A DNA stretch of 45,563 nt, from NCBI GenBank assembly GCA_017302855.1, contig JAFLBY010000004.1, positions 1 through 45,563 on the forward strand. The letters are read 5' to 3'. This document shows, in pieces, positions 1 to 45,563 of this stretch. The translations under genes and the position numbers were made by a program. Positions within the stretch are counted from its first letter, which is position 1. Every line of letters starts with the position of its first letter. Under the pieces are notes generated by a model. That model did no database searches, was not told the DNA's origin, and saw nothing but the letters and a program-made list of their open reading frames with translations. This DNA is from Candidatus Kapaibacterium sp. GTDB taxonomy: Bacteria > Bacteroidota > Ignavibacteria > Kapaibacteriales > UBA961.

Positions 1-1303
1 CATGGCTGATATGATGATGAATATTTTCCGCAGGATTAGAAAAAACATAACCATTCACTAATTTATTAAAATAGCGAAATGACGGAATGCTCCACCAACG
101 ATATTCTATAGCCGGACTTATGCCTTGCAAGCGAACATGGGGCGATATACTGTCCAAAGCTCTAATAAATTTTTGAATTGTGGTTTGAATTTCTGTGTCA
201 AATTGTCCCAGCATTAGACTTTTGTGATTGGGTTCTTCCAATCGTATATAATCTATCGTCACCGGAAAGCCAAATCCCGTCACTTCCACGCTAAGACTAT
301 CTATATGATAATTTTTTTCTACAAAATCATCATATTCACTAGAACCGAATAATTCTTGATGTATTGTGGTATGAGGATTAAAATGTGGCACGGTATCAAC
401 TTCCCAATTTGTCAGCTTAAAAAAAGCTGATAAACTCACATCAGGAGTGCGTCCGCTTATACCATGCAAGGGTAACATCTTGCGCGTGATAATAATAGTT
501 CTGATACTATCAACAGCAGGGTTTTTATAAATACATTTTCCATTCCAATAACCGCGGCTATGCCAAGTCGGTGCTTGCGGTATAGAATCAAAAATGATAG
601 GGGCATCAACAATACTATCTTTGGGTGTTGTCCTTTTCCTTGCCCAATATTTAATTCTTAAGGAAAGAGCCGGATTAATGGTTGTATCGGTATTTGTGCT
701 ATCAGTGCGGCGCAACCTCACGGTAAGATACCACAGTTGTTGTGGTAAATATATTTTTTTACGAGTGGCGGGATCTTCTCCGACTGCTCTTCCGAAACCA
801 CGATTGGGTGACATATTTTTTAAGACCAAACCCGAACCATTTATTTTTATAGCACCATGCGGTTTTTGCGGAGTGGCGGTATCAAGTTGACTTATCGAAG
901 TATCGCGCCATTTCCAACCAAAGATTGCACCGGAACTGTCATATTTATAAGGGCGAAAATCATTATTGAGACGAGTTCTAATTTCTGCATCATAGCGATA
1001 GCCAGAATGCGTATGCTTATGATATTCAAGAATAGTGCGCATACCAATTCTATTGAATTTGTATGAATTACCATCATTACTGCCACCATGTACCATATTC
1101 ACACCAATATAGGCATCGAATGACGAATCATTAAATCCCCATTGCCATCCAAGTACGGGTTTATTCGGAATAGAATGGGAAGAATCATGAAATGGTGCTG
1201 TATATGTACCCCAATTAAATGATAAAGGGCTTGGTTCGGTTTGGGAAAAAAGATTAACCGAAAAAACAAGGCATAGTAAACCCATAAAAAGTAGATTTTT
1301 CAT
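1..1303 (-). CDS. Secreted protein of unknown function, C-terminal part beyond the window
   Basis: The reading frame is open from an ATG at 1303 down to base 1, so about 434 residues are visible and the stop lies outside the window. The protein starts with a Sec-type signal peptide (MKNLLFMGLLCLVFSVNLFS, cleavage likely after the SQ pair). The mature part is rich in aromatic and polar residues (NWGTYTAPFHDSS, GWQWGFNDSSFDAYIGVN) and resembles large extracellular beta-rich proteins. No enzyme motif was recognised. The start is supported by an AGGAG Shine-Dalgarno 8-9 bases upstream. It lies only 17 bases after the stop of the minus-strand gene at 1321-2925, so the two probably form one operon. 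A T9SS tail might follow outside the window, but that cannot be seen. Function unknown. Confidence 0.85.
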   Translation of the reverse strand, partial: MKNLLFMGLLCLVFSVNLFSQTEPSPLSFNWGTYTAPFHDSSHSIPNKPVLGWQWGFNDSSFDAYIGVNMVHGGSNDGNSYKFNRIGMRTILEYHKHTHSGYRYDAEIRTRLNNDFRPYKYDSSGAIFGWKWRDTSISQLDTATPQKPHGAIKINGSGLVLKNMSPNRGFGRAVGEDPATRKKIYLPQQLWYLTVRLRRTDSTNTDTTINPALSLRIKYWARKRTTPKDSIVDAPIIFDSIPQAPTWHSRGYWNGKCIYKNPAVDSIRTIIITRKMLPLHGISGRTPDVSLSAFFKLTNWEVDTVPHFNPHTTIHQELFGSSEYDDFVEKNYHIDSLSVEVTGFGFPVTIDYIRLEEPNHKSLMLGQFDTEIQTTIQKFIRALDSISPHVRLQGISPAIEYRWWSIPSFRYFNKLVNGYVFSNPAENIHHHISH

Positions 1304-1320
1304 TACCATTACTCCTCTTA

Positions 1321-2925
1321 TTAGTGTTGAATAAGTATAGTTTTTTCTACAGTGTTCTTACCATCACTGAATCGGAGGATATATGCACCTGAGCCAAAGT
1401 CCGTAGTGGAAAAGGAATAAAGCGTTTCACCTTCGGGTAATTGTTTATCAGAAAATAGAGTATATTGTATTCCCTGTACATTATAGAGCGACAATGTATA
1501 GAGTGCAGTTTTGCTACTAAACAAAGGAATAACTATCTCAGAACTGTTGGGTAATGGATAGGGATAATTAAGAGTAAAAGTACTCTTTGTTTCTTCTACT
1601 ATATTATTTTTAACATCTTTTCCTTTAATAATCGCAAAATAATTTCCAACACTATTGTCTGAACTCATAAGAGCAATGTCATGTATTCCGTCATTATTAA
1701 TATCCGAAATTGATGTAAGTCCACGCAAACCACCCTTAAATCTGTCTTCCGGTATGACATACTTCATCGTGTTAGTTGGTATCCCCTCCGACGCAATAGA
1801 ATAGAATAGAATATTGGGTCCCGTTTTTACATATATTTCGGGAATTTTATCACCATCAATGCTATGCTTAAGAATTTTACATTCGGGTGCTGCAATATCA
1901 ACGACCGTATTCGATGGAACTATTTTATCATTAGTAAGATCAAAAAATGTTGCATACGAATCATACTTTTTTGTTTCTTTATCGGGCATGGTATTCATCG
2001 AAGCATAATAGAGTATTTTAGGATAATTCTCTGTATTGTAAAGCAAACGTTGATTATTAAATGGTCTCCATTGAAAATCATCTTTTGTATTCATATCGGG
2101 AATATAGTCCATCCATTTCGGGTCTCTATATTCATCTATTTGTGTTGCCGTCACGGATGTACTGTCTTCGGTGATGGTGGTAAATTCTAAAGAATATAAA
2201 CGTATGACGGACTTCTCGGAAACCCACACACGTTGATATAAGCCATCTACCCATCCTCGGCAATAGGTGAGCAAGCGCCATTGTCCCTGCCTGTTTTTAT
2301 ATATCGCTTTGGCTATTTCTTCGGATTTTTCATCTTGTAATATATTTTTACTGACAAGACTATATTTCTTAAAGTTTTTGAGAGTAGGGTTACTGAACAC
2401 AAAATGAGCAATATAGGGATTGGGCATTTGTCCTGAACCATACAAAAAGAAATCATCTCTTGCATCATCATTGAATGCATCAATCATGGCAATATTGCCA
2501 TCCACTTTATATTGGATAGTTGTATCGGGTTCATCATTTTTCGTTCCGAGGTAAAACATACCTGCTGCGTTCATAAAATCTCTTTGACCATCAGCATTAA
2601 TATCAGGTGTTGAAGAAGGAAAGAAGTTACGGGGCCAAGTAAATTGATTGAGTGTATCATCCGGTTTTGCGAATGCCCATGTATATACCTTATTGGGTTC
2701 TTGAATATCTGTATTGGGCTCTCTATAAGAAACAATAAAGCCATGAGGAATTTTATTGTTTCTGAAATTAGGGACATAGGCAAAACGATCACCTACACCA
2801 AAAGGGTTTTCAATAAGGTCAAAGCCATAGCTTTTAACGGTTGTCCAAACTTCAAGTTGAACGGGTTCTTGCGCTGTTGCAATGACACAGCAAAGCACAA
2901 AGGAAAGGATGAGTGTGATTTTCAT
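1321..2925 (-). CDS. Secreted protein with FG-GAP/VCBS-like repeats and T9SS type A sorting domain
   Basis: This 534-residue protein begins with a signal peptide (MKITLILSFVLCCVIATAQ) and ends with a typical T9SS type A tail of about 75 residues (LNYPYPLPNSSEIVIPLF, LYNVQGIQYTLF, GSGAYILRFSDGKNTVEK). It is therefore expected to cross the outer membrane by type IX secretion and be attached or released. The middle holds calcium-loop-like FG-GAP/VCBS motifs (DINADGQRDFMNAAG near residue 110, DINNDGIHDIALMSS near 420), usual in extracellular beta-propellers. No catalytic site was recognised. A CGGAG ribosome binding site precedes the ATG. It is the first gene after the structured RNA and terminator at 3007-3139 and may be controlled by it. 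The partial secreted gene follows 17 bases downstream. Confidence 0.88.
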   Translation of the reverse strand: MKITLILSFVLCCVIATAQEPVQLEVWTTVKSYGFDLIENPFGVGDRFAYVPNFRNNKIPHGFIVSYREPNTDIQEPNKVYTWAFAKPDDTLNQFTWPRNFFPSSTPDINADGQRDFMNAAGMFYLGTKNDEPDTTIQYKVDGNIAMIDAFNDDARDDFFLYGSGQMPNPYIAHFVFSNPTLKNFKKYSLVSKNILQDEKSEEIAKAIYKNRQGQWRLLTYCRGWVDGLYQRVWVSEKSVIRLYSLEFTTITEDSTSVTATQIDEYRDPKWMDYIPDMNTKDDFQWRPFNNQRLLYNTENYPKILYYASMNTMPDKETKKYDSYATFFDLTNDKIVPSNTVVDIAAPECKILKHSIDGDKIPEIYVKTGPNILFYSIASEGIPTNTMKYVIPEDRFKGGLRGLTSISDINNDGIHDIALMSSDNSVGNYFAIIKGKDVKNNIVEETKSTFTLNYPYPLPNSSEIVIPLFSSKTALYTLSLYNVQGIQYTLFSDKQLPEGETLYSFSTTDFGSGAYILRFSDGKNTVEKTILIQH

Positions 2926-3006
2926 GGAATGCTCCGATGAATATTGAAAAAAGTATCATTTCTATCTACTGTACTTCATAATGTGGTCTTTTGTTCCATT
3001 TTGACG

Positions 3007-3039
3007 AAAAAAAATAAAAGGGCGACATTTCAAGTGCCC
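3007..3039 (-). terminator. Rho-independent terminator after the structured RNA
   Basis: GGGC/GCCC stem with a 12-base loop (3020-3039), followed on the minus strand by a U run broken by one A. It sits between the folded RNA and the gene starting at 2925. Confidence 0.6.
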
Positions 3040-3139
3040 AAAGTCTTGGTACTGGCATACCATGGAGGAAGGCGACAAGAAACGCGCCCCGCATACGCAG
3101 GGCGTGTCCTTGCAAAATTCTCCTCCTTGAAAATGCCAG
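3007..3139 (-). ncRNA. Candidate structured RNA (leader or sRNA) with its own terminator
   Basis: Four nested helices form one long rod: CTGGCAT (3052-3058) with ATGCCAG (3133-3139), GGAGGA (3064-3069) with TCCTCC (3121-3126), CAAG (3076-3079) with CTTG (3109-3112), and ACGCGCCC (3082-3089) with GGGCGTGT (3100-3107, one wobble). On the minus strand the rod is followed by a GGGC/GCCC hairpin (3020-3039) and a U-rich run (3019 to 3007), which is a rho-independent terminator. This fixes the minus strand as the transcribed one. The next minus-strand gene starts at 2925, about 80 bases on, so it could be an attenuating leader or a free-standing small RNA. The apical loop does not match the bacterial SRP RNA loop, and the rod is too short for 6S RNA. 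Family not recognised. Confidence 0.6.
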
Positions 3140-3289
3140 TTTCAGACTAAGGATATTGCAAAGAAAAACGCTGTGTTCTATCTTTATCTGCAACATACAA
3201 AATTTTTTTGATATAGATTCTGTTTTCTTCAATTCTTAATCAAGAACTTCCGAAAAGAGTGTAAGCCAACTATTATCATTTCCTCATAC

Positions 3290-3327
3290 AAAAAACGCCT
3301 CGGGATTTTCCGAAGCGTTTTTTTTTA
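3290..3327 (-). terminator. Terminator of the Fn3-like gene
   Basis: AACGCCTCGG (3294-3303) pairs with CCGAAGCGTT (3310-3319) with one mismatch and a 6-base loop. T-rich runs lie on both sides, so it can act in both directions. It is 16 bases after the stop of the 3343-4515 gene and separates that gene from the structured RNA. Confidence 0.8.
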
Positions 3328-3342
3328 ATTTCTTTTTTTTAT

Positions 3343-4515
3343 TTAACCGCCCACATTATTACCATCAATAGATAATGTTGGCGTATAGGCAGAATATACA
3401 TTACCATAGCCCGATCGCAAACGGAAATACCACATTCCGGGTTGTGGCGTATAAGGCATAGAATCAGTATTTTGATTCCATACCAAATTCCAATCTTGAT
3501 TATCTGCTGATTCCTCCACATGATAACTATTTGCCCAATTAACTTGCGACCAATGCAATGCGCCGCTCGCATAATAAAAATTACTCGGCACTGCAAGACT
3601 CACCACATGAGTAATAATCACTGCTTCGCCATAGCCCGCCGCATTATGACCTTGCACCCGCACATGAATTCCGCCCGTCAATGGCATAGGAACGGGAGCT
3701 TGCGTATTGCTGCCCGAATATATTTCCGTCCAATTTCCTTGATTCGATTCTGTGGAAATTGCCACACGATAACTTGTGGCGGTGGGGGCTGGCGACCAAG
3801 AAATAATACTATTCACCAAATTTACATTCGTGACCGCTGCGGGTGGCGTACTTGCTCCGCCCTCTTCATTGCCCCAAATCACAAATTCATAATATGCCAC
3901 AGGGTCATCGGCAAAAGCATTTTTTCCGGCAACAGAAAGCTCTTGCAACATATCATAAATAGCATTTAATTTGGTAACACGCTCTTCGCGTGCATCGCGG
4001 CGGCTGTCTTCGGCATTATTAAAATTACTCATGGCGGTTTTTAATTCATTGCTTGCAGTTGTGACTGCTGCTATCATAGCCGGAGTAACACCTTTGGTGG
4101 CAAGTTCGGCACTAAATTCATTCGCCTTTTCCACCACTCTGCCTGCCGTGCCACGCAATATTTCACGGGTTTGTTTTGATAATCCTTCTGCACGGAATTT
4201 TGCTACATTGAGTGACTTTTCGCCCCATACTAAAATGGCTCTTGTCACAATAGCGCGGATAGCTTCTCGCAATGCTTCTTCTTTTTCCTCCATAATTTGC
4301 GTGGCTTCGACAATTTCCAGCAATTTCATGTCATCGGTCGGAAACACAATTGCTTCCTCGATGGCAGTATCCAATGCGGTAATCATTGCGGCTGTGAAAC
4401 CATAATCGGCTAATTGTGACTGATAGGTCACTGCGGCTTGTTGCATATTAGCTGCACGTGACAGCAATGCATCGTCGGCTGCGGAAAACAGCCTTTTGGG
4501 CATTTCTGTTGCCAT
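3343..4515 (-). CDS. Cytoplasmic-type helical protein with C-terminal fibronectin III-like domains
   Basis: This 390-residue protein has no signal peptide. Residues 1 to about 215 are helix-rich and low in cysteine, with two related halves (QLADYGFTAAMITALDTAI and ELATKGVTPAMIAAVTTAS share the pattern G.T.AMI.A...A), suggesting a duplicated four-helix unit. Residues about 225-390 contain two fibronectin type III-like units (VTNVNLVNSIISWSPAPTAT then VPSNFYYASGALHWSQVNWA), ending in GNNVGG. The ATG is preceded by an AAAGGTG ribosome binding site. It stands alone, with a terminator behind it and repeat arrays in front. Similar helical-plus-Fn3 proteins occur in Bacteroidota, but no function is known to me. 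A structural or assembly role is possible. Confidence 0.82.
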   Translation of the reverse strand: MATEMPKRLFSAADDALLSRAANMQQAAVTYQSQLADYGFTAAMITALDTAIEEAIVFPTDDMKLLEIVEATQIMEEKEEALREAIRAIVTRAILVWGEKSLNVAKFRAEGLSKQTREILRGTAGRVVEKANEFSAELATKGVTPAMIAAVTTASNELKTAMSNFNNAEDSRRDAREERVTKLNAIYDMLQELSVAGKNAFADDPVAYYEFVIWGNEEGGASTPPAAVTNVNLVNSIISWSPAPTATSYRVAISTESNQGNWTEIYSGSNTQAPVPMPLTGGIHVRVQGHNAAGYGEAVIITHVVSLAVPSNFYYASGALHWSQVNWANSYHVEESADNQDWNLVWNQNTDSMPYTPQPGMWYFRLRSGYGNVYSAYTPTLSIDGNNVGG

Positions 4516-4658
4516 AAAACACCTTTGAAAAATAAATAATAAAAATAATTATTATTAACGTGGACTGTAACGCATCGGGATGGGCAATACAGTGGCGCGT
4601 CAACGGTTGCATAGACACTATTTTTTTCTCAATGTTACAAAATATTCTCTATTTTCTT

Positions 4659-4735
4659 CATAACTACGCCTTAATTAGCCATAACTACACTATAATTAGC
4701 CATAACTACGCCTTAATTAGCCATAACTGCACTAC
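4659..4735. repeat. 21-bp tandem array 1 (CATAACTACGCCTTAATTAG type)
   Basis: About 3.7 copies of a 21-bp unit begin at 4659, 4680, 4701 and 4722, with a few substitutions. Read on the plus strand it would give a heptapeptide HNYALIS. Confidence 0.85.
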
Positions 4736-4784
4736 GTTTTCTATTATCTAACATTGATTTCTTCATTACTATTCCATTCTATTC

Positions 4785-5034
4785 AATAACTATCTTCGGA
4801 ATGTGATTAACTATTCTCGGAATGTGATTAACTATTCTCGGTGAGTGATTAACTATTCTCGGAATGTGATTAACTATCTTCGGTGCGTGATTAACTATTC
4901 TCAGAACGTGATTAACTATTCTCAGAACGTGATTAACTATTCTCGGAATGTGATTAACTATTTTCAGAACATAATTAACTATTCTCAGAACGTGATTAAC
5001 TATTCTCAGAACGTGAGTAACTATCCTCGGAACT
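4785..5034. repeat. 21-bp tandem array 2 (GTGATTAACTATTCTCGGAA type)
   Basis: About 12 copies of a 21-bp unit start every 21 bases from 4800 (4821, 4842 and so on). Variants alternate between CTCGGAATG and CTCAGAACG. A stop codon falls inside the array at 4842-4844 in the frame that would otherwise read NYSRNVI. Confidence 0.9.
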
Positions 5035-5043
5035 TTGCCATCT

Positions 5044-5643
5044 ATGCATCCAGATGGTCTCCTGCCGCATCCAGATGGTCTTCCACCGCGTCCAGATGGT
5101 CTTTCGCCGCATCCAGATGGTCTTTCGCCGCATCCAGATGGTCTTCCGCCGCATCCAGATGGTCTCCTGCCGCATCCAGATGGTCTTCCGCCGCATCCAG
5201 ATGGTCTTCCACCGCGTCCAGATGGTCTTCCGCCACATCCAGATGGTCAATTTTCAGGGAAAGTTGCCAACAATCGCCCTCCAGAAGACAACAATCCACT
5301 TCCAGAAGCTAAAAAACGACCAAAAGTAGAAACCACCCCGTCCTTGGGACACCCCTCCGACGGAGGGGATAAATACAAACATCCAAAAGATGAAGACAAA
5401 CAAACCAAAGATGAAGACAAGCGAGAGAAAGATGAAAACAAACGAGCAAAAGTAGAAACCACCCCGTCCGGCGGACACCCCTCCGACGGAGGGGATAAAT
5501 ACAAACATCCAAAAGATGAAGACACTCCGTCCGGCGGACAGAAGTCCCAACGAAGCGATAATAACAACCGAGGAAAAAACATATCTGTTGATATTGTTTT
5601 AATGCAGATATTGTCGTATATTGCATTCAACAACAACAACTAG
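5044..5643 (+). CDS. Low-complexity repeat ORF (HPDGLPP heptads, then charged repeats), doubtful
   Basis: From ATG 5044 this frame reads 199 residues. Residues 2 to about 69 are ten HPDGLPP-type heptads encoded by array 3. The next part is highly charged and contains two copies of a 26-residue block (KVETTPSGGHPSDGGDKYKH and following residues), encoded by an in-frame 78-bp duplication. The end is Asn-rich. There is no signal peptide, no ribosome binding site and no recognisable domain. A hairpin terminator follows at 5683-5724, which fits transcription on this strand. In-frame retention of all repeat units could be selection or simply follow from repeat lengths divisible by three. I regard translation as possible but unproven. 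Confidence 0.3.
   Translation: MHPDGLLPHPDGLPPRPDGLSPHPDGLSPHPDGLPPHPDGLLPHPDGLPPHPDGLPPRPDGLPPHPDGQFSGKVANNRPPEDNNPLPEAKKRPKVETTPSLGHPSDGGDKYKHPKDEDKQTKDEDKREKDENKRAKVETTPSGGHPSDGGDKYKHPKDEDTPSGGQKSQRSDNNNRGKNISVDIVLMQILSYIAFNNNN
5047..5248. repeat. 21-bp tandem array 3 (CATCCAGATGGTCTTCCGCC type)
   Basis: About 9.6 copies start at 5047, 5068, 5089 and onward to 5236. The unit is much more GC-rich than arrays 1 and 2 but has the same 21-bp period. In one plus frame it encodes HPDGLPP. Confidence 0.92.
5321..5524. repeat. 78-bp direct repeat pair containing a CCCCTCCGACGGAGGGG palindrome
   Basis: The block at 5321-5398 recurs at 5447-5524, 126 bases downstream, with changes only near the GTCCTTGGG / GTCCGGCGG site. 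Each copy carries the dispersed palindrome CCCCTCCGACGGAGGGG that also appears in part near 9050. A third partial copy (CCGTCCGGCGGACA) follows at 5527. Confidence 0.85.
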
Positions 5644-5724
5644 ACTATACAATACAGGGGAGATATAGTCTGAACGTGGTAAACAGGGCAAGGGCAGTTC
5701 ACAAGAGCTGCCCTGTTTTTTTTT
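5642..5724 (+). ncRNA. Hairpin-plus-terminator module 1
   Basis: A perfect 8-bp stem AGACTATA (5642-5649) / TATAGTCT (5664-5671) is followed 11 bases later by a strong terminator, ACAGGGCA (5683-5690) / TGCCCTGT (5709-5716), with a T run to 5724. It has the same architecture as module 2. It could be a small RNA, or just the terminator of the upstream ORF. Confidence 0.5.
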
Positions 5725-5770
5725 GTTTGAAGTGCGGGAAATTGGTATATTTGAAACGTTATTTTGATGA

Positions 5771-5855
5771 GACTGTGAATGGAATAAAACTTCATAGTCG
5801 TGTTCATAAATACCTCATAGATGGGGCAGATCCGGACAACTGCCCCATTTTTATT
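5771..5855 (+). ncRNA. Hairpin-plus-terminator module 2
   Basis: GACTGTGAA (5771-5779) pairs with TTCATAGTC (5791-5799, one wobble). After 21 bases comes a terminator ATGGGGCAG (5821-5829) / CTGCCCCAT (5840-5848) with TTTTTATT behind it. The terminator stem shares a GGGGCAG/CTGCCCC type core and a CA-rich loop with module 1. It ends 25 bases before the ATG of the restriction-modification gene. Confidence 0.5.
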
Positions 5856-5879
5856 ATTCATACACAATCGTTTCATACC

Positions 5880-8800
5880 ATGACACTCCATCAATACATT
5901 GACAGCATCAATAAACGCTATACTCTTGGCAATGCAACCGAACATACATTTCGTGGTGATTTGCAAAATCTTTTGGAAAGTCTTGTGCCCGCTATTCATG
6001 CCACCAATGAACCCAAAAGACAAAATTGCGGTGCGCCCGATTATATCTTGACTATGAATGATATTCCCGTCGGTTTTATTGAAGCAAAAGATATTGGTGA
6101 TAAAGATTTGGACGGCATAAAAAAAACAGGCAATAAAGAACAATTTGACCGCTATAAAGCATCGCTCAATAATATTATTTTTACCGATTATCTCGATTTC
6201 CATTTGTATCGCGATGGGCAATTTGTCAGAAAAATAGCCATTGGCGAAGTAAATGACAAAGGAACAATAATACCATTGACAGAAAATTTTGATGCTTTCG
6301 CGCTTTTTATCAAAGATTTTTGTACGCATATTGGGCTAACAATTAAAAGCTCCAAAACATTGGCAAAAATGATGGCTGGCAAAGCGCGTTTGCTTTCACA
6401 GATTATTGAAAAAGCACTCAATAGCGATGAAGATAATGATGAAGACAGTACATTGAAAGATCAGATGCACGCTTTTAAGCAAATTCTTATCCATGATATT
6501 ACTGCTAAGGGTTTTGCCGATGTGTATGCACAAACTATAACGTATGGGATGTTTGCCGCACGGTTGCATGACCCTACTTTGCCAACGTTCAGCCGTCAAG
6601 AAGCATTTGAACTTATTCCGAAATCAAATCCTTTTTTGAAAAAACTTTTCGGTTATATTGCCGGCTTAGACCTTGATGAGCGTATCCGATGGATTGTGGA
6701 TGATTTGGTGCAAATATTTCTTGCATGCAATGTGGAAGAAATGTTGAGCGGATATGGAAAAACCACAAAAATGGAAGACCCCATTATTCATTTTTATGAA
6801 GATTTTTTGAGCGAATATGACCCTGCTTTGCGTAAAGCCCGTGGCGTATGGTACACTCCCCAACCCGTTGTTAATTTTATTGTTCGGGCGGTGGACGATA
6901 TATTAAAACAAGAATTCGGCTTAAGCCAAGGTCTTGCCGATAAAAGCATGACAACAATACAAGTTGAACAGCAAGGAAAAAAAATTCAAAAAGATGTGCA
7001 TAAAGTACAAATTCTTGACCCTGCCACAGGTACGGGCACATTCCTTGCCGAAGTGGTGAAGCATATATATAAAAAATTTCAAGGGCAACAAGGTATTTGG
7101 AGCAATTATGTAGAGCAGCATTTATTGCCCCGCCTCAATGGTTTTGAATTATTGATGGCAAGTTATGCTATGGCTCATTTGAAATTGGATTTACTGTTGA
7201 CAGAAACGGGCTATAAACCTACCACCAATCAACGATTCAGAGTTTTCTTGACCAATAGTTTGGAAGAAAGCCATCCCGACACAGGCACATTATTTGCCAA
7301 TTGGTTAAGTGCCGAAGCCAATGAAGCCAATTATATAAAACGCGATACGCCCGTAATGTGTATTATTGGCAATCCGCCTTATAGCGTGAGTAGTACTAAT
7401 AAAAACAAGTGGATTGACACATTAATGGTAGATTACAAACAAGGTCTAAATGATAAAAATATCCAACCATTGTCCGATGACTATTTAAAATTTATTCGAT
7501 ATGGACAATCATTAATTGAAAAAAATGGCAGCGGTGTTTTAGCGTATATTTCTAATAATAGTTTTATTGATAGTGTAATACATAGACAGATGCGAAAACA
7601 TTTATTAGAAAGTTTTGATACAATTTACATTTTAGACCTACATGGAAGTACAAAAAAGAACGAGACAGCAATAGATGGTACTAAGGATGAAAATGTATTT
7701 GATATTCAACAAGGTGTTTCAATAAATATTTTTATTAAAAAAGGTAAGAACCAAAGTAGTACATTGTTTAAATATGATTTATTTGGTAAACGTGATTTTA
7801 AGTACGATTTTTTACATTCAAATTCTTTGTCGTCAATTAACTGGCAGAGAATAGAACCAACAGAAGATAGATATTACTTTAAGGATATAAATGCTTTAAA
7901 ACAGTTAAGCTACAACGAGTTTATACCGATTAATCTGATGTTTATGACATCAGGAGCAGGTGTTCAGACCAAGAGAGACAATGTTTTTGTTGATTTTGAC
8001 AAGTTTAAGTTAGAAAATAGAATCAATTCAATATTGAGTAAAACAATTTCAGATACTGAAGTCATTAGTTTAAACATAAAAAACTCTTCCTCGTATAGGT
8101 TAGTAGAAAAAATAGACAATTCTAAATATCAAAAAATTTACATTAAGAAATACAATTACAGAGTGTTTGATGATAGGTTTATTTATTATGACAAGGATTT
8201 ATTGGGACGTGCTTTTTATAGCACAATGAAACATTTGTTGTATGATAACATTTCATTACTTACATCTAAGCAGCAAAGTTCTTTTGACTTTCAACATTCA
8301 TTTATTACTAAACAACTAACTGACCATAACTCTATATCTCTTCAAACAAGTGAGGCTACACATGCATTTCCTTTATATCTCTATCCCGAAACAAGTAATC
8401 AAGAAATCATAGGCGGAGCGATGGATCGAGTGCCGAATTTCAATGCAGAGATAGTGCAGCAGATAGCGGACAAACTTGGGATGAAATTTACCAATGAGAA
8501 GGAAAGCACGAAAAACACCTTTGCACCGATAGATATATTGGACTATATTTATGCAGTGTTACATTCTCCTACATACAGAGAGAAATACAAAGAGTTCTTG
8601 AAAATTGATTTTCCGAGAGTGCCATATCCGAAAGACAAAGCCACATTTGCGAAATTGGTAAAACTTGGCGGTCAAATCAGAGAAATCCATTTATTGGAAA
8701 GTGCTGTGGTAGAAAATTATATAACGCAATATCCGATAGACGGCAATAATATGGTGGGGAAGGTAAAATATCACGATGGCAAAGTCTATATCAATGAAAG

Positions 8801-8996
8801 CCAATATTTTGACAATGTTCCGCTTATTGCTTGGGAATTTTATATAGGCGGTTATCAACCTGCGCAAAAATGGCTAAAAGACCGCAAAGACCGCGCACTT
8901 GATTTTGACGATATTCTCCATTATCAAAAAATTATAGTTGCTTTGTCAGAAACCGCCCGTTTGATGAAAGAAATAGACCGTATAGAAATAGAGTGA
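5880..8996 (+). CDS. Single-chain restriction-modification enzyme (type IIG / helicase-less type ISP-like)
   Basis: From ATG 5880 the protein has 1038 residues. The frame is open further upstream, but that part would translate the two terminator hairpins, so I reject the longer start. Residues about 15-75 carry a PD-(D/E)xK nuclease signature (GAPDYIL near 50, GFIEAKD near 67). An N6-adenine methyltransferase follows, with TPQPVVNFIV, the SAM motif ILDPATGTGTF near 377, and the catalytic NPPYS near 497. The C-terminal third (FPLYLYPE near 828, FPRVPYPKD near 920) resembles the type ISP specificity domain. No helicase motifs separate nuclease and methylase, unlike type ISP enzymes of about 1500 residues. 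One polypeptide should recognise, methylate and cut DNA. Base composition in the target-recognition part (7500-8400) is more AT-rich, suggesting domain swapping. Gene debris lies downstream. Confidence 0.88.
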   Translation: MTLHQYIDSINKRYTLGNATEHTFRGDLQNLLESLVPAIHATNEPKRQNCGAPDYILTMNDIPVGFIEAKDIGDKDLDGIKKTGNKEQFDRYKASLNNIIFTDYLDFHLYRDGQFVRKIAIGEVNDKGTIIPLTENFDAFALFIKDFCTHIGLTIKSSKTLAKMMAGKARLLSQIIEKALNSDEDNDEDSTLKDQMHAFKQILIHDITAKGFADVYAQTITYGMFAARLHDPTLPTFSRQEAFELIPKSNPFLKKLFGYIAGLDLDERIRWIVDDLVQIFLACNVEEMLSGYGKTTKMEDPIIHFYEDFLSEYDPALRKARGVWYTPQPVVNFIVRAVDDILKQEFGLSQGLADKSMTTIQVEQQGKKIQKDVHKVQILDPATGTGTFLAEVVKHIYKKFQGQQGIWSNYVEQHLLPRLNGFELLMASYAMAHLKLDLLLTETGYKPTTNQRFRVFLTNSLEESHPDTGTLFANWLSAEANEANYIKRDTPVMCIIGNPPYSVSSTNKNKWIDTLMVDYKQGLNDKNIQPLSDDYLKFIRYGQSLIEKNGSGVLAYISNNSFIDSVIHRQMRKHLLESFDTIYILDLHGSTKKNETAIDGTKDENVFDIQQGVSINIFIKKGKNQSSTLFKYDLFGKRDFKYDFLHSNSLSSINWQRIEPTEDRYYFKDINALKQLSYNEFIPINLMFMTSGAGVQTKRDNVFVDFDKFKLENRINSILSKTISDTEVISLNIKNSSSYRLVEKIDNSKYQKIYIKKYNYRVFDDRFIYYDKDLLGRAFYSTMKHLLYDNISLLTSKQQSSFDFQHSFITKQLTDHNSISLQTSEATHAFPLYLYPETSNQEIIGGAMDRVPNFNAEIVQQIADKLGMKFTNEKESTKNTFAPIDILDYIYAVLHSPTYREKYKEFLKIDFPRVPYPKDKATFAKLVKLGGQIREIHLLESAVVENYITQYPIDGNNMVGKVKYHDGKVYINESQYFDNVPLIAWEFYIGGYQPAQKWLKDRKDRALDFDDILHYQKIIVALSETARLMKEIDRIEIE

Positions 8997-9000
8997 TGCA

Positions 9001-9066
9001 CAGCCGCCCTTCCCCGACGGGGAAGGCATACATCCACCCCATCCGGCGGACACCGACGGAGGGGAT
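9001..9066. repeat. Dispersed palindromic repeats (CTTCCCCGACGGGGAAGG and CCGTCCGGCGGACA type)
   Basis: Immediately after the RM stop codon, CTTCCCCGACGGGGAAGG forms a perfect inverted repeat, followed by a CACCCCATCCGGCGGACA stretch and CCGACGGAGGGGAT. The same words occur at 5336, 5461, 9917, 9953 and 10173. Confidence 0.85.
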
Positions 9067-9072
9067 GATTTG

Positions 9073-9373
9073 ATGCGAAGGAATGATGAAAAGCAAGGAC
9101 TAAAAGCAATAGAGCAGCAAGACAAAGTTGAGCAAAAGAACTGTACAGTAAAATTCCGTAGTTTTGAAGCAACAAAAGACGCATAGCTGAATAAAAAGCA
9201 AGAAGAACATTTGCAAGAATTCAAAGCCCTGACTCTTGCCGAGCAGAAACAGCATTTGCGAACTATTAGACAAAACATAATTGTATGTAAATCTTTCTTC
9301 TCTTGATGATGCGGACTTTGCTTGCAGCGAAGAAGAGAAAAAAGTAACCCAAGATTTTTACGGCTTACTTTGA
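9073..9373 (+). pseudogene. Decayed small helical gene downstream of the RM enzyme
   Basis: Open segments follow one another with coherent, charged, helix-like protein: MRRNDEKQGLKAIEQQDKVE to a TAG at 9184-9186, then in the same frame LNKKQEEHLQEFKALTLAEQ, then after a frame change VNLSSLDDADFACSEEEKKV and on to TGA at 9371-9373. This pattern (in-frame stop plus frameshift) suggests a decayed gene rather than chance. The family is not recognised. Its position directly behind the RM gene suggests it was part of the same locus. Confidence 0.4.
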
Positions 9374-9397
9374 TTGCAAAAAGAACGACGAGTATGT

Positions 9398-9493
9398 CTT
9401 ATGTTACTTTAGTGGCACAAAACTATAATAAGATATTTCTTATGTTACTTTAGTGGCGCAAAACTATAATAAGATATTTCTTATGTTACTTTC
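9398..9493. repeat. 41-bp tandem duplication
   Basis: The unit starting CTTATGTTACTTTAGTGGC and ending AATAAGATATTT occurs at 9398 and 9439, with a third partial copy at 9480. The two full copies differ by one base (GGCACA/GGCGCA). It lies between the two gene remnants and probably arose by slippage or recombination. Confidence 0.9.
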
Positions 9494-9504
9494 CTAACAC
9501 TACA

Positions 9505-9736
9505 ATGATACATTTAGAAACATACATAGCAGGCACAACGGTCAAGGACTACACGGGCTATCAGTACTTCTTACCGAATGCTATCAATGATACATGGATT
9601 TGGGATGACCCTGTTATTACTCTATTGTTAGAAAAAGCGGCAATCAAGCTGGGTGAATGTCACTTACTTTGATCTTAAAGACAATTTACCCCAAACAGGT
9701 TGGATATTGAAAAAATATTTAGATAAGCCAGAATAA
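9505..9736 (+). pseudogene. Truncated Fic-family gene (N-terminal part only)
   Basis: ATG 9505 opens 55 residues that match the conserved N-terminus of Fic proteins (ETYIAGTTVKDYTGYQYFLP, NDTWIWDDP, LLLEKAAIKLGE). The frame then breaks into CHLL and a stop at 9670-9672. In another frame (9653-9736) VNVTYFDLKDNLPQTGWILK and a stop at 9734-9736 follow, which may be the tail of a different gene. The Fic core with its HPFxxGNGR motif is absent, so the gene was cut by a deletion and cannot make an active AMP-transferase. It is a third Fic sequence in the window, beside the intact ones at 21705 and 25292. Confidence 0.65.
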
Positions 9737-9789
9737 AAGCGACTTTTCAAAAACCTATAATCTTCAAAAACCTTATAGGTTTGAAGAAG

Positions 9790-10230
9790 AACCCACCCCG
9801 TCCTTCTTCGACGGAAGGAATGAAATGCAGCGGCGCATAAATCCCAGAGGGATTACATTTATAGGACATTTCGGCAGGTTCAATGACAGCATTTCGGGTT
9901 TTTGCCCCATCCTGTCCTTCCCCGACGGGGAAGGCATACACCCACCCCGTCCTGCGGCGGACACCCCTCAATGAGGGGAATTTTTGAAATGCAGCAGCGA
10001 TAAATCCCAGAGGGATGGAATGATAATAGAAAAATGCGTTAATAAAAAAATCAAATCCCAAAGGATGACATATTCTATTATTATGCCGCTCCTACGGAGC
10101 TTAAATGAAATTATATCCCGTCGGGATGACAGGTTTATAGAATTATGATATTTGTTTTTTTGCCCCATCCCAACCTTCCCCGACGGGGAAGGTATAATAA
10201 AATTCTCCACGACGGGGAGAAAACAAGAGG
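9790..10230. repeat. Cluster of dispersed intergenic palindromic repeats
   Basis: At least three word families alternate: CCACCCCGTCC with GGCGGACACCCCTC (9792, 9953), CCTTCCCCGACGGGGAAGG (9917, 10173), and AAATCCCAGAGGGAT, AAATCCCAAAGGATG and ATATCCCGTCGGGATG with nearby TTTATAG (9838, 10004, 10051, 10112). A CCGCTCCTACGGAGC palindrome lies at 10086. They look like a REP-type or hitch-hiking repeat community. Nothing here looks coding. Confidence 0.75.
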
Positions 10231-10307
10231 GGCGTGGTTTTGGATACATAATCCACCCCATCAGACTATGTCCGCGACAGCTCAAGAGTGAAATTTTCAA
10301 ATTTTCT

Positions 10308-10679
10308 TTATTTGTGATTATTTTTTCTTCGATGCCAAAAATAGTGTGTTTTATTCCATAGCCACAAAGAGAGCAATATCCCGATGCAATCAGCAAGCCA
10401 ATCTAATATTTCGGCAGAGCGATACGGAATAAAATATTGATGTATTTCATCACTTATACCAAATAAAAACCCGATAATAATAGTGAGAATGTGCCTGCGC
10501 GGATGATGATATAATGCAAAATTGATACATAATCCATAAAGTGTATATGCGCCGCAATGAATGATTTTATCTTGCCATTCAAAGCCAAGCTCCAGATGAG
10601 GCAGCTGTGGCTGATGCGATAAATAAAACAGTATGCCCGAATAGAGCACCAAAGGAATAAAACGATAATATTGTGTCAT
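10308..10679 (-). CDS. VanZ-like small membrane protein
   Basis: This 123-residue protein has four predicted membrane segments (residues about 6-20, 42-58, 64-80 and 93-108) and VanZ-family landmarks: DKIIHCGAYTLYGLCI, FGISDEIHQYFIPYRSAEIL and DWLADCIGILL. The H-Y...G and DEIHQ..IP.R motifs are diagnostic of the family, named after a teicoplanin-resistance accessory protein. Most members have no proven role. The start lies 3 bases behind the stop of the NAD(P)H-hydrate repair gene, so the two are co-transcribed. The C-terminus is basic (HRRKNNHK), expected on the cytoplasmic side. Confidence 0.87.
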   Translation of the reverse strand: MTQYYRFIPLVLYSGILFYLSHQPQLPHLELGFEWQDKIIHCGAYTLYGLCINFALYHHPRRHILTIIIGFLFGISDEIHQYFIPYRSAEILDWLADCIGILLSLWLWNKTHYFWHRRKNNHK

Positions 10680-10682
10680 ATA

Positions 10683-12242
10683 TTATTGGAAAGTCAATAC
10701 CGAAGGTAAAGCTTTTATTATGTCTGAAGCAGTTAATGATATTTGCCCTTTTATTGTAGCGGCACTGTCACCTGCCATTGCATGAATATATGCGCCGAGC
10801 GATGCAGCATACAATGGAGCAATTTTTTGCGCAGCTACACTGCCAATAATGCCAGCCAGAACATCGCCGCTGCCGGCGGTTGCCATACCCGGATTACCGT
10901 TAATATTGAGAATAGTATTTTTACCATCGGTAATAATTGTTGGTGTGTTTTTTAGCAAGAGTGTGCATTGCATTGCATGTGCAGTTTGTTGTGCCTGTGT
11001 AACAAAAGTGTCGGCTATATCTTCACGTTTTTGTCCGGTTAATCGTGCATATTCACCCAAATGTGGCGTGAGTATTGTCATAGAAGAAAGAATGTCCGTG
11101 TGATGAAGTGCGCATAAAGCATCAGCATCAAGAATTAATGGTTTGTGATGCAATATTGCCAAAATAAGCGAGCGAATCATGGCTAAAGTTTCTGTGTTTT
11201 TTCCTAAGCCGGGACCCATGATAATTGCATCAGCTTTGTTCATGGCTTCAAGTAAAGTATGCTGTTCATCGGGGTGAATAGTTCCTTCTTCTGTTGTCAT
11301 GAGTGTATGAGCAATCACTTCGGGCATAAGCTGAGCGTGCACAGAAGGCGTATAAAGTTCAACTAAGCCGGCACCGGCAGCAAAAGCGGCATGTGCGCTC
11401 AAACAAACGGCACCGCTCATGGCTGTTGATCCACCGATAATCATCACTCTGCCATAATCAAATTTGGAAGTATTTTTACGGCGTGGCGGGAAAAAATCGG
11501 CAATATCAGATGGCTCATGACAATGGTAGCGAGCAATGGTTGCGGGTAAAGAAGTGGGCGCACCGATGGATACAGTATCTATTGTACCGCACAATGCAGT
11601 GCCTTGATTGATATACATACCCGGCTTGGGCGCAAGCATGGTAATGGTATAATCTGCCTGAAATGCCGAAGGATGGGCTAGCCCCGTTGCGCCATTAAGT
11701 CCGGTGGGAATATCAATAGCAATATGCAAGGCTTGGTGTTGACGTGATGGCATATTACCGAAGGAATCCCACATACCGGAAACTTTATCGAGCAAAAAAG
11801 TGACTATTCCCCGTAAATTTTCATTGCCCCCAATGCCAATAAGTGCATCAATAATGATATCCGCATCGGTATTTAGAGTTTTGACATCTAACTCATTTAC
11901 AATATGTGCCATGGGAATACCAAGCCGTTCGCTTATCTTCATATTGGTGAGTGTTTCCGGTGACATTTTCTCTTTATCGCCAATCCATGCAATGCGCACA
12001 TGGGCATAGTGATGCAGATGTCGTGCAATGGCAAAACCATCGCCACCATTATTTCCCGAACCGCACAGAATAAGCACCGACCGCAATTGCTGAGCATGAG
12101 AATGCGTTTCTGCAAGTTGCAGTATTTTTTCCGCAGCCGAGCGTGCTGCATTTTCCATAAGTAAGAGTGCAGGCATGGCATAATCCTGCATTGCCACACT
12201 ATCGAGTGATGTTTGTTGTTCCGGTAAGAGAATTGATTTCAT
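10683..12242 (-). CDS. nnr: Bifunctional NAD(P)H-hydrate epimerase / ADP-dependent NAD(P)H-hydrate dehydratase
   Basis: This 519-residue fusion repairs damaged nicotinamide cofactors. The N-terminal epimerase (YjeF_N, residues 1 to about 225) interconverts R and S hydrates and shows LLMENAAR and [16 protein letters not shown]. The C-terminal ribokinase-like dehydratase (about 240-519) converts S-NAD(P)HX back to NAD(P)H with ADP and shows [43 protein letters not shown] and the catalytic [19 protein letters not shown]. All hallmark residues seem present and the length is as expected. It is cytoplasmic. It is transcribed away from uvrA across a 132-bp shared promoter region and overlaps functionally with the VanZ-like gene behind it. 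Confidence 0.96.
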
Positions 12243-12314
12243 AGAACTTTTCCACGTTCAATATAAAAAATGAGCGGCTCGTATATCAGCCTTTGACGGG
12301 CTGTGACGTAATTT

Positions 12315-12332
12315 TGTACTGAAATATGTACA
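12315..12332. promoter_or_regulatory. Palindromic operator candidate in the nnr-uvrA divergent promoter
   Basis: TGTAC (12315-12319) and GTACA (12328-12332) form a perfect inverted repeat with an 8-base spacer, placed 43 bases before the uvrA ATG. Because uvrA is an SOS gene in many bacteria, this is a candidate LexA-type or other repressor site. The spacing differs from the LexA boxes known to me. Confidence 0.35.
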
Positions 12333-12374
12333 TAATTTGACTGACGTAATATTACTCCAAGAATTTCTCTTTCT

Positions 12375-15305
12375 ATGGCAAAGACATCACCACAATCGAA
12401 AAGCAAAAGCAGTTCAAGACCTACTGAGATGTCCACTATGGATATGGCAGCCGAGGAAGAATTGACCCATATACGTGTAAAAGGAGCGCGCGAACATAAT
12501 TTGAAAAATGTGTCAGTGGATATTCCGCGCGATGCACTTGTCGTGATTACGGGACTTTCCGGTTCCGGTAAATCGTCGCTTGCTTTCGACACCATTTATG
12601 CGGAAGGACAGCGTCGTTATGTGGAATGTTTGTCTCCGTATGCCCGCCAATTTCTTGGCATGATGCGCAAACCGGATATTGATTCTGTGGAGGGTTTATC
12701 CCCCGCTATCTCAATTGAGCAAAAATCTGTGGGATCGAATCCGCGCTCTACCGTAGGCACAGTAACGGAAATTTATGATTATCTGCGATTATTATATGCG
12801 CGTGTGGGTGTGCAGCATTGCGTCTCATGTCATATCCCCGTACAATCGCAAACACAAGACCAAATACTTGATGCCCTTATGGAAATGCCACATAATACAC
12901 GCATTATGGTAATGTCACCATTGGTCAAAGGCAGAAAAGGACATTATCGCGAATTATTCGAAACATTGCTCAAACAGGGTTATACGCGGGTGCGCATCAA
13001 TGGCGAATTAAAAGAAATAGAGCGTGGTATGATGCTGTCCCGTTTTCAAAAACATGATATAGAATTAATTGTTGACCGATTATCTGTTCATCCCGAGCAG
13101 GAAAAACGGCTTTCGGAGTCACTCAACACAGCATTGCGTATGGGAGAAAATGTGGTATCTATTCTTTCAGAAACATCGCCCGATGTATGGAATGAAAAAA
13201 TATATTCTACACTTAATTCTTGCCCATCATGCAGCACATCGTATGAACCATTGGCGCCGAATAATTTTTCTTTTAATTCACCATACGGGGCATGCCCCCA
13301 GTGCGAAGGAACGGGAGTTATTGTTGATTTTGATGAAAATCTTATTATTCCCAACAGAACATTATCCGTGGAAGATGGCGGCATTGCTATTTTAGGAAAA
13401 AAAAGAAAAATGTGGCAATGGGAAAAAGTACTTGCCTTCGCAAAAGAAACGAATATATCGCTGTCCGAACCCATTGAAAATATGCCCGCCGATCATCTGC
13501 AAGCATTATTGTGGGGCACAAAAAAGAAAAAAATCACGGTTAAATATGTGACCGCAAGCGGCAAAGAATTAGAATATAGCACAAGATTTAACGGAATCTT
13601 GGCATTTTATCGTGAACAGTATGATCAGACCGGCTCTTCGGATATTCGTGCAACAATAGAAAAATATATGCACGGTATGGAATGTGATGAATGTGGAGGC
13701 GGTCGTTTAAAGCCACAAAATCTTGCTGTAAAAATAGGTGATTATTCCATAAGTGAAACCACAAAAATGGATATTGCCGAAGCCGTAAAATACTTTAAAA
13801 CCATAGAAAAAAAATTAACATCACGGCAAAAGAAAATTGGGAATTTAATTATTAAAGAAATCACAACTCGGCTTGAATTTTTGGAAAATGTGGGCTTGCA
13901 TTATTTGCAATTAAACAGAACAGCCCGCACCCTTTCCGGCGGTGAGTCACAGCGGATACGACTTGCCTCGCAAATCGGCTCACAATTAGTTGGCGTTACC
14001 TATGTGCTTGATGAACCCTCCATTGGCTTACATCAACATGACAATGATAAATTAATTGATTCGCTGAAAAAATTGCGCGACACAGGTAATACTGTTGTTG
14101 TAGTGGAACATGACCGCGAGATGATTGAACAAGCCGATTATATTATTGATATAGGTCCGGGAGCGGGTGTCAATGGCGGTACTATTGTGTATCAGGGTGC
14201 GCCTCAAGAATTAACGACAACAAAATCTGTACACAATAGCGTAACAGCCCAATATCTGACAGGCGAAAAAGAGATAGAAATACCCACAGAAAGACGTAAA
14301 GGCAATGGGAAAAAGATTACATTATATGGCGCAACGGGCAATAATTTAAAGAATGTGGATATTACCATTCCATTAGGGAAATTGGTGTGTGTGACGGGCA
14401 TGAGCGGTTCCGGCAAATCATCGCTGATTAATTATACATTATATCCCATGCTTGCTCGCCATTTTCATAATGCGCTGGAAGTGCCATTGCCTCATAAAAA
14501 AATTGAGGGTTTGGAACATATTGATAAAGTCATAGAAATTGATCAAAAACCGATAGGTCGCACTCCGCGTTCCAATCCGGCAACATATACGGGCGTATTT
14601 ACACAAATTCGTGAATTATTTTCCCAATTACCCGAATCCAGAATGCGCGGCTATGAGCAAGGGCGTTTTTCTTTTAATGTGAAGGGCGGACGATGCGAAG
14701 AATGCGGCGGCGGCGGCATGAAAACAATAGAGATGAATTATCTGCCGGAAGTTTTGGTCGAATGTGAAATATGTGCCGGTAAACGCTATAATGCCGAAAC
14801 ATTACAAGTGCATTACAAAGGTAAATCCATAGCCGATGTTCTGGATTTAAGCATAGCCGATGCATTGGAACTTTTTGCAGATAATCCTAAAGTCAATAAA
14901 AAGCTGCATGTTCTTGAGAATGTCGGATTGGGTTATATTAAGCTGGGTCAACAAGCTCCCACTCTTTCGGGTGGCGAAGCGCAACGTGTAAAATTAGCCA
15001 CGGAGTTATCGAAAGTGCAAACAGGCAAAACACTTTATTTGCTTGATGAACCCACCACCGGCTTGCATTTTGAAGATATCCGTTTATTGTTACGTTTGCT
15101 GGGCAATTTGGTGGAAAAAGGCAATACTGTTGTGGTGATTGAACATAACCTTGATGTGATTAAGGTTGCCGACTGGATAATTGATATTGGTCCCACAGGC
15201 GGAGCCGGAGGAGGTAACATTGTTGCGCAAGGTACTCCCGAACAGATAGCAAAGGCAAAAGAAAGTATAACGGGCAAATATTTGCGCAAAGAACTAAAAA
15301 GGTGA
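12375..15305 (+). CDS. uvrA: Excinuclease ABC subunit A
   Basis: This 976-residue ATPase is the damage-sensing subunit of nucleotide excision repair; it acts as a dimer with UvrB. It has two ABC modules: Walker [10 protein letters not shown] (residues 60-68) and GMSGSGKSS (about 675-683), signatures [14 protein letters not shown] and [14 protein letters not shown], and Walker B regions LDEPSIGLH and LDEPTTGLH. Zinc-binding pairs CPSC...CPQC and CEEC...CEIC are present. The N-terminus carries a Ser/Lys-rich extension of about 25 residues before the conserved [15 protein letters not shown], so a later start such as Met 19 or 24 is possible. No clear Shine-Dalgarno precedes the first ATG. The 250 bases downstream contain no recognised gene. 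Confidence 0.98.
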
Positions 15306-15555
15306 GAATACATCATCATAAACAAGAGAATGTTCGACCTGCACTCATGATAGGGCAATGAGATTTCTGCTTTTTCATAAGCCGGAGTGTCATGTATTTC
15401 GCCAAAAAATGCGAAGTTTGCAGACGGTGGTGCTTGCAACACACGCACAAGAGCGGATGTGAGAAGCAATAAATATTTATTATAATTGCACTTACGATTC
15501 AATTGTCATAAAGCGACGGCAAGGTAATTCTTCATTAAAGTGAGAAAATATTGGA

Positions 15556-18500
15556 ATGATAATACGACTGATAGTACTGATTTTTCCTTTGTGGTTCATG
15601 GTAAGCACTTTGGCTCATTCTGCTGAACAGGGCACTCCATTGCTGCGTAACTTCTTTCCCAAAGAATACAAAGCCCATGTGCAAAATTTTGCAGTTGTTC
15701 AAGATAAGCGCGGCTTTATGCTTTTTGCCAATACCAATGGAGTACTGAGCTATGATGGCGCGCATTGGCGTATTATTGAAACGAAAAATAACTCCATACC
15801 TCGTTCGCTCGCAGTTGGTGCAGATGGGAAAGTCTATGTGGGTACGCGGGGTGATTTCGGTATGCTGATCGCTAATTCAAAAGGTACACTCGAATATAAA
15901 TCCTTGCTCTCGAATAGTACTTCACACCCAACATTCCTTGATATACACTCAATACTTCCCACAGACAAAGCAGTATATTTCATTGCGGACAATACAGTCT
16001 TTCAATGGTCGAACAATCAATTGTCGCATCGTAGTTTCAAGCAAGAGCTGGGAAAATCATTTGCACTCGGCAATAAGATTTATACCAATGTAACCGATTC
16101 AGGATTGAAAGTAATTGACAATATGCAATTACGCTCTATTCCCCAGAGCCGTTTTTTCAGCCAGAAAACTGCCATTGTTTCCATGCTTAACTATGACAAA
16201 AATCGGATACTTATTGCCACAAAGAATGACGGTTTATTTCTGATGAGTAATGATGCCGAGCCACAAGGATTTGCTGTTGAGCTTAAATCATTTTTTCTTG
16301 ATAATCGCATATCATCCATGACTCGTTTACCTGATGGCTCTTTTGCCATCGGCACCATGCGCAGCGGCATAGTCCATATTTCATCGCAGGGTCAGCGGCT
16401 CGCAATTATTGATCGTAAACATGGCTTATTGCATGAAAATGTGAACGATATTGTTGCGGATAATCAGCAGGGTGTGTGGGTTGCTCTAAATGAAGGGATT
16501 TCTCGCATCAATGCGCCTTCGGCTTTTTCTCGCTATGGCGAACCCGAGGGTTTATATGGCGGCGTGAATGATATAGCTCAATGGAACGGAACATATTATG
16601 TTGCCACACAAAGAGGAGTATTTCGCAAATCCGGTGCAATGTTCCTTCCCGTCAAAGACAGTGTGGCTTGCACGGCATTACTTACCACCGAGCGCAATGT
16701 ATTGGCAGCAACAACCGAAGGTATATTCAGCATTAGTGGAAATAATACAATTACTGCCATTGCTTCGGGCTATGGATTATCGCTTGGTTATTCGCAGCGT
16801 TATAAAGATATGGCATATTGTGGTCTGCTTGACGGTGTGGCGGTCTTGCGGTTTATTAATGGTACGTGGAAAGAAATTGCCCGCATAGAAGGGGTGCGTG
16901 ATGAATGTCGCATTGTGCACGAAGATAATCAAGGTAATGTGTGGATAGCAACGTCAATGAAAGGTATTATTCGCTGCAAAGCCGACGATCTTTATGCCGG
17001 TATTATGAACAATTATACACGGCTCGGATTGCAACATGGTTTACAATCACTTATCAGCAATACTATTTCTATCATCAACGGTAAAGTGCGGCTGACAACA
17101 ATCTCGGAGCCGGGAATTAAACGTTTCGATGAAACACAGCAAAAATTTATTGTGGATAAAGAGTTACAGAGCAAAACAAAACAAGGTAAAGACTCTTTAC
17201 TCTGGCTCAATTCCATAGTGCAAGCCAAAGACGGCTCGGTATGGGCAGCCGAGGGTGATGCAAAAAAAATACGCCGCTACACACTCACCGCACAAGGTTT
17301 ACAACCCGTATTACCCCAATTCGCACCTATTTCTGAATATAGCATTACCGCAATTCTTGCCGAAAATCAAGGCAAAGCATGGCTCGGCACCGCCGAAGGC
17401 ATTATCGTGTATGACGGCATGGCGAAAACAATATCCACCATACCTTTTTCTTGTTTTATCCGATCAGCTTTCTATGGTGCAGATTCGCTCATGTATGGCG
17501 GGGCATATTACTCTGCTGATGGCACACCTTTTTCCACACTCATTAAAAATATTCCCACACCGCAATTACCCTACAATAGAAATACATTAACGTTTGAATT
17601 CAGCGCACCGGCATTTAATTTTGAAGACCGCACCTTATACCGCTACAAACTGGAGGGTTTCGATAATGTGTGGTCTTCATGGAACACCACCACAAAAAAA
17701 GAATATACCAATTTACCTGATGGGTCATTTACATTTATAGTAGAAGCAAAAAATGTCTATGGTACAATCGGTAAAACAGCGGAATTTCCTTTTACCATAC
17801 AAAAACCCTGGTTCAGACAATGGTGGGCATATATCCTTTATGTTGTAAGTTCGGGAAGCATTGTTGTTATTGTGTTCCGGTGGCGCTTACGTAAAAGTCA
17901 TAAAGAAAAAGAACAGTTGGAGCGTATTATCAATGAACGTACACAAGAAATACAGGTACAGAAAGAAGAAATAGAGAAAAAATCGGGAGAATTAGAAGGC
18001 AAAAACGAAGAACTTGCCAAAATTAATGGTATTGTAAAATCTATCAATACCGAGATAGACCTTGATAGATTATTAACGTCAATTTTGGAGAGAATTTTAA
18101 TTTTCAAGGGTGTTCATCGCGGCATAGCGTATGTACGAATCGGTGAAACTGAAGAATTTGCCGTGCGTGCATCTATTGGATGGAATACTGATGAATTGCA
18201 AGAAATAACCGTTTTACCTTTTGCTGTAATCAATGAGCGTTATATTGAATTATGCGAAGAATTATACGAAGATGTGTTTTATTCCGGCACACAAGATGAG
18301 CTGGAAACAGCACCCCGCATAGGCAATGCTACGTCTGCAATAGCAGTGATGACAGTGCCCGTCAACAGAGTAGTCGAAGGTATTGTTATTTTTGAAGGTA
18401 ATATTAAAACTCGTGGTTTTGAGTCACGATTGCTCGGTTTATTGCATAACTTGAAAGAACATATTATTGCAGCTTTTATTAAATCGAAAATTCTTTCCGA

Positions 18501-19767
18501 TTTACAAGCAAAAAATGGTATTATTGAAGAATATGCCGATTTAACACGCAAGCAATTATCGTCTATTCAAAGAGATTTGGAAATCGCTGCAAAAATTCAA
18601 CATGCAATTTTACCTGACTGGAAAGAAACCTTCCATAATCAAGCCGTACAATTTACCTTAGCCGCCGAAATGGTTGCTGCTAAAGATGTGGGCGGTGATT
18701 TCTATGACTTTTTCCGTATTGATCATCGCAGAGTCGGATTTGTTATAGCGGATGTTTCCGGCAAAGGTATGCCCGCAGCTTTATTTATGGCAGTAAGTCG
18801 CACTATGCTCAAAAGTCAGGCATCATTAGGCGGCAAACCCGGTGATGCTATGGCAATAGTCAATGATTTATTATGCCGCGAAAATGTTTCCACGCTTTTT
18901 GTCACCGTGTTTTATTGTATCCTCGATGAGGAAACCGGAGAAGTATTTTTCAGTAATGGAGGACATAATTTACCATATATTATTCGTAAAAACGGCACGG
19001 TAGAAATAGTAGAAAAAACTCGAGGCATGGGCTTGGCTATTATGGATGAAATGGAGTTCCAAACCTCCAAACTTACTCTTAATAATGGCGATATGCTCTA
19101 TCTTTACACCGATGGTGTGACCGAAGCCATGAATAAAAATGATGAATTATATTCTGATGAACGATTAGCGCAATTTTTAGCAAGTATGGACCATTCATTG
19201 TCCGTCGAAGAACAGATGAAAAATGTTTTTGCTGATGTGAAACGACATGCGGACGGAGCAGCTCAATCCGATGATATTACAATGTTATTGTTGCGCTTCG
19301 ATGGGCAGAATGCAATCGAGCCCGCTGCTATTGCCAACGATATACCTGCTTTGGCTTTGCAACTCATCAATAAAAAAATGGAAATTTCTCGTATCAATGC
19401 TCAAGTCGAAGCATTTTTCGATGAATTTTCCGTCCCGATGAAAACCGCGTTCCAAACCGACTTGATTTTGGATGAAATTCTCACCAATATCATTACTCAC
19501 GGCTATCCTCAAGGCGGAGAACACTCTATTGATTTGAAGCTTAGTATTGACAATAGTGCGCGTACCGTAACAATTACCGTAGCTGATGGCGGCACCCCCT
19601 TTGACCCCACAACAATTGCCGAAGCGGATACAACATCCGATTTAGAAGAAAGAGCAATCGGGGGACTTGGCATTCACTTTGTCAAACAAATATCTCAGAC
19701 AATGGAATATAATTACAGTAACAATAAAAACATATTGACTATTGTGTTACCGTTCCGTGATGAATAA
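15556..19767 (+). CDS. Membrane sensor with beta-propeller, GAF-like, SpoIIE phosphatase and RsbW-like ATPase domains
   Basis: This 1403-residue protein starts with a signal peptide (residues 1-22, ending LAHSAEQ). A periplasmic part of two-component-regulator propeller repeats follows (for example GVWVALNEGISRINA, GNVWIATSMKGIIRCK, GKAWLGTAEGIIVYDG), then a Y_Y_Y domain (about 685-750, YRYKLEGFDNVWSSW). One membrane span lies at about 755-778. Cytoplasmic parts are a coiled coil (about 780-830), a GAF-like domain (about 835-975), a PP2C/SpoIIE phosphatase (about 1010-1250, with KDVGGDFYDF, IADVSGKGMPAALFM and QSDDITMLLL) and a HATPase domain (about 1290-1400, DEILTNIITHGY, GGLGIHFVKQ). It should sense an extracellular signal and control a partner-switching pathway. 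Having phosphatase and RsbW-like ATPase in one chain is unusual. No anti-sigma antagonist gene lies next to it. The cNMP-binding gene follows 63 bases later. Confidence 0.92.
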   Translation: MIIRLIVLIFPLWFMVSTLAHSAEQGTPLLRNFFPKEYKAHVQNFAVVQDKRGFMLFANTNGVLSYDGAHWRIIETKNNSIPRSLAVGADGKVYVGTRGDFGMLIANSKGTLEYKSLLSNSTSHPTFLDIHSILPTDKAVYFIADNTVFQWSNNQLSHRSFKQELGKSFALGNKIYTNVTDSGLKVIDNMQLRSIPQSRFFSQKTAIVSMLNYDKNRILIATKNDGLFLMSNDAEPQGFAVELKSFFLDNRISSMTRLPDGSFAIGTMRSGIVHISSQGQRLAIIDRKHGLLHENVNDIVADNQQGVWVALNEGISRINAPSAFSRYGEPEGLYGGVNDIAQWNGTYYVATQRGVFRKSGAMFLPVKDSVACTALLTTERNVLAATTEGIFSISGNNTITAIASGYGLSLGYSQRYKDMAYCGLLDGVAVLRFINGTWKEIARIEGVRDECRIVHEDNQGNVWIATSMKGIIRCKADDLYAGIMNNYTRLGLQHGLQSLISNTISIINGKVRLTTISEPGIKRFDETQQKFIVDKELQSKTKQGKDSLLWLNSIVQAKDGSVWAAEGDAKKIRRYTLTAQGLQPVLPQFAPISEYSITAILAENQGKAWLGTAEGIIVYDGMAKTISTIPFSCFIRSAFYGADSLMYGGAYYSADGTPFSTLIKNIPTPQLPYNRNTLTFEFSAPAFNFEDRTLYRYKLEGFDNVWSSWNTTTKKEYTNLPDGSFTFIVEAKNVYGTIGKTAEFPFTIQKPWFRQWWAYILYVVSSGSIVVIVFRWRLRKSHKEKEQLERIINERTQEIQVQKEEIEKKSGELEGKNEELAKINGIVKSINTEIDLDRLLTSILERILIFKGVHRGIAYVRIGETEEFAVRASIGWNTDELQEITVLPFAVINERYIELCEELYEDVFYSGTQDELETAPRIGNATSAIAVMTVPVNRVVEGIVIFEGNIKTRGFESRLLGLLHNLKEHIIAAFIKSKILSDLQAKNGIIEEYADLTRKQLSSIQRDLEIAAKIQHAILPDWKETFHNQAVQFTLAAEMVAAKDVGGDFYDFFRIDHRRVGFVIADVSGKGMPAALFMAVSRTMLKSQASLGGKPGDAMAIVNDLLCRENVSTLFVTVFYCILDEETGEVFFSNGGHNLPYIIRKNGTVEIVEKTRGMGLAIMDEMEFQTSKLTLNNGDMLYLYTDGVTEAMNKNDELYSDERLAQFLASMDHSLSVEEQMKNVFADVKRHADGAAQSDDITMLLLRFDGQNAIEPAAIANDIPALALQLINKKMEISRINAQVEAFFDEFSVPMKTAFQTDLILDEILTNIITHGYPQGGEHSIDLKLSIDNSARTVTITVADGGTPFDPTTIAEADTTSDLEERAIGGLGIHFVKQISQTMEYNYSNNKNILTIVLPFRDE

Positions 19768-19830
19768 TGTTCGTGACAATAAATTAGGTGTCTTTCATTA
19801 GGAGACTCCAATATACACTTATCGGATACG

Positions 19831-20490
19831 GTGAATATAATGCCGCTTACTCTATGGGATATTTTGGCTCACAGCTATAATTTATTATATCTGACTGCAT
19901 TTATTGTAAAAGATATGTTATGGCTTCGTATATTATTATGCCTTGCATCCGTGATGGAAGTGATATATAGTTACAATGTGGGCACTGACCCGCTTTGGCC
20001 CAATATTCTATGGTGTTCGGCGTATGTGGGAGTGAATACCTATCAATTTTTTCGTATAATACAAGAAAGGCGGTCTCTCAATTTATCGGAAGAAGAACAT
20101 ATAATGTATGCCGCTATGTTCAGCACCATGAGCAAAGTATTATTTCGACGATTGATAAATATTGGTGAATGGCGAACATATAGCATAGACGAAAATTTAA
20201 TTGAAGAAGGCAATACATGTAAAGAGTTATTGTTATTAACTCAGGGCGCAGCATCTGTGGAAAAAAAAGGCATAGAAATTACCCGATTGCGTAGTTATGC
20301 TTTTGTTGGCGAAATGAGTTTTTTAAGCGGCAAAGAAACTACAGCAACGGTGAAAGCATTGACCCCTGTTTTGTGTATGGTATGGAAAAAAGAGACTCTT
20401 GAAGCATTAATCAATAAAGACAATGAATTACATATAGCCATTCATACCGTTTTTTCCCGCGATTTAACTCAAAAATTATCTGTTCAATAA
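19831..20490 (+). CDS. Popeye-like membrane protein with cyclic-nucleotide-binding domain
   Basis: The first possible start is GTG 19831 (219 residues). ATG 19840 would shorten it by three. Three membrane segments occupy about residues 10-70 (NLLYLTAFIVKDMLWLRILL, then VMEVIYSYNVG, then PNILWCSAYVGVNTYQFF), followed by the Popeye-type junction IIQERRSLNLSEEE. Residues about 110-215 form a cNMP-binding fold (GEWRTYSIDENLIEEGN, LLLLTQGAASV, AFVGEMSFLSGKETTATVKA), where GEMSFL corresponds to the phosphate-binding cassette region. Bacterial Popeye-like proteins are poorly known. A role as a membrane cAMP or cGMP sensor is inferred. It follows the SpoIIE sensor on the same strand and may share its operon. 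Confidence 0.8.
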   Translation: MNIMPLTLWDILAHSYNLLYLTAFIVKDMLWLRILLCLASVMEVIYSYNVGTDPLWPNILWCSAYVGVNTYQFFRIIQERRSLNLSEEEHIMYAAMFSTMSKVLFRRLINIGEWRTYSIDENLIEEGNTCKELLLLTQGAASVEKKGIEITRLRSYAFVGEMSFLSGKETTATVKALTPVLCMVWKKETLEALINKDNELHIAIHTVFSRDLTQKLSVQ

Positions 20491-20611
20491 AAAATACAAC
20501 TATGTGATTGTGACAGAAAGTAGATGAGCCGCTAACACTCGTCACTCCTTCCACACCACTACTTTTTGTAGAACAATACTTGGCAACAATATATAAACCT
20601 GAAGGACTATG

Positions 20612-20643
20612 TTTGGATGGATACACAAAGTTTTGTAGTTTTG
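20612..20643 (+). promoter_or_regulatory. Bacteroidota-type promoter P1 (TTTG-N20-TAGTTTTG)
   Basis: TTTG 20612-20615 and TAGTTTTG 20636-20643 with a 20-base spacer match the -33/-7 consensus. The first of five similar sites in the accessory segments. It lies in the 296-bp gap before the gene at 20787, which also holds the shared word CTCAGTGGTTACATCAAG at 20691. Confidence 0.6.
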
Positions 20644-20786
20644 GGGAAACAAGTTGTGCAACAAGCACAGGCCTTTGGCTCAATGGCGGGCTCAGTGGTT
20701 ACATCAAGTTTTCTTCATCTAATGAAGTTTAGTGCGATGAATCCCCGCCATCGCAAAGCCACATACATTATAGGAAAGATTAAAAA

Positions 20787-21407
20787 ATGAATAGCATAAG
20801 AGAAAAAAAAGATCAAATAGTAAATTTTTGGAGCATTGATGAAGAATCAGACCGTGAAAAACTGATTGAAGAAATAAGGAATTACTCTGAGATAAAAACT
20901 GAAGCTGTATTAGTGCAAGAAATAAGAGATAATTTCAAACAAACAAGTTCTTCAGGAATAAGTGTGATTTATGAGGCGTTAAGTAAGAACCCCAAAAAAT
21001 GGTCGAATTTCTTTAAAGAAGAATATGAAACTGCTTTTGAATCAGCGAAAAAATCTGAGAAAGCTTTTGAAATTTTGGAAAGTTTACAGGGAATAAGTTT
21101 TGTTAAAGAAGGGGAATTGGAAACGTTAGACGAAATAATAAGTCTATTAGGAAATAACCTTTCACACCAAAACAAAGTCATTAGATATAACTCTGTTTGG
21201 TATTTAGGAGATTGGATTTCAGATAAAAACAAAGACAAATATTCTCATATAATTGACAAAATAATTGATAGACTTCAAGATGAAAATTGGAAAATCAGAT
21301 ATATAACAAAGTTGATACTTGACGACCTGAATAAATTACCGAAAGACTATACAATCAATCTTTGGGATAAAATTAGAATTAAGTTTGGAAATCCATTTAC
21401 AATATAA
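20787..21407 (+). CDS. Small HEAT-repeat-like hypothetical protein
   Basis: This 206-residue, lysine- and glutamate-rich protein is predicted to be nearly all helical. The segment NKVIRYNSVWYLGDWI and the segment LQDENWKIRYITKLILDDLN resemble HEAT repeats, so it may bind another protein. It has no signal peptide, membrane span or enzyme motif. An AGGAAAG stretch about 10 bases upstream of ATG may be a ribosome binding site. It is the first gene of the accessory segment, preceded by promoter P1 about 150 bases upstream. HEAT-like small proteins are often immunity or scaffold proteins, but nothing here proves that. Confidence 0.72.
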   Translation: MNSIREKKDQIVNFWSIDEESDREKLIEEIRNYSEIKTEAVLVQEIRDNFKQTSSSGISVIYEALSKNPKKWSNFFKEEYETAFESAKKSEKAFEILESLQGISFVKEGELETLDEIISLLGNNLSHQNKVIRYNSVWYLGDWISDKNKDKYSHIIDKIIDRLQDENWKIRYITKLILDDLNKLPKDYTINLWDKIRIKFGNPFTI

Positions 21408-21609
21408 AAAAACTACCACCAACCGTTCAATGACGGATGTACTGGTTTATTGAACACCTACATCGCATCAACTTTTGTGCTATATTGATAGTTTAGTGCT
21501 TCGAATTGACAATCAGCGAAGCTCAATCGCCAACTGCGGTAGTCTTGAACTGTTAGTAACAAGGCATAACAAACCCACAACACGACAAAGGGAAAAGAAT
21601 GACACTATT

Positions 21610-21702
21610 CGTATCATAATCAAACTTAAACGTATCAAATCGTATCATTACGCTCTTGCAGTTTCGAATCATAACCGTATCTTTGCATATCAAATCGTAT
21701 CA
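21610..21702. promoter_or_regulatory. Phased CGTATCA operator array before the first Fic gene
   Basis: CGTATCA occurs at 21610, 21631, 21641 and 21696, with variants CGTATCT at 21676 and CATATCA at 21686. The pairs 21631/21641 and 21686/21696 are each spaced 10 bases, one helical turn, and share the 17-mer pattern CRTATCAAATCGTATCA. The two pairs flank the promoter core. Confidence 0.55.
21655..21685 (+). promoter_or_regulatory. Promoter of the first Fic gene (CTTG-N19-TATCTTTG)
   Basis: TATCTTTG at 21678-21685 fits the TAnnTTTG -7 box, with CTTG at 21655-21658 as -33 box. The ATG at 21705 follows after 19 bases, giving a very short leader. The CGTATCA boxes flank it, so a bound repressor would cover the promoter. 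Confidence 0.5.
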
Positions 21703-21704
21703 AA

Positions 21705-22745
21705 ATGAACAATAAAGTATATAATTTTCGACTAAAGATTGATTGGAAGCTGATTAATGTTATCAGTGCAATAGACCGCTTTGATGCACATTGGACTGCT
21801 ATTGAACGCAAAGAAGGACAAAGCCTCAAAGAGTTGAAAAGCATTGCTACAGTGCGAAGTGTAGGAGCTTCAAATCGCATTGAGGGCAACAAAATGAGTG
21901 ATGAAGAAGTTGATGTGTTGCTGCAAAAAATTGACATTACCAAGCTTACTGACAGAGATTCGCAAGAAGTAGTCGGATATTATGAGGTGTTGGATTTGAT
22001 TTCGGAGTCTTACCACAATATCACATTGACCGAAAGCCATATCAAAAGTTTACACAATAATGTAATGAAATATAGTGCCAAAGACCAATGGCATAAAGGA
22101 AATTATAAGTCGCATAGTAATGCAGTTGAAGCAGCATTTCCTGACGGCACACGACAAAGAATCTTTCAAACCACAGAAGCGGGATTTGCCACCGAAAATG
22201 CCATAAGACAGTTGGTTGATTGGTATAATTCCGAAACAGAAGTACACACATTAATCAAAATAGCATCATTTGTCTATGATTTTTTAAGTATTCACCCGTT
22301 TCAAGACGGAAACGGTAGGTTAAGTCGTTTGATTTCAACACTATTATTACTTAAAAACGGATATACATGGATACAATATGTCAGTTTTGAGCATGAAATA
22401 GAAAATCGAAAAAACGAATATTATCAGGTTCTCAGAAGTTGTCAGGCGCAACATCCAAATGAAGATATTACTGTTTGGATTGAATTCTTTTTGAGTTGCT
22501 TATTAAATATCCAATCGCAACTTATGACAAAATTGCAAAAAAATGGTTCGGAAACACAAATTTCGCATAAGGAAAAATTAATTTTTACCATCATTCAAAA
22601 TCGTCCAAATATTCAGTCAGGAGAAATTTCGGAAAAACTGGCGATACCATTACCTACCGTTAAACGCATTTTGTCAGAGTTGACTAAAAAAGGACTAATT
22701 GAAAAACAAGGTAATGGACGGAATGTGAGTTATACGATACAATAA
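21705..22745 (+). CDS. Fic-family AMP-transferase with N-terminal inhibitory motif and winged helix
   Basis: This 346-residue protein carries the complete catalytic loop HPFQDGNGRLSR (near residue 196) of Fic enzymes, which attach AMP or related groups to target proteins. SNRIEGN near residue 56 fits the self-inhibiting [S/T]xxxE[G/N] motif of class II Fic proteins, so it is probably autoinhibited and needs no separate antitoxin. The last 70 residues form a winged-helix DNA-binding domain (GEISEKLAIPLPTVKRILSE then GLIEKQGNGRNVSYTI). That domain suggests autoregulation, and the phased CGTATCA boxes directly upstream are the likely target (inference). No Shine-Dalgarno is seen; the ATG follows CAAA. 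It is in the accessory segment, between the HEAT-like and OLD genes. Confidence 0.92.
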   Translation: MNNKVYNFRLKIDWKLINVISAIDRFDAHWTAIERKEGQSLKELKSIATVRSVGASNRIEGNKMSDEEVDVLLQKIDITKLTDRDSQEVVGYYEVLDLISESYHNITLTESHIKSLHNNVMKYSAKDQWHKGNYKSHSNAVEAAFPDGTRQRIFQTTEAGFATENAIRQLVDWYNSETEVHTLIKIASFVYDFLSIHPFQDGNGRLSRLISTLLLLKNGYTWIQYVSFEHEIENRKNEYYQVLRSCQAQHPNEDITVWIEFFLSCLLNIQSQLMTKLQKNGSETQISHKEKLIFTIIQNRPNIQSGEISEKLAIPLPTVKRILSELTKKGLIEKQGNGRNVSYTIQ

Positions 22746-22813
22746 AGATTGGACTTCATCATACTTGTGACCTACAACATGAGAAATTTCACTGCCACGG
22801 GCAGGGATAACTT

Positions 22814-22848
22814 TTCCACAACTCATCGGTAATTTTTTAGAAAAATGA
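22814..22848. repeat. Copy A of a recurring intergenic element (CCACAACTCATCGGTAATTT)
   Basis: TTCCACAACTCATCGGTAAT followed by TTTTTAGAAAAATGAG. Related copies lie at 29146-29179 and 39791-39830. CTCAT/ATGAG can pair across an AT-rich loop. Confidence 0.7.
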
Positions 22849-22869
22849 GCGGTATGGGATATAAACTTG

Positions 22870-22901
22870 TTTGCTTACATAAGCAAAGTTTTGTAGTTTT
22901 G
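22870..22901 (+). promoter_or_regulatory. Promoter P2 with internal palindrome
   Basis: TTTG 22870-22873, 20-base spacer, TAGTTTTG 22894-22901. The spacer forms, together with the -33 box, the inverted repeat TTTGCTTA-CA-TAAGCAAA (22870-22887), a likely repressor site. The sequence from here to about 22920 is nearly the same as at P3 (26444). Confidence 0.65.
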
Positions 22902-22979
22902 AGGAAATGAATGGTGCCTTGTGGCAATACAGGAGTTACCTGCAAGTGTATTGAACGACGCGAATAACATCAAACAATT

Positions 22980-24689
22980 ATGAAACTTATTGGCTTTAGT
23001 GCTAAAAATTATAGGTCAATTTCGGCTGCTTACAAACTTCCTTTGGCAGACTATACTGTTATAGTTGGTCCAAACAATGAAGGTAAAAGCAATATTTTAA
23101 AAGGACTTGGACTTGCCTTGACATTATTGACGGGTAGCAAACAACAAAGATTTAGACGTCCAAGCGTAATCTCATATTCAAATAGAGGAATTGAAAGATT
23201 TGACTATGATTGGGAAAGAGACTACCCAATAAATTTACAAGCAACGGAACTTGAAGGTCGTTCAGAATTTACTTGCGAATTTGAATTAACAGAAGAAGAA
23301 CTTAGTGAATTTAAGACAAAAGTAAAAGTCAACTTAAATAGTGTTTTAAAAGCAAAAATTTCAATCGGAAAAAATGATGTGAAATACGACTTCTTAATGA
23401 AAGGTAGAGGTAAGGAATCTTTGAACAATAAAAGAGTTGAAATTTCTCAATTCGTTAACGACAAGCTTCTACTACAGTATATTCCAGCTATTAGAACTTC
23501 AGACCTTGCTATAAATATTGTAGAGAGTTTGTTAGAAAGAGAACTTTCAACACTTGAAGACAATCCAGAATTTCAAGAAGTTGTAAAAGTAATTACCAAG
23601 TTACAACAACCAATAATAAAAAAAATTGCAAAGAGTTTAAAGGAATCCATTTCGGGTTTCATCCCAGACGTAAAAAATATTTCCATAAAAAACCGTGAAA
23701 ACGTTGGTAGATTAATTAGTTCAGCTTGTAGAGTATATGTTGATGATGGGATTGAAACAGATTTGCAATTTAAAGGAGACGGAGTAATTAGTTTGACTGC
23801 AATTTCACTGTTACAACATTTCAGTAAACAAGGTTCTTTAAACAAAGGACTAGTTTTGCTGCTTGAAGAACCTGAAAGTCATTTACATCCCAAAGCTATA
23901 CACAATCTAAAAAAAGTGCTATTGGAGATATCAAAAACTAATCAAGTAATTCTCACAACACATTCACCAATTATTATTGAACGACTTCAAGTAAAACATA
24001 ATGTGATAGTTCAAAATGGTAAGGCAATTCCTGCCAACAATGTAAATGAAATTCGTCAATCCCTTGGAATTACTATGTCAGATAATTTAGCAAGTGCCTA
24101 TCTTGTTTTGTTAGTGGAGGGCGAAGAGGATATAATTTTATTAAAACCTTGGCTGGAAGAAAAGTCGGCAAAAATTAAATCCGCTTTTGCAAATGCTACT
24201 TTAATTATAGACCATTTGGGCGGTGCTACAAATGTCGGTTACAAAACTTCACTTTACAAAAACAATCTTTGTAACGTTGTAGCATATCTTGACAATGACG
24301 AAGCGGGAAGAAAAGGTATTACCGATGCAGAAACAAAGGGAATTTTAAAACCAAACGAATATATATTATCCTCTTGTAGAGGAATGCAGAATAGTGAGTT
24401 TGAAGATTTAATTGACTTAAATTCATATAGACAACTTATTATAGACGACTATGCAGTTGATTTAAATATTCCATCATTCAAAGTCAACACAAAGCAGTGG
24501 TCAGACAGAGTTAAGGAACTATTCAGGTTACACGGTAAAATATGGAGTGATAGACTTGAAAGTGAAATAAAATACAAGGTATCAAAACAAGCTGCTTCTC
24601 TAAAATTAGAATCACTAAATCCAAATAAGACCCATACAATTGACGCACTTGTTACAACAATTGAGAATGTATTGGACAGACAAAAATAA
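22980..24689 (+). CDS. OLD-family ATP-dependent endonuclease (class 1 type, AAA + TOPRIM)
   Basis: This 569-residue protein has an ABC-type ATPase split by a helical insert: Walker A GPNNEGKSN (30-38), FKGDGVISLTAISLL (signature region near 260), Walker B LLLEEPESHLHP (about 291-302) and the H-loop TTHSPIII. A TOPRIM nuclease follows (LLVEGEEDIILL near 377, AYLDNDEAG near 436, SSCRGMQNSEFEDLI near 463). This is the order of OLD nucleases, known from phage P2 exclusion of other phages. No UvrD-like helicase gene lies next to it, so it is not a normal Gabija pair. It sits between Fic genes, with its own promoter P2, no Shine-Dalgarno, and a conserved GTTACCTGCAAG leader word. A role in phage defence is likely but inferred. 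Confidence 0.9.
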   Translation: MKLIGFSAKNYRSISAAYKLPLADYTVIVGPNNEGKSNILKGLGLALTLLTGSKQQRFRRPSVISYSNRGIERFDYDWERDYPINLQATELEGRSEFTCEFELTEEELSEFKTKVKVNLNSVLKAKISIGKNDVKYDFLMKGRGKESLNNKRVEISQFVNDKLLLQYIPAIRTSDLAINIVESLLERELSTLEDNPEFQEVVKVITKLQQPIIKKIAKSLKESISGFIPDVKNISIKNRENVGRLISSACRVYVDDGIETDLQFKGDGVISLTAISLLQHFSKQGSLNKGLVLLLEEPESHLHPKAIHNLKKVLLEISKTNQVILTTHSPIIIERLQVKHNVIVQNGKAIPANNVNEIRQSLGITMSDNLASAYLVLLVEGEEDIILLKPWLEEKSAKIKSAFANATLIIDHLGGATNVGYKTSLYKNNLCNVVAYLDNDEAGRKGITDAETKGILKPNEYILSSCRGMQNSEFEDLIDLNSYRQLIIDDYAVDLNIPSFKVNTKQWSDRVKELFRLHGKIWSDRLESEIKYKVSKQAASLKLESLNPNKTHTIDALVTTIENVLDRQK

Positions 24690-24834
24690 AACATCTACAG
24701 GTAACAAGGTATTGCCAAAAGCGGGGCTGAACGGCTTCGATTGGACATTTGTTCTAAATTCAGCATCCGTTCTTCGTTTTATCTTTTGTGCTAAAAATCC
24801 GCCACCGCCTCTCGTGTAATCTTATGACAACAGT

Positions 24835-25284
24835 ATGAATAAGAAATCAATACCAGGTTGGACAATAAATATTAACGAAATTTCAAATGGCGTCTTTAAA
24901 GTGACGTTGTCAGATGCTTATGGACGTAAAGCTGAAATCATAGACAATGCAACAGACGAAACAATTGAAAAAGCAATTGGTGACGCATTTGACATTGAAA
25001 AACAAATATCAAAGAATTGGAATTTATTTCTTTATGACCTTGCTGTTCAAAAACTAGAGGATAATGAAATTGAAAACAAAGAATTCAATGACAAAGTGTT
25101 TGGTTCTTGGTATATCGAAAGACAAGACAAGCGTTTGGTTTATGATGGGAAAGAATCTTGGCTAATATTTCAGAAGAAATCCAAAGGCGAATGGGCAGAC
25201 ATTGAAACAATTAAAAAGGATGATTTGAAATATTCGAATTTCGTTGGACAAATAAACAACATAATAGAAAAGCAATATTTGTAA
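24835..25284 (+). CDS. Small hypothetical protein upstream of the second Fic gene
   Basis: This 149-residue acidic, soluble protein has no signal peptide or membrane segment. An N-terminal beta hairpin-like part (GWTININEISNGVFKVTLSD) is followed by a helical region and an alpha/beta C-terminus (ESWLIFQKKSKGEWADIETI). The family is not recognised. It ends 7 bases before the ATG of the second Fic gene, so both are likely co-transcribed. In toxin loci a small upstream gene is often an antitoxin or immunity protein, but this is only a positional guess, because the Fic protein already has a built-in antitoxin-like segment. No Shine-Dalgarno is visible. Confidence 0.75.
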   Translation: MNKKSIPGWTININEISNGVFKVTLSDAYGRKAEIIDNATDETIEKAIGDAFDIEKQISKNWNLFLYDLAVQKLEDNEIENKEFNDKVFGSWYIERQDKRLVYDGKESWLIFQKKSKGEWADIETIKKDDLKYSNFVGQINNIIEKQYL

Positions 25285-25291
25285 AAAAATA

Positions 25292-26320
25292 ATGGAAAAT
25301 TTTGATGAATATTTAAGACAAGGTGAACCAAACAAAGCAGAGAAAGCAAAAGTTTGGAAAACAGCTATCGGCTTGCAACAAGTGGATGGCTTAAAACCAT
25401 CTGAATACCTCATTCATACTGCGAAACAAAACATCGAAGGTGAGATAACTTTTGACGAAGTAAAAAAACGCATTGATAGTTACTATCAACAACACCCAAC
25501 CAAAACTAATGAAGACCGCACCGAAGAAGCCGACAAAGTTTCGGCACGAATTGCTGAAATGTTGGGTGAGCAAACCTTTACGTTTTCACCTGCAGAATAC
25601 TTGTCCATTCATCGTAGATTATTTACAGGTATGTATAAATTCGCAGGAAAAATTCGTAATTTCAATATCACAAAAAAGGAATGGGTATTAAATGGCGAAA
25701 CGGTTCTTTATGCGAGTGCCGAAAGTTTGAAAGTAACATTGGAATATGATTTTGAGCAAGAAAGAAAATTTAGTTATAAAGGATTAAGCGAAACGGAAAT
25801 TATAGAACACTTAGCACACTTTATTTCTAATTTGTGGCAAATCCATGTTTTTGGCGAAGGTAATACACGAGCAACCGCTGTGTTTTTAATTAAATATTTA
25901 CGAAAATTAGGGTTTAAGAACGTAAATAACGACTTGTTTGCCGACCACTCTTGGTATTTCCGTAATGCTCTTGTAAGAGCCAATTACGAAGACATTTCAA
26001 GAAGTATTCACAGAACAGAAAAGTATTTGATTCGCTTTCTTTCAAACTTATTGCTCAAAGGGGACTATGTGCTCAAAAACCGCGAAATGCATATTCTTGC
26101 TGATACTGTATATGACACTGTAAAACAACCGGATGACACTGTAAATGACACTGTATTTTCATTGATCAAGCAAAACAATAGTATAACGGCTAATGAAATC
26201 GGTGAACGCCTGAATATGAGTTTAAGTACCGTAAGACGGAAAATCAAAAGACTTAGAGAACATGGAAACATTGAACGTATTGGTAGTGATAAAACAGGGA
26301 ATTGGAGAATAATAGAGTAA
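25292..26320 (+). CDS. Fic-family protein with fused VbhA-like antitoxin segment and C-terminal winged helix
   Basis: This 342-residue protein has an N-terminal helical segment (VDGLKPSEYLIHTAKQNIEG, then EITFDEVKKRIDSYY) resembling the VbhA antitoxin motif. The Fic core carries the variant active-site loop IHVFGEGNTRATA (about residues 184-196), where the usual final arginine of HPFxxGNGRxxR is missing and Pro is replaced by Val. The last 60 residues are a winged helix (ITANEIGERLNMSLSTVRRK). Just before it lies an odd repetitive linker DTVYDTVKQPDDTVNDTVF. The variant loop is common in one Fic branch; whether it transfers AMP, another group, or nothing cannot be told. The gene has no Shine-Dalgarno and follows the 149-aa gene by 7 bases. 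Confidence 0.9.
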   Translation: MENFDEYLRQGEPNKAEKAKVWKTAIGLQQVDGLKPSEYLIHTAKQNIEGEITFDEVKKRIDSYYQQHPTKTNEDRTEEADKVSARIAEMLGEQTFTFSPAEYLSIHRRLFTGMYKFAGKIRNFNITKKEWVLNGETVLYASAESLKVTLEYDFEQERKFSYKGLSETEIIEHLAHFISNLWQIHVFGEGNTRATAVFLIKYLRKLGFKNVNNDLFADHSWYFRNALVRANYEDISRSIHRTEKYLIRFLSNLLLKGDYVLKNREMHILADTVYDTVKQPDDTVNDTVFSLIKQNNSITANEIGERLNMSLSTVRRKIKRLREHGNIERIGSDKTGNWRIIE

Positions 26321-26363
26321 AGAAGTTATGTAATGTCACAATAAAGTAACATAACAGACAAAA

Positions 26364-26401
26364 CCGCCCATTATCACGGTTTTTGCAACGGGCGGGGTGA
26401 T
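26364..26401 (+). other. Possible pseudoknot in the cassette junction
   Basis: CCGCCC (26364-26369) pairs with GGGCGG (26390-26395), and ATCAC (26373-26377) pairs with GTGAT (26397-26401), in interleaved order. It may instead form AAAACCG/CGGTTTT followed by T, a weak terminator for the Fic gene. Confidence 0.3.
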
Positions 26402-26443
26402 ATGCAAAATTCAACAGTAGTTTTTCCCTCACCTCCGCTCAAG

Positions 26444-26475
26444 TTTGCTTACATAAGCAAAGTTTTGTAGTTTTG
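26444..26475 (+). promoter_or_regulatory. Promoter P3, near twin of P2
   Basis: TTTG 26444-26447, 20-base spacer, TAGTTTTG 26468-26475, with the same TTTGCTTA-CA-TAAGCAAA palindrome as P2. Similarity continues through AATGAATGG and TTTGTG downstream. Confidence 0.65.
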
Positions 26476-26627
26476 TGGCAATGAATGGCGCTTTGTGTTA
26501 AGATGGGAAGCGTACATCTATAGATTTGCAAAAGTACTTCATTGACAAACTGCATTTGCATTCAGTAACTGAGTAAATCTGCTGACCGTTACCAGCAAGC
26601 ATATATAACGACACGAATCAATTACAA

Positions 26628-27215
26628 ATGACAATTGACGACAAAATAAACGACTTTAAAAAGCATCTTCCAATATTGGACGAGACAGCACTTGTAAGAA
26701 AATTTATTACATCGGGTGACAGTTATGTTGTTGACCAAGACAACTATTTAGATTTGAAAGCAACAATAGCTGACCATTTTGAAATACATCCTAACGAAGT
26801 ATTAATTGTAGGTTCAGGAAAATTAGGATTTTCAATCGCAGAAAACCTTGCCAAAGAAAAACCACGATACCGACACTTTAGCGAGAGTTCAGACATTGAT
26901 GTGGCACTCATTTCACAGGGACTATTCGACAAGATTTGGAAAGACTTATATAACTATATCGAAGACAAGAATTATTGGCAAAAACAACAAGAGTTTACAA
27001 CTTATCATTTCACAGGTTGGATGAGACCTGATATGCTTCCCAATTCACCTCGATTTAACTTCACACAAACGATTTGGTGGGACTTTTTCAATAACCTAAC
27101 TTCATCCCAGAAGTATGGTGATTATAAAATTAGGGGTGGCTTATATCGGAATTGGCATTTTCTTGAAAGGTATCAAGTAAAATGTGTTAGACAATGTAAA
27201 CTCGAATTAAAATAA
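26628..27215 (+). CDS. Nucleotidyltransferase-like protein paired with the DUF262 protein
   Basis: This 195-residue soluble protein contains VGSGKLGFS (about residues 61-69) and SSDIDVALI (about 87-95). Together these resemble the GS...DxD signature of the polymerase-beta nucleotidyltransferase fold: a glycine-serine turn followed by two acidic metal ligands 20-30 residues later. The C-terminal part is aromatic (FTGWMRPDML, TQTIWWDFFN, GGLYRNWHFLERYQ). It ends 5 bases before the ATG of the DUF262 gene, so they form a two-gene operon under promoter P3. No Shine-Dalgarno is seen. The exact substrate is unknown. Defence-associated nucleotidyltransferases modify RNA or proteins or make cyclic nucleotides, but a CD-NTase cannot be claimed from this short chain. 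Confidence 0.78.
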   Translation: MTIDDKINDFKKHLPILDETALVRKFITSGDSYVVDQDNYLDLKATIADHFEIHPNEVLIVGSGKLGFSIAENLAKEKPRYRHFSESSDIDVALISQGLFDKIWKDLYNYIEDKNYWQKQQEFTTYHFTGWMRPDMLPNSPRFNFTQTIWWDFFNNLTSSQKYGDYKIRGGLYRNWHFLERYQVKCVRQCKLELK

Positions 27216-27220
27216 AGACG

Positions 27221-28216
27221 ATGAAAACTTCAGGAACAAACATAAGGCTTAGAAAAATTCTCTCAGGTTTAAAAGCAGGGTCATTGATACCAAGACCAGA
27301 CTTCCAACGGAGACTAGTGTGGGCTAACAAACACAAAGTAGCATTCATTCAAACGGTTTTAGATGAATTGCCATTCCCTGAAATTTATATTGCAGCAGGA
27401 GAAGTAAATCTCGAAAGTGGAGAAGGTAAAGAGATATTGGTTGATGGTCAGCAAAGAATAACTACTCTATACCAGTACTTCATTGGCTCAGAAGACTTAA
27501 AATATGAGAATGGCTTGATACCATATACGAAACTTGAGCCAGGTCAACAAGAAGCATTTCTTGAATACGAAGTAGTGGTTAGAGATTTAGGAAAGTTAGA
27601 TATTGAAACTATCAAGACAGTATTTCAAAGAATCAACTCCACAAACTATTCATTGAATGCAATTGAAATACATAATTCAAGATATGACGGAGAAATTAAA
27701 AGACTTGCAGACGCAATTTCAGAACTTGAATTTTTCGAAAATCATAGAGTCTTTACAAATAATGACATCAAACGTATGAGAGACCTAGGTTTTTCTCTTG
27801 TAGTCATTATAACTTTATTGAGCACCTACTTTAACCTCGAAGATGAATTTGAAGAATACTTACAAAGATTTAATGATGAGTTCTCTCAAAAAGAAGAAAT
27901 CGAATATCAAATTAAATATTTACTTGACTTAATTGATAATTTAAACTTTGATGAAAAATCAAGAGTTTTTAAAAAGTCAGACTTATTTACACTAATAGTA
28001 GAGTTGCATCGAACAATATTTAGAGAAAATAAGAAAATTGACCAATCCAAACTTGAATCAGAATTGAAGAGTTTTTATCAAGCAGTCGAAGACAAAGTTC
28101 AGGAACCAATATTTCAAGACTACTCAAAGGCAGTATTACAAGGGACAAATAATCGAAGTGGACGTATTATGAGAGGTAAGATAATTTACTCAATAATAAA
28201 CTCTTGTATAATTTAA
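27221..28216 (+). CDS. DUF262 (GmrS-N / ParB-like) protein
   Basis: This 331-residue protein shows the DUF262 landmarks: IPRPDFQRRLVWANKHKVAF near residue 23 and the nucleotide-binding or nuclease core ILVDGQQRITTLYQYF near 75, followed by FQRINSTNYSLNAIEIHNSR near 130. In GmrSD-type modification-dependent enzymes this domain is fused or paired with a DUF1524 HNH nuclease. Here the protein ends without such a nuclease and is coupled to a nucleotidyltransferase-like gene instead. The C-terminal half is helical. It is likely a DNA- or nucleotide-sensing defence component (family-level inference). A short AT-rich spacer and no clear Shine-Dalgarno suggest translational coupling to the upstream gene. 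Confidence 0.87.
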   Translation: MKTSGTNIRLRKILSGLKAGSLIPRPDFQRRLVWANKHKVAFIQTVLDELPFPEIYIAAGEVNLESGEGKEILVDGQQRITTLYQYFIGSEDLKYENGLIPYTKLEPGQQEAFLEYEVVVRDLGKLDIETIKTVFQRINSTNYSLNAIEIHNSRYDGEIKRLADAISELEFFENHRVFTNNDIKRMRDLGFSLVVIITLLSTYFNLEDEFEEYLQRFNDEFSQKEEIEYQIKYLLDLIDNLNFDEKSRVFKKSDLFTLIVELHRTIFRENKKIDQSKLESELKSFYQAVEDKVQEPIFQDYSKAVLQGTNNRSGRIMRGKIIYSIINSCII

Positions 28217-28285
28217 TATTGAGGACTTTTGTAAACGACCAGAATAGAATGCCAGTCGCTAACAGCACCTACCCAAAAGTGGTGA

Positions 28286-28303
28286 CTCAGTGGTTACATC
28301 AAG
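28286..28303. repeat. Shared intergenic word CTCAGTGGTTACATCAAG, copy 2
   Basis: Exact 18-base match to 20691-20708, in both cases inside the intergenic leader of an accessory gene, close to a CGCTAACA word (20533 and 28257). Confidence 0.75.
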
Positions 28304-28401
28304 CTTTGTGGTAAAAGTCCCGCCCTTCGGGTAGCTGCCAAACATTGGGGGTCATTGTGAAAGACGATACCGAAATAAATAAACGAACAGTTAATTAAGA
28401 A

Positions 28402-29124
28402 ATGCCATTTACATTTTCACACCCAGCAATAGTTTTACCATTGACATTTTTGCCTCGACCATGGTTTTCCTTGACCGGTCTTGTAATCGGCAGTTTAACA
28501 CCTGACTTTGAATATTTTTTAAGAATGAGAATTAAAAGCAATTACAGCCATACAATTGACGGGCTTTTTTGGTTCGACCTGCCACTTGGACTCCTACTTG
28601 CGTTTTTATTTCACAACATTGTTCGTGACAGACTATTCGACAACTTACCGACATTTTTAAAATCAAGATTTTCGATTTTTAGGCAGTTTGATTGGAACAG
28701 TTACTTCAAACATAATTGGTTAGTGGTGACAATTTCAATTTTAATCGGAGCAGCTTCGCACATTTTTTGGGATAGTTTTACTCACGAACACGGTTATTTC
28801 GTTCAGACAATTCCTGAATTGCAAAACTCTGTTGGTTTTTTTGGCAGACAAATTCCAATTTTAAAAATACTTCAACATTCTTCGACTTTACTAGGTGGAC
28901 TTGTAATTGCTTTTGCCATTTATAGACTTCCGACAGACAAGACTGTAAATGAAAATGTAAGTTTGAAATACTGGGCAATTTTAGTAGGACTAACATTAAC
29001 AATTATTTCGGTAAGACTTGTAAGCGGACTTGACTTCAAACAATACGGGGACGTAATTGTGACAGCTATTTCCGCAGGACTAATTTCATTAATAATAACA
29101 TCATGGCTGACAAGGGCGAAATAA
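28402..29124 (+). CDS. DUF4184 family membrane protein
   Basis: This 240-residue protein begins with the family signature MPFTFSHPAIVLPL and continues with LVIGSLTPDFEYFL. Later it shows GAASHIFWDSFTHEHGYFV, a His/Asp-rich motif typical of DUF4184 and reminiscent of metal-dependent membrane hydrolases. About five hydrophobic segments are visible (residues 60-75, 110-128, 155-175, 188-205 and 218-235). The function is unknown; family members are widespread and often mobile. It closes the first accessory stretch and is followed by a copy of the CCACAGCTCATCGTAATTT element and then by backbone genes on the other strand. Confidence 0.88.
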   Translation: MPFTFSHPAIVLPLTFLPRPWFSLTGLVIGSLTPDFEYFLRMRIKSNYSHTIDGLFWFDLPLGLLLAFLFHNIVRDRLFDNLPTFLKSRFSIFRQFDWNSYFKHNWLVVTISILIGAASHIFWDSFTHEHGYFVQTIPELQNSVGFFGRQIPILKILQHSSTLLGGLVIAFAIYRLPTDKTVNENVSLKYWAILVGLTLTIISVRLVSGLDFKQYGDVIVTAISAGLISLIITSWLTRAK

Positions 29125-29145
29125 AACCCCCACCCCCTATCCCTA

Positions 29146-29179
29146 CCTCTTCCACAGCTCATCGTAATTTTTAGACGAT
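29146..29179. repeat. Copy B of the recurring CCACAACTCATCGGTAA element, at an island edge
   Basis: CTTCCACAGCTCATCGTAAT continues with TTTTAGACGAT. It lies between the last accessory gene and the converging backbone gene ending at 29253. ATCGT/ACGAT can form a small stem. Confidence 0.65.
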
Positions 29180-29252
29180 ATTATTGCTTGTACTGTCTAT
29201 GATTGGGCGGTCGAAGGACATATTCCCTCCTTATATCATTTTTTTTCTTTTT

Positions 29253-30758
29253 TCACAGATAGGGATTTTTCTTTTGTTTTTTCTTTTGGACAAATTTCGG
29301 TTTCCATAGACGAAGCACACTCAAAAGAAAAGGATCGGCTTCCGTATTATTGCTGTGTTGCTCGATGAATCCGCTGACAAGACTATGCCGTGCATGAGGG
29401 GAATGTGCTTCCGCAATATGACGCAATAATTTGAGAAAATGACGATGAAATTCGGTGACAGGCAAAAATTTTGATTTAGAACGTGTAAATGAACGAATGC
29501 CATAGTCAAGATATGCTTCCCCACCGGTATCCAGATGCGCACATAATGATAATAATTCGGCAGAACGATGGGCATCGCTACGGATATGTGCATCAGATGA
29601 AAGTGTGCGCTGAAACCATTCAAGTGCAAGTCGAGGATTGCCGGACACAAGACACATTGCCCCACATTCCATCGTCAGTAATTTTTGATAAATCGGCGGG
29701 AAAAAATGCTGATATGTCTGATAGAGTTTAGTATATTCGGGTATATTTTCCGCAAAACGCTCCATATTTTCCGATACCATATCATACGTTATTTCGGTGC
29801 GAAGAAATAACATGGCGGCACGTGCTTTTTGATAGGCATTCAGATTTTTTTGCTGCATACTGTCACGCAATAAATAAATATTATTTTCATAAAGTTCATA
29901 GTGTTTGTGCAGACAGTAATATGACAGCATGGTTGTCAATGTACCAATATATAATCCAAAATATTGTTCTTTGCGAATGGGGTTTTCTTCAAATTTCTTT
30001 ACTATTATTTCGCTTATTTCGCGTGATTTTTCTTGATTTTTTTCGATATACTGATAATGCGATGTTTGAATAAACATTGAAGAAAGCCATGCAGTAAATG
30101 ATAAAGGTTGTACCGTGCTCATCAATGGATGGGATAATATATCTGCGGAGTACTGTTCTTTTGCATGCGTGGTAATACCTTGCGCCACAAGTGAATCTTC
30201 AATACGCAAATTATAGATCCAATACAAATATTCATTATAGACTTTTTCGGAAGCACTTTCTAATTCATTGATAATACTCTCCGAAAGTTCACCATAATGT
30301 TTATCGCTGACAAAATGCGATATGACCAATAAATAATAGGTGAGTGCATCAAGATATAAACGATTATGCTCAATCTCGCGAGCCATTTCCACTGCTTTTT
30401 TGACAATTTTTTCTGCATGGGTATATAATCCGCGTTCGGATAATAAACGCACATCATAGAGAGCATCTTGAATGACTTGCGCCTGATTTTTCCCGCTATG
30501 GTATGAGCGCAATGATTCCATGATTTGCTTGTATAAATAATTCTTAATTCCGGGTAATCGTTGTGCCATTGTTTTGATACTGTTTTTTTTCACAAGAGCA
30601 TCATCGCTATATGATTCCAGAGAATCAATGGCTTCGAATAATGTCATATAATCATTGCCTTCGCCAATAATATGACGGGCTGAGTATTTTTTGAAGTATC
30701 CCTTCTCCGATGGACTCATCGAACGAATCAGTTCATGAATTTGCTGACCTACACTCAT
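29253..30758 (-). CDS. Large helical (TPR-like) protein of unknown function
   Basis: The ATG at 30758 (501 residues) is chosen over one 33 bases upstream because AAAGGA lies 8 bases before it. The N-terminus reads MSVGQQIHELIRSMSPSEKG. The whole chain is predicted alpha-helical with TPR-like pairs (LYTHAEKIVKKAVEMAREIE, HNRLYLDALTYYLLVISHF, NPRLALEWFQRTLSSDAHIR). The C-terminus is strongly basic (VQKKKQKKNPYL). No signal peptide or enzyme motif is present. The protein is probably a cytoplasmic scaffold. It is transcribed away from the T9SS Asp-box gene at 30952 across about 190 bases, in a backbone stretch between two accessory segments. Confidence 0.82.
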   Translation of the reverse strand: MSVGQQIHELIRSMSPSEKGYFKKYSARHIIGEGNDYMTLFEAIDSLESYSDDALVKKNSIKTMAQRLPGIKNYLYKQIMESLRSYHSGKNQAQVIQDALYDVRLLSERGLYTHAEKIVKKAVEMAREIEHNRLYLDALTYYLLVISHFVSDKHYGELSESIINELESASEKVYNEYLYWIYNLRIEDSLVAQGITTHAKEQYSADILSHPLMSTVQPLSFTAWLSSMFIQTSHYQYIEKNQEKSREISEIIVKKFEENPIRKEQYFGLYIGTLTTMLSYYCLHKHYELYENNIYLLRDSMQQKNLNAYQKARAAMLFLRTEITYDMVSENMERFAENIPEYTKLYQTYQHFFPPIYQKLLTMECGAMCLVSGNPRLALEWFQRTLSSDAHIRSDAHRSAELLSLCAHLDTGGEAYLDYGIRSFTRSKSKFLPVTEFHRHFLKLLRHIAEAHSPHARHSLVSGFIEQHSNNTEADPFLLSVLRLWKPKFVQKKKQKKNPYL

Positions 30759-30951
30759 ATCGTTATCCTTTGTATGATATTGTGATTGCACTTGAGCGAA
30801 GTATTGTCATATAGTGACGCTCCGACATGGAAATATAGTAAAAAATTGGCGGAAACATTCCCCTGTTTTCACTGTCATTGCTAACAGACATGAATGTGCG
30901 CAGTTCATGTGCAGTATATATCAACTTTATAAACAATGATTTGGAGTAATA

Positions 30952-33039
30952 ATGACACATTATATTTTGTACAGTATAAGTTTTTTCTGTTTGTGTATCG
31001 GCACTTTTGCCCAGACACAACTCACCCTTACATCATCCGTCGGTATTGAAGGTGGAAATGTCTATAGCATAGATAAAAAAGGGAGCGAAATTATCGTCGG
31101 CACGCAATCCGGTGTTTTTTGGTCAACAGATTATGGTATTCAATGGAACAGTATTCCGCAATCGGTCAGTATCATTCCTTTTACAAAGGTACAAATTACC
31201 GATCCGGGTGTATATGTTTGTGTAAGTGATAGAAATATCTACATATACAAACGTGCCGATAATAGCTTTACACCATTGCCTTCACTATTGGACGTCGTCG
31301 AAAAAGATGGCAATATTACGGCACTGTATGCCACACCAACTATGATTATGGCGGGGACAAGTGCCGGTTATCTTCTTAACTATGGGATCGCGCAACAACG
31401 ATGGACTATTGTTTTAGACAGTTCCAACAGCCAATCACATCAAAGTGTGACAGATATTATCCGTGCCGGCAGTAAGTTCTATGTTTCTATCGGACAAGAA
31501 CTTATGCGATGGAATGGTAATGCGTGGTTAAAAGTGACACCTACGCTCAATGAATCGGAGTATATGTTTGTACAAGATATATGTGAGTATGGCAATCACG
31601 TTATTGCAGCTACCACACAAGGGATTATACGCTCCACAGATGAAGGAATAACATGGCAAAAGTTTAATCAAAATCTTTCCGAAGAAACGATAGCCATACG
31701 CTTAGCGGGTGGTGGCGATTACCTTGCAATACAAACACTCTCCGATGGCATAAAACTCTATGATACAACACGCAATGAATGGATTGATACCGACATCAAC
31801 AATGATTATGATGAAGGAATACTTTCACTGCACCGGAGTCAGGATGGTCTGTATGTAGGATTGCAGACACAAGGTATAATTCATTCTGCCAATGGTCGCA
31901 ATAGTTTTGCTCCGATGAATCAAGGATTACATGATGTGAGTGTTCACGGACTTGCTATATTCGGCTCCACATTGTATGCCGCAACAAGTAATGGTATTTT
32001 CACAAGCACTAATAATGGTACTGATTGGTTTGGTCCCACAATGAAAGGTATAGCCTTCAATGATGCTGTTGTTCATAATAACACCATTTTTATGGCGAGT
32101 GAAAAAGGAATTTTTCGTTATAATTCTCCATCAAATACATGGGACACGGCAGGGTTTAACGGCGTAAGGTGCCAAAGTTTTACTCAACAAGGCAATACTT
32201 TATATGTTACCACAGCTGATTTATTTCCGCATGAACATAATAAATCCGGCATATTCTTCACAAATGACGGCGGTGTAACATGGCAAAATATCACCCATAA
32301 TTTACTGACTATAGAAAATATAAGCGAAGTGGTGCGAGTGACACAAGCGGGGCAAACACTTTTTGCAGGAACAAATGCAGGATTATTCCGAAAAAATACT
32401 CAAGACACGCAATGGCAAAAAATATATATTGGCAATTTCCTTGCAGTAATATCAGATATGGTAATTGATGAAGGAACAATTGTGCTTACTCTTAACCAAG
32501 GCTCGGTTATACGTTCCACCGATAATGGTATTACATGGAATGATTGGCGAGAAGGATTAGAAAACGAAACTACCTATGTAATAATGAATGGAATATCAAT
32601 TCGTGATGGATTATATTATCTTTATACCAATGTCGGTATTTTTACACGCATGGCTTCATCGTCACAATGGCAAAAAATATCGGATATTTTCGGAGCTTTA
32701 TGGCTTTCTTATACGGATAACAGAATATTTGTCGGAACGCAAAAAGGATTGTATTATCAGAATATAGTGACATCGGATATTGATGAAGATAATCAAGAAA
32801 ACAATGCTGTTATGATATATCCCAATCCGGCATCGGGCACAATGACTATTAACTCGGAGGAATCCGAAATTCTTAGTATAGAATATTTTACTGTAGAAGG
32901 ACAGTCAATAATGTCTGTGCCTGCGCCAATACTATCACCCACACCTATTGATATATCTTCTTTACCGACAGGAACATATATAGCACGCATTACAACAGTA
33001 TCGGGAATGTATCATCACAGCGTGACCATACTTCCATAA
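30952..33039 (+). CDS. Secreted Asp-box beta-propeller protein with T9SS type A sorting domain
   Basis: This 695-residue protein has a signal peptide (residues 1-22, ending GTFAQ). Asp-box/BNR motifs follow the S/T-x-D-x-G-x-x-W pattern: STDYGIQW near 57, STDEGITW near 227, STNNGTDW near 350, TNDGGVTW near 436 and STDNGITW near 521. They predict one or two beta-propellers as in sialidase-like and glycan-binding proteins, but no catalytic sialidase residues were recognised. The last 75 residues are a T9SS type A tail (VMIYPNPASGTMTI, then LPTGTYIARITTVSG). A GGAG ribosome binding site lies 7 bases before the ATG. A strong terminator follows 40 bases after the stop. Confidence 0.92.
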   Translation: MTHYILYSISFFCLCIGTFAQTQLTLTSSVGIEGGNVYSIDKKGSEIIVGTQSGVFWSTDYGIQWNSIPQSVSIIPFTKVQITDPGVYVCVSDRNIYIYKRADNSFTPLPSLLDVVEKDGNITALYATPTMIMAGTSAGYLLNYGIAQQRWTIVLDSSNSQSHQSVTDIIRAGSKFYVSIGQELMRWNGNAWLKVTPTLNESEYMFVQDICEYGNHVIAATTQGIIRSTDEGITWQKFNQNLSEETIAIRLAGGGDYLAIQTLSDGIKLYDTTRNEWIDTDINNDYDEGILSLHRSQDGLYVGLQTQGIIHSANGRNSFAPMNQGLHDVSVHGLAIFGSTLYAATSNGIFTSTNNGTDWFGPTMKGIAFNDAVVHNNTIFMASEKGIFRYNSPSNTWDTAGFNGVRCQSFTQQGNTLYVTTADLFPHEHNKSGIFFTNDGGVTWQNITHNLLTIENISEVVRVTQAGQTLFAGTNAGLFRKNTQDTQWQKIYIGNFLAVISDMVIDEGTIVLTLNQGSVIRSTDNGITWNDWREGLENETTYVIMNGISIRDGLYYLYTNVGIFTRMASSSQWQKISDIFGALWLSYTDNRIFVGTQKGLYYQNIVTSDIDEDNQENNAVMIYPNPASGTMTINSEESEILSIEYFTVEGQSIMSVPAPILSPTPIDISSLPTGTYIARITTVSGMYHHSVTILP

Positions 33040-33078
33040 AATCTTTAACACCACGTTCCATATACCACTATTGACACA

Positions 33079-33108
33079 AAAGCCGTGCAAAAAACACGGC
33101 TTTTTTTT
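33079..33108. terminator. Bidirectional terminator between converging genes
   Basis: AAAGCCGTG and CACGGCTTTTTTTT form a perfect GCCGTG/CACGGC stem with a 7-base A-rich loop. T runs on both strands let it end the plus gene (stop at 33039) and the minus gene (stop at 33134). Confidence 0.9.
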
Positions 33109-33133
33109 ATATACAGTTTTTTGTGAATAGTGT

Positions 33134-34669
33134 TTATTTGATACTATGCAATGGCATGGAATAAGTTTGATTTGATGCTGTTATTAAAAGAGTATAATAT
33201 CCTTGCGGTAAATGCGCAATAGAACATTGAACAGATTCTGTGCTGAGAACAGTATATTCGACAGGGAATATTTCGCCAAGTACGGAAATTGCCTGCACAC
33301 GGACTATATCATTATTGAGAAGTCCTGCCACCGTCACAGAGTTATGCGCGGGATTAGGAGCAAGTGTCCACGTACTTTGTTCATTATTATCTGCAATATT
33401 TGCTACTGTGCCATTGATATATTGTTGTTGATTTTCTGTGATGGCAGAGCGCACAGCCGAAAAATCTTCATCGCTTCCTGTAGTTTCATTGCCTTTGATT
33501 GGATTAACAATTGTAATGCAATAGGCAACGCGAGCGGTTTGTCCGGGCAATAAAGTAAATGCCCCTGTACTGAGCAATGCTCTAATATCTGCTTGTAATT
33601 TTTCACCGTCTTTTTTATTTTCGCTCATGAAATTGTAGCGGTCATTATTTGTTATTGGGTCGGTCTGAATATCAAAAAATCTGATAGCCGAAATTCCAAC
33701 CTGTTCTGAATATGGTGCCGGTTGTGTATAAGATTTTACGGTGCGCAGCGCATCATCATTCACTGCGGGTGTTTCCAAATGTGTAATTGCCAAATACCCG
33801 AAATTTTTTCCCTGTTCACCTTGATTGCTGCTTGACCAAGCATATACACCGTTCAAATTATCAATATTCATAGGGCGAATATTATCATTTTGCGCTCCTT
33901 GGGCATTATTGAGTGTGCTAATATCAGGGTCGAAAACATGCCCGATATGGCAATCGAAGAGTGTGTCATTAGAAGTATTGGTGATGCTCTGTTGTACAAT
34001 AATGGATGAGCGTAATGGTGCTTTATTCCATGTAAATATTTTTTCATCGAATTGTAAACCAAGTGGAAATCCTTCTTGACCGCGAAGCGTAGAGCCGCCC
34101 TCATAGCGATTAAGATTATTATCGTGGTAACGAGAGTGGAACATTTCATCGGAGACCATAGCCGCACCTTTCGGATATACCGCAGAGTTACGTTCAGAAA
34201 TTGTGGGCACATAGACACCTGTTGGGGCATCGGCTGTTTTCCATAGTGACCAAGGCGGCATTTGATTTTGTATATGCAGACCATCGGGAGTAAATTCCGT
34301 TGAGCGTTCCACATGATATTTGATATTCATGTCGTTCGGTAAAGGGTAAGGGTCATCACTATTGCCGGGTGTCATCCATGAATATCCCGAATTGGGATTG
34401 TACGTAAGAGCAACCAAAGGAGTGAGGGTATTATTCACCCGTTTTTTTGCTCCGAACCATATACCTGATCCAAAGAGATATTGATTTTGTGAGCCGCGCG
34501 GATAAATAAGCCCAGCCGACGATTTGGCTGTATTATTTCCCAAAATACCATAATTGGAAATATACAAATCCACATCGGAGAGAGTGGTCTGTTTGGTTTG
34601 ATAGGCGGATTGTCCATACAGATGACCTGCACCTGCAATAGCTAATACCACAATGAATAAAGTTTTCAT
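33134..34669 (-). CDS. Secreted T9SS-sorted protein, paralogue 1 of a tandem pair
   Basis: The ATG at 34669 (511 residues) is preferred because GGAG precedes it and a clean signal peptide follows (MKTLFIVVLAIAGAGHLYGQ). The mature start TLSDVDLYISNYGILGNN and IYPRGSQNQYLFGSGIWFGA are shared with the neighbour at 34775. This layout is frequent in secreted proteins of Ignavibacteria and Chlorobi relatives. The middle is beta-rich, with ITNTSNDTLFDCHIGHVFDPDI. The tail (LAPNPAHNSVTVAGLL, then IAHLPQGYYTLLITASNQTY) is a T9SS type A sorting domain. The gene is 105 bases downstream of its paralogue in the same orientation, a clear tandem duplication. Function unknown, likely cell-surface. Confidence 0.9.
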   Translation of the reverse strand: MKTLFIVVLAIAGAGHLYGQSAYQTKQTTLSDVDLYISNYGILGNNTAKSSAGLIYPRGSQNQYLFGSGIWFGAKKRVNNTLTPLVALTYNPNSGYSWMTPGNSDDPYPLPNDMNIKYHVERSTEFTPDGLHIQNQMPPWSLWKTADAPTGVYVPTISERNSAVYPKGAAMVSDEMFHSRYHDNNLNRYEGGSTLRGQEGFPLGLQFDEKIFTWNKAPLRSSIIVQQSITNTSNDTLFDCHIGHVFDPDISTLNNAQGAQNDNIRPMNIDNLNGVYAWSSSNQGEQGKNFGYLAITHLETPAVNDDALRTVKSYTQPAPYSEQVGISAIRFFDIQTDPITNNDRYNFMSENKKDGEKLQADIRALLSTGAFTLLPGQTARVAYCITIVNPIKGNETTGSDEDFSAVRSAITENQQQYINGTVANIADNNEQSTWTLAPNPAHNSVTVAGLLNNDIVRVQAISVLGEIFPVEYTVLSTESVQCSIAHLPQGYYTLLITASNQTYSMPLHSIK

Positions 34670-34774
34670 AGTAGTCTCCACAAAATAAGTATATGTAACA
34701 AAGGAGTTTCTTGTTCCCTGCACAGAGAGTATCATGATGACAAAAGTTACAAGTATGTGTGATTTTAAGAAAGT

Positions 34775-36304
34775 TTATCGTATGACATGGAGGGGATACG
34801 AATATGATTGTGTTGGTGATGAAAGAATTAAGGTATAATATCCTTGCGGTAAATGTGCAATAGAACATTGAAGAGATTCTGCGCTGAGAACAGAATATTC
34901 GACGGGGAATATTTCGCCAAGTACGGAAATTGCCTGTATCGTGATAGCGTGTTGTTCGCTGCTATTGATAATGACCGTTGTGTTCGCAGGGTTGGGAGCG
35001 AGTATTCTATCAATTGTTTCTTGTTGTTTTAGCGTATAATCCGAGACAGTAGAATATACTTGTTGAATTTGTTGTAATTTTTTAAGAATAATAGGAATAT
35101 CATCATTACTGCCTTCAGGTTCTTTTCCATTAAGCGAGTCAACAATGGAAATACAATAAGCAATACGTGTACTTTGTCCGGGCAACAATGTAAATGAACC
35201 CGTGCAAAGCAATGCTCTTATATCTATATTTATTACATAACTTGTAGAATCTTTTTCGGTTATAAATGTATAGTCGTCAATAGATAATCCGGAACCCACA
35301 GATGTATAAAGTTTTACAGAATATGTTCCTATTTGTTCAGATATGGGTGCTCTGTGATTATATGATTTACTTGTACGTAAACTATCATTATTAATAGCGG
35401 GAGTTTCAAGATAAGCCGCCATTAAATACCCGAAATTTTTTCCCTGTTCACCCTGATCGGTATTTGTCCATGCAAAAAAAACTTGCGTATTATCGGTATT
35501 GATGCTCCGGATATTATCATTTTGAAAACTTTTCAAATTATTGGAAAATCTTATATCAGGATCGAAAACACAAGCTATATAACAATCGAAAAGTGTATCT
35601 GTAGAACTGTTGGTGATAGTTTTTTGCACAATAATAGATGAATGTAAGGGTGAATTTTTCCAGGTAAAGATTTTTTCATCGAATTGTAAACCGAGTGGAT
35701 ACCCGTCTTTTTTGTTCCTTTCAATTGATCTTTCGTAGCGAGCGAGGTTACTGTCATGGTAACGTGAATGGAACATTTCATCGGAGACCATCGCAACACC
35801 CTGCGGATATACTGCTGAGTTTCTTTTGTCAATCGTGGGTACATATATACCTGATTCATCAGATTCAGCAGTTTTCCAGAGCGACCAAGGCGGCATCTGA
35901 TTTTTTGCGTGCAAACCATCCCGAGTAAAATCTGTTGAGCGTTCCACTTGATACTGATTAATCATCTCCTGTGATAATGAATCAGGATCACCCATATTCC
36001 CAGGTGTCATCCATGATTTTCCCGAACTGAGATTGTACGACCTTATCACTAAATTACGAAGGATATTGCTCACTCTTTTCTTTGCACCGAACCATGTACC
36101 TGACCCAAAGAGATATTGATTTTGTGAGCCGCGCGGATAGAGGAGTCCTGCCATTCCTTGCTTACTATTATATCCGATGATACCATTATTAGAAACATAT
36201 AAATCCACATCGGAGAGAGTAGTTTGTTTGTAATCAATATCGGATTGTGCTCTAAGATGCAATGCAGCTAAAAATACTATAAGAGCAAGAGTACAAAACT
36301 TCAT
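34775..36304 (-). CDS. Secreted T9SS-sorted protein, paralogue 2
   Basis: The start at ATG 36304 (509 residues) has GGAG upstream and gives the signal peptide MKFCTLALIVFLAALHLRAQ. The sequence parallels its neighbour along the full length: TLSDVDLYVSNNGIIGYN, LLYPRGSQNQYLFGSGTWFG, ITNSSTDTLFDCYIACVFDP. It ends with the tail LAPNPANTTVIINS and IAHLPQGYYTLILSSPTQSY. Divergence is highest in the middle. Upstream of it, a 3'-end fragment of a third family member survives at 36361-36493, so the array once had three genes. Function unknown; surface display by T9SS is expected. Confidence 0.9.
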   Translation of the reverse strand: MKFCTLALIVFLAALHLRAQSDIDYKQTTLSDVDLYVSNNGIIGYNSKQGMAGLLYPRGSQNQYLFGSGTWFGAKKRVSNILRNLVIRSYNLSSGKSWMTPGNMGDPDSLSQEMINQYQVERSTDFTRDGLHAKNQMPPWSLWKTAESDESGIYVPTIDKRNSAVYPQGVAMVSDEMFHSRYHDSNLARYERSIERNKKDGYPLGLQFDEKIFTWKNSPLHSSIIVQKTITNSSTDTLFDCYIACVFDPDIRFSNNLKSFQNDNIRSINTDNTQVFFAWTNTDQGEQGKNFGYLMAAYLETPAINNDSLRTSKSYNHRAPISEQIGTYSVKLYTSVGSGLSIDDYTFITEKDSTSYVINIDIRALLCTGSFTLLPGQSTRIAYCISIVDSLNGKEPEGSNDDIPIILKKLQQIQQVYSTVSDYTLKQQETIDRILAPNPANTTVIINSSEQHAITIQAISVLGEIFPVEYSVLSAESLQCSIAHLPQGYYTLILSSPTQSYSYPLHVIR

Positions 36305-36360
36305 AAAAATCTCCACATCGTTCATAAAGGATTATCACAGACCTCAGTGTTCCTCAGAAA

Positions 36361-36493
36361 GTTACAAGTATGTGTGTTTTTAAGAAAAATTATCGTATGA
36401 CATGGAGGGGATACGAATATGATTGTGTTGGTGAGGAAAGAATTAAGGTATAATATCCTTGCGGTAAATGTGCAATAGAACAATGAAGAGATT
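36361..36493 (-). pseudogene. 3'-end remnant of a third T9SS paralogue
   Basis: The stretch is nearly identical to 34746-34876, which covers the end of paralogue 2 plus 30 bases beyond its stop. On the minus strand it reads HCSIAHLPQGYYTLILSSPT and QSYSYPLHVIR to a TAA at 36390-36392. The homology stops abruptly at 36493, and there is no start or body. It is a truncated copy left by recombination or by insertion of the accessory segment. Confidence 0.8.
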
Positions 36494-36606
36494 GCTGCCT
36501 TCTGATAGAATGAAAAGTCCTCTTGATGTCGCGGACTAACAATACAGATCAGTGAATCTATAAAGCAATGCTTTTACTCCGACACAGAGAAATTTACTTT
36601 ATTTAT

Positions 36607-36638
36607 TTTGGACACATAGACAATGTTTTGTAGTTTTG
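36607..36638 (+). promoter_or_regulatory. Promoter P4 (TTTG-N20-TAGTTTTG)
   Basis: TTTG 36607-36610, 20-base spacer ending in GTTTTG, TAGTTTTG 36631-36638. The same arrangement as P1-P3, but without the TTTGCTTA palindrome. Confidence 0.6.
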
Positions 36639-36802
36639 AAGAAATAAACGAGGTATTGAGTTGTAGATTCCAGCCATAGATGTTCGCCGCATGACTAAGA
36701 ATTTACTTCATTACTTCTTGAGCAAGCTGTGTTTGCGTACAGTAACTACATAAACGCGGTTTGCTGCAAGCGTAGCAGACGACGTAACAACGATAAATAA
36801 TA

Positions 36803-37482
36803 ATGAAAAAAATAATAATCATACTTGGATTGTTAGGGCTGACAATTTTTGCTGGACTTTACGTCAAACGAAAATTATATGACCCACAACACCGACTTGA
36901 CAATGCGAAAAACGAAGTAAAACAGCTTGTCGCTAATGACGAAATAAAAAATGGTGACATCATTTTCATACCTCGCTTTCAAAACAAAGCAAAGCCATTC
37001 AACTTGCGACAAATTCAAAATACTCTCATTGTGGAATTGTTTACAGTGACAACGGACTATATTACGTTTTTGAAGCAATTCAACCGATAAAAACAACACC
37101 TCTTGACAAATGGATTGCTCGTGGAGAAAATGGACATTATGTCATCAAGCGACTTAAAAACGCTGACCAAGTTTTTACTACTGAGACACTTAAAAAAATG
37201 AAAAAAGAAGGTGAGAGATTTATGGGCAAAAATTATGATCTGACTTTTGAGTGGAGTGACGACAAAATTTATTGCTCCGAACTCATTTGGAAAATCTATA
37301 AACGTGCGACAGGAATTGAAATAGGAAAACTTGAAAAACTTAGTAAATTTAACTTGACAAACGAAGCTGTTAAGAAAAAAATAAAAGAACGTTATGGTGA
37401 TAAAATCCCAATGGACGAAATAGTAATTTCACCGGCTGCAATTTTTGACAGCGAACTTTTAGAAACGGTAACATCAAACTAA
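36803..37482 (+). pseudogene. YiiX-like permuted papain-fold hydrolase, frameshifted
   Basis: The N-terminus (ATG 36803) encodes a membrane anchor or signal (IIIILGLLGLTIFAGLYV) and NGDIIF, then the frame goes astray and stops at 37088-37090. The expected continuation (HTSLSKQSKAIQLATNSKYS, HCGIVYSDNGLYYVFEAIQP) is found in the frame that runs to 37482, which also holds YCSELIWKIYKRATG. The catalytic His (YSHCGIV) and Cys (YCSELIW) of the YiiX/NlpC-P60-like family are kept. The shift lies near 36960-36968, beside an ATTTT run, and one missing T would explain it. It is either a recent pseudogene, a sequencing error, or recoding. A cell-envelope amidase or acyltransferase role is inferred. Confidence 0.85.
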
Positions 37483-37879
37483 TGACGGCATAGAAAGACA
37501 GAACGCCGGCACCCAATATCCGTCCCCTTTGCACAACTCAATGATAATGTTGAGAACTAATAATCAATAGTGTGAGAAAGCGTAGAGATGATACACTGCA
37601 AAGGAGCTTATGTGTTGTGATGGGCGGCAAGGATGCTTGAAGCGATTGTTATGTCATATCACTTATGTAGTTTTGCAATAGCAAGTTTTTCAATAGACAC
37701 AAGTGTTTTGCAAAAGGTGGATGTTCAGTGCTTCGCGGGCAGTTTTGCGTTTAGACAAAGTTTCGTTCGCTGAATGAACATGCCGATTACATAGTTGCCT
37801 TTGGGTAGCTGAAAAATGTCAATGGCGATTTGACAACAATCTATGCAGAGATAAACAAACTATATACGAGACGGAACAA
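37483..37879. other. 397-bp intergenic stretch with promoter P5
   Basis: No gene is seen. It includes a weak copy of the recurring ACAACTCA element (37531), ATTG-N19-TAGTTTTG (37645-37675), and GTTCAGTGCTTCGCGGGCAG-type cassette sequence at 37725, followed by GGGTAGCTG (37804), which also occurs at 28329. Confidence 0.5.
37645..37675 (+). promoter_or_regulatory. Promoter P5 (ATTG-N19-TAGTTTTG)
   Basis: TAGTTTTG at 37668-37675 with ATTG at 37645-37648. It is about 200 bases before the DUF3667 gene, the same distance as in the other accessory units. Confidence 0.45.
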
Positions 37880-38590
37880 ATGATTTGTAAAAATTGTAAT
37901 ACCGAAATACATCTAAAATACTGCCCTGAGTGTGGACAGCCGGCAAATCTAAAAAGAATTGATGGGAAATACATAATTCACGAAATTCAACATGTCTTAC
38001 ATTTTGAACGTGGAATTTTATTTACAATCAGAGAACTCATAGTTAATCCCGGACAAAACATTAAGAATTATCTGACTGAAAATAGAAGCAGACTTGTCAA
38101 ACCGGTTATTTTCATAATTATCACTTCCTTAATTTATACTTTATGTAACCATTTCTTCCATCTTGAAGATGGTTATGTGCAATACTTGGACAATAAAAAA
38201 TCAACAACAACTACAATTTTCAAATGGATACAAGGGCACTATGGATATGCGAATATTATGATGGGAATTTTTATTGCTTTATGGACAAGAATTTTTTTCA
38301 AAAAATATGACTATAATTTCTTTGAAATTCTCATTTTATTGTGCTTTGTGATGGGAATGGGTATGCTTGTTTATTCCGTGTTTGGTATCATTCAAGGGTT
38401 AACACATATTGATGTCATGCAAATTGCAGGGATTGTTGGTTTCATTTACACGACATGGGCAATTGGGAGCTTTTTTGGAAAAGGCAAACTTAGTCATTAC
38501 GTTAAAGCCTTCTTTGCTTATCTTTTGGGAATGATAACATTTACATTGACAGTGATACTTTTAGGAACATTTATTGACTTATTATCATAG
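37880..38590 (+). CDS. DUF3667 family zinc-ribbon membrane protein
   Basis: This 236-residue protein starts with a zinc ribbon (CKNCNTEIHLKYCPECGQP, two CxxC pairs within the first 20 residues). FERGILFTIRELIVNPGQNI follows, with the conserved family segment NRSRLVKPVIFIIITSLIY. Five hydrophobic segments fill the rest (about residues 77-90, 122-137, 148-170, 182-200 and 210-233). DUF3667 is widespread in Bacteroidota; no function is known to me. A small membrane protein gene follows 9 bases later, so both probably make one unit. A weak GGA lies before the ATG. Confidence 0.88.
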   Translation: MICKNCNTEIHLKYCPECGQPANLKRIDGKYIIHEIQHVLHFERGILFTIRELIVNPGQNIKNYLTENRSRLVKPVIFIIITSLIYTLCNHFFHLEDGYVQYLDNKKSTTTTIFKWIQGHYGYANIMMGIFIALWTRIFFKKYDYNFFEILILLCFVMGMGMLVYSVFGIIQGLTHIDVMQIAGIVGFIYTTWAIGSFFGKGKLSHYVKAFFAYLLGMITFTLTVILLGTFIDLLS

Positions 38591-38599
38591 GATTAAAAA

Positions 38600-38791
38600 A
38601 TGAAAGATAAAATAGGATTTAATTTGGTCTTTGCTATACTTGCTTTTCCAATTGGTTTAGCATTATTTAAAGATATAAACTTTGAAACTTTTACTTTTAA
38701 GAAACCGGCATTAGACACTCTTTATTTGATAACATTTTGTGCTATGATTTTTTTAATGTTGAAAAAAAAAGAGAAAAAAACCGACAATTAA
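38600..38791 (+). CDS. Small two-span membrane protein coupled to DUF3667
   Basis: This 63-residue protein has two hydrophobic segments (NLVFAILAFPIGLALF and TLYLITFCAMIFLMLK) and a Lys-rich tail. Its position 9 bases behind the DUF3667 gene and a short AGGATT stretch before the ATG favour a real gene. Function unknown; it may form a complex with its neighbour. Confidence 0.65.
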   Translation: MKDKIGFNLVFAILAFPIGLALFKDINFETFTFKKPALDTLYLITFCAMIFLMLKKKEKKTDN

Positions 38792-38896
38792 AGAATGACG
38801 CTTACAAAGTGTTTACTAAAACAGGGCTGACTGAAGCCATTGAATGTTTAGACATCAATCATTATTTATGCAAAAATATCGGCACCGGACGTATTA

Positions 38897-39586
38897 ATGT
38901 TCAAGAAAATTAGACCTATTGTCATATTGCTATCAATGTTAGTAATGAGTTCATATCTATTATGGGATAACAGATATATTTTCAATAGTGAACCTATACT
39001 TGATAACAAGAACTACACAAATGTTCTTAATTCAATCATTCAGGATAAAGACACTACTCGGTGTAAAAAATTCAATAAAAAAGACTTAGAAAAAAAATTT
39101 ATTAAAATTATGAATTCTAAGATATTCCCTTATTGGTATGGGACTAAATGGGGATTTAACGGCATTACCGAAACTCCAAACACCGGCGAAATTGCATGTG
39201 GATATTTTGTCACAACAACGTTACGGGATATTGGAGTACCTTTAAACAGAGTGAAATTAGCACAATGTGCTTCTGAAGAGATGATACGCACATTGGTCAG
39301 CAAAGAAAATATTCACAAATATTCAAATATAGATATTGGAGAGTTCATCAGTAAAATAAAAAAACATGGAAATGGAATCTACATAATTGGGCTTGATTCT
39401 CATACAGGATATATATTACTTTCAAATAGTGGCGATTACTTTATACACTCAAGCGGGAACTTTCCTTGGCAAGTAGTCAAAGAGAATCTGTCCAATTCTT
39501 CAACTCTTAAGAAATCGAAATATAAAGTTATTGGAAAAATAAGTTCAGATGAAAGTTTTCTAAAAAAATGGATAAACAACAAATAA
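38897..39586 (+). CDS. Secreted or anchored protein with possible NlpC/P60-like cysteine peptidase fold
   Basis: This 229-residue protein starts with a hydrophobic anchor (IRPIVILLSMLVMSSYLLWD). The mature part has FPYWYGTKWGFNGITETPNT, then GEIACGYFVTTTLRDIGVPL near residue 97 and GLDSHTGYILLSNSGDYFIH near 165. The order Cys at a helix start, then His in a beta strand, is what an NlpC/P60-type cysteine peptidase shows, with C99 and H168 as candidate catalytic residues. This is a pattern-level guess; I do not recognise a named family. A weak promoter-like TTG-N20-TATTTATG precedes it. It is the last accessory gene before the backbone resumes. Confidence 0.7.
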   Translation: MFKKIRPIVILLSMLVMSSYLLWDNRYIFNSEPILDNKNYTNVLNSIIQDKDTTRCKKFNKKDLEKKFIKIMNSKIFPYWYGTKWGFNGITETPNTGEIACGYFVTTTLRDIGVPLNRVKLAQCASEEMIRTLVSKENIHKYSNIDIGEFISKIKKHGNGIYIIGLDSHTGYILLSNSGDYFIHSSGNFPWQVVKENLSNSSTLKKSKYKVIGKISSDESFLKKWINNK

Positions 39587-39790
39587 TTTACTTTCCATAT
39601 CATCCTATTTATCCAAAAGCAGGTAGGTTTGAAAACTTTTAATTACGTTAGTATATTTATATTGCGCCTATATATTCTCATTTGAAATTATCACTCAACT
39701 GCTTCATAAATTCGCAAACGATTGTGTGTAAGTTTAACATAAAGACTTAAAAGAACGACAAAAAATGAATTGCCCATATCATTCGTAACT

Positions 39791-39830
39791 CTTTCCCAAC
39801 TCATCGGTAAATTTTTAGAAAAAGGAGAAT
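39791..39830. repeat. Copy C of the recurring CCACAACTCATCGGTAA element, at an island edge
   Basis: CCCAACTCATCGGTAAATTT, then TTAGAAAAAGGAG. It occupies the same place as copy B: just after the last accessory gene and before a converging backbone gene. Confidence 0.65.
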
Positions 39831-39842
39831 AAACTTTATAAT

Positions 39843-39877
39843 ACAAAGGAGAAAATTTCAAAAATCTCCTCCTTTGT
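39843..39877. terminator. Hairpin between converging genes, weak terminator candidate
   Basis: ACAAAGG (39843-39849) pairs with CCTTTGT (39871-39877) and AGA with TCT inside. There is no good T run on either side, so termination is uncertain. Confidence 0.3.
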
Positions 39878-39885
39878 TACTTCCA

Positions 39886-42048
39886 TTAATGGCTGATACT
39901 CAGTTTTATTACTGATGTTTTTGTACCGTGTCGTATTGTCATAATATATGTGCCGGGAGCAACAGCCCCACAATTCCATTCCACAAAACCTGTAAAATCG
40001 CCTGCCGGAATTAATCGTATATCTTGATTATTAGAAACTTTTTCGCCAAATATATTTACAATTTCAATGTTTTCTGCACTCATGGAGATGTCATTCCCCC
40101 AATAGACCTTTACTCTGACATTGTTTTTTGCCGGTGTAGGATAGGGTGATGCCGCATAAAAATATTGTGGGATAAACTCTTCATTCAATGACGTGAGATA
40201 ATTACTGAATTTTGCTTTGTAATTCGTCGAACCATCAATAAATAAATCATCATCTATTCTTTGAAAATTGTACAAAGATAAGGAATCCAATTCATCAATT
40301 CCGTCATTCTTGGACGTCCATGTTTTCCCTTCATCGGCACTGTAGAACACTCCGTTGTCACGCGATAATGCAAGTATTTGTGAACCATGAAGCAGAAGGT
40401 CATTTACTTCAAATTGTAAAGTATCCCATGTTTTTCCTTTATCTTTTGATAAGAGTCCCAAGAAAAATGTCCCTGTTGTAGGTCTATTGGTATTGAGGAC
40501 AATAGCCATAAAATGATCTGTTTTCTTAAAACGCAGAATACGATTATAAAAGGATCCTAATATTTGATTCCATACTGTGCCATCGGTTGATTGATACACA
40601 GTGCCACCTTGCGATAATAGATAAAGGGTATCACGAATATTGATACATTCTGTCGGTTGATCTTTAATGTCTAATTTTTCCCATGTTTCTCCTTTCGTGT
40701 CCGAGCGATATAAACCCGTAGAATGTGATAAATACATTGATTCTTTCCATTCCATAATACTATTGACAAAACCGCTCGGAACAGGCATATTCATTTGCCT
40801 CCATTTCATAGGTGTTTTATCGGTACGATAAAGAGTATTGGTGAAAAATTTTCGTGAAAAAAGAGAATTCTCGCCGACAATAAGATTGTAATGTGCCGGC
40901 GCAACTTCCACCAAACCGGAAAGATTACTATCTAATATTTGCCATGATACGCCTCTGTCATCAGAGTACCAGAGTCCCATATCATAAGTGTCGGCATAGA
41001 GGCGATAGCCATCTGCATAAAGATAATGTGAACTATTCGCATCGGCAAATTGTTCTTTAGACCAATTTTGCCCATTATCGGAACTGCGGAACAATCCTCG
41101 CGACGATGAAATATAGATGTTCCCCTTATGGACGGTGAGACCATAAAAAAATGTTCCTTGCGTTCTGATAATATGGGCGATGCTATCGGTAATGCTATTC
41201 CACATTGTACCATTATCAATAGATTGATAGACCATACCGTCAATTAAGCAGACAAGAGTATCTGCATTAAAATCCAAAAAATCGGCTTTACTCGCAGACA
41301 TACCATTTCCGGCATAATACCATGTTTTGCCATAATTGTCACTTGCATACAGTCCATTATATGTACCTGCATAAAGGATATTTCCTTTTGCTTGTAAAAA
41401 GCTGATATACCTGCTTCCCAAGCCCTCATTTACTGTTGTCCATGTTTTTCCTTTGTCAACACTGCGCACAACACCGGAATAAGTGGTGTCAGTGATTGGT
41501 GCATCAATCGGTGGACGGGCAAGAAAAAGCGTATCCCCTATTTTTTCAATAAATGAATATTGAAATCCACCCGGAACATTGCTTACTTTTTCCCATGTTT
41601 TACCTTTATCGTTGGAAAGAAATAATGCCGAATTTTTATTCGGTTCCGAATCTGTGCGCGATAAAACATAGATTAAATTTCCCGATATATAAAAATCCTC
41701 TATCAGAGAAGAAAACAAAGGACTTGTAATATCAGTCCATGTTTCCCCTTTGTCGGTGGAAAACGATAAAGAAAAATCTGCTCTGTTTTTTGATACAACA
41801 ATGGTGTCGCCATAGTGTTTTCTTCTTTGTACTAAAGGCATTTCATTTCCTTTAAGTGGCTTCCATATTTGTTCACCATAGAGTTTAGAGTATAGTATAT
41901 TTCCACTGCGTGTTAATAATCCATCGCTTAATGCTATTACTTCCATATTCGTTGCCGGCGACTTATTTTCAAGGACTATTTTTTGCCATTGCGATAGAAC
42001 AGTGATGCTATTGCCTACAATAAGTATAAGGCAGAATATAATTTTCAT
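39886..42048 (-). CDS. Large secreted Asp-box protein with T9SS sorting tail
   Basis: This 720-residue protein has a signal peptide (residues 1-19, ending TVLSQ). About eleven Asp-box motifs follow, for example STDKGETWTD, SNDKGKTWEK, SVDKGKTWTT, SDNYGKTWYY, SSDNGQNWSK, SDDRGVSWQI and SADEGKTWTS. They predict large beta-propellers. The final 80 residues (ASPYPTPAKNNVRVKVYWGN, GTYIMTIRHGTKTSVI) look like a T9SS type A tail. AGGAG lies before the ATG. It follows the Cys-rich secreted gene by 57 bases with a hairpin in between, so expression may be attenuated relative to that gene. Function unknown, probably surface recognition or adhesion. Confidence 0.9.
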   Translation of the reverse strand: MKIIFCLILIVGNSITVLSQWQKIVLENKSPATNMEVIALSDGLLTRSGNILYSKLYGEQIWKPLKGNEMPLVQRRKHYGDTIVVSKNRADFSLSFSTDKGETWTDITSPLFSSLIEDFYISGNLIYVLSRTDSEPNKNSALFLSNDKGKTWEKVSNVPGGFQYSFIEKIGDTLFLARPPIDAPITDTTYSGVVRSVDKGKTWTTVNEGLGSRYISFLQAKGNILYAGTYNGLYASDNYGKTWYYAGNGMSASKADFLDFNADTLVCLIDGMVYQSIDNGTMWNSITDSIAHIIRTQGTFFYGLTVHKGNIYISSSRGLFRSSDNGQNWSKEQFADANSSHYLYADGYRLYADTYDMGLWYSDDRGVSWQILDSNLSGLVEVAPAHYNLIVGENSLFSRKFFTNTLYRTDKTPMKWRQMNMPVPSGFVNSIMEWKESMYLSHSTGLYRSDTKGETWEKLDIKDQPTECINIRDTLYLLSQGGTVYQSTDGTVWNQILGSFYNRILRFKKTDHFMAIVLNTNRPTTGTFFLGLLSKDKGKTWDTLQFEVNDLLLHGSQILALSRDNGVFYSADEGKTWTSKNDGIDELDSLSLYNFQRIDDDLFIDGSTNYKAKFSNYLTSLNEEFIPQYFYAASPYPTPAKNNVRVKVYWGNDISMSAENIEIVNIFGEKVSNNQDIRLIPAGDFTGFVEWNCGAVAPGTYIMTIRHGTKTSVIKLSISH

Positions 42049-42060
42049 AGTTTATCTCCT

Positions 42061-42092
42061 AAAAGAAGAGGGATGAATGGTTTTTTCATCCC
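42061..42092 (-). terminator. Intra-operon hairpin (attenuator candidate)
   Basis: GGGATGA (42070-42076) pairs with TCATCCC (42086-42092). On the minus strand a pyrimidine-rich run TCTTCTTTT follows, then the AGGAG of the next gene. It may reduce read-through from the Cys-rich gene to the Asp-box gene. Confidence 0.5.
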
Positions 42093-42105
42093 CCATTGAG
42101 TAAAA

Positions 42106-42741
42106 TTATGGATTGCAATCAGTATGATAAATATAGCAGTCGCTCCATTCATCATAATTACTCGGAACCGGGATATCAGAACCTTCCAAAGTGCAATTAA
42201 TTGGTCCATTCATCAATGTAGGTCCACTTACGACTGTTTCACGAACAATGCCATTGAATATACAGATATCAACTTCTTTGTAACAGTATGCACTGTTTTC
42301 ACATGGTGCATAAACAATATGTTCTTGCCCGAAATACATGATTTTTTTTACTCGCCAACATGTCCAATCATAATACTTTCTTGTTATACGATTCGGGTCA
42401 TTGCAAGGAGGAATAGTCATATTCGGACACAAATATGAATTATAGAAACTTGAGGTACCGATTTGTGAATTCACGTAGTTTACCACTTGTTGAAAAGTCC
42501 AAGTCTGAATACAATTGGGAATAGAAGGTAATTTCGTAATACTTAAAATTTGAGTTTGGTTAATATTACCAAGAGGACTACAATAAACACAGAGATCAAG
42601 TTCATATTGACAACCATTGATAGTGAGCGGAACTTTAACATTTGTCCATCCTGTAGGACATTGTGCTTTACTTTCACTTTGGTAAGAGAAGAAGATAATG
42701 ACTGCTGTAAAGCCAAGCAGTGCTGATTGTAAGTATTTCAT
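42106..42741 (-). CDS. Secreted cysteine-rich protein of unknown function
   Basis: This 211-residue protein has a signal peptide (residues 1-27, ending SESKAQ). The mature chain has about 15 cysteines, including CQYELDLCVYCSP, YLCPNMTIPPCND, CENSAYCYKEVDIC and DCYIYHTDCNP, so it is probably stabilised by disulfides outside the cytoplasm. No known domain and no T9SS tail were recognised. It is the first gene of a probable two-gene operon with the Asp-box protein; the pair may be exported together. A G9 tract lies 130 bases before its start. Confidence 0.8.
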   Translation of the reverse strand: MKYLQSALLGFTAVIIFFSYQSESKAQCPTGWTNVKVPLTINGCQYELDLCVYCSPLGNINQTQILSITKLPSIPNCIQTWTFQQVVNYVNSQIGTSSFYNSYLCPNMTIPPCNDPNRITRKYYDWTCWRVKKIMYFGQEHIVYAPCENSAYCYKEVDICIFNGIVRETVVSGPTLMNGPINCTLEGSDIPVPSNYDEWSDCYIYHTDCNP

Positions 42742-43032
42742 AAATTTAAAGGATTAATGATAAGTAAGTTATTGAAAGAGTAGGGTGTATTGTTGGCTTC
42801 ATCATTCTTTCCTTTAGGCGGTGAGTGGTCTGTGGCATAGTAGAGTATAGCGTGCATCAAGTGAATAATGCACGGGGGGGGGAGTCGTATTATGGTTGTT
42901 ATATCCATAGTATTTACAGAAAAAACTGCATTACTTATCCGTGACTGACTGCAACTTACGAAGTTATCCTCAGTATTCCAAACATTACATCACTTTTCTG
43001 TGAGAATAAGCACTATAGATTTTATAAATATT
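42742..43032. other. Intergenic stretch with a nine-G tract
   Basis: No gene seen in 291 bases. The G9 run at 42874-42882 is the longest single-base G run I noticed. The rest is mixed AT-rich sequence, probably holding the promoter of the Cys-rich gene. Confidence 0.5.
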
Positions 43033-43545
43033 CTAATAATTGGATTCATCTCGCCATCGTGAAATAATCCATGGCTCTTGTGGGGTTGCACGGCGAATGC
43101 GCAAATTTACCCGACCTTGTAATCGAATAATATCGGTAGGACTAAAAGTAATAGATAAATTAAATCCACGCGAAATATCTTGCAGTACTGAATCGCCGGT
43201 GGATATAACAATATCATTCCACACTAAATCAAGATTCTGCGATGCTTGAAACAAACCGGCAGTAGAAATCATATCCTGATCGCGTCCCCATGAATTATCA
43301 ATACCGTCATCATAATTACGATAAATAAACGTAAATTCCGGTGCAAGTAATCGCCCATAGGATAATGTGTCTTTAAATTGGTAGGCATAACGAAAATTTT
43401 GAAATACCCCTTCAACAGTTCTTTGATCACCCAGAGTAGTGCTATTATCATCTTTGTCCGATAAAGCGGGCGCAAAAGGATTACATGAAGCAATGCAAAG
43501 AATTGCCGATAGGATAAACAAGATATTTCCGGTTGAAATTGGCAT
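43033..43545 (-). CDS. Lipoprotein with SnoaL/NTF2-like C-terminal domain (tentative)
   Basis: ATG 43545 is preferred over an earlier one at 43584 because it directly starts a lipoprotein signal (MPISTGNILFILSAILCIASC) with the lipobox IASC. The mature protein of about 150 residues (QRTVEGVFQNFRYAYQFKDT, LLAPEFTFIYRNYDDGIDNS, then LQGRVNLRIRRATPQEPWII, RWRDES) has the length and pattern of NTF2-like domains, but the match is only by eye. It is transcribed away from the acyltransferase gene across 78 bases. Function unknown. Confidence 0.78.
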   Translation of the reverse strand: MPISTGNILFILSAILCIASCNPFAPALSDKDDNSTTLGDQRTVEGVFQNFRYAYQFKDTLSYGRLLAPEFTFIYRNYDDGIDNSWGRDQDMISTAGLFQASQNLDLVWNDIVISTGDSVLQDISRGFNLSITFSPTDIIRLQGRVNLRIRRATPQEPWIISRWRDESNY

Positions 43546-43623
43546 CAGAACAAAAGCGCAATGTAGTATAAGAAAACACGTCACAGTGATTGTAAAGCAC
43601 CGATAAAGACGAAAATACGATAT

Positions 43624-44376
43624 ATGAAAGAAAAAACGATAATTACAGCCGCACCATCATCTGTGCACAAATGGTTTTGGGGCAGATATTTTGAGCATCA
43701 GATACGCTCGACATTCTACCGCAGCATGATTGCAGGCGAGGAAAACATCAGTCAATGGAAAGATACACACCATGCGGATGCACCGCTTATTTTGTACTGT
43801 ACACATGGCGGATGGTGGGATGCCGCTGCCACTATTGTGCTGTCATTGCGTGTGCTTCAGCTTGATGCTTATGGTATGATGGAAGATACACAATTAGAAA
43901 AATATCGTTTTTTCCGAAAAATAGGTATGTTCTCCGTCAACCGCTCCGACCCGCGTTCGGCTTTGACTTCCCTTCATTATTGCGCCGACATATTACGTAA
44001 CACATCAAAATCATTGTGGATATTTCCGCAAGGTCAATTAGTGCCGCAAGAATATCGCCCCATTGTTTGTGAATCGGGCATAGGCATCCTTGCTAAATTG
44101 CTTGGCGCCGCATATTTTGCTCCCGTAGCATTACGCTATGATTTTCTGCGTGAACAAAGACCGGAAATGTTTGTTCGCATTGGCAAGCCCGCTCATATAG
44201 TATGGGATGCTGAAAACAATGTCCGCACAATCACCGAATTCTTCACCCAACAATTAACTCATGAATGGGATAGTTTACGTCACGATATTCTCATGCAAAA
44301 CACCCAAGAGTATAGGACCTTCTTGGAAGGCAGTATCTCGATGGAAAAGCGATTCGACAAAATATTGGGCAAATAA
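43624..44376 (+). CDS. PlsC-like lysophospholipid acyltransferase
   Basis: This 250-residue protein shows the acyltransferase motif I variant CTHGGWWDAAATIVLS (HxxxxD, H and D near residues 61 and 66). A middle block IGMFSVNRSDPRSALTS (motif II-like) and motif III IFPQGQLVPQEYRP, with Gln replacing the usual Glu of FPEG, follow. VCESGIGILAKLLGAAYFAP and APVALRYDF match the later family blocks. It should transfer an acyl group from acyl-CoA or acyl-ACP to a glycerophospholipid or similar hydroxyl. The GGWWD and FPQG forms are seen in a branch often linked with carotenoid or glycolipid acylation. No such gene lies next to it, so the substrate is open. No clear Shine-Dalgarno is visible. Confidence 0.87.
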   Translation: MKEKTIITAAPSSVHKWFWGRYFEHQIRSTFYRSMIAGEENISQWKDTHHADAPLILYCTHGGWWDAAATIVLSLRVLQLDAYGMMEDTQLEKYRFFRKIGMFSVNRSDPRSALTSLHYCADILRNTSKSLWIFPQGQLVPQEYRPIVCESGIGILAKLLGAAYFAPVALRYDFLREQRPEMFVRIGKPAHIVWDAENNVRTITEFFTQQLTHEWDSLRHDILMQNTQEYRTFLEGSISMEKRFDKILGK

Positions 44377-44502
44377 TATATGTTCCGACCTAAAAAATTA
44401 GTCATGATACAATAGCAAGAACGATGAGTCAAATGTCATCTTCAATTCTATAGAATCACAATCTCCAAGTCCCTAAAAAATAAAAATTTAGCATAAAACA
44501 CA

Positions 44503-44546
44503 CAACCCCAATCCTTTCCGAAGAGTCTTGGGTTGACTCCGGAAGG
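44503..44546 (+). promoter_or_regulatory. Pseudoknot-like leader of rplM-rpsI
   Basis: CAACCC (44503-44508) pairs with GGGTTG (44530-44535). CCTTTCCG (44513-44520) pairs with CGGAAGG (44540-44546, one bulge). The two helices interleave, as in an H-type pseudoknot. It is about 90 bases before the rplM start, where ribosomal protein autoregulation leaders lie. Confidence 0.5.
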
Positions 44547-44634
44547 TAAACAGCGAATACTTGTTCAATCAATGGAAAGAGTTATATTTGCAAGCTATTG
44601 TGTTTAGCATATTGATTTATAGCAGGAGAAAATC

Positions 44635-45093
44635 GTGCAATCCTCAGCGAAAATCACGAAATCAGTCCGTGAAGTAGATGTACAGCGTAAATGGTACGTT
44701 GTTGATGCAGCGGGCAAAACCCTTGGACGCGTTGCGTCACAGGTGGCAGCAATTATACGCGGTAAAAACAAGCCGTATTTCACGCCTCATGTTGACTGCG
44801 GTGACTTTGTTATCGTTGTCAATGCCTCACAGATTCAGGTGAAAGGCAAGCGTCAGGAACAGAAGGAATACATGCACCATACCGGTTATCCGGGCGGTGA
44901 GCGTTTCCGCAGCTTCAAAGACCTTGTCGTAAGTAAACCCGAAGAAGTCATTGAGTTGGCAGTGAAAGGTATGTTGCCGAAAAACCGTTTGGGTCGCCAA
45001 ATGGGTAAAAAATTGAAAGTATATGCAGGCAGCGAGCATCCCCATGCCGCTCAAGAGCCGGTAGCTCTCGAACTTGCTTTCAATGCATTATAA
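44635..45093 (+). CDS. rplM: 50S ribosomal protein L13
   Basis: This 152-residue protein uses a GTG start with AGGAG 6 bases upstream. It contains [40 protein letters not shown] and [10 protein letters not shown], the standard L13 blocks, and ends with [21 protein letters not shown]13 is an early assembly protein of the large subunit and in several bacteria represses its own operon. rpsI follows 42 bases downstream, the nearly universal rplM-rpsI pair. A short N-terminal extension ([16 protein letters not shown]) is slightly longer than in E. coli. Confidence 0.98.
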
Positions 45094-45135
45094 TTAACAG
45101 ATTTAATAACCCCTTTATCCTTCGGAGTATAACTC

Positions 45136-45522
45136 ATGAACGTTATGACGGCAACCGGACGACGCAAAACTGCCATTGCGCAGGTTCGTCTTACGCCGGG
45201 CGCAGGTAAAGTGACGGTCAATTCTCTTCCTATTGAAGAGTATTTTCCTATCGCCTTATCTCGTCTCGAAGCATTGCGCCCATTAACAGTCGCCAAATTA
45301 GAAGGTAGCTTTGATATTTCCATCAAAGTGAATGGCGGCGGTAAAAATGGTCAAGCAGGTGCTGTTCGCCTTGGCATTTCCCGTGCTTTGGTTGAATATA
45401 ATGAGACATTGCGTCCTGCACTGCACAGTGCCGGATTTATGACGCGTGACCCTCGTATGGTCGAGCGTAAAAAATACGGTCAGAAAAAAGCACGGAAACG
45501 CTTCCAATTCTCGAAACGTTAA
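45136..45522 (+). CDS. rpsI: 30S ribosomal protein S9
   Basis: This 128-residue protein has a CGGAG ribosome binding site and the S9 blocks TATGRRKTAIAQVRL, VNGGGKNGQAGAVRLGISRA, DPRMVERKKYGQKKARKRFQ and the invariant C-terminal FSKR, whose tail reaches the P-site tRNA in the 30S subunit. It is complete. A second in-frame Met at position 4 is a possible alternative start. It is co-transcribed with rplM. Confidence 0.98.
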   Translation: MNVMTATGRRKTAIAQVRLTPGAGKVTVNSLPIEEYFPIALSRLEALRPLTVAKLEGSFDISIKVNGGGKNGQAGAVRLGISRALVEYNETLRPALHSAGFMTRDPRMVERKKYGQKKARKRFQFSKR

Positions 45523-45536
45523 TCGTACTTTGTTCT

Positions 45537-45560
45537 GTCGGGGTATGCAATTACTCCGAC
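45537..45560 (+). other. Hairpin after rpsI, at the window edge
   Basis: GTCGGGGT (45537-45544) pairs with ACTCCGAC (45553-45560) with one wobble. The downstream sequence is cut off, so terminator and next-gene leader cannot be distinguished. Confidence 0.45.
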
Positions 45561-45563
45561 ATT

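Follow-up and report, generated by a model that had tools for sequence, protein, structure and literature searches.

DUF262 is a common domain that in GmrSD, BrxU and SspE acts as an NTPase sensor and not as the toxin, the nuclease of these systems being DUF1524 (PMC10952713). DUF1524 is also the nuclease of TgvB and GrwA, which belong to the two-gene, DUF262-based systems TgvAB and GrwAB of Vibrio cholerae; GrwAB requires both of its proteins (PMC12137116, PMC12409362). DUF262 is found without DUF1524 in Menshen, Dazbog and PD-T4-2, with an OLD-type nuclease in the case of Menshen (PMC10952713). The first-pass annotation of the locus described here stated that DUF262 normally works with DUF1524. 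This is true of GmrSD-type systems and is too narrow as a general statement, given Menshen, Dazbog and PD-T4-2 and the HEPN pairs and HNH fusions seen in this analysis. Five Bacteroidota genomes (L113, L114, L115, L118 and L120) carried a short sister DUF262 gene followed by a HEPN_RiboL-PSP-like gene, a second recurring DUF262 gene pair. Several of these HEPN_RiboL-PSP matches were below the Pfam cut-off, with a HEPN-like RN...H visible by eye, and the match in L118 was significant (3.7e-14). An EcoRI-type adenine methyltransferase gene was directly followed by a DUF262 gene at L121:401-2493, L125:410-2496, L122 and L126, which is a restriction-modification-like arrangement. The DUF262 protein of L121, the one scanned, was fused to HNH.

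The locus lies in a window of 45,563 nucleotides (the whole stretch of DNA that was analysed) from Candidatus Kapaibacterium sp. and consists of the following two genes:

26628..27215, + strand, gene of a nucleotidyltransferase (NTase)-like protein, upstream member of the pair (ORF of 195 amino acids)
27221..28216, + strand, gene of a DUF262 protein (GmrSD_N, ParB/Srx-type NTPase), downstream member of the pair (ORF of 331 amino acids)

The ORF listing agreed with the annotated positions of both genes, which are on the same strand and 5 bases apart. The annotated single promoter is putative; a consensus search gave promoter matches at about chance level. Purifying selection acts on both genes, with dN/dS values of 0.066 and 0.084 between the window and L064, and of 0.02-0.12 in most informative pairs. 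DNA similarity to the closest relatives was limited to the two genes (79% to L064), and the flanking genes differed.

The window NTase had no match to any Pfam or NCBIfam family, and its best match in PADLOC v2.0.0 was insignificant (E=0.013). An AlphaFold2 model was obtained with a pLDDT of 95.6. Since Foldseek found no significant match of this model in the PDB or among viral models, the identity of the protein was judged from motif and profile evidence. The following motifs were conserved in a family of 80 sequences:

26811..26816, + strand, codons of G62-S63, start of the GS-x-KLGFS motif (80/80)
26892..26900, + strand, codons of D89-I90-D91, the predicted metal-binding DxD, aligned with SDID of minimal NTases (D89 and D91, 80/80)
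27015..27041, + strand, codons of residues 130-138, GWMRPDMLP, a family-specific motif (D135, 76/80; P138, 77/80)

Six residues of the family were invariant (G62, S63, L66, F84, D89 and D91), and K65-L66-G67-F68-S69 and G130-W-x-R-P-D135-x-x-P138 were almost invariant. The hGS...[DE]xD core motif of the polymerase-beta superfamily was present in all 80 sequences, and judging by sequence D89/D91 and G62-S63 are its polymerase-beta-type GS...DxD. A profile-profile comparison with minimal nucleotidyltransferases aligned GS...SDID at P=3.8e-4 and a probability of 36%; two unrelated controls compared with the NTase gave P=0.65 and 0.69. One relative (L074) matched PF01909 (NTP_transf_2) at E=0.007. 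The annotated small nucleotidyltransferase-fold partner was thus supported as an NTase-type protein by the motif and the profile alignment. The assignment is good for the core motif, and the fold and the third catalytic acid are predicted, with D135 as the candidate for this acidic residue. Catalysis by the NTase is uncertain because the third acid is a candidate and the model gave no significant NTase fold match.

The second protein was confirmed as a DUF262/GmrSD_N protein by a match of residues 12-155 to Pfam PF03235 (E=3.8e-20). The QR, DGQQR and FxxxN motifs, as defined for DUF262 (PMC12137116), were all present:

27305..27310, + strand, codons of Q29-R30, QR motif (conserved in 79/80)
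27443..27457, + strand, codons of D75-G76-Q77-Q78-R79, DGQQR nucleotide-binding motif (D, G, second Q and R, 80/80; first Q, 74/80)
27623..27637, + strand, codons of F135-x-x-x-N139, FxxxN motif (F and N, 80/80)

The PADLOC model of NsnA (PDLC03877) matched the protein over most of its length (E=1.9e-29), and the fold of the DUF262 model matched BrxU (E=5.9e-4) and the ParB-type protein Noc. Neither DUF1524 nor HNH was found in either protein of the pair or in the scanned neighbours, and the DUF262 protein showed no other nuclease domain.

The pairing was examined by scanning about 85,000 species genomes with the NTase alignment and NTase motifs only (I[TV]GS[GAS]KLGF and GW[MI]RPD). The scan returned 80 loci, and at 76 of them a same-strand DUF262 gene follows directly downstream; the other four were L035, where the contig ends, L077, L082 and L080. 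With three earlier loci (on a Cronobacter plasmid, on a Bacteroidota chromosome between copies of a transposase unit and in an E. coli prophage), a total of 79 pairs was obtained. The gap between the genes was -29 to +12 nt in 76 of the 79, the three outliers having a truncated or split gene call. Nine phyla were represented: Pseudomonadota (31 pairs), Bacteroidota (23), Cyanobacteriota (12), Bacillota (3), Actinomycetota (3) and four phyla with one pair each. The protein distance matrices of NTase and DUF262 were correlated (r=0.92), and none of 999 permutations was as high or exceeded 0.22. Rare co-occurrence, which would have spoken against the annotated pairing, was therefore not what was found. 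The association is far above chance, and NTase and DUF262 form a real, conserved two-gene unit.

The unit can also be recognized from the DUF262 side. A DUF262 profile derived from the pairs found two proteins below 1e-100 in 296 Bacteroidota genomes, both of them with the NTase, and the next best match was at 5e-47. In the same genomes, the NTase profile found those two loci and one NTase without an adjacent DUF262. The pair is thus rare (about 1% of the 296 genomes) yet sharply defined. A scan of viral contigs with three NTases gave 106 pattern matches with no relative among them, and tblastn of the NTase against phage records gave no match. At L009 (4103-10066, G198 chromosome), the pair is flanked by two apparently identical two-gene integrase/transposase units and resembles a composite transposon.

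NTase relatives of 219-265 amino acids without DUF262 were seen at L077:7857-8633, L082:7923-8720, L080 and L008:5935-6594. The relative in L077 adjoins a SIR2-type short-Argonaute pair, the one in L082 lies between HmaB and HmaC, the one in L080 is in an apparent phage-type region and the one in L008 adjoins a DUF4365-TPR protein. Members of this family may work in more than one defence system.

The pair was compared with described systems. The window DUF262 shares the QR, DGQQR and FxxxN motifs and the BrxU fold match with the GmrSD/BrxU/SspE group, but the pair is without DUF1524 or HNH and the partner is an NTase encoded upstream. TgvAB and GrwAB were rejected as the same system, since both of their proteins carry DUF262, one of them with DUF1524, and neither is an NTase. 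Menshen (NsnA/NsnB/NsnC) was considered because the best PADLOC match of the window DUF262 is NsnA and an OLD-type ATPase is present in the island. Menshen likewise does without DUF1524, but there the DUF262 partner is an OLD-type nuclease, in contrast to the fixed NTase partner in the window. NsnB and NsnC are not adjacent to the window pair, whose adjoining genes encode Fic and DUF4184 proteins. Membership in Menshen was rejected, as the OLD-type ATPase does not accompany the pair and is encoded three genes upstream of the NTase; among the relatives, too, the neighbouring genes do not recur. PD-T4-2 and Dazbog are also DUF262 systems without DUF1524 (PMC10952713), and the window DUF262 matches PD-T4-2_A partially (residues 19-87 in the best stretch). 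In this comparison, which was made via PADLOC models, the Dazbog and PD-T4-2 partner models had no NTase match at E<=0.1 for the window or E<=1 for the relatives.

The NTase side of the pair was compared in the same way. HEPN-MNT (type VII toxin-antitoxin) systems also have a small NTase with GS...DxD beside a partner gene, but the partner here is DUF262 and not HEPN (Rx4-6H), and the NTase is larger (195 amino acids) with KLGFS and GWxRPDxLP motifs of its own. MenAT and AbiE provide a precedent for an NTase as a toxic, tRNA-modifying effector (PMC10435456, PMC11541572); they differ in that no sequence match to the window NTase was found and in that the partner is not an AbiEi or MenA antitoxin. 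For CBASS, the window pair lacked both a significant CD-NTase match and a CBASS effector.

Relatives of the pair were found in some contexts of defence type. The pair of E. coli 1500 (NZ_CP040269.1, 3286-4880) lies between the replication gene gpA and the portal gene (gpQ) of a P2-like prophage, an interval that is a hotspot of anti-phage systems in P2 (PMC9122126). The pair is present in 1 of 5,426 complete E. coli genomes. In seven loci (L071, L074, L081, L083, L087, L088 and L091), a C5 DNA methyltransferase gene ends at most 14 nt from the NTase start. These methyltransferase-linked loci are essentially one Bacteroidota-rich clade of 7, plus a few others, and the clade of the window is separate. 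The DUF262 protein in six of the seven is about 500 amino acids long with a C-terminal tail of about 115 amino acids. The tail of L074, the one tested, shared 44% identity (E=6e-27) with the N-terminal domain of the MvaI/BcnI restriction enzyme of L081, where this enzyme is a separate gene after DUF262. The tail domain had no Pfam or PDB match and was identified solely through the L081 enzyme. Among the methyltransferases, those of about 740-750 amino acids (L071, L074, L081, L088 and L091) have an extra N-terminal part of about 100 amino acids that by eye resembles an integrase arm-type DNA-binding domain. L087 (Sphingobacterium sp. SGG-5) additionally encodes Vsr and L084 encodes an HhH-GPD glycosylase, both of which commonly accompany cytosine methylation. 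Two C5 methyltransferases are downstream in L078, and L055 and L056 each have one convergent C5 methyltransferase.

This sub-clade resembles type II restriction-modification with a C5 methyltransferase and MvaI/BcnI in having the methyltransferase and, in DUF262, the N-terminal domain of the enzyme. It differs in that the DUF262 fusion of the six loci showed no MvaI/BcnI catalytic domain and the NTase-DUF262 pair stands in the place of the enzyme. The window pair has no cognate DNA methyltransferase in its operon, and since its own clade is without the methyltransferase, the restriction-modification label does not apply to it. By raw counts, the nearest neighbours overall included C5 methyltransferases in 5 of 132, with 2 N6/N4 methylases and 2 Mrr domains, which is suggestive of a link to defence. 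Immediate neighbours outside the methyltransferase clade were mixed, with modest defence content.

The Fic/OLD-rich surroundings of the window pair were as annotated, with two Fic proteins and the OLD-type ATPase upstream. The latter is an AAA ATPase (22980-24689) with a weak TOPRIM match, and the gene downstream of the pair encodes a DUF4184 protein. The nearer Fic protein (25292-26320) has a C-terminal winged helix and matched the PADLOC candidate single-gene system PDC-S72 (E=2.6e-142). A protein with a cyclic-nucleotide-binding domain is encoded at 19831-20490, and its matches to Pycsar/TIR effector models were confined to that domain. The genes from 19600 to 29300 all have the same orientation, with related intergenic repeats between them (e.g. 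at 20611, 22869 and 26443; 20691 and 28286). These repeats also lie between small same-strand genes on contigs C13 and C24 of the genome (L151 and L152). Those next to the pair are:

26438..26591, + strand, intergenic repeat upstream of the pair (82% over 134 nt to C13; 79% over 141 nt to C24)
28253..28310, + strand, intergenic repeat downstream of the pair (84% over 58 nt to C13; 95% over 22 nt to 20691-20712)

Several repeats start with GCTAACA and are attC-like in layout. The region has the look of a cassette array, either of the integron type or without an integrase. No IntI was found above the cut-off and no canonical attC core pairs were found, and the integron reading is therefore a side note only. 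If the array is real, the pair would be one cassette, as no repeat separates the two genes; the NTase-DUF262 pair may thus be one cassette of an integron-like array in this genome.

DUF262 looks like a sensor or switch with exchangeable effectors (DUF1524, OLD, HEPN and HNH), which argues for placing the NTase in the effector slot. Our preferred model is therefore that NTase-DUF262 is a mobile, two-protein module of defence type with DUF262 as the sensor/switch and the NTase as the effector, a reading that we favour tentatively and at somewhat less than an even chance. DUF262, as a ParB/Srx-type NTPase, would probably recognize foreign DNA or a DNA state, and the NTase would occupy the effector position held by HNH nucleases, OLD nucleases or HEPN proteins in other DUF262 systems. 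Sensing would lead to NTP hydrolysis by DUF262 and to release or activation of the NTase. The activated NTase may then add nucleotides to host tRNA, to a host or phage protein or to phage DNA ends, and phage replication would stop. A more specific version is possible but doubtful, namely a restriction-like immunity in which the DUF262 NTPase would read DNA and activate the NTase, whose nucleotide transfer would then block either phage or host. In one clade, the reading would be done through a domain shared with a restriction enzyme, and a C5 methyltransferase would protect self. Phage defence, DNA sensing, direct interaction of the two proteins, the identity of the effector and the NTase substrate are parts of these models that we infer.

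The roles of the two proteins could instead be reversed, as in a toxin-antitoxin or abortive infection system in which DUF262 (or its NTPase state) would be toxic and the upstream NTase would be an antitoxin that nucleotidylates it. This model is the main rival and is unlikely overall; the gene order and the precedent of the MNTs speak for it. The NTase gene comes first, as an antitoxin gene would, and the genes overlap; the core motif aligns with MNTs; and the antitoxins of HEPN-MNT modify their partner by AMPylating HEPN toxins (PMC11586414). DUF262 is also paired with HEPN-type proteins, which puts the DUF262 and MNT families in one partner network. However, the known role of DUF262 in GmrSD, BrxU and SspE is that of the sensor (PMC10952713), and the NTase homologues found in other defence loci that have no DUF262 (L077, L082 and L008) would be needless for a dedicated antitoxin. 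It is less probable again that the pair is a restriction enzyme of a new type, in which DUF262 with its helical C-terminal half would nick or cut DNA and the NTase would regulate it or modify DNA ends, as a type II/IV module. The operons with a C5 methyltransferase and the fusion of DUF262 to a domain derived from MvaI/BcnI would fit such an enzyme, as would the reported DNA-nicking ParB/Srx proteins cited in PMC12839542, but no nuclease motif was recognized in either protein. A complete MvaI/BcnI enzyme adjoins the pair in L081, so the pair cannot simply be equated with the nuclease of that locus.

A module unrelated to defence, associated with mobile elements or stress and merely sharing hotspots and cassettes, would explain the mixed neighbours outside the methyltransferase clade and the varied cargo of the cassette-like array in the window. 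We regard it as improbable in view of the P2 gpA-gpQ hotspot position and the methyltransferase operons, and the best-described DUF262 systems are all defence systems. Signalling similar to CBASS, with the NTase making a nucleotide signal and DUF262 serving as receptor and effector, is very improbable. DUF262 does have a nucleotide pocket, and the DxD region of two relatives weakly matched CD-NTase models (E=0.0018 and 0.0054). However, these matches span only about 40-50 residues and are insignificant, and the NTase has about 200 amino acids compared to the 295 and 388 positions of the PADLOC CD-NTase models.

The NTase-DUF262 pair very probably represents a so far undescribed bacterial defence system of two parts, defence being the part that would follow from its contexts and from DUF262. 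No earlier description of the pair was found in the open-access literature or in PADLOC v2.0.0, and no published system in these sources covers it. The suggestion that the system is undescribed is upheld within these sources, and the suggested anti-phage or toxin-antitoxin role is a candidate reading. DUF262-based immunity was already known, and what would be new is the fixed NTase partner. This partner, kept across nine phyla, makes the pair a directly testable case of what DUF262 does without DUF1524. If the NTase is the effector, sensing of the restriction type would be coupled to nucleotide transfer and not to DNA cutting.
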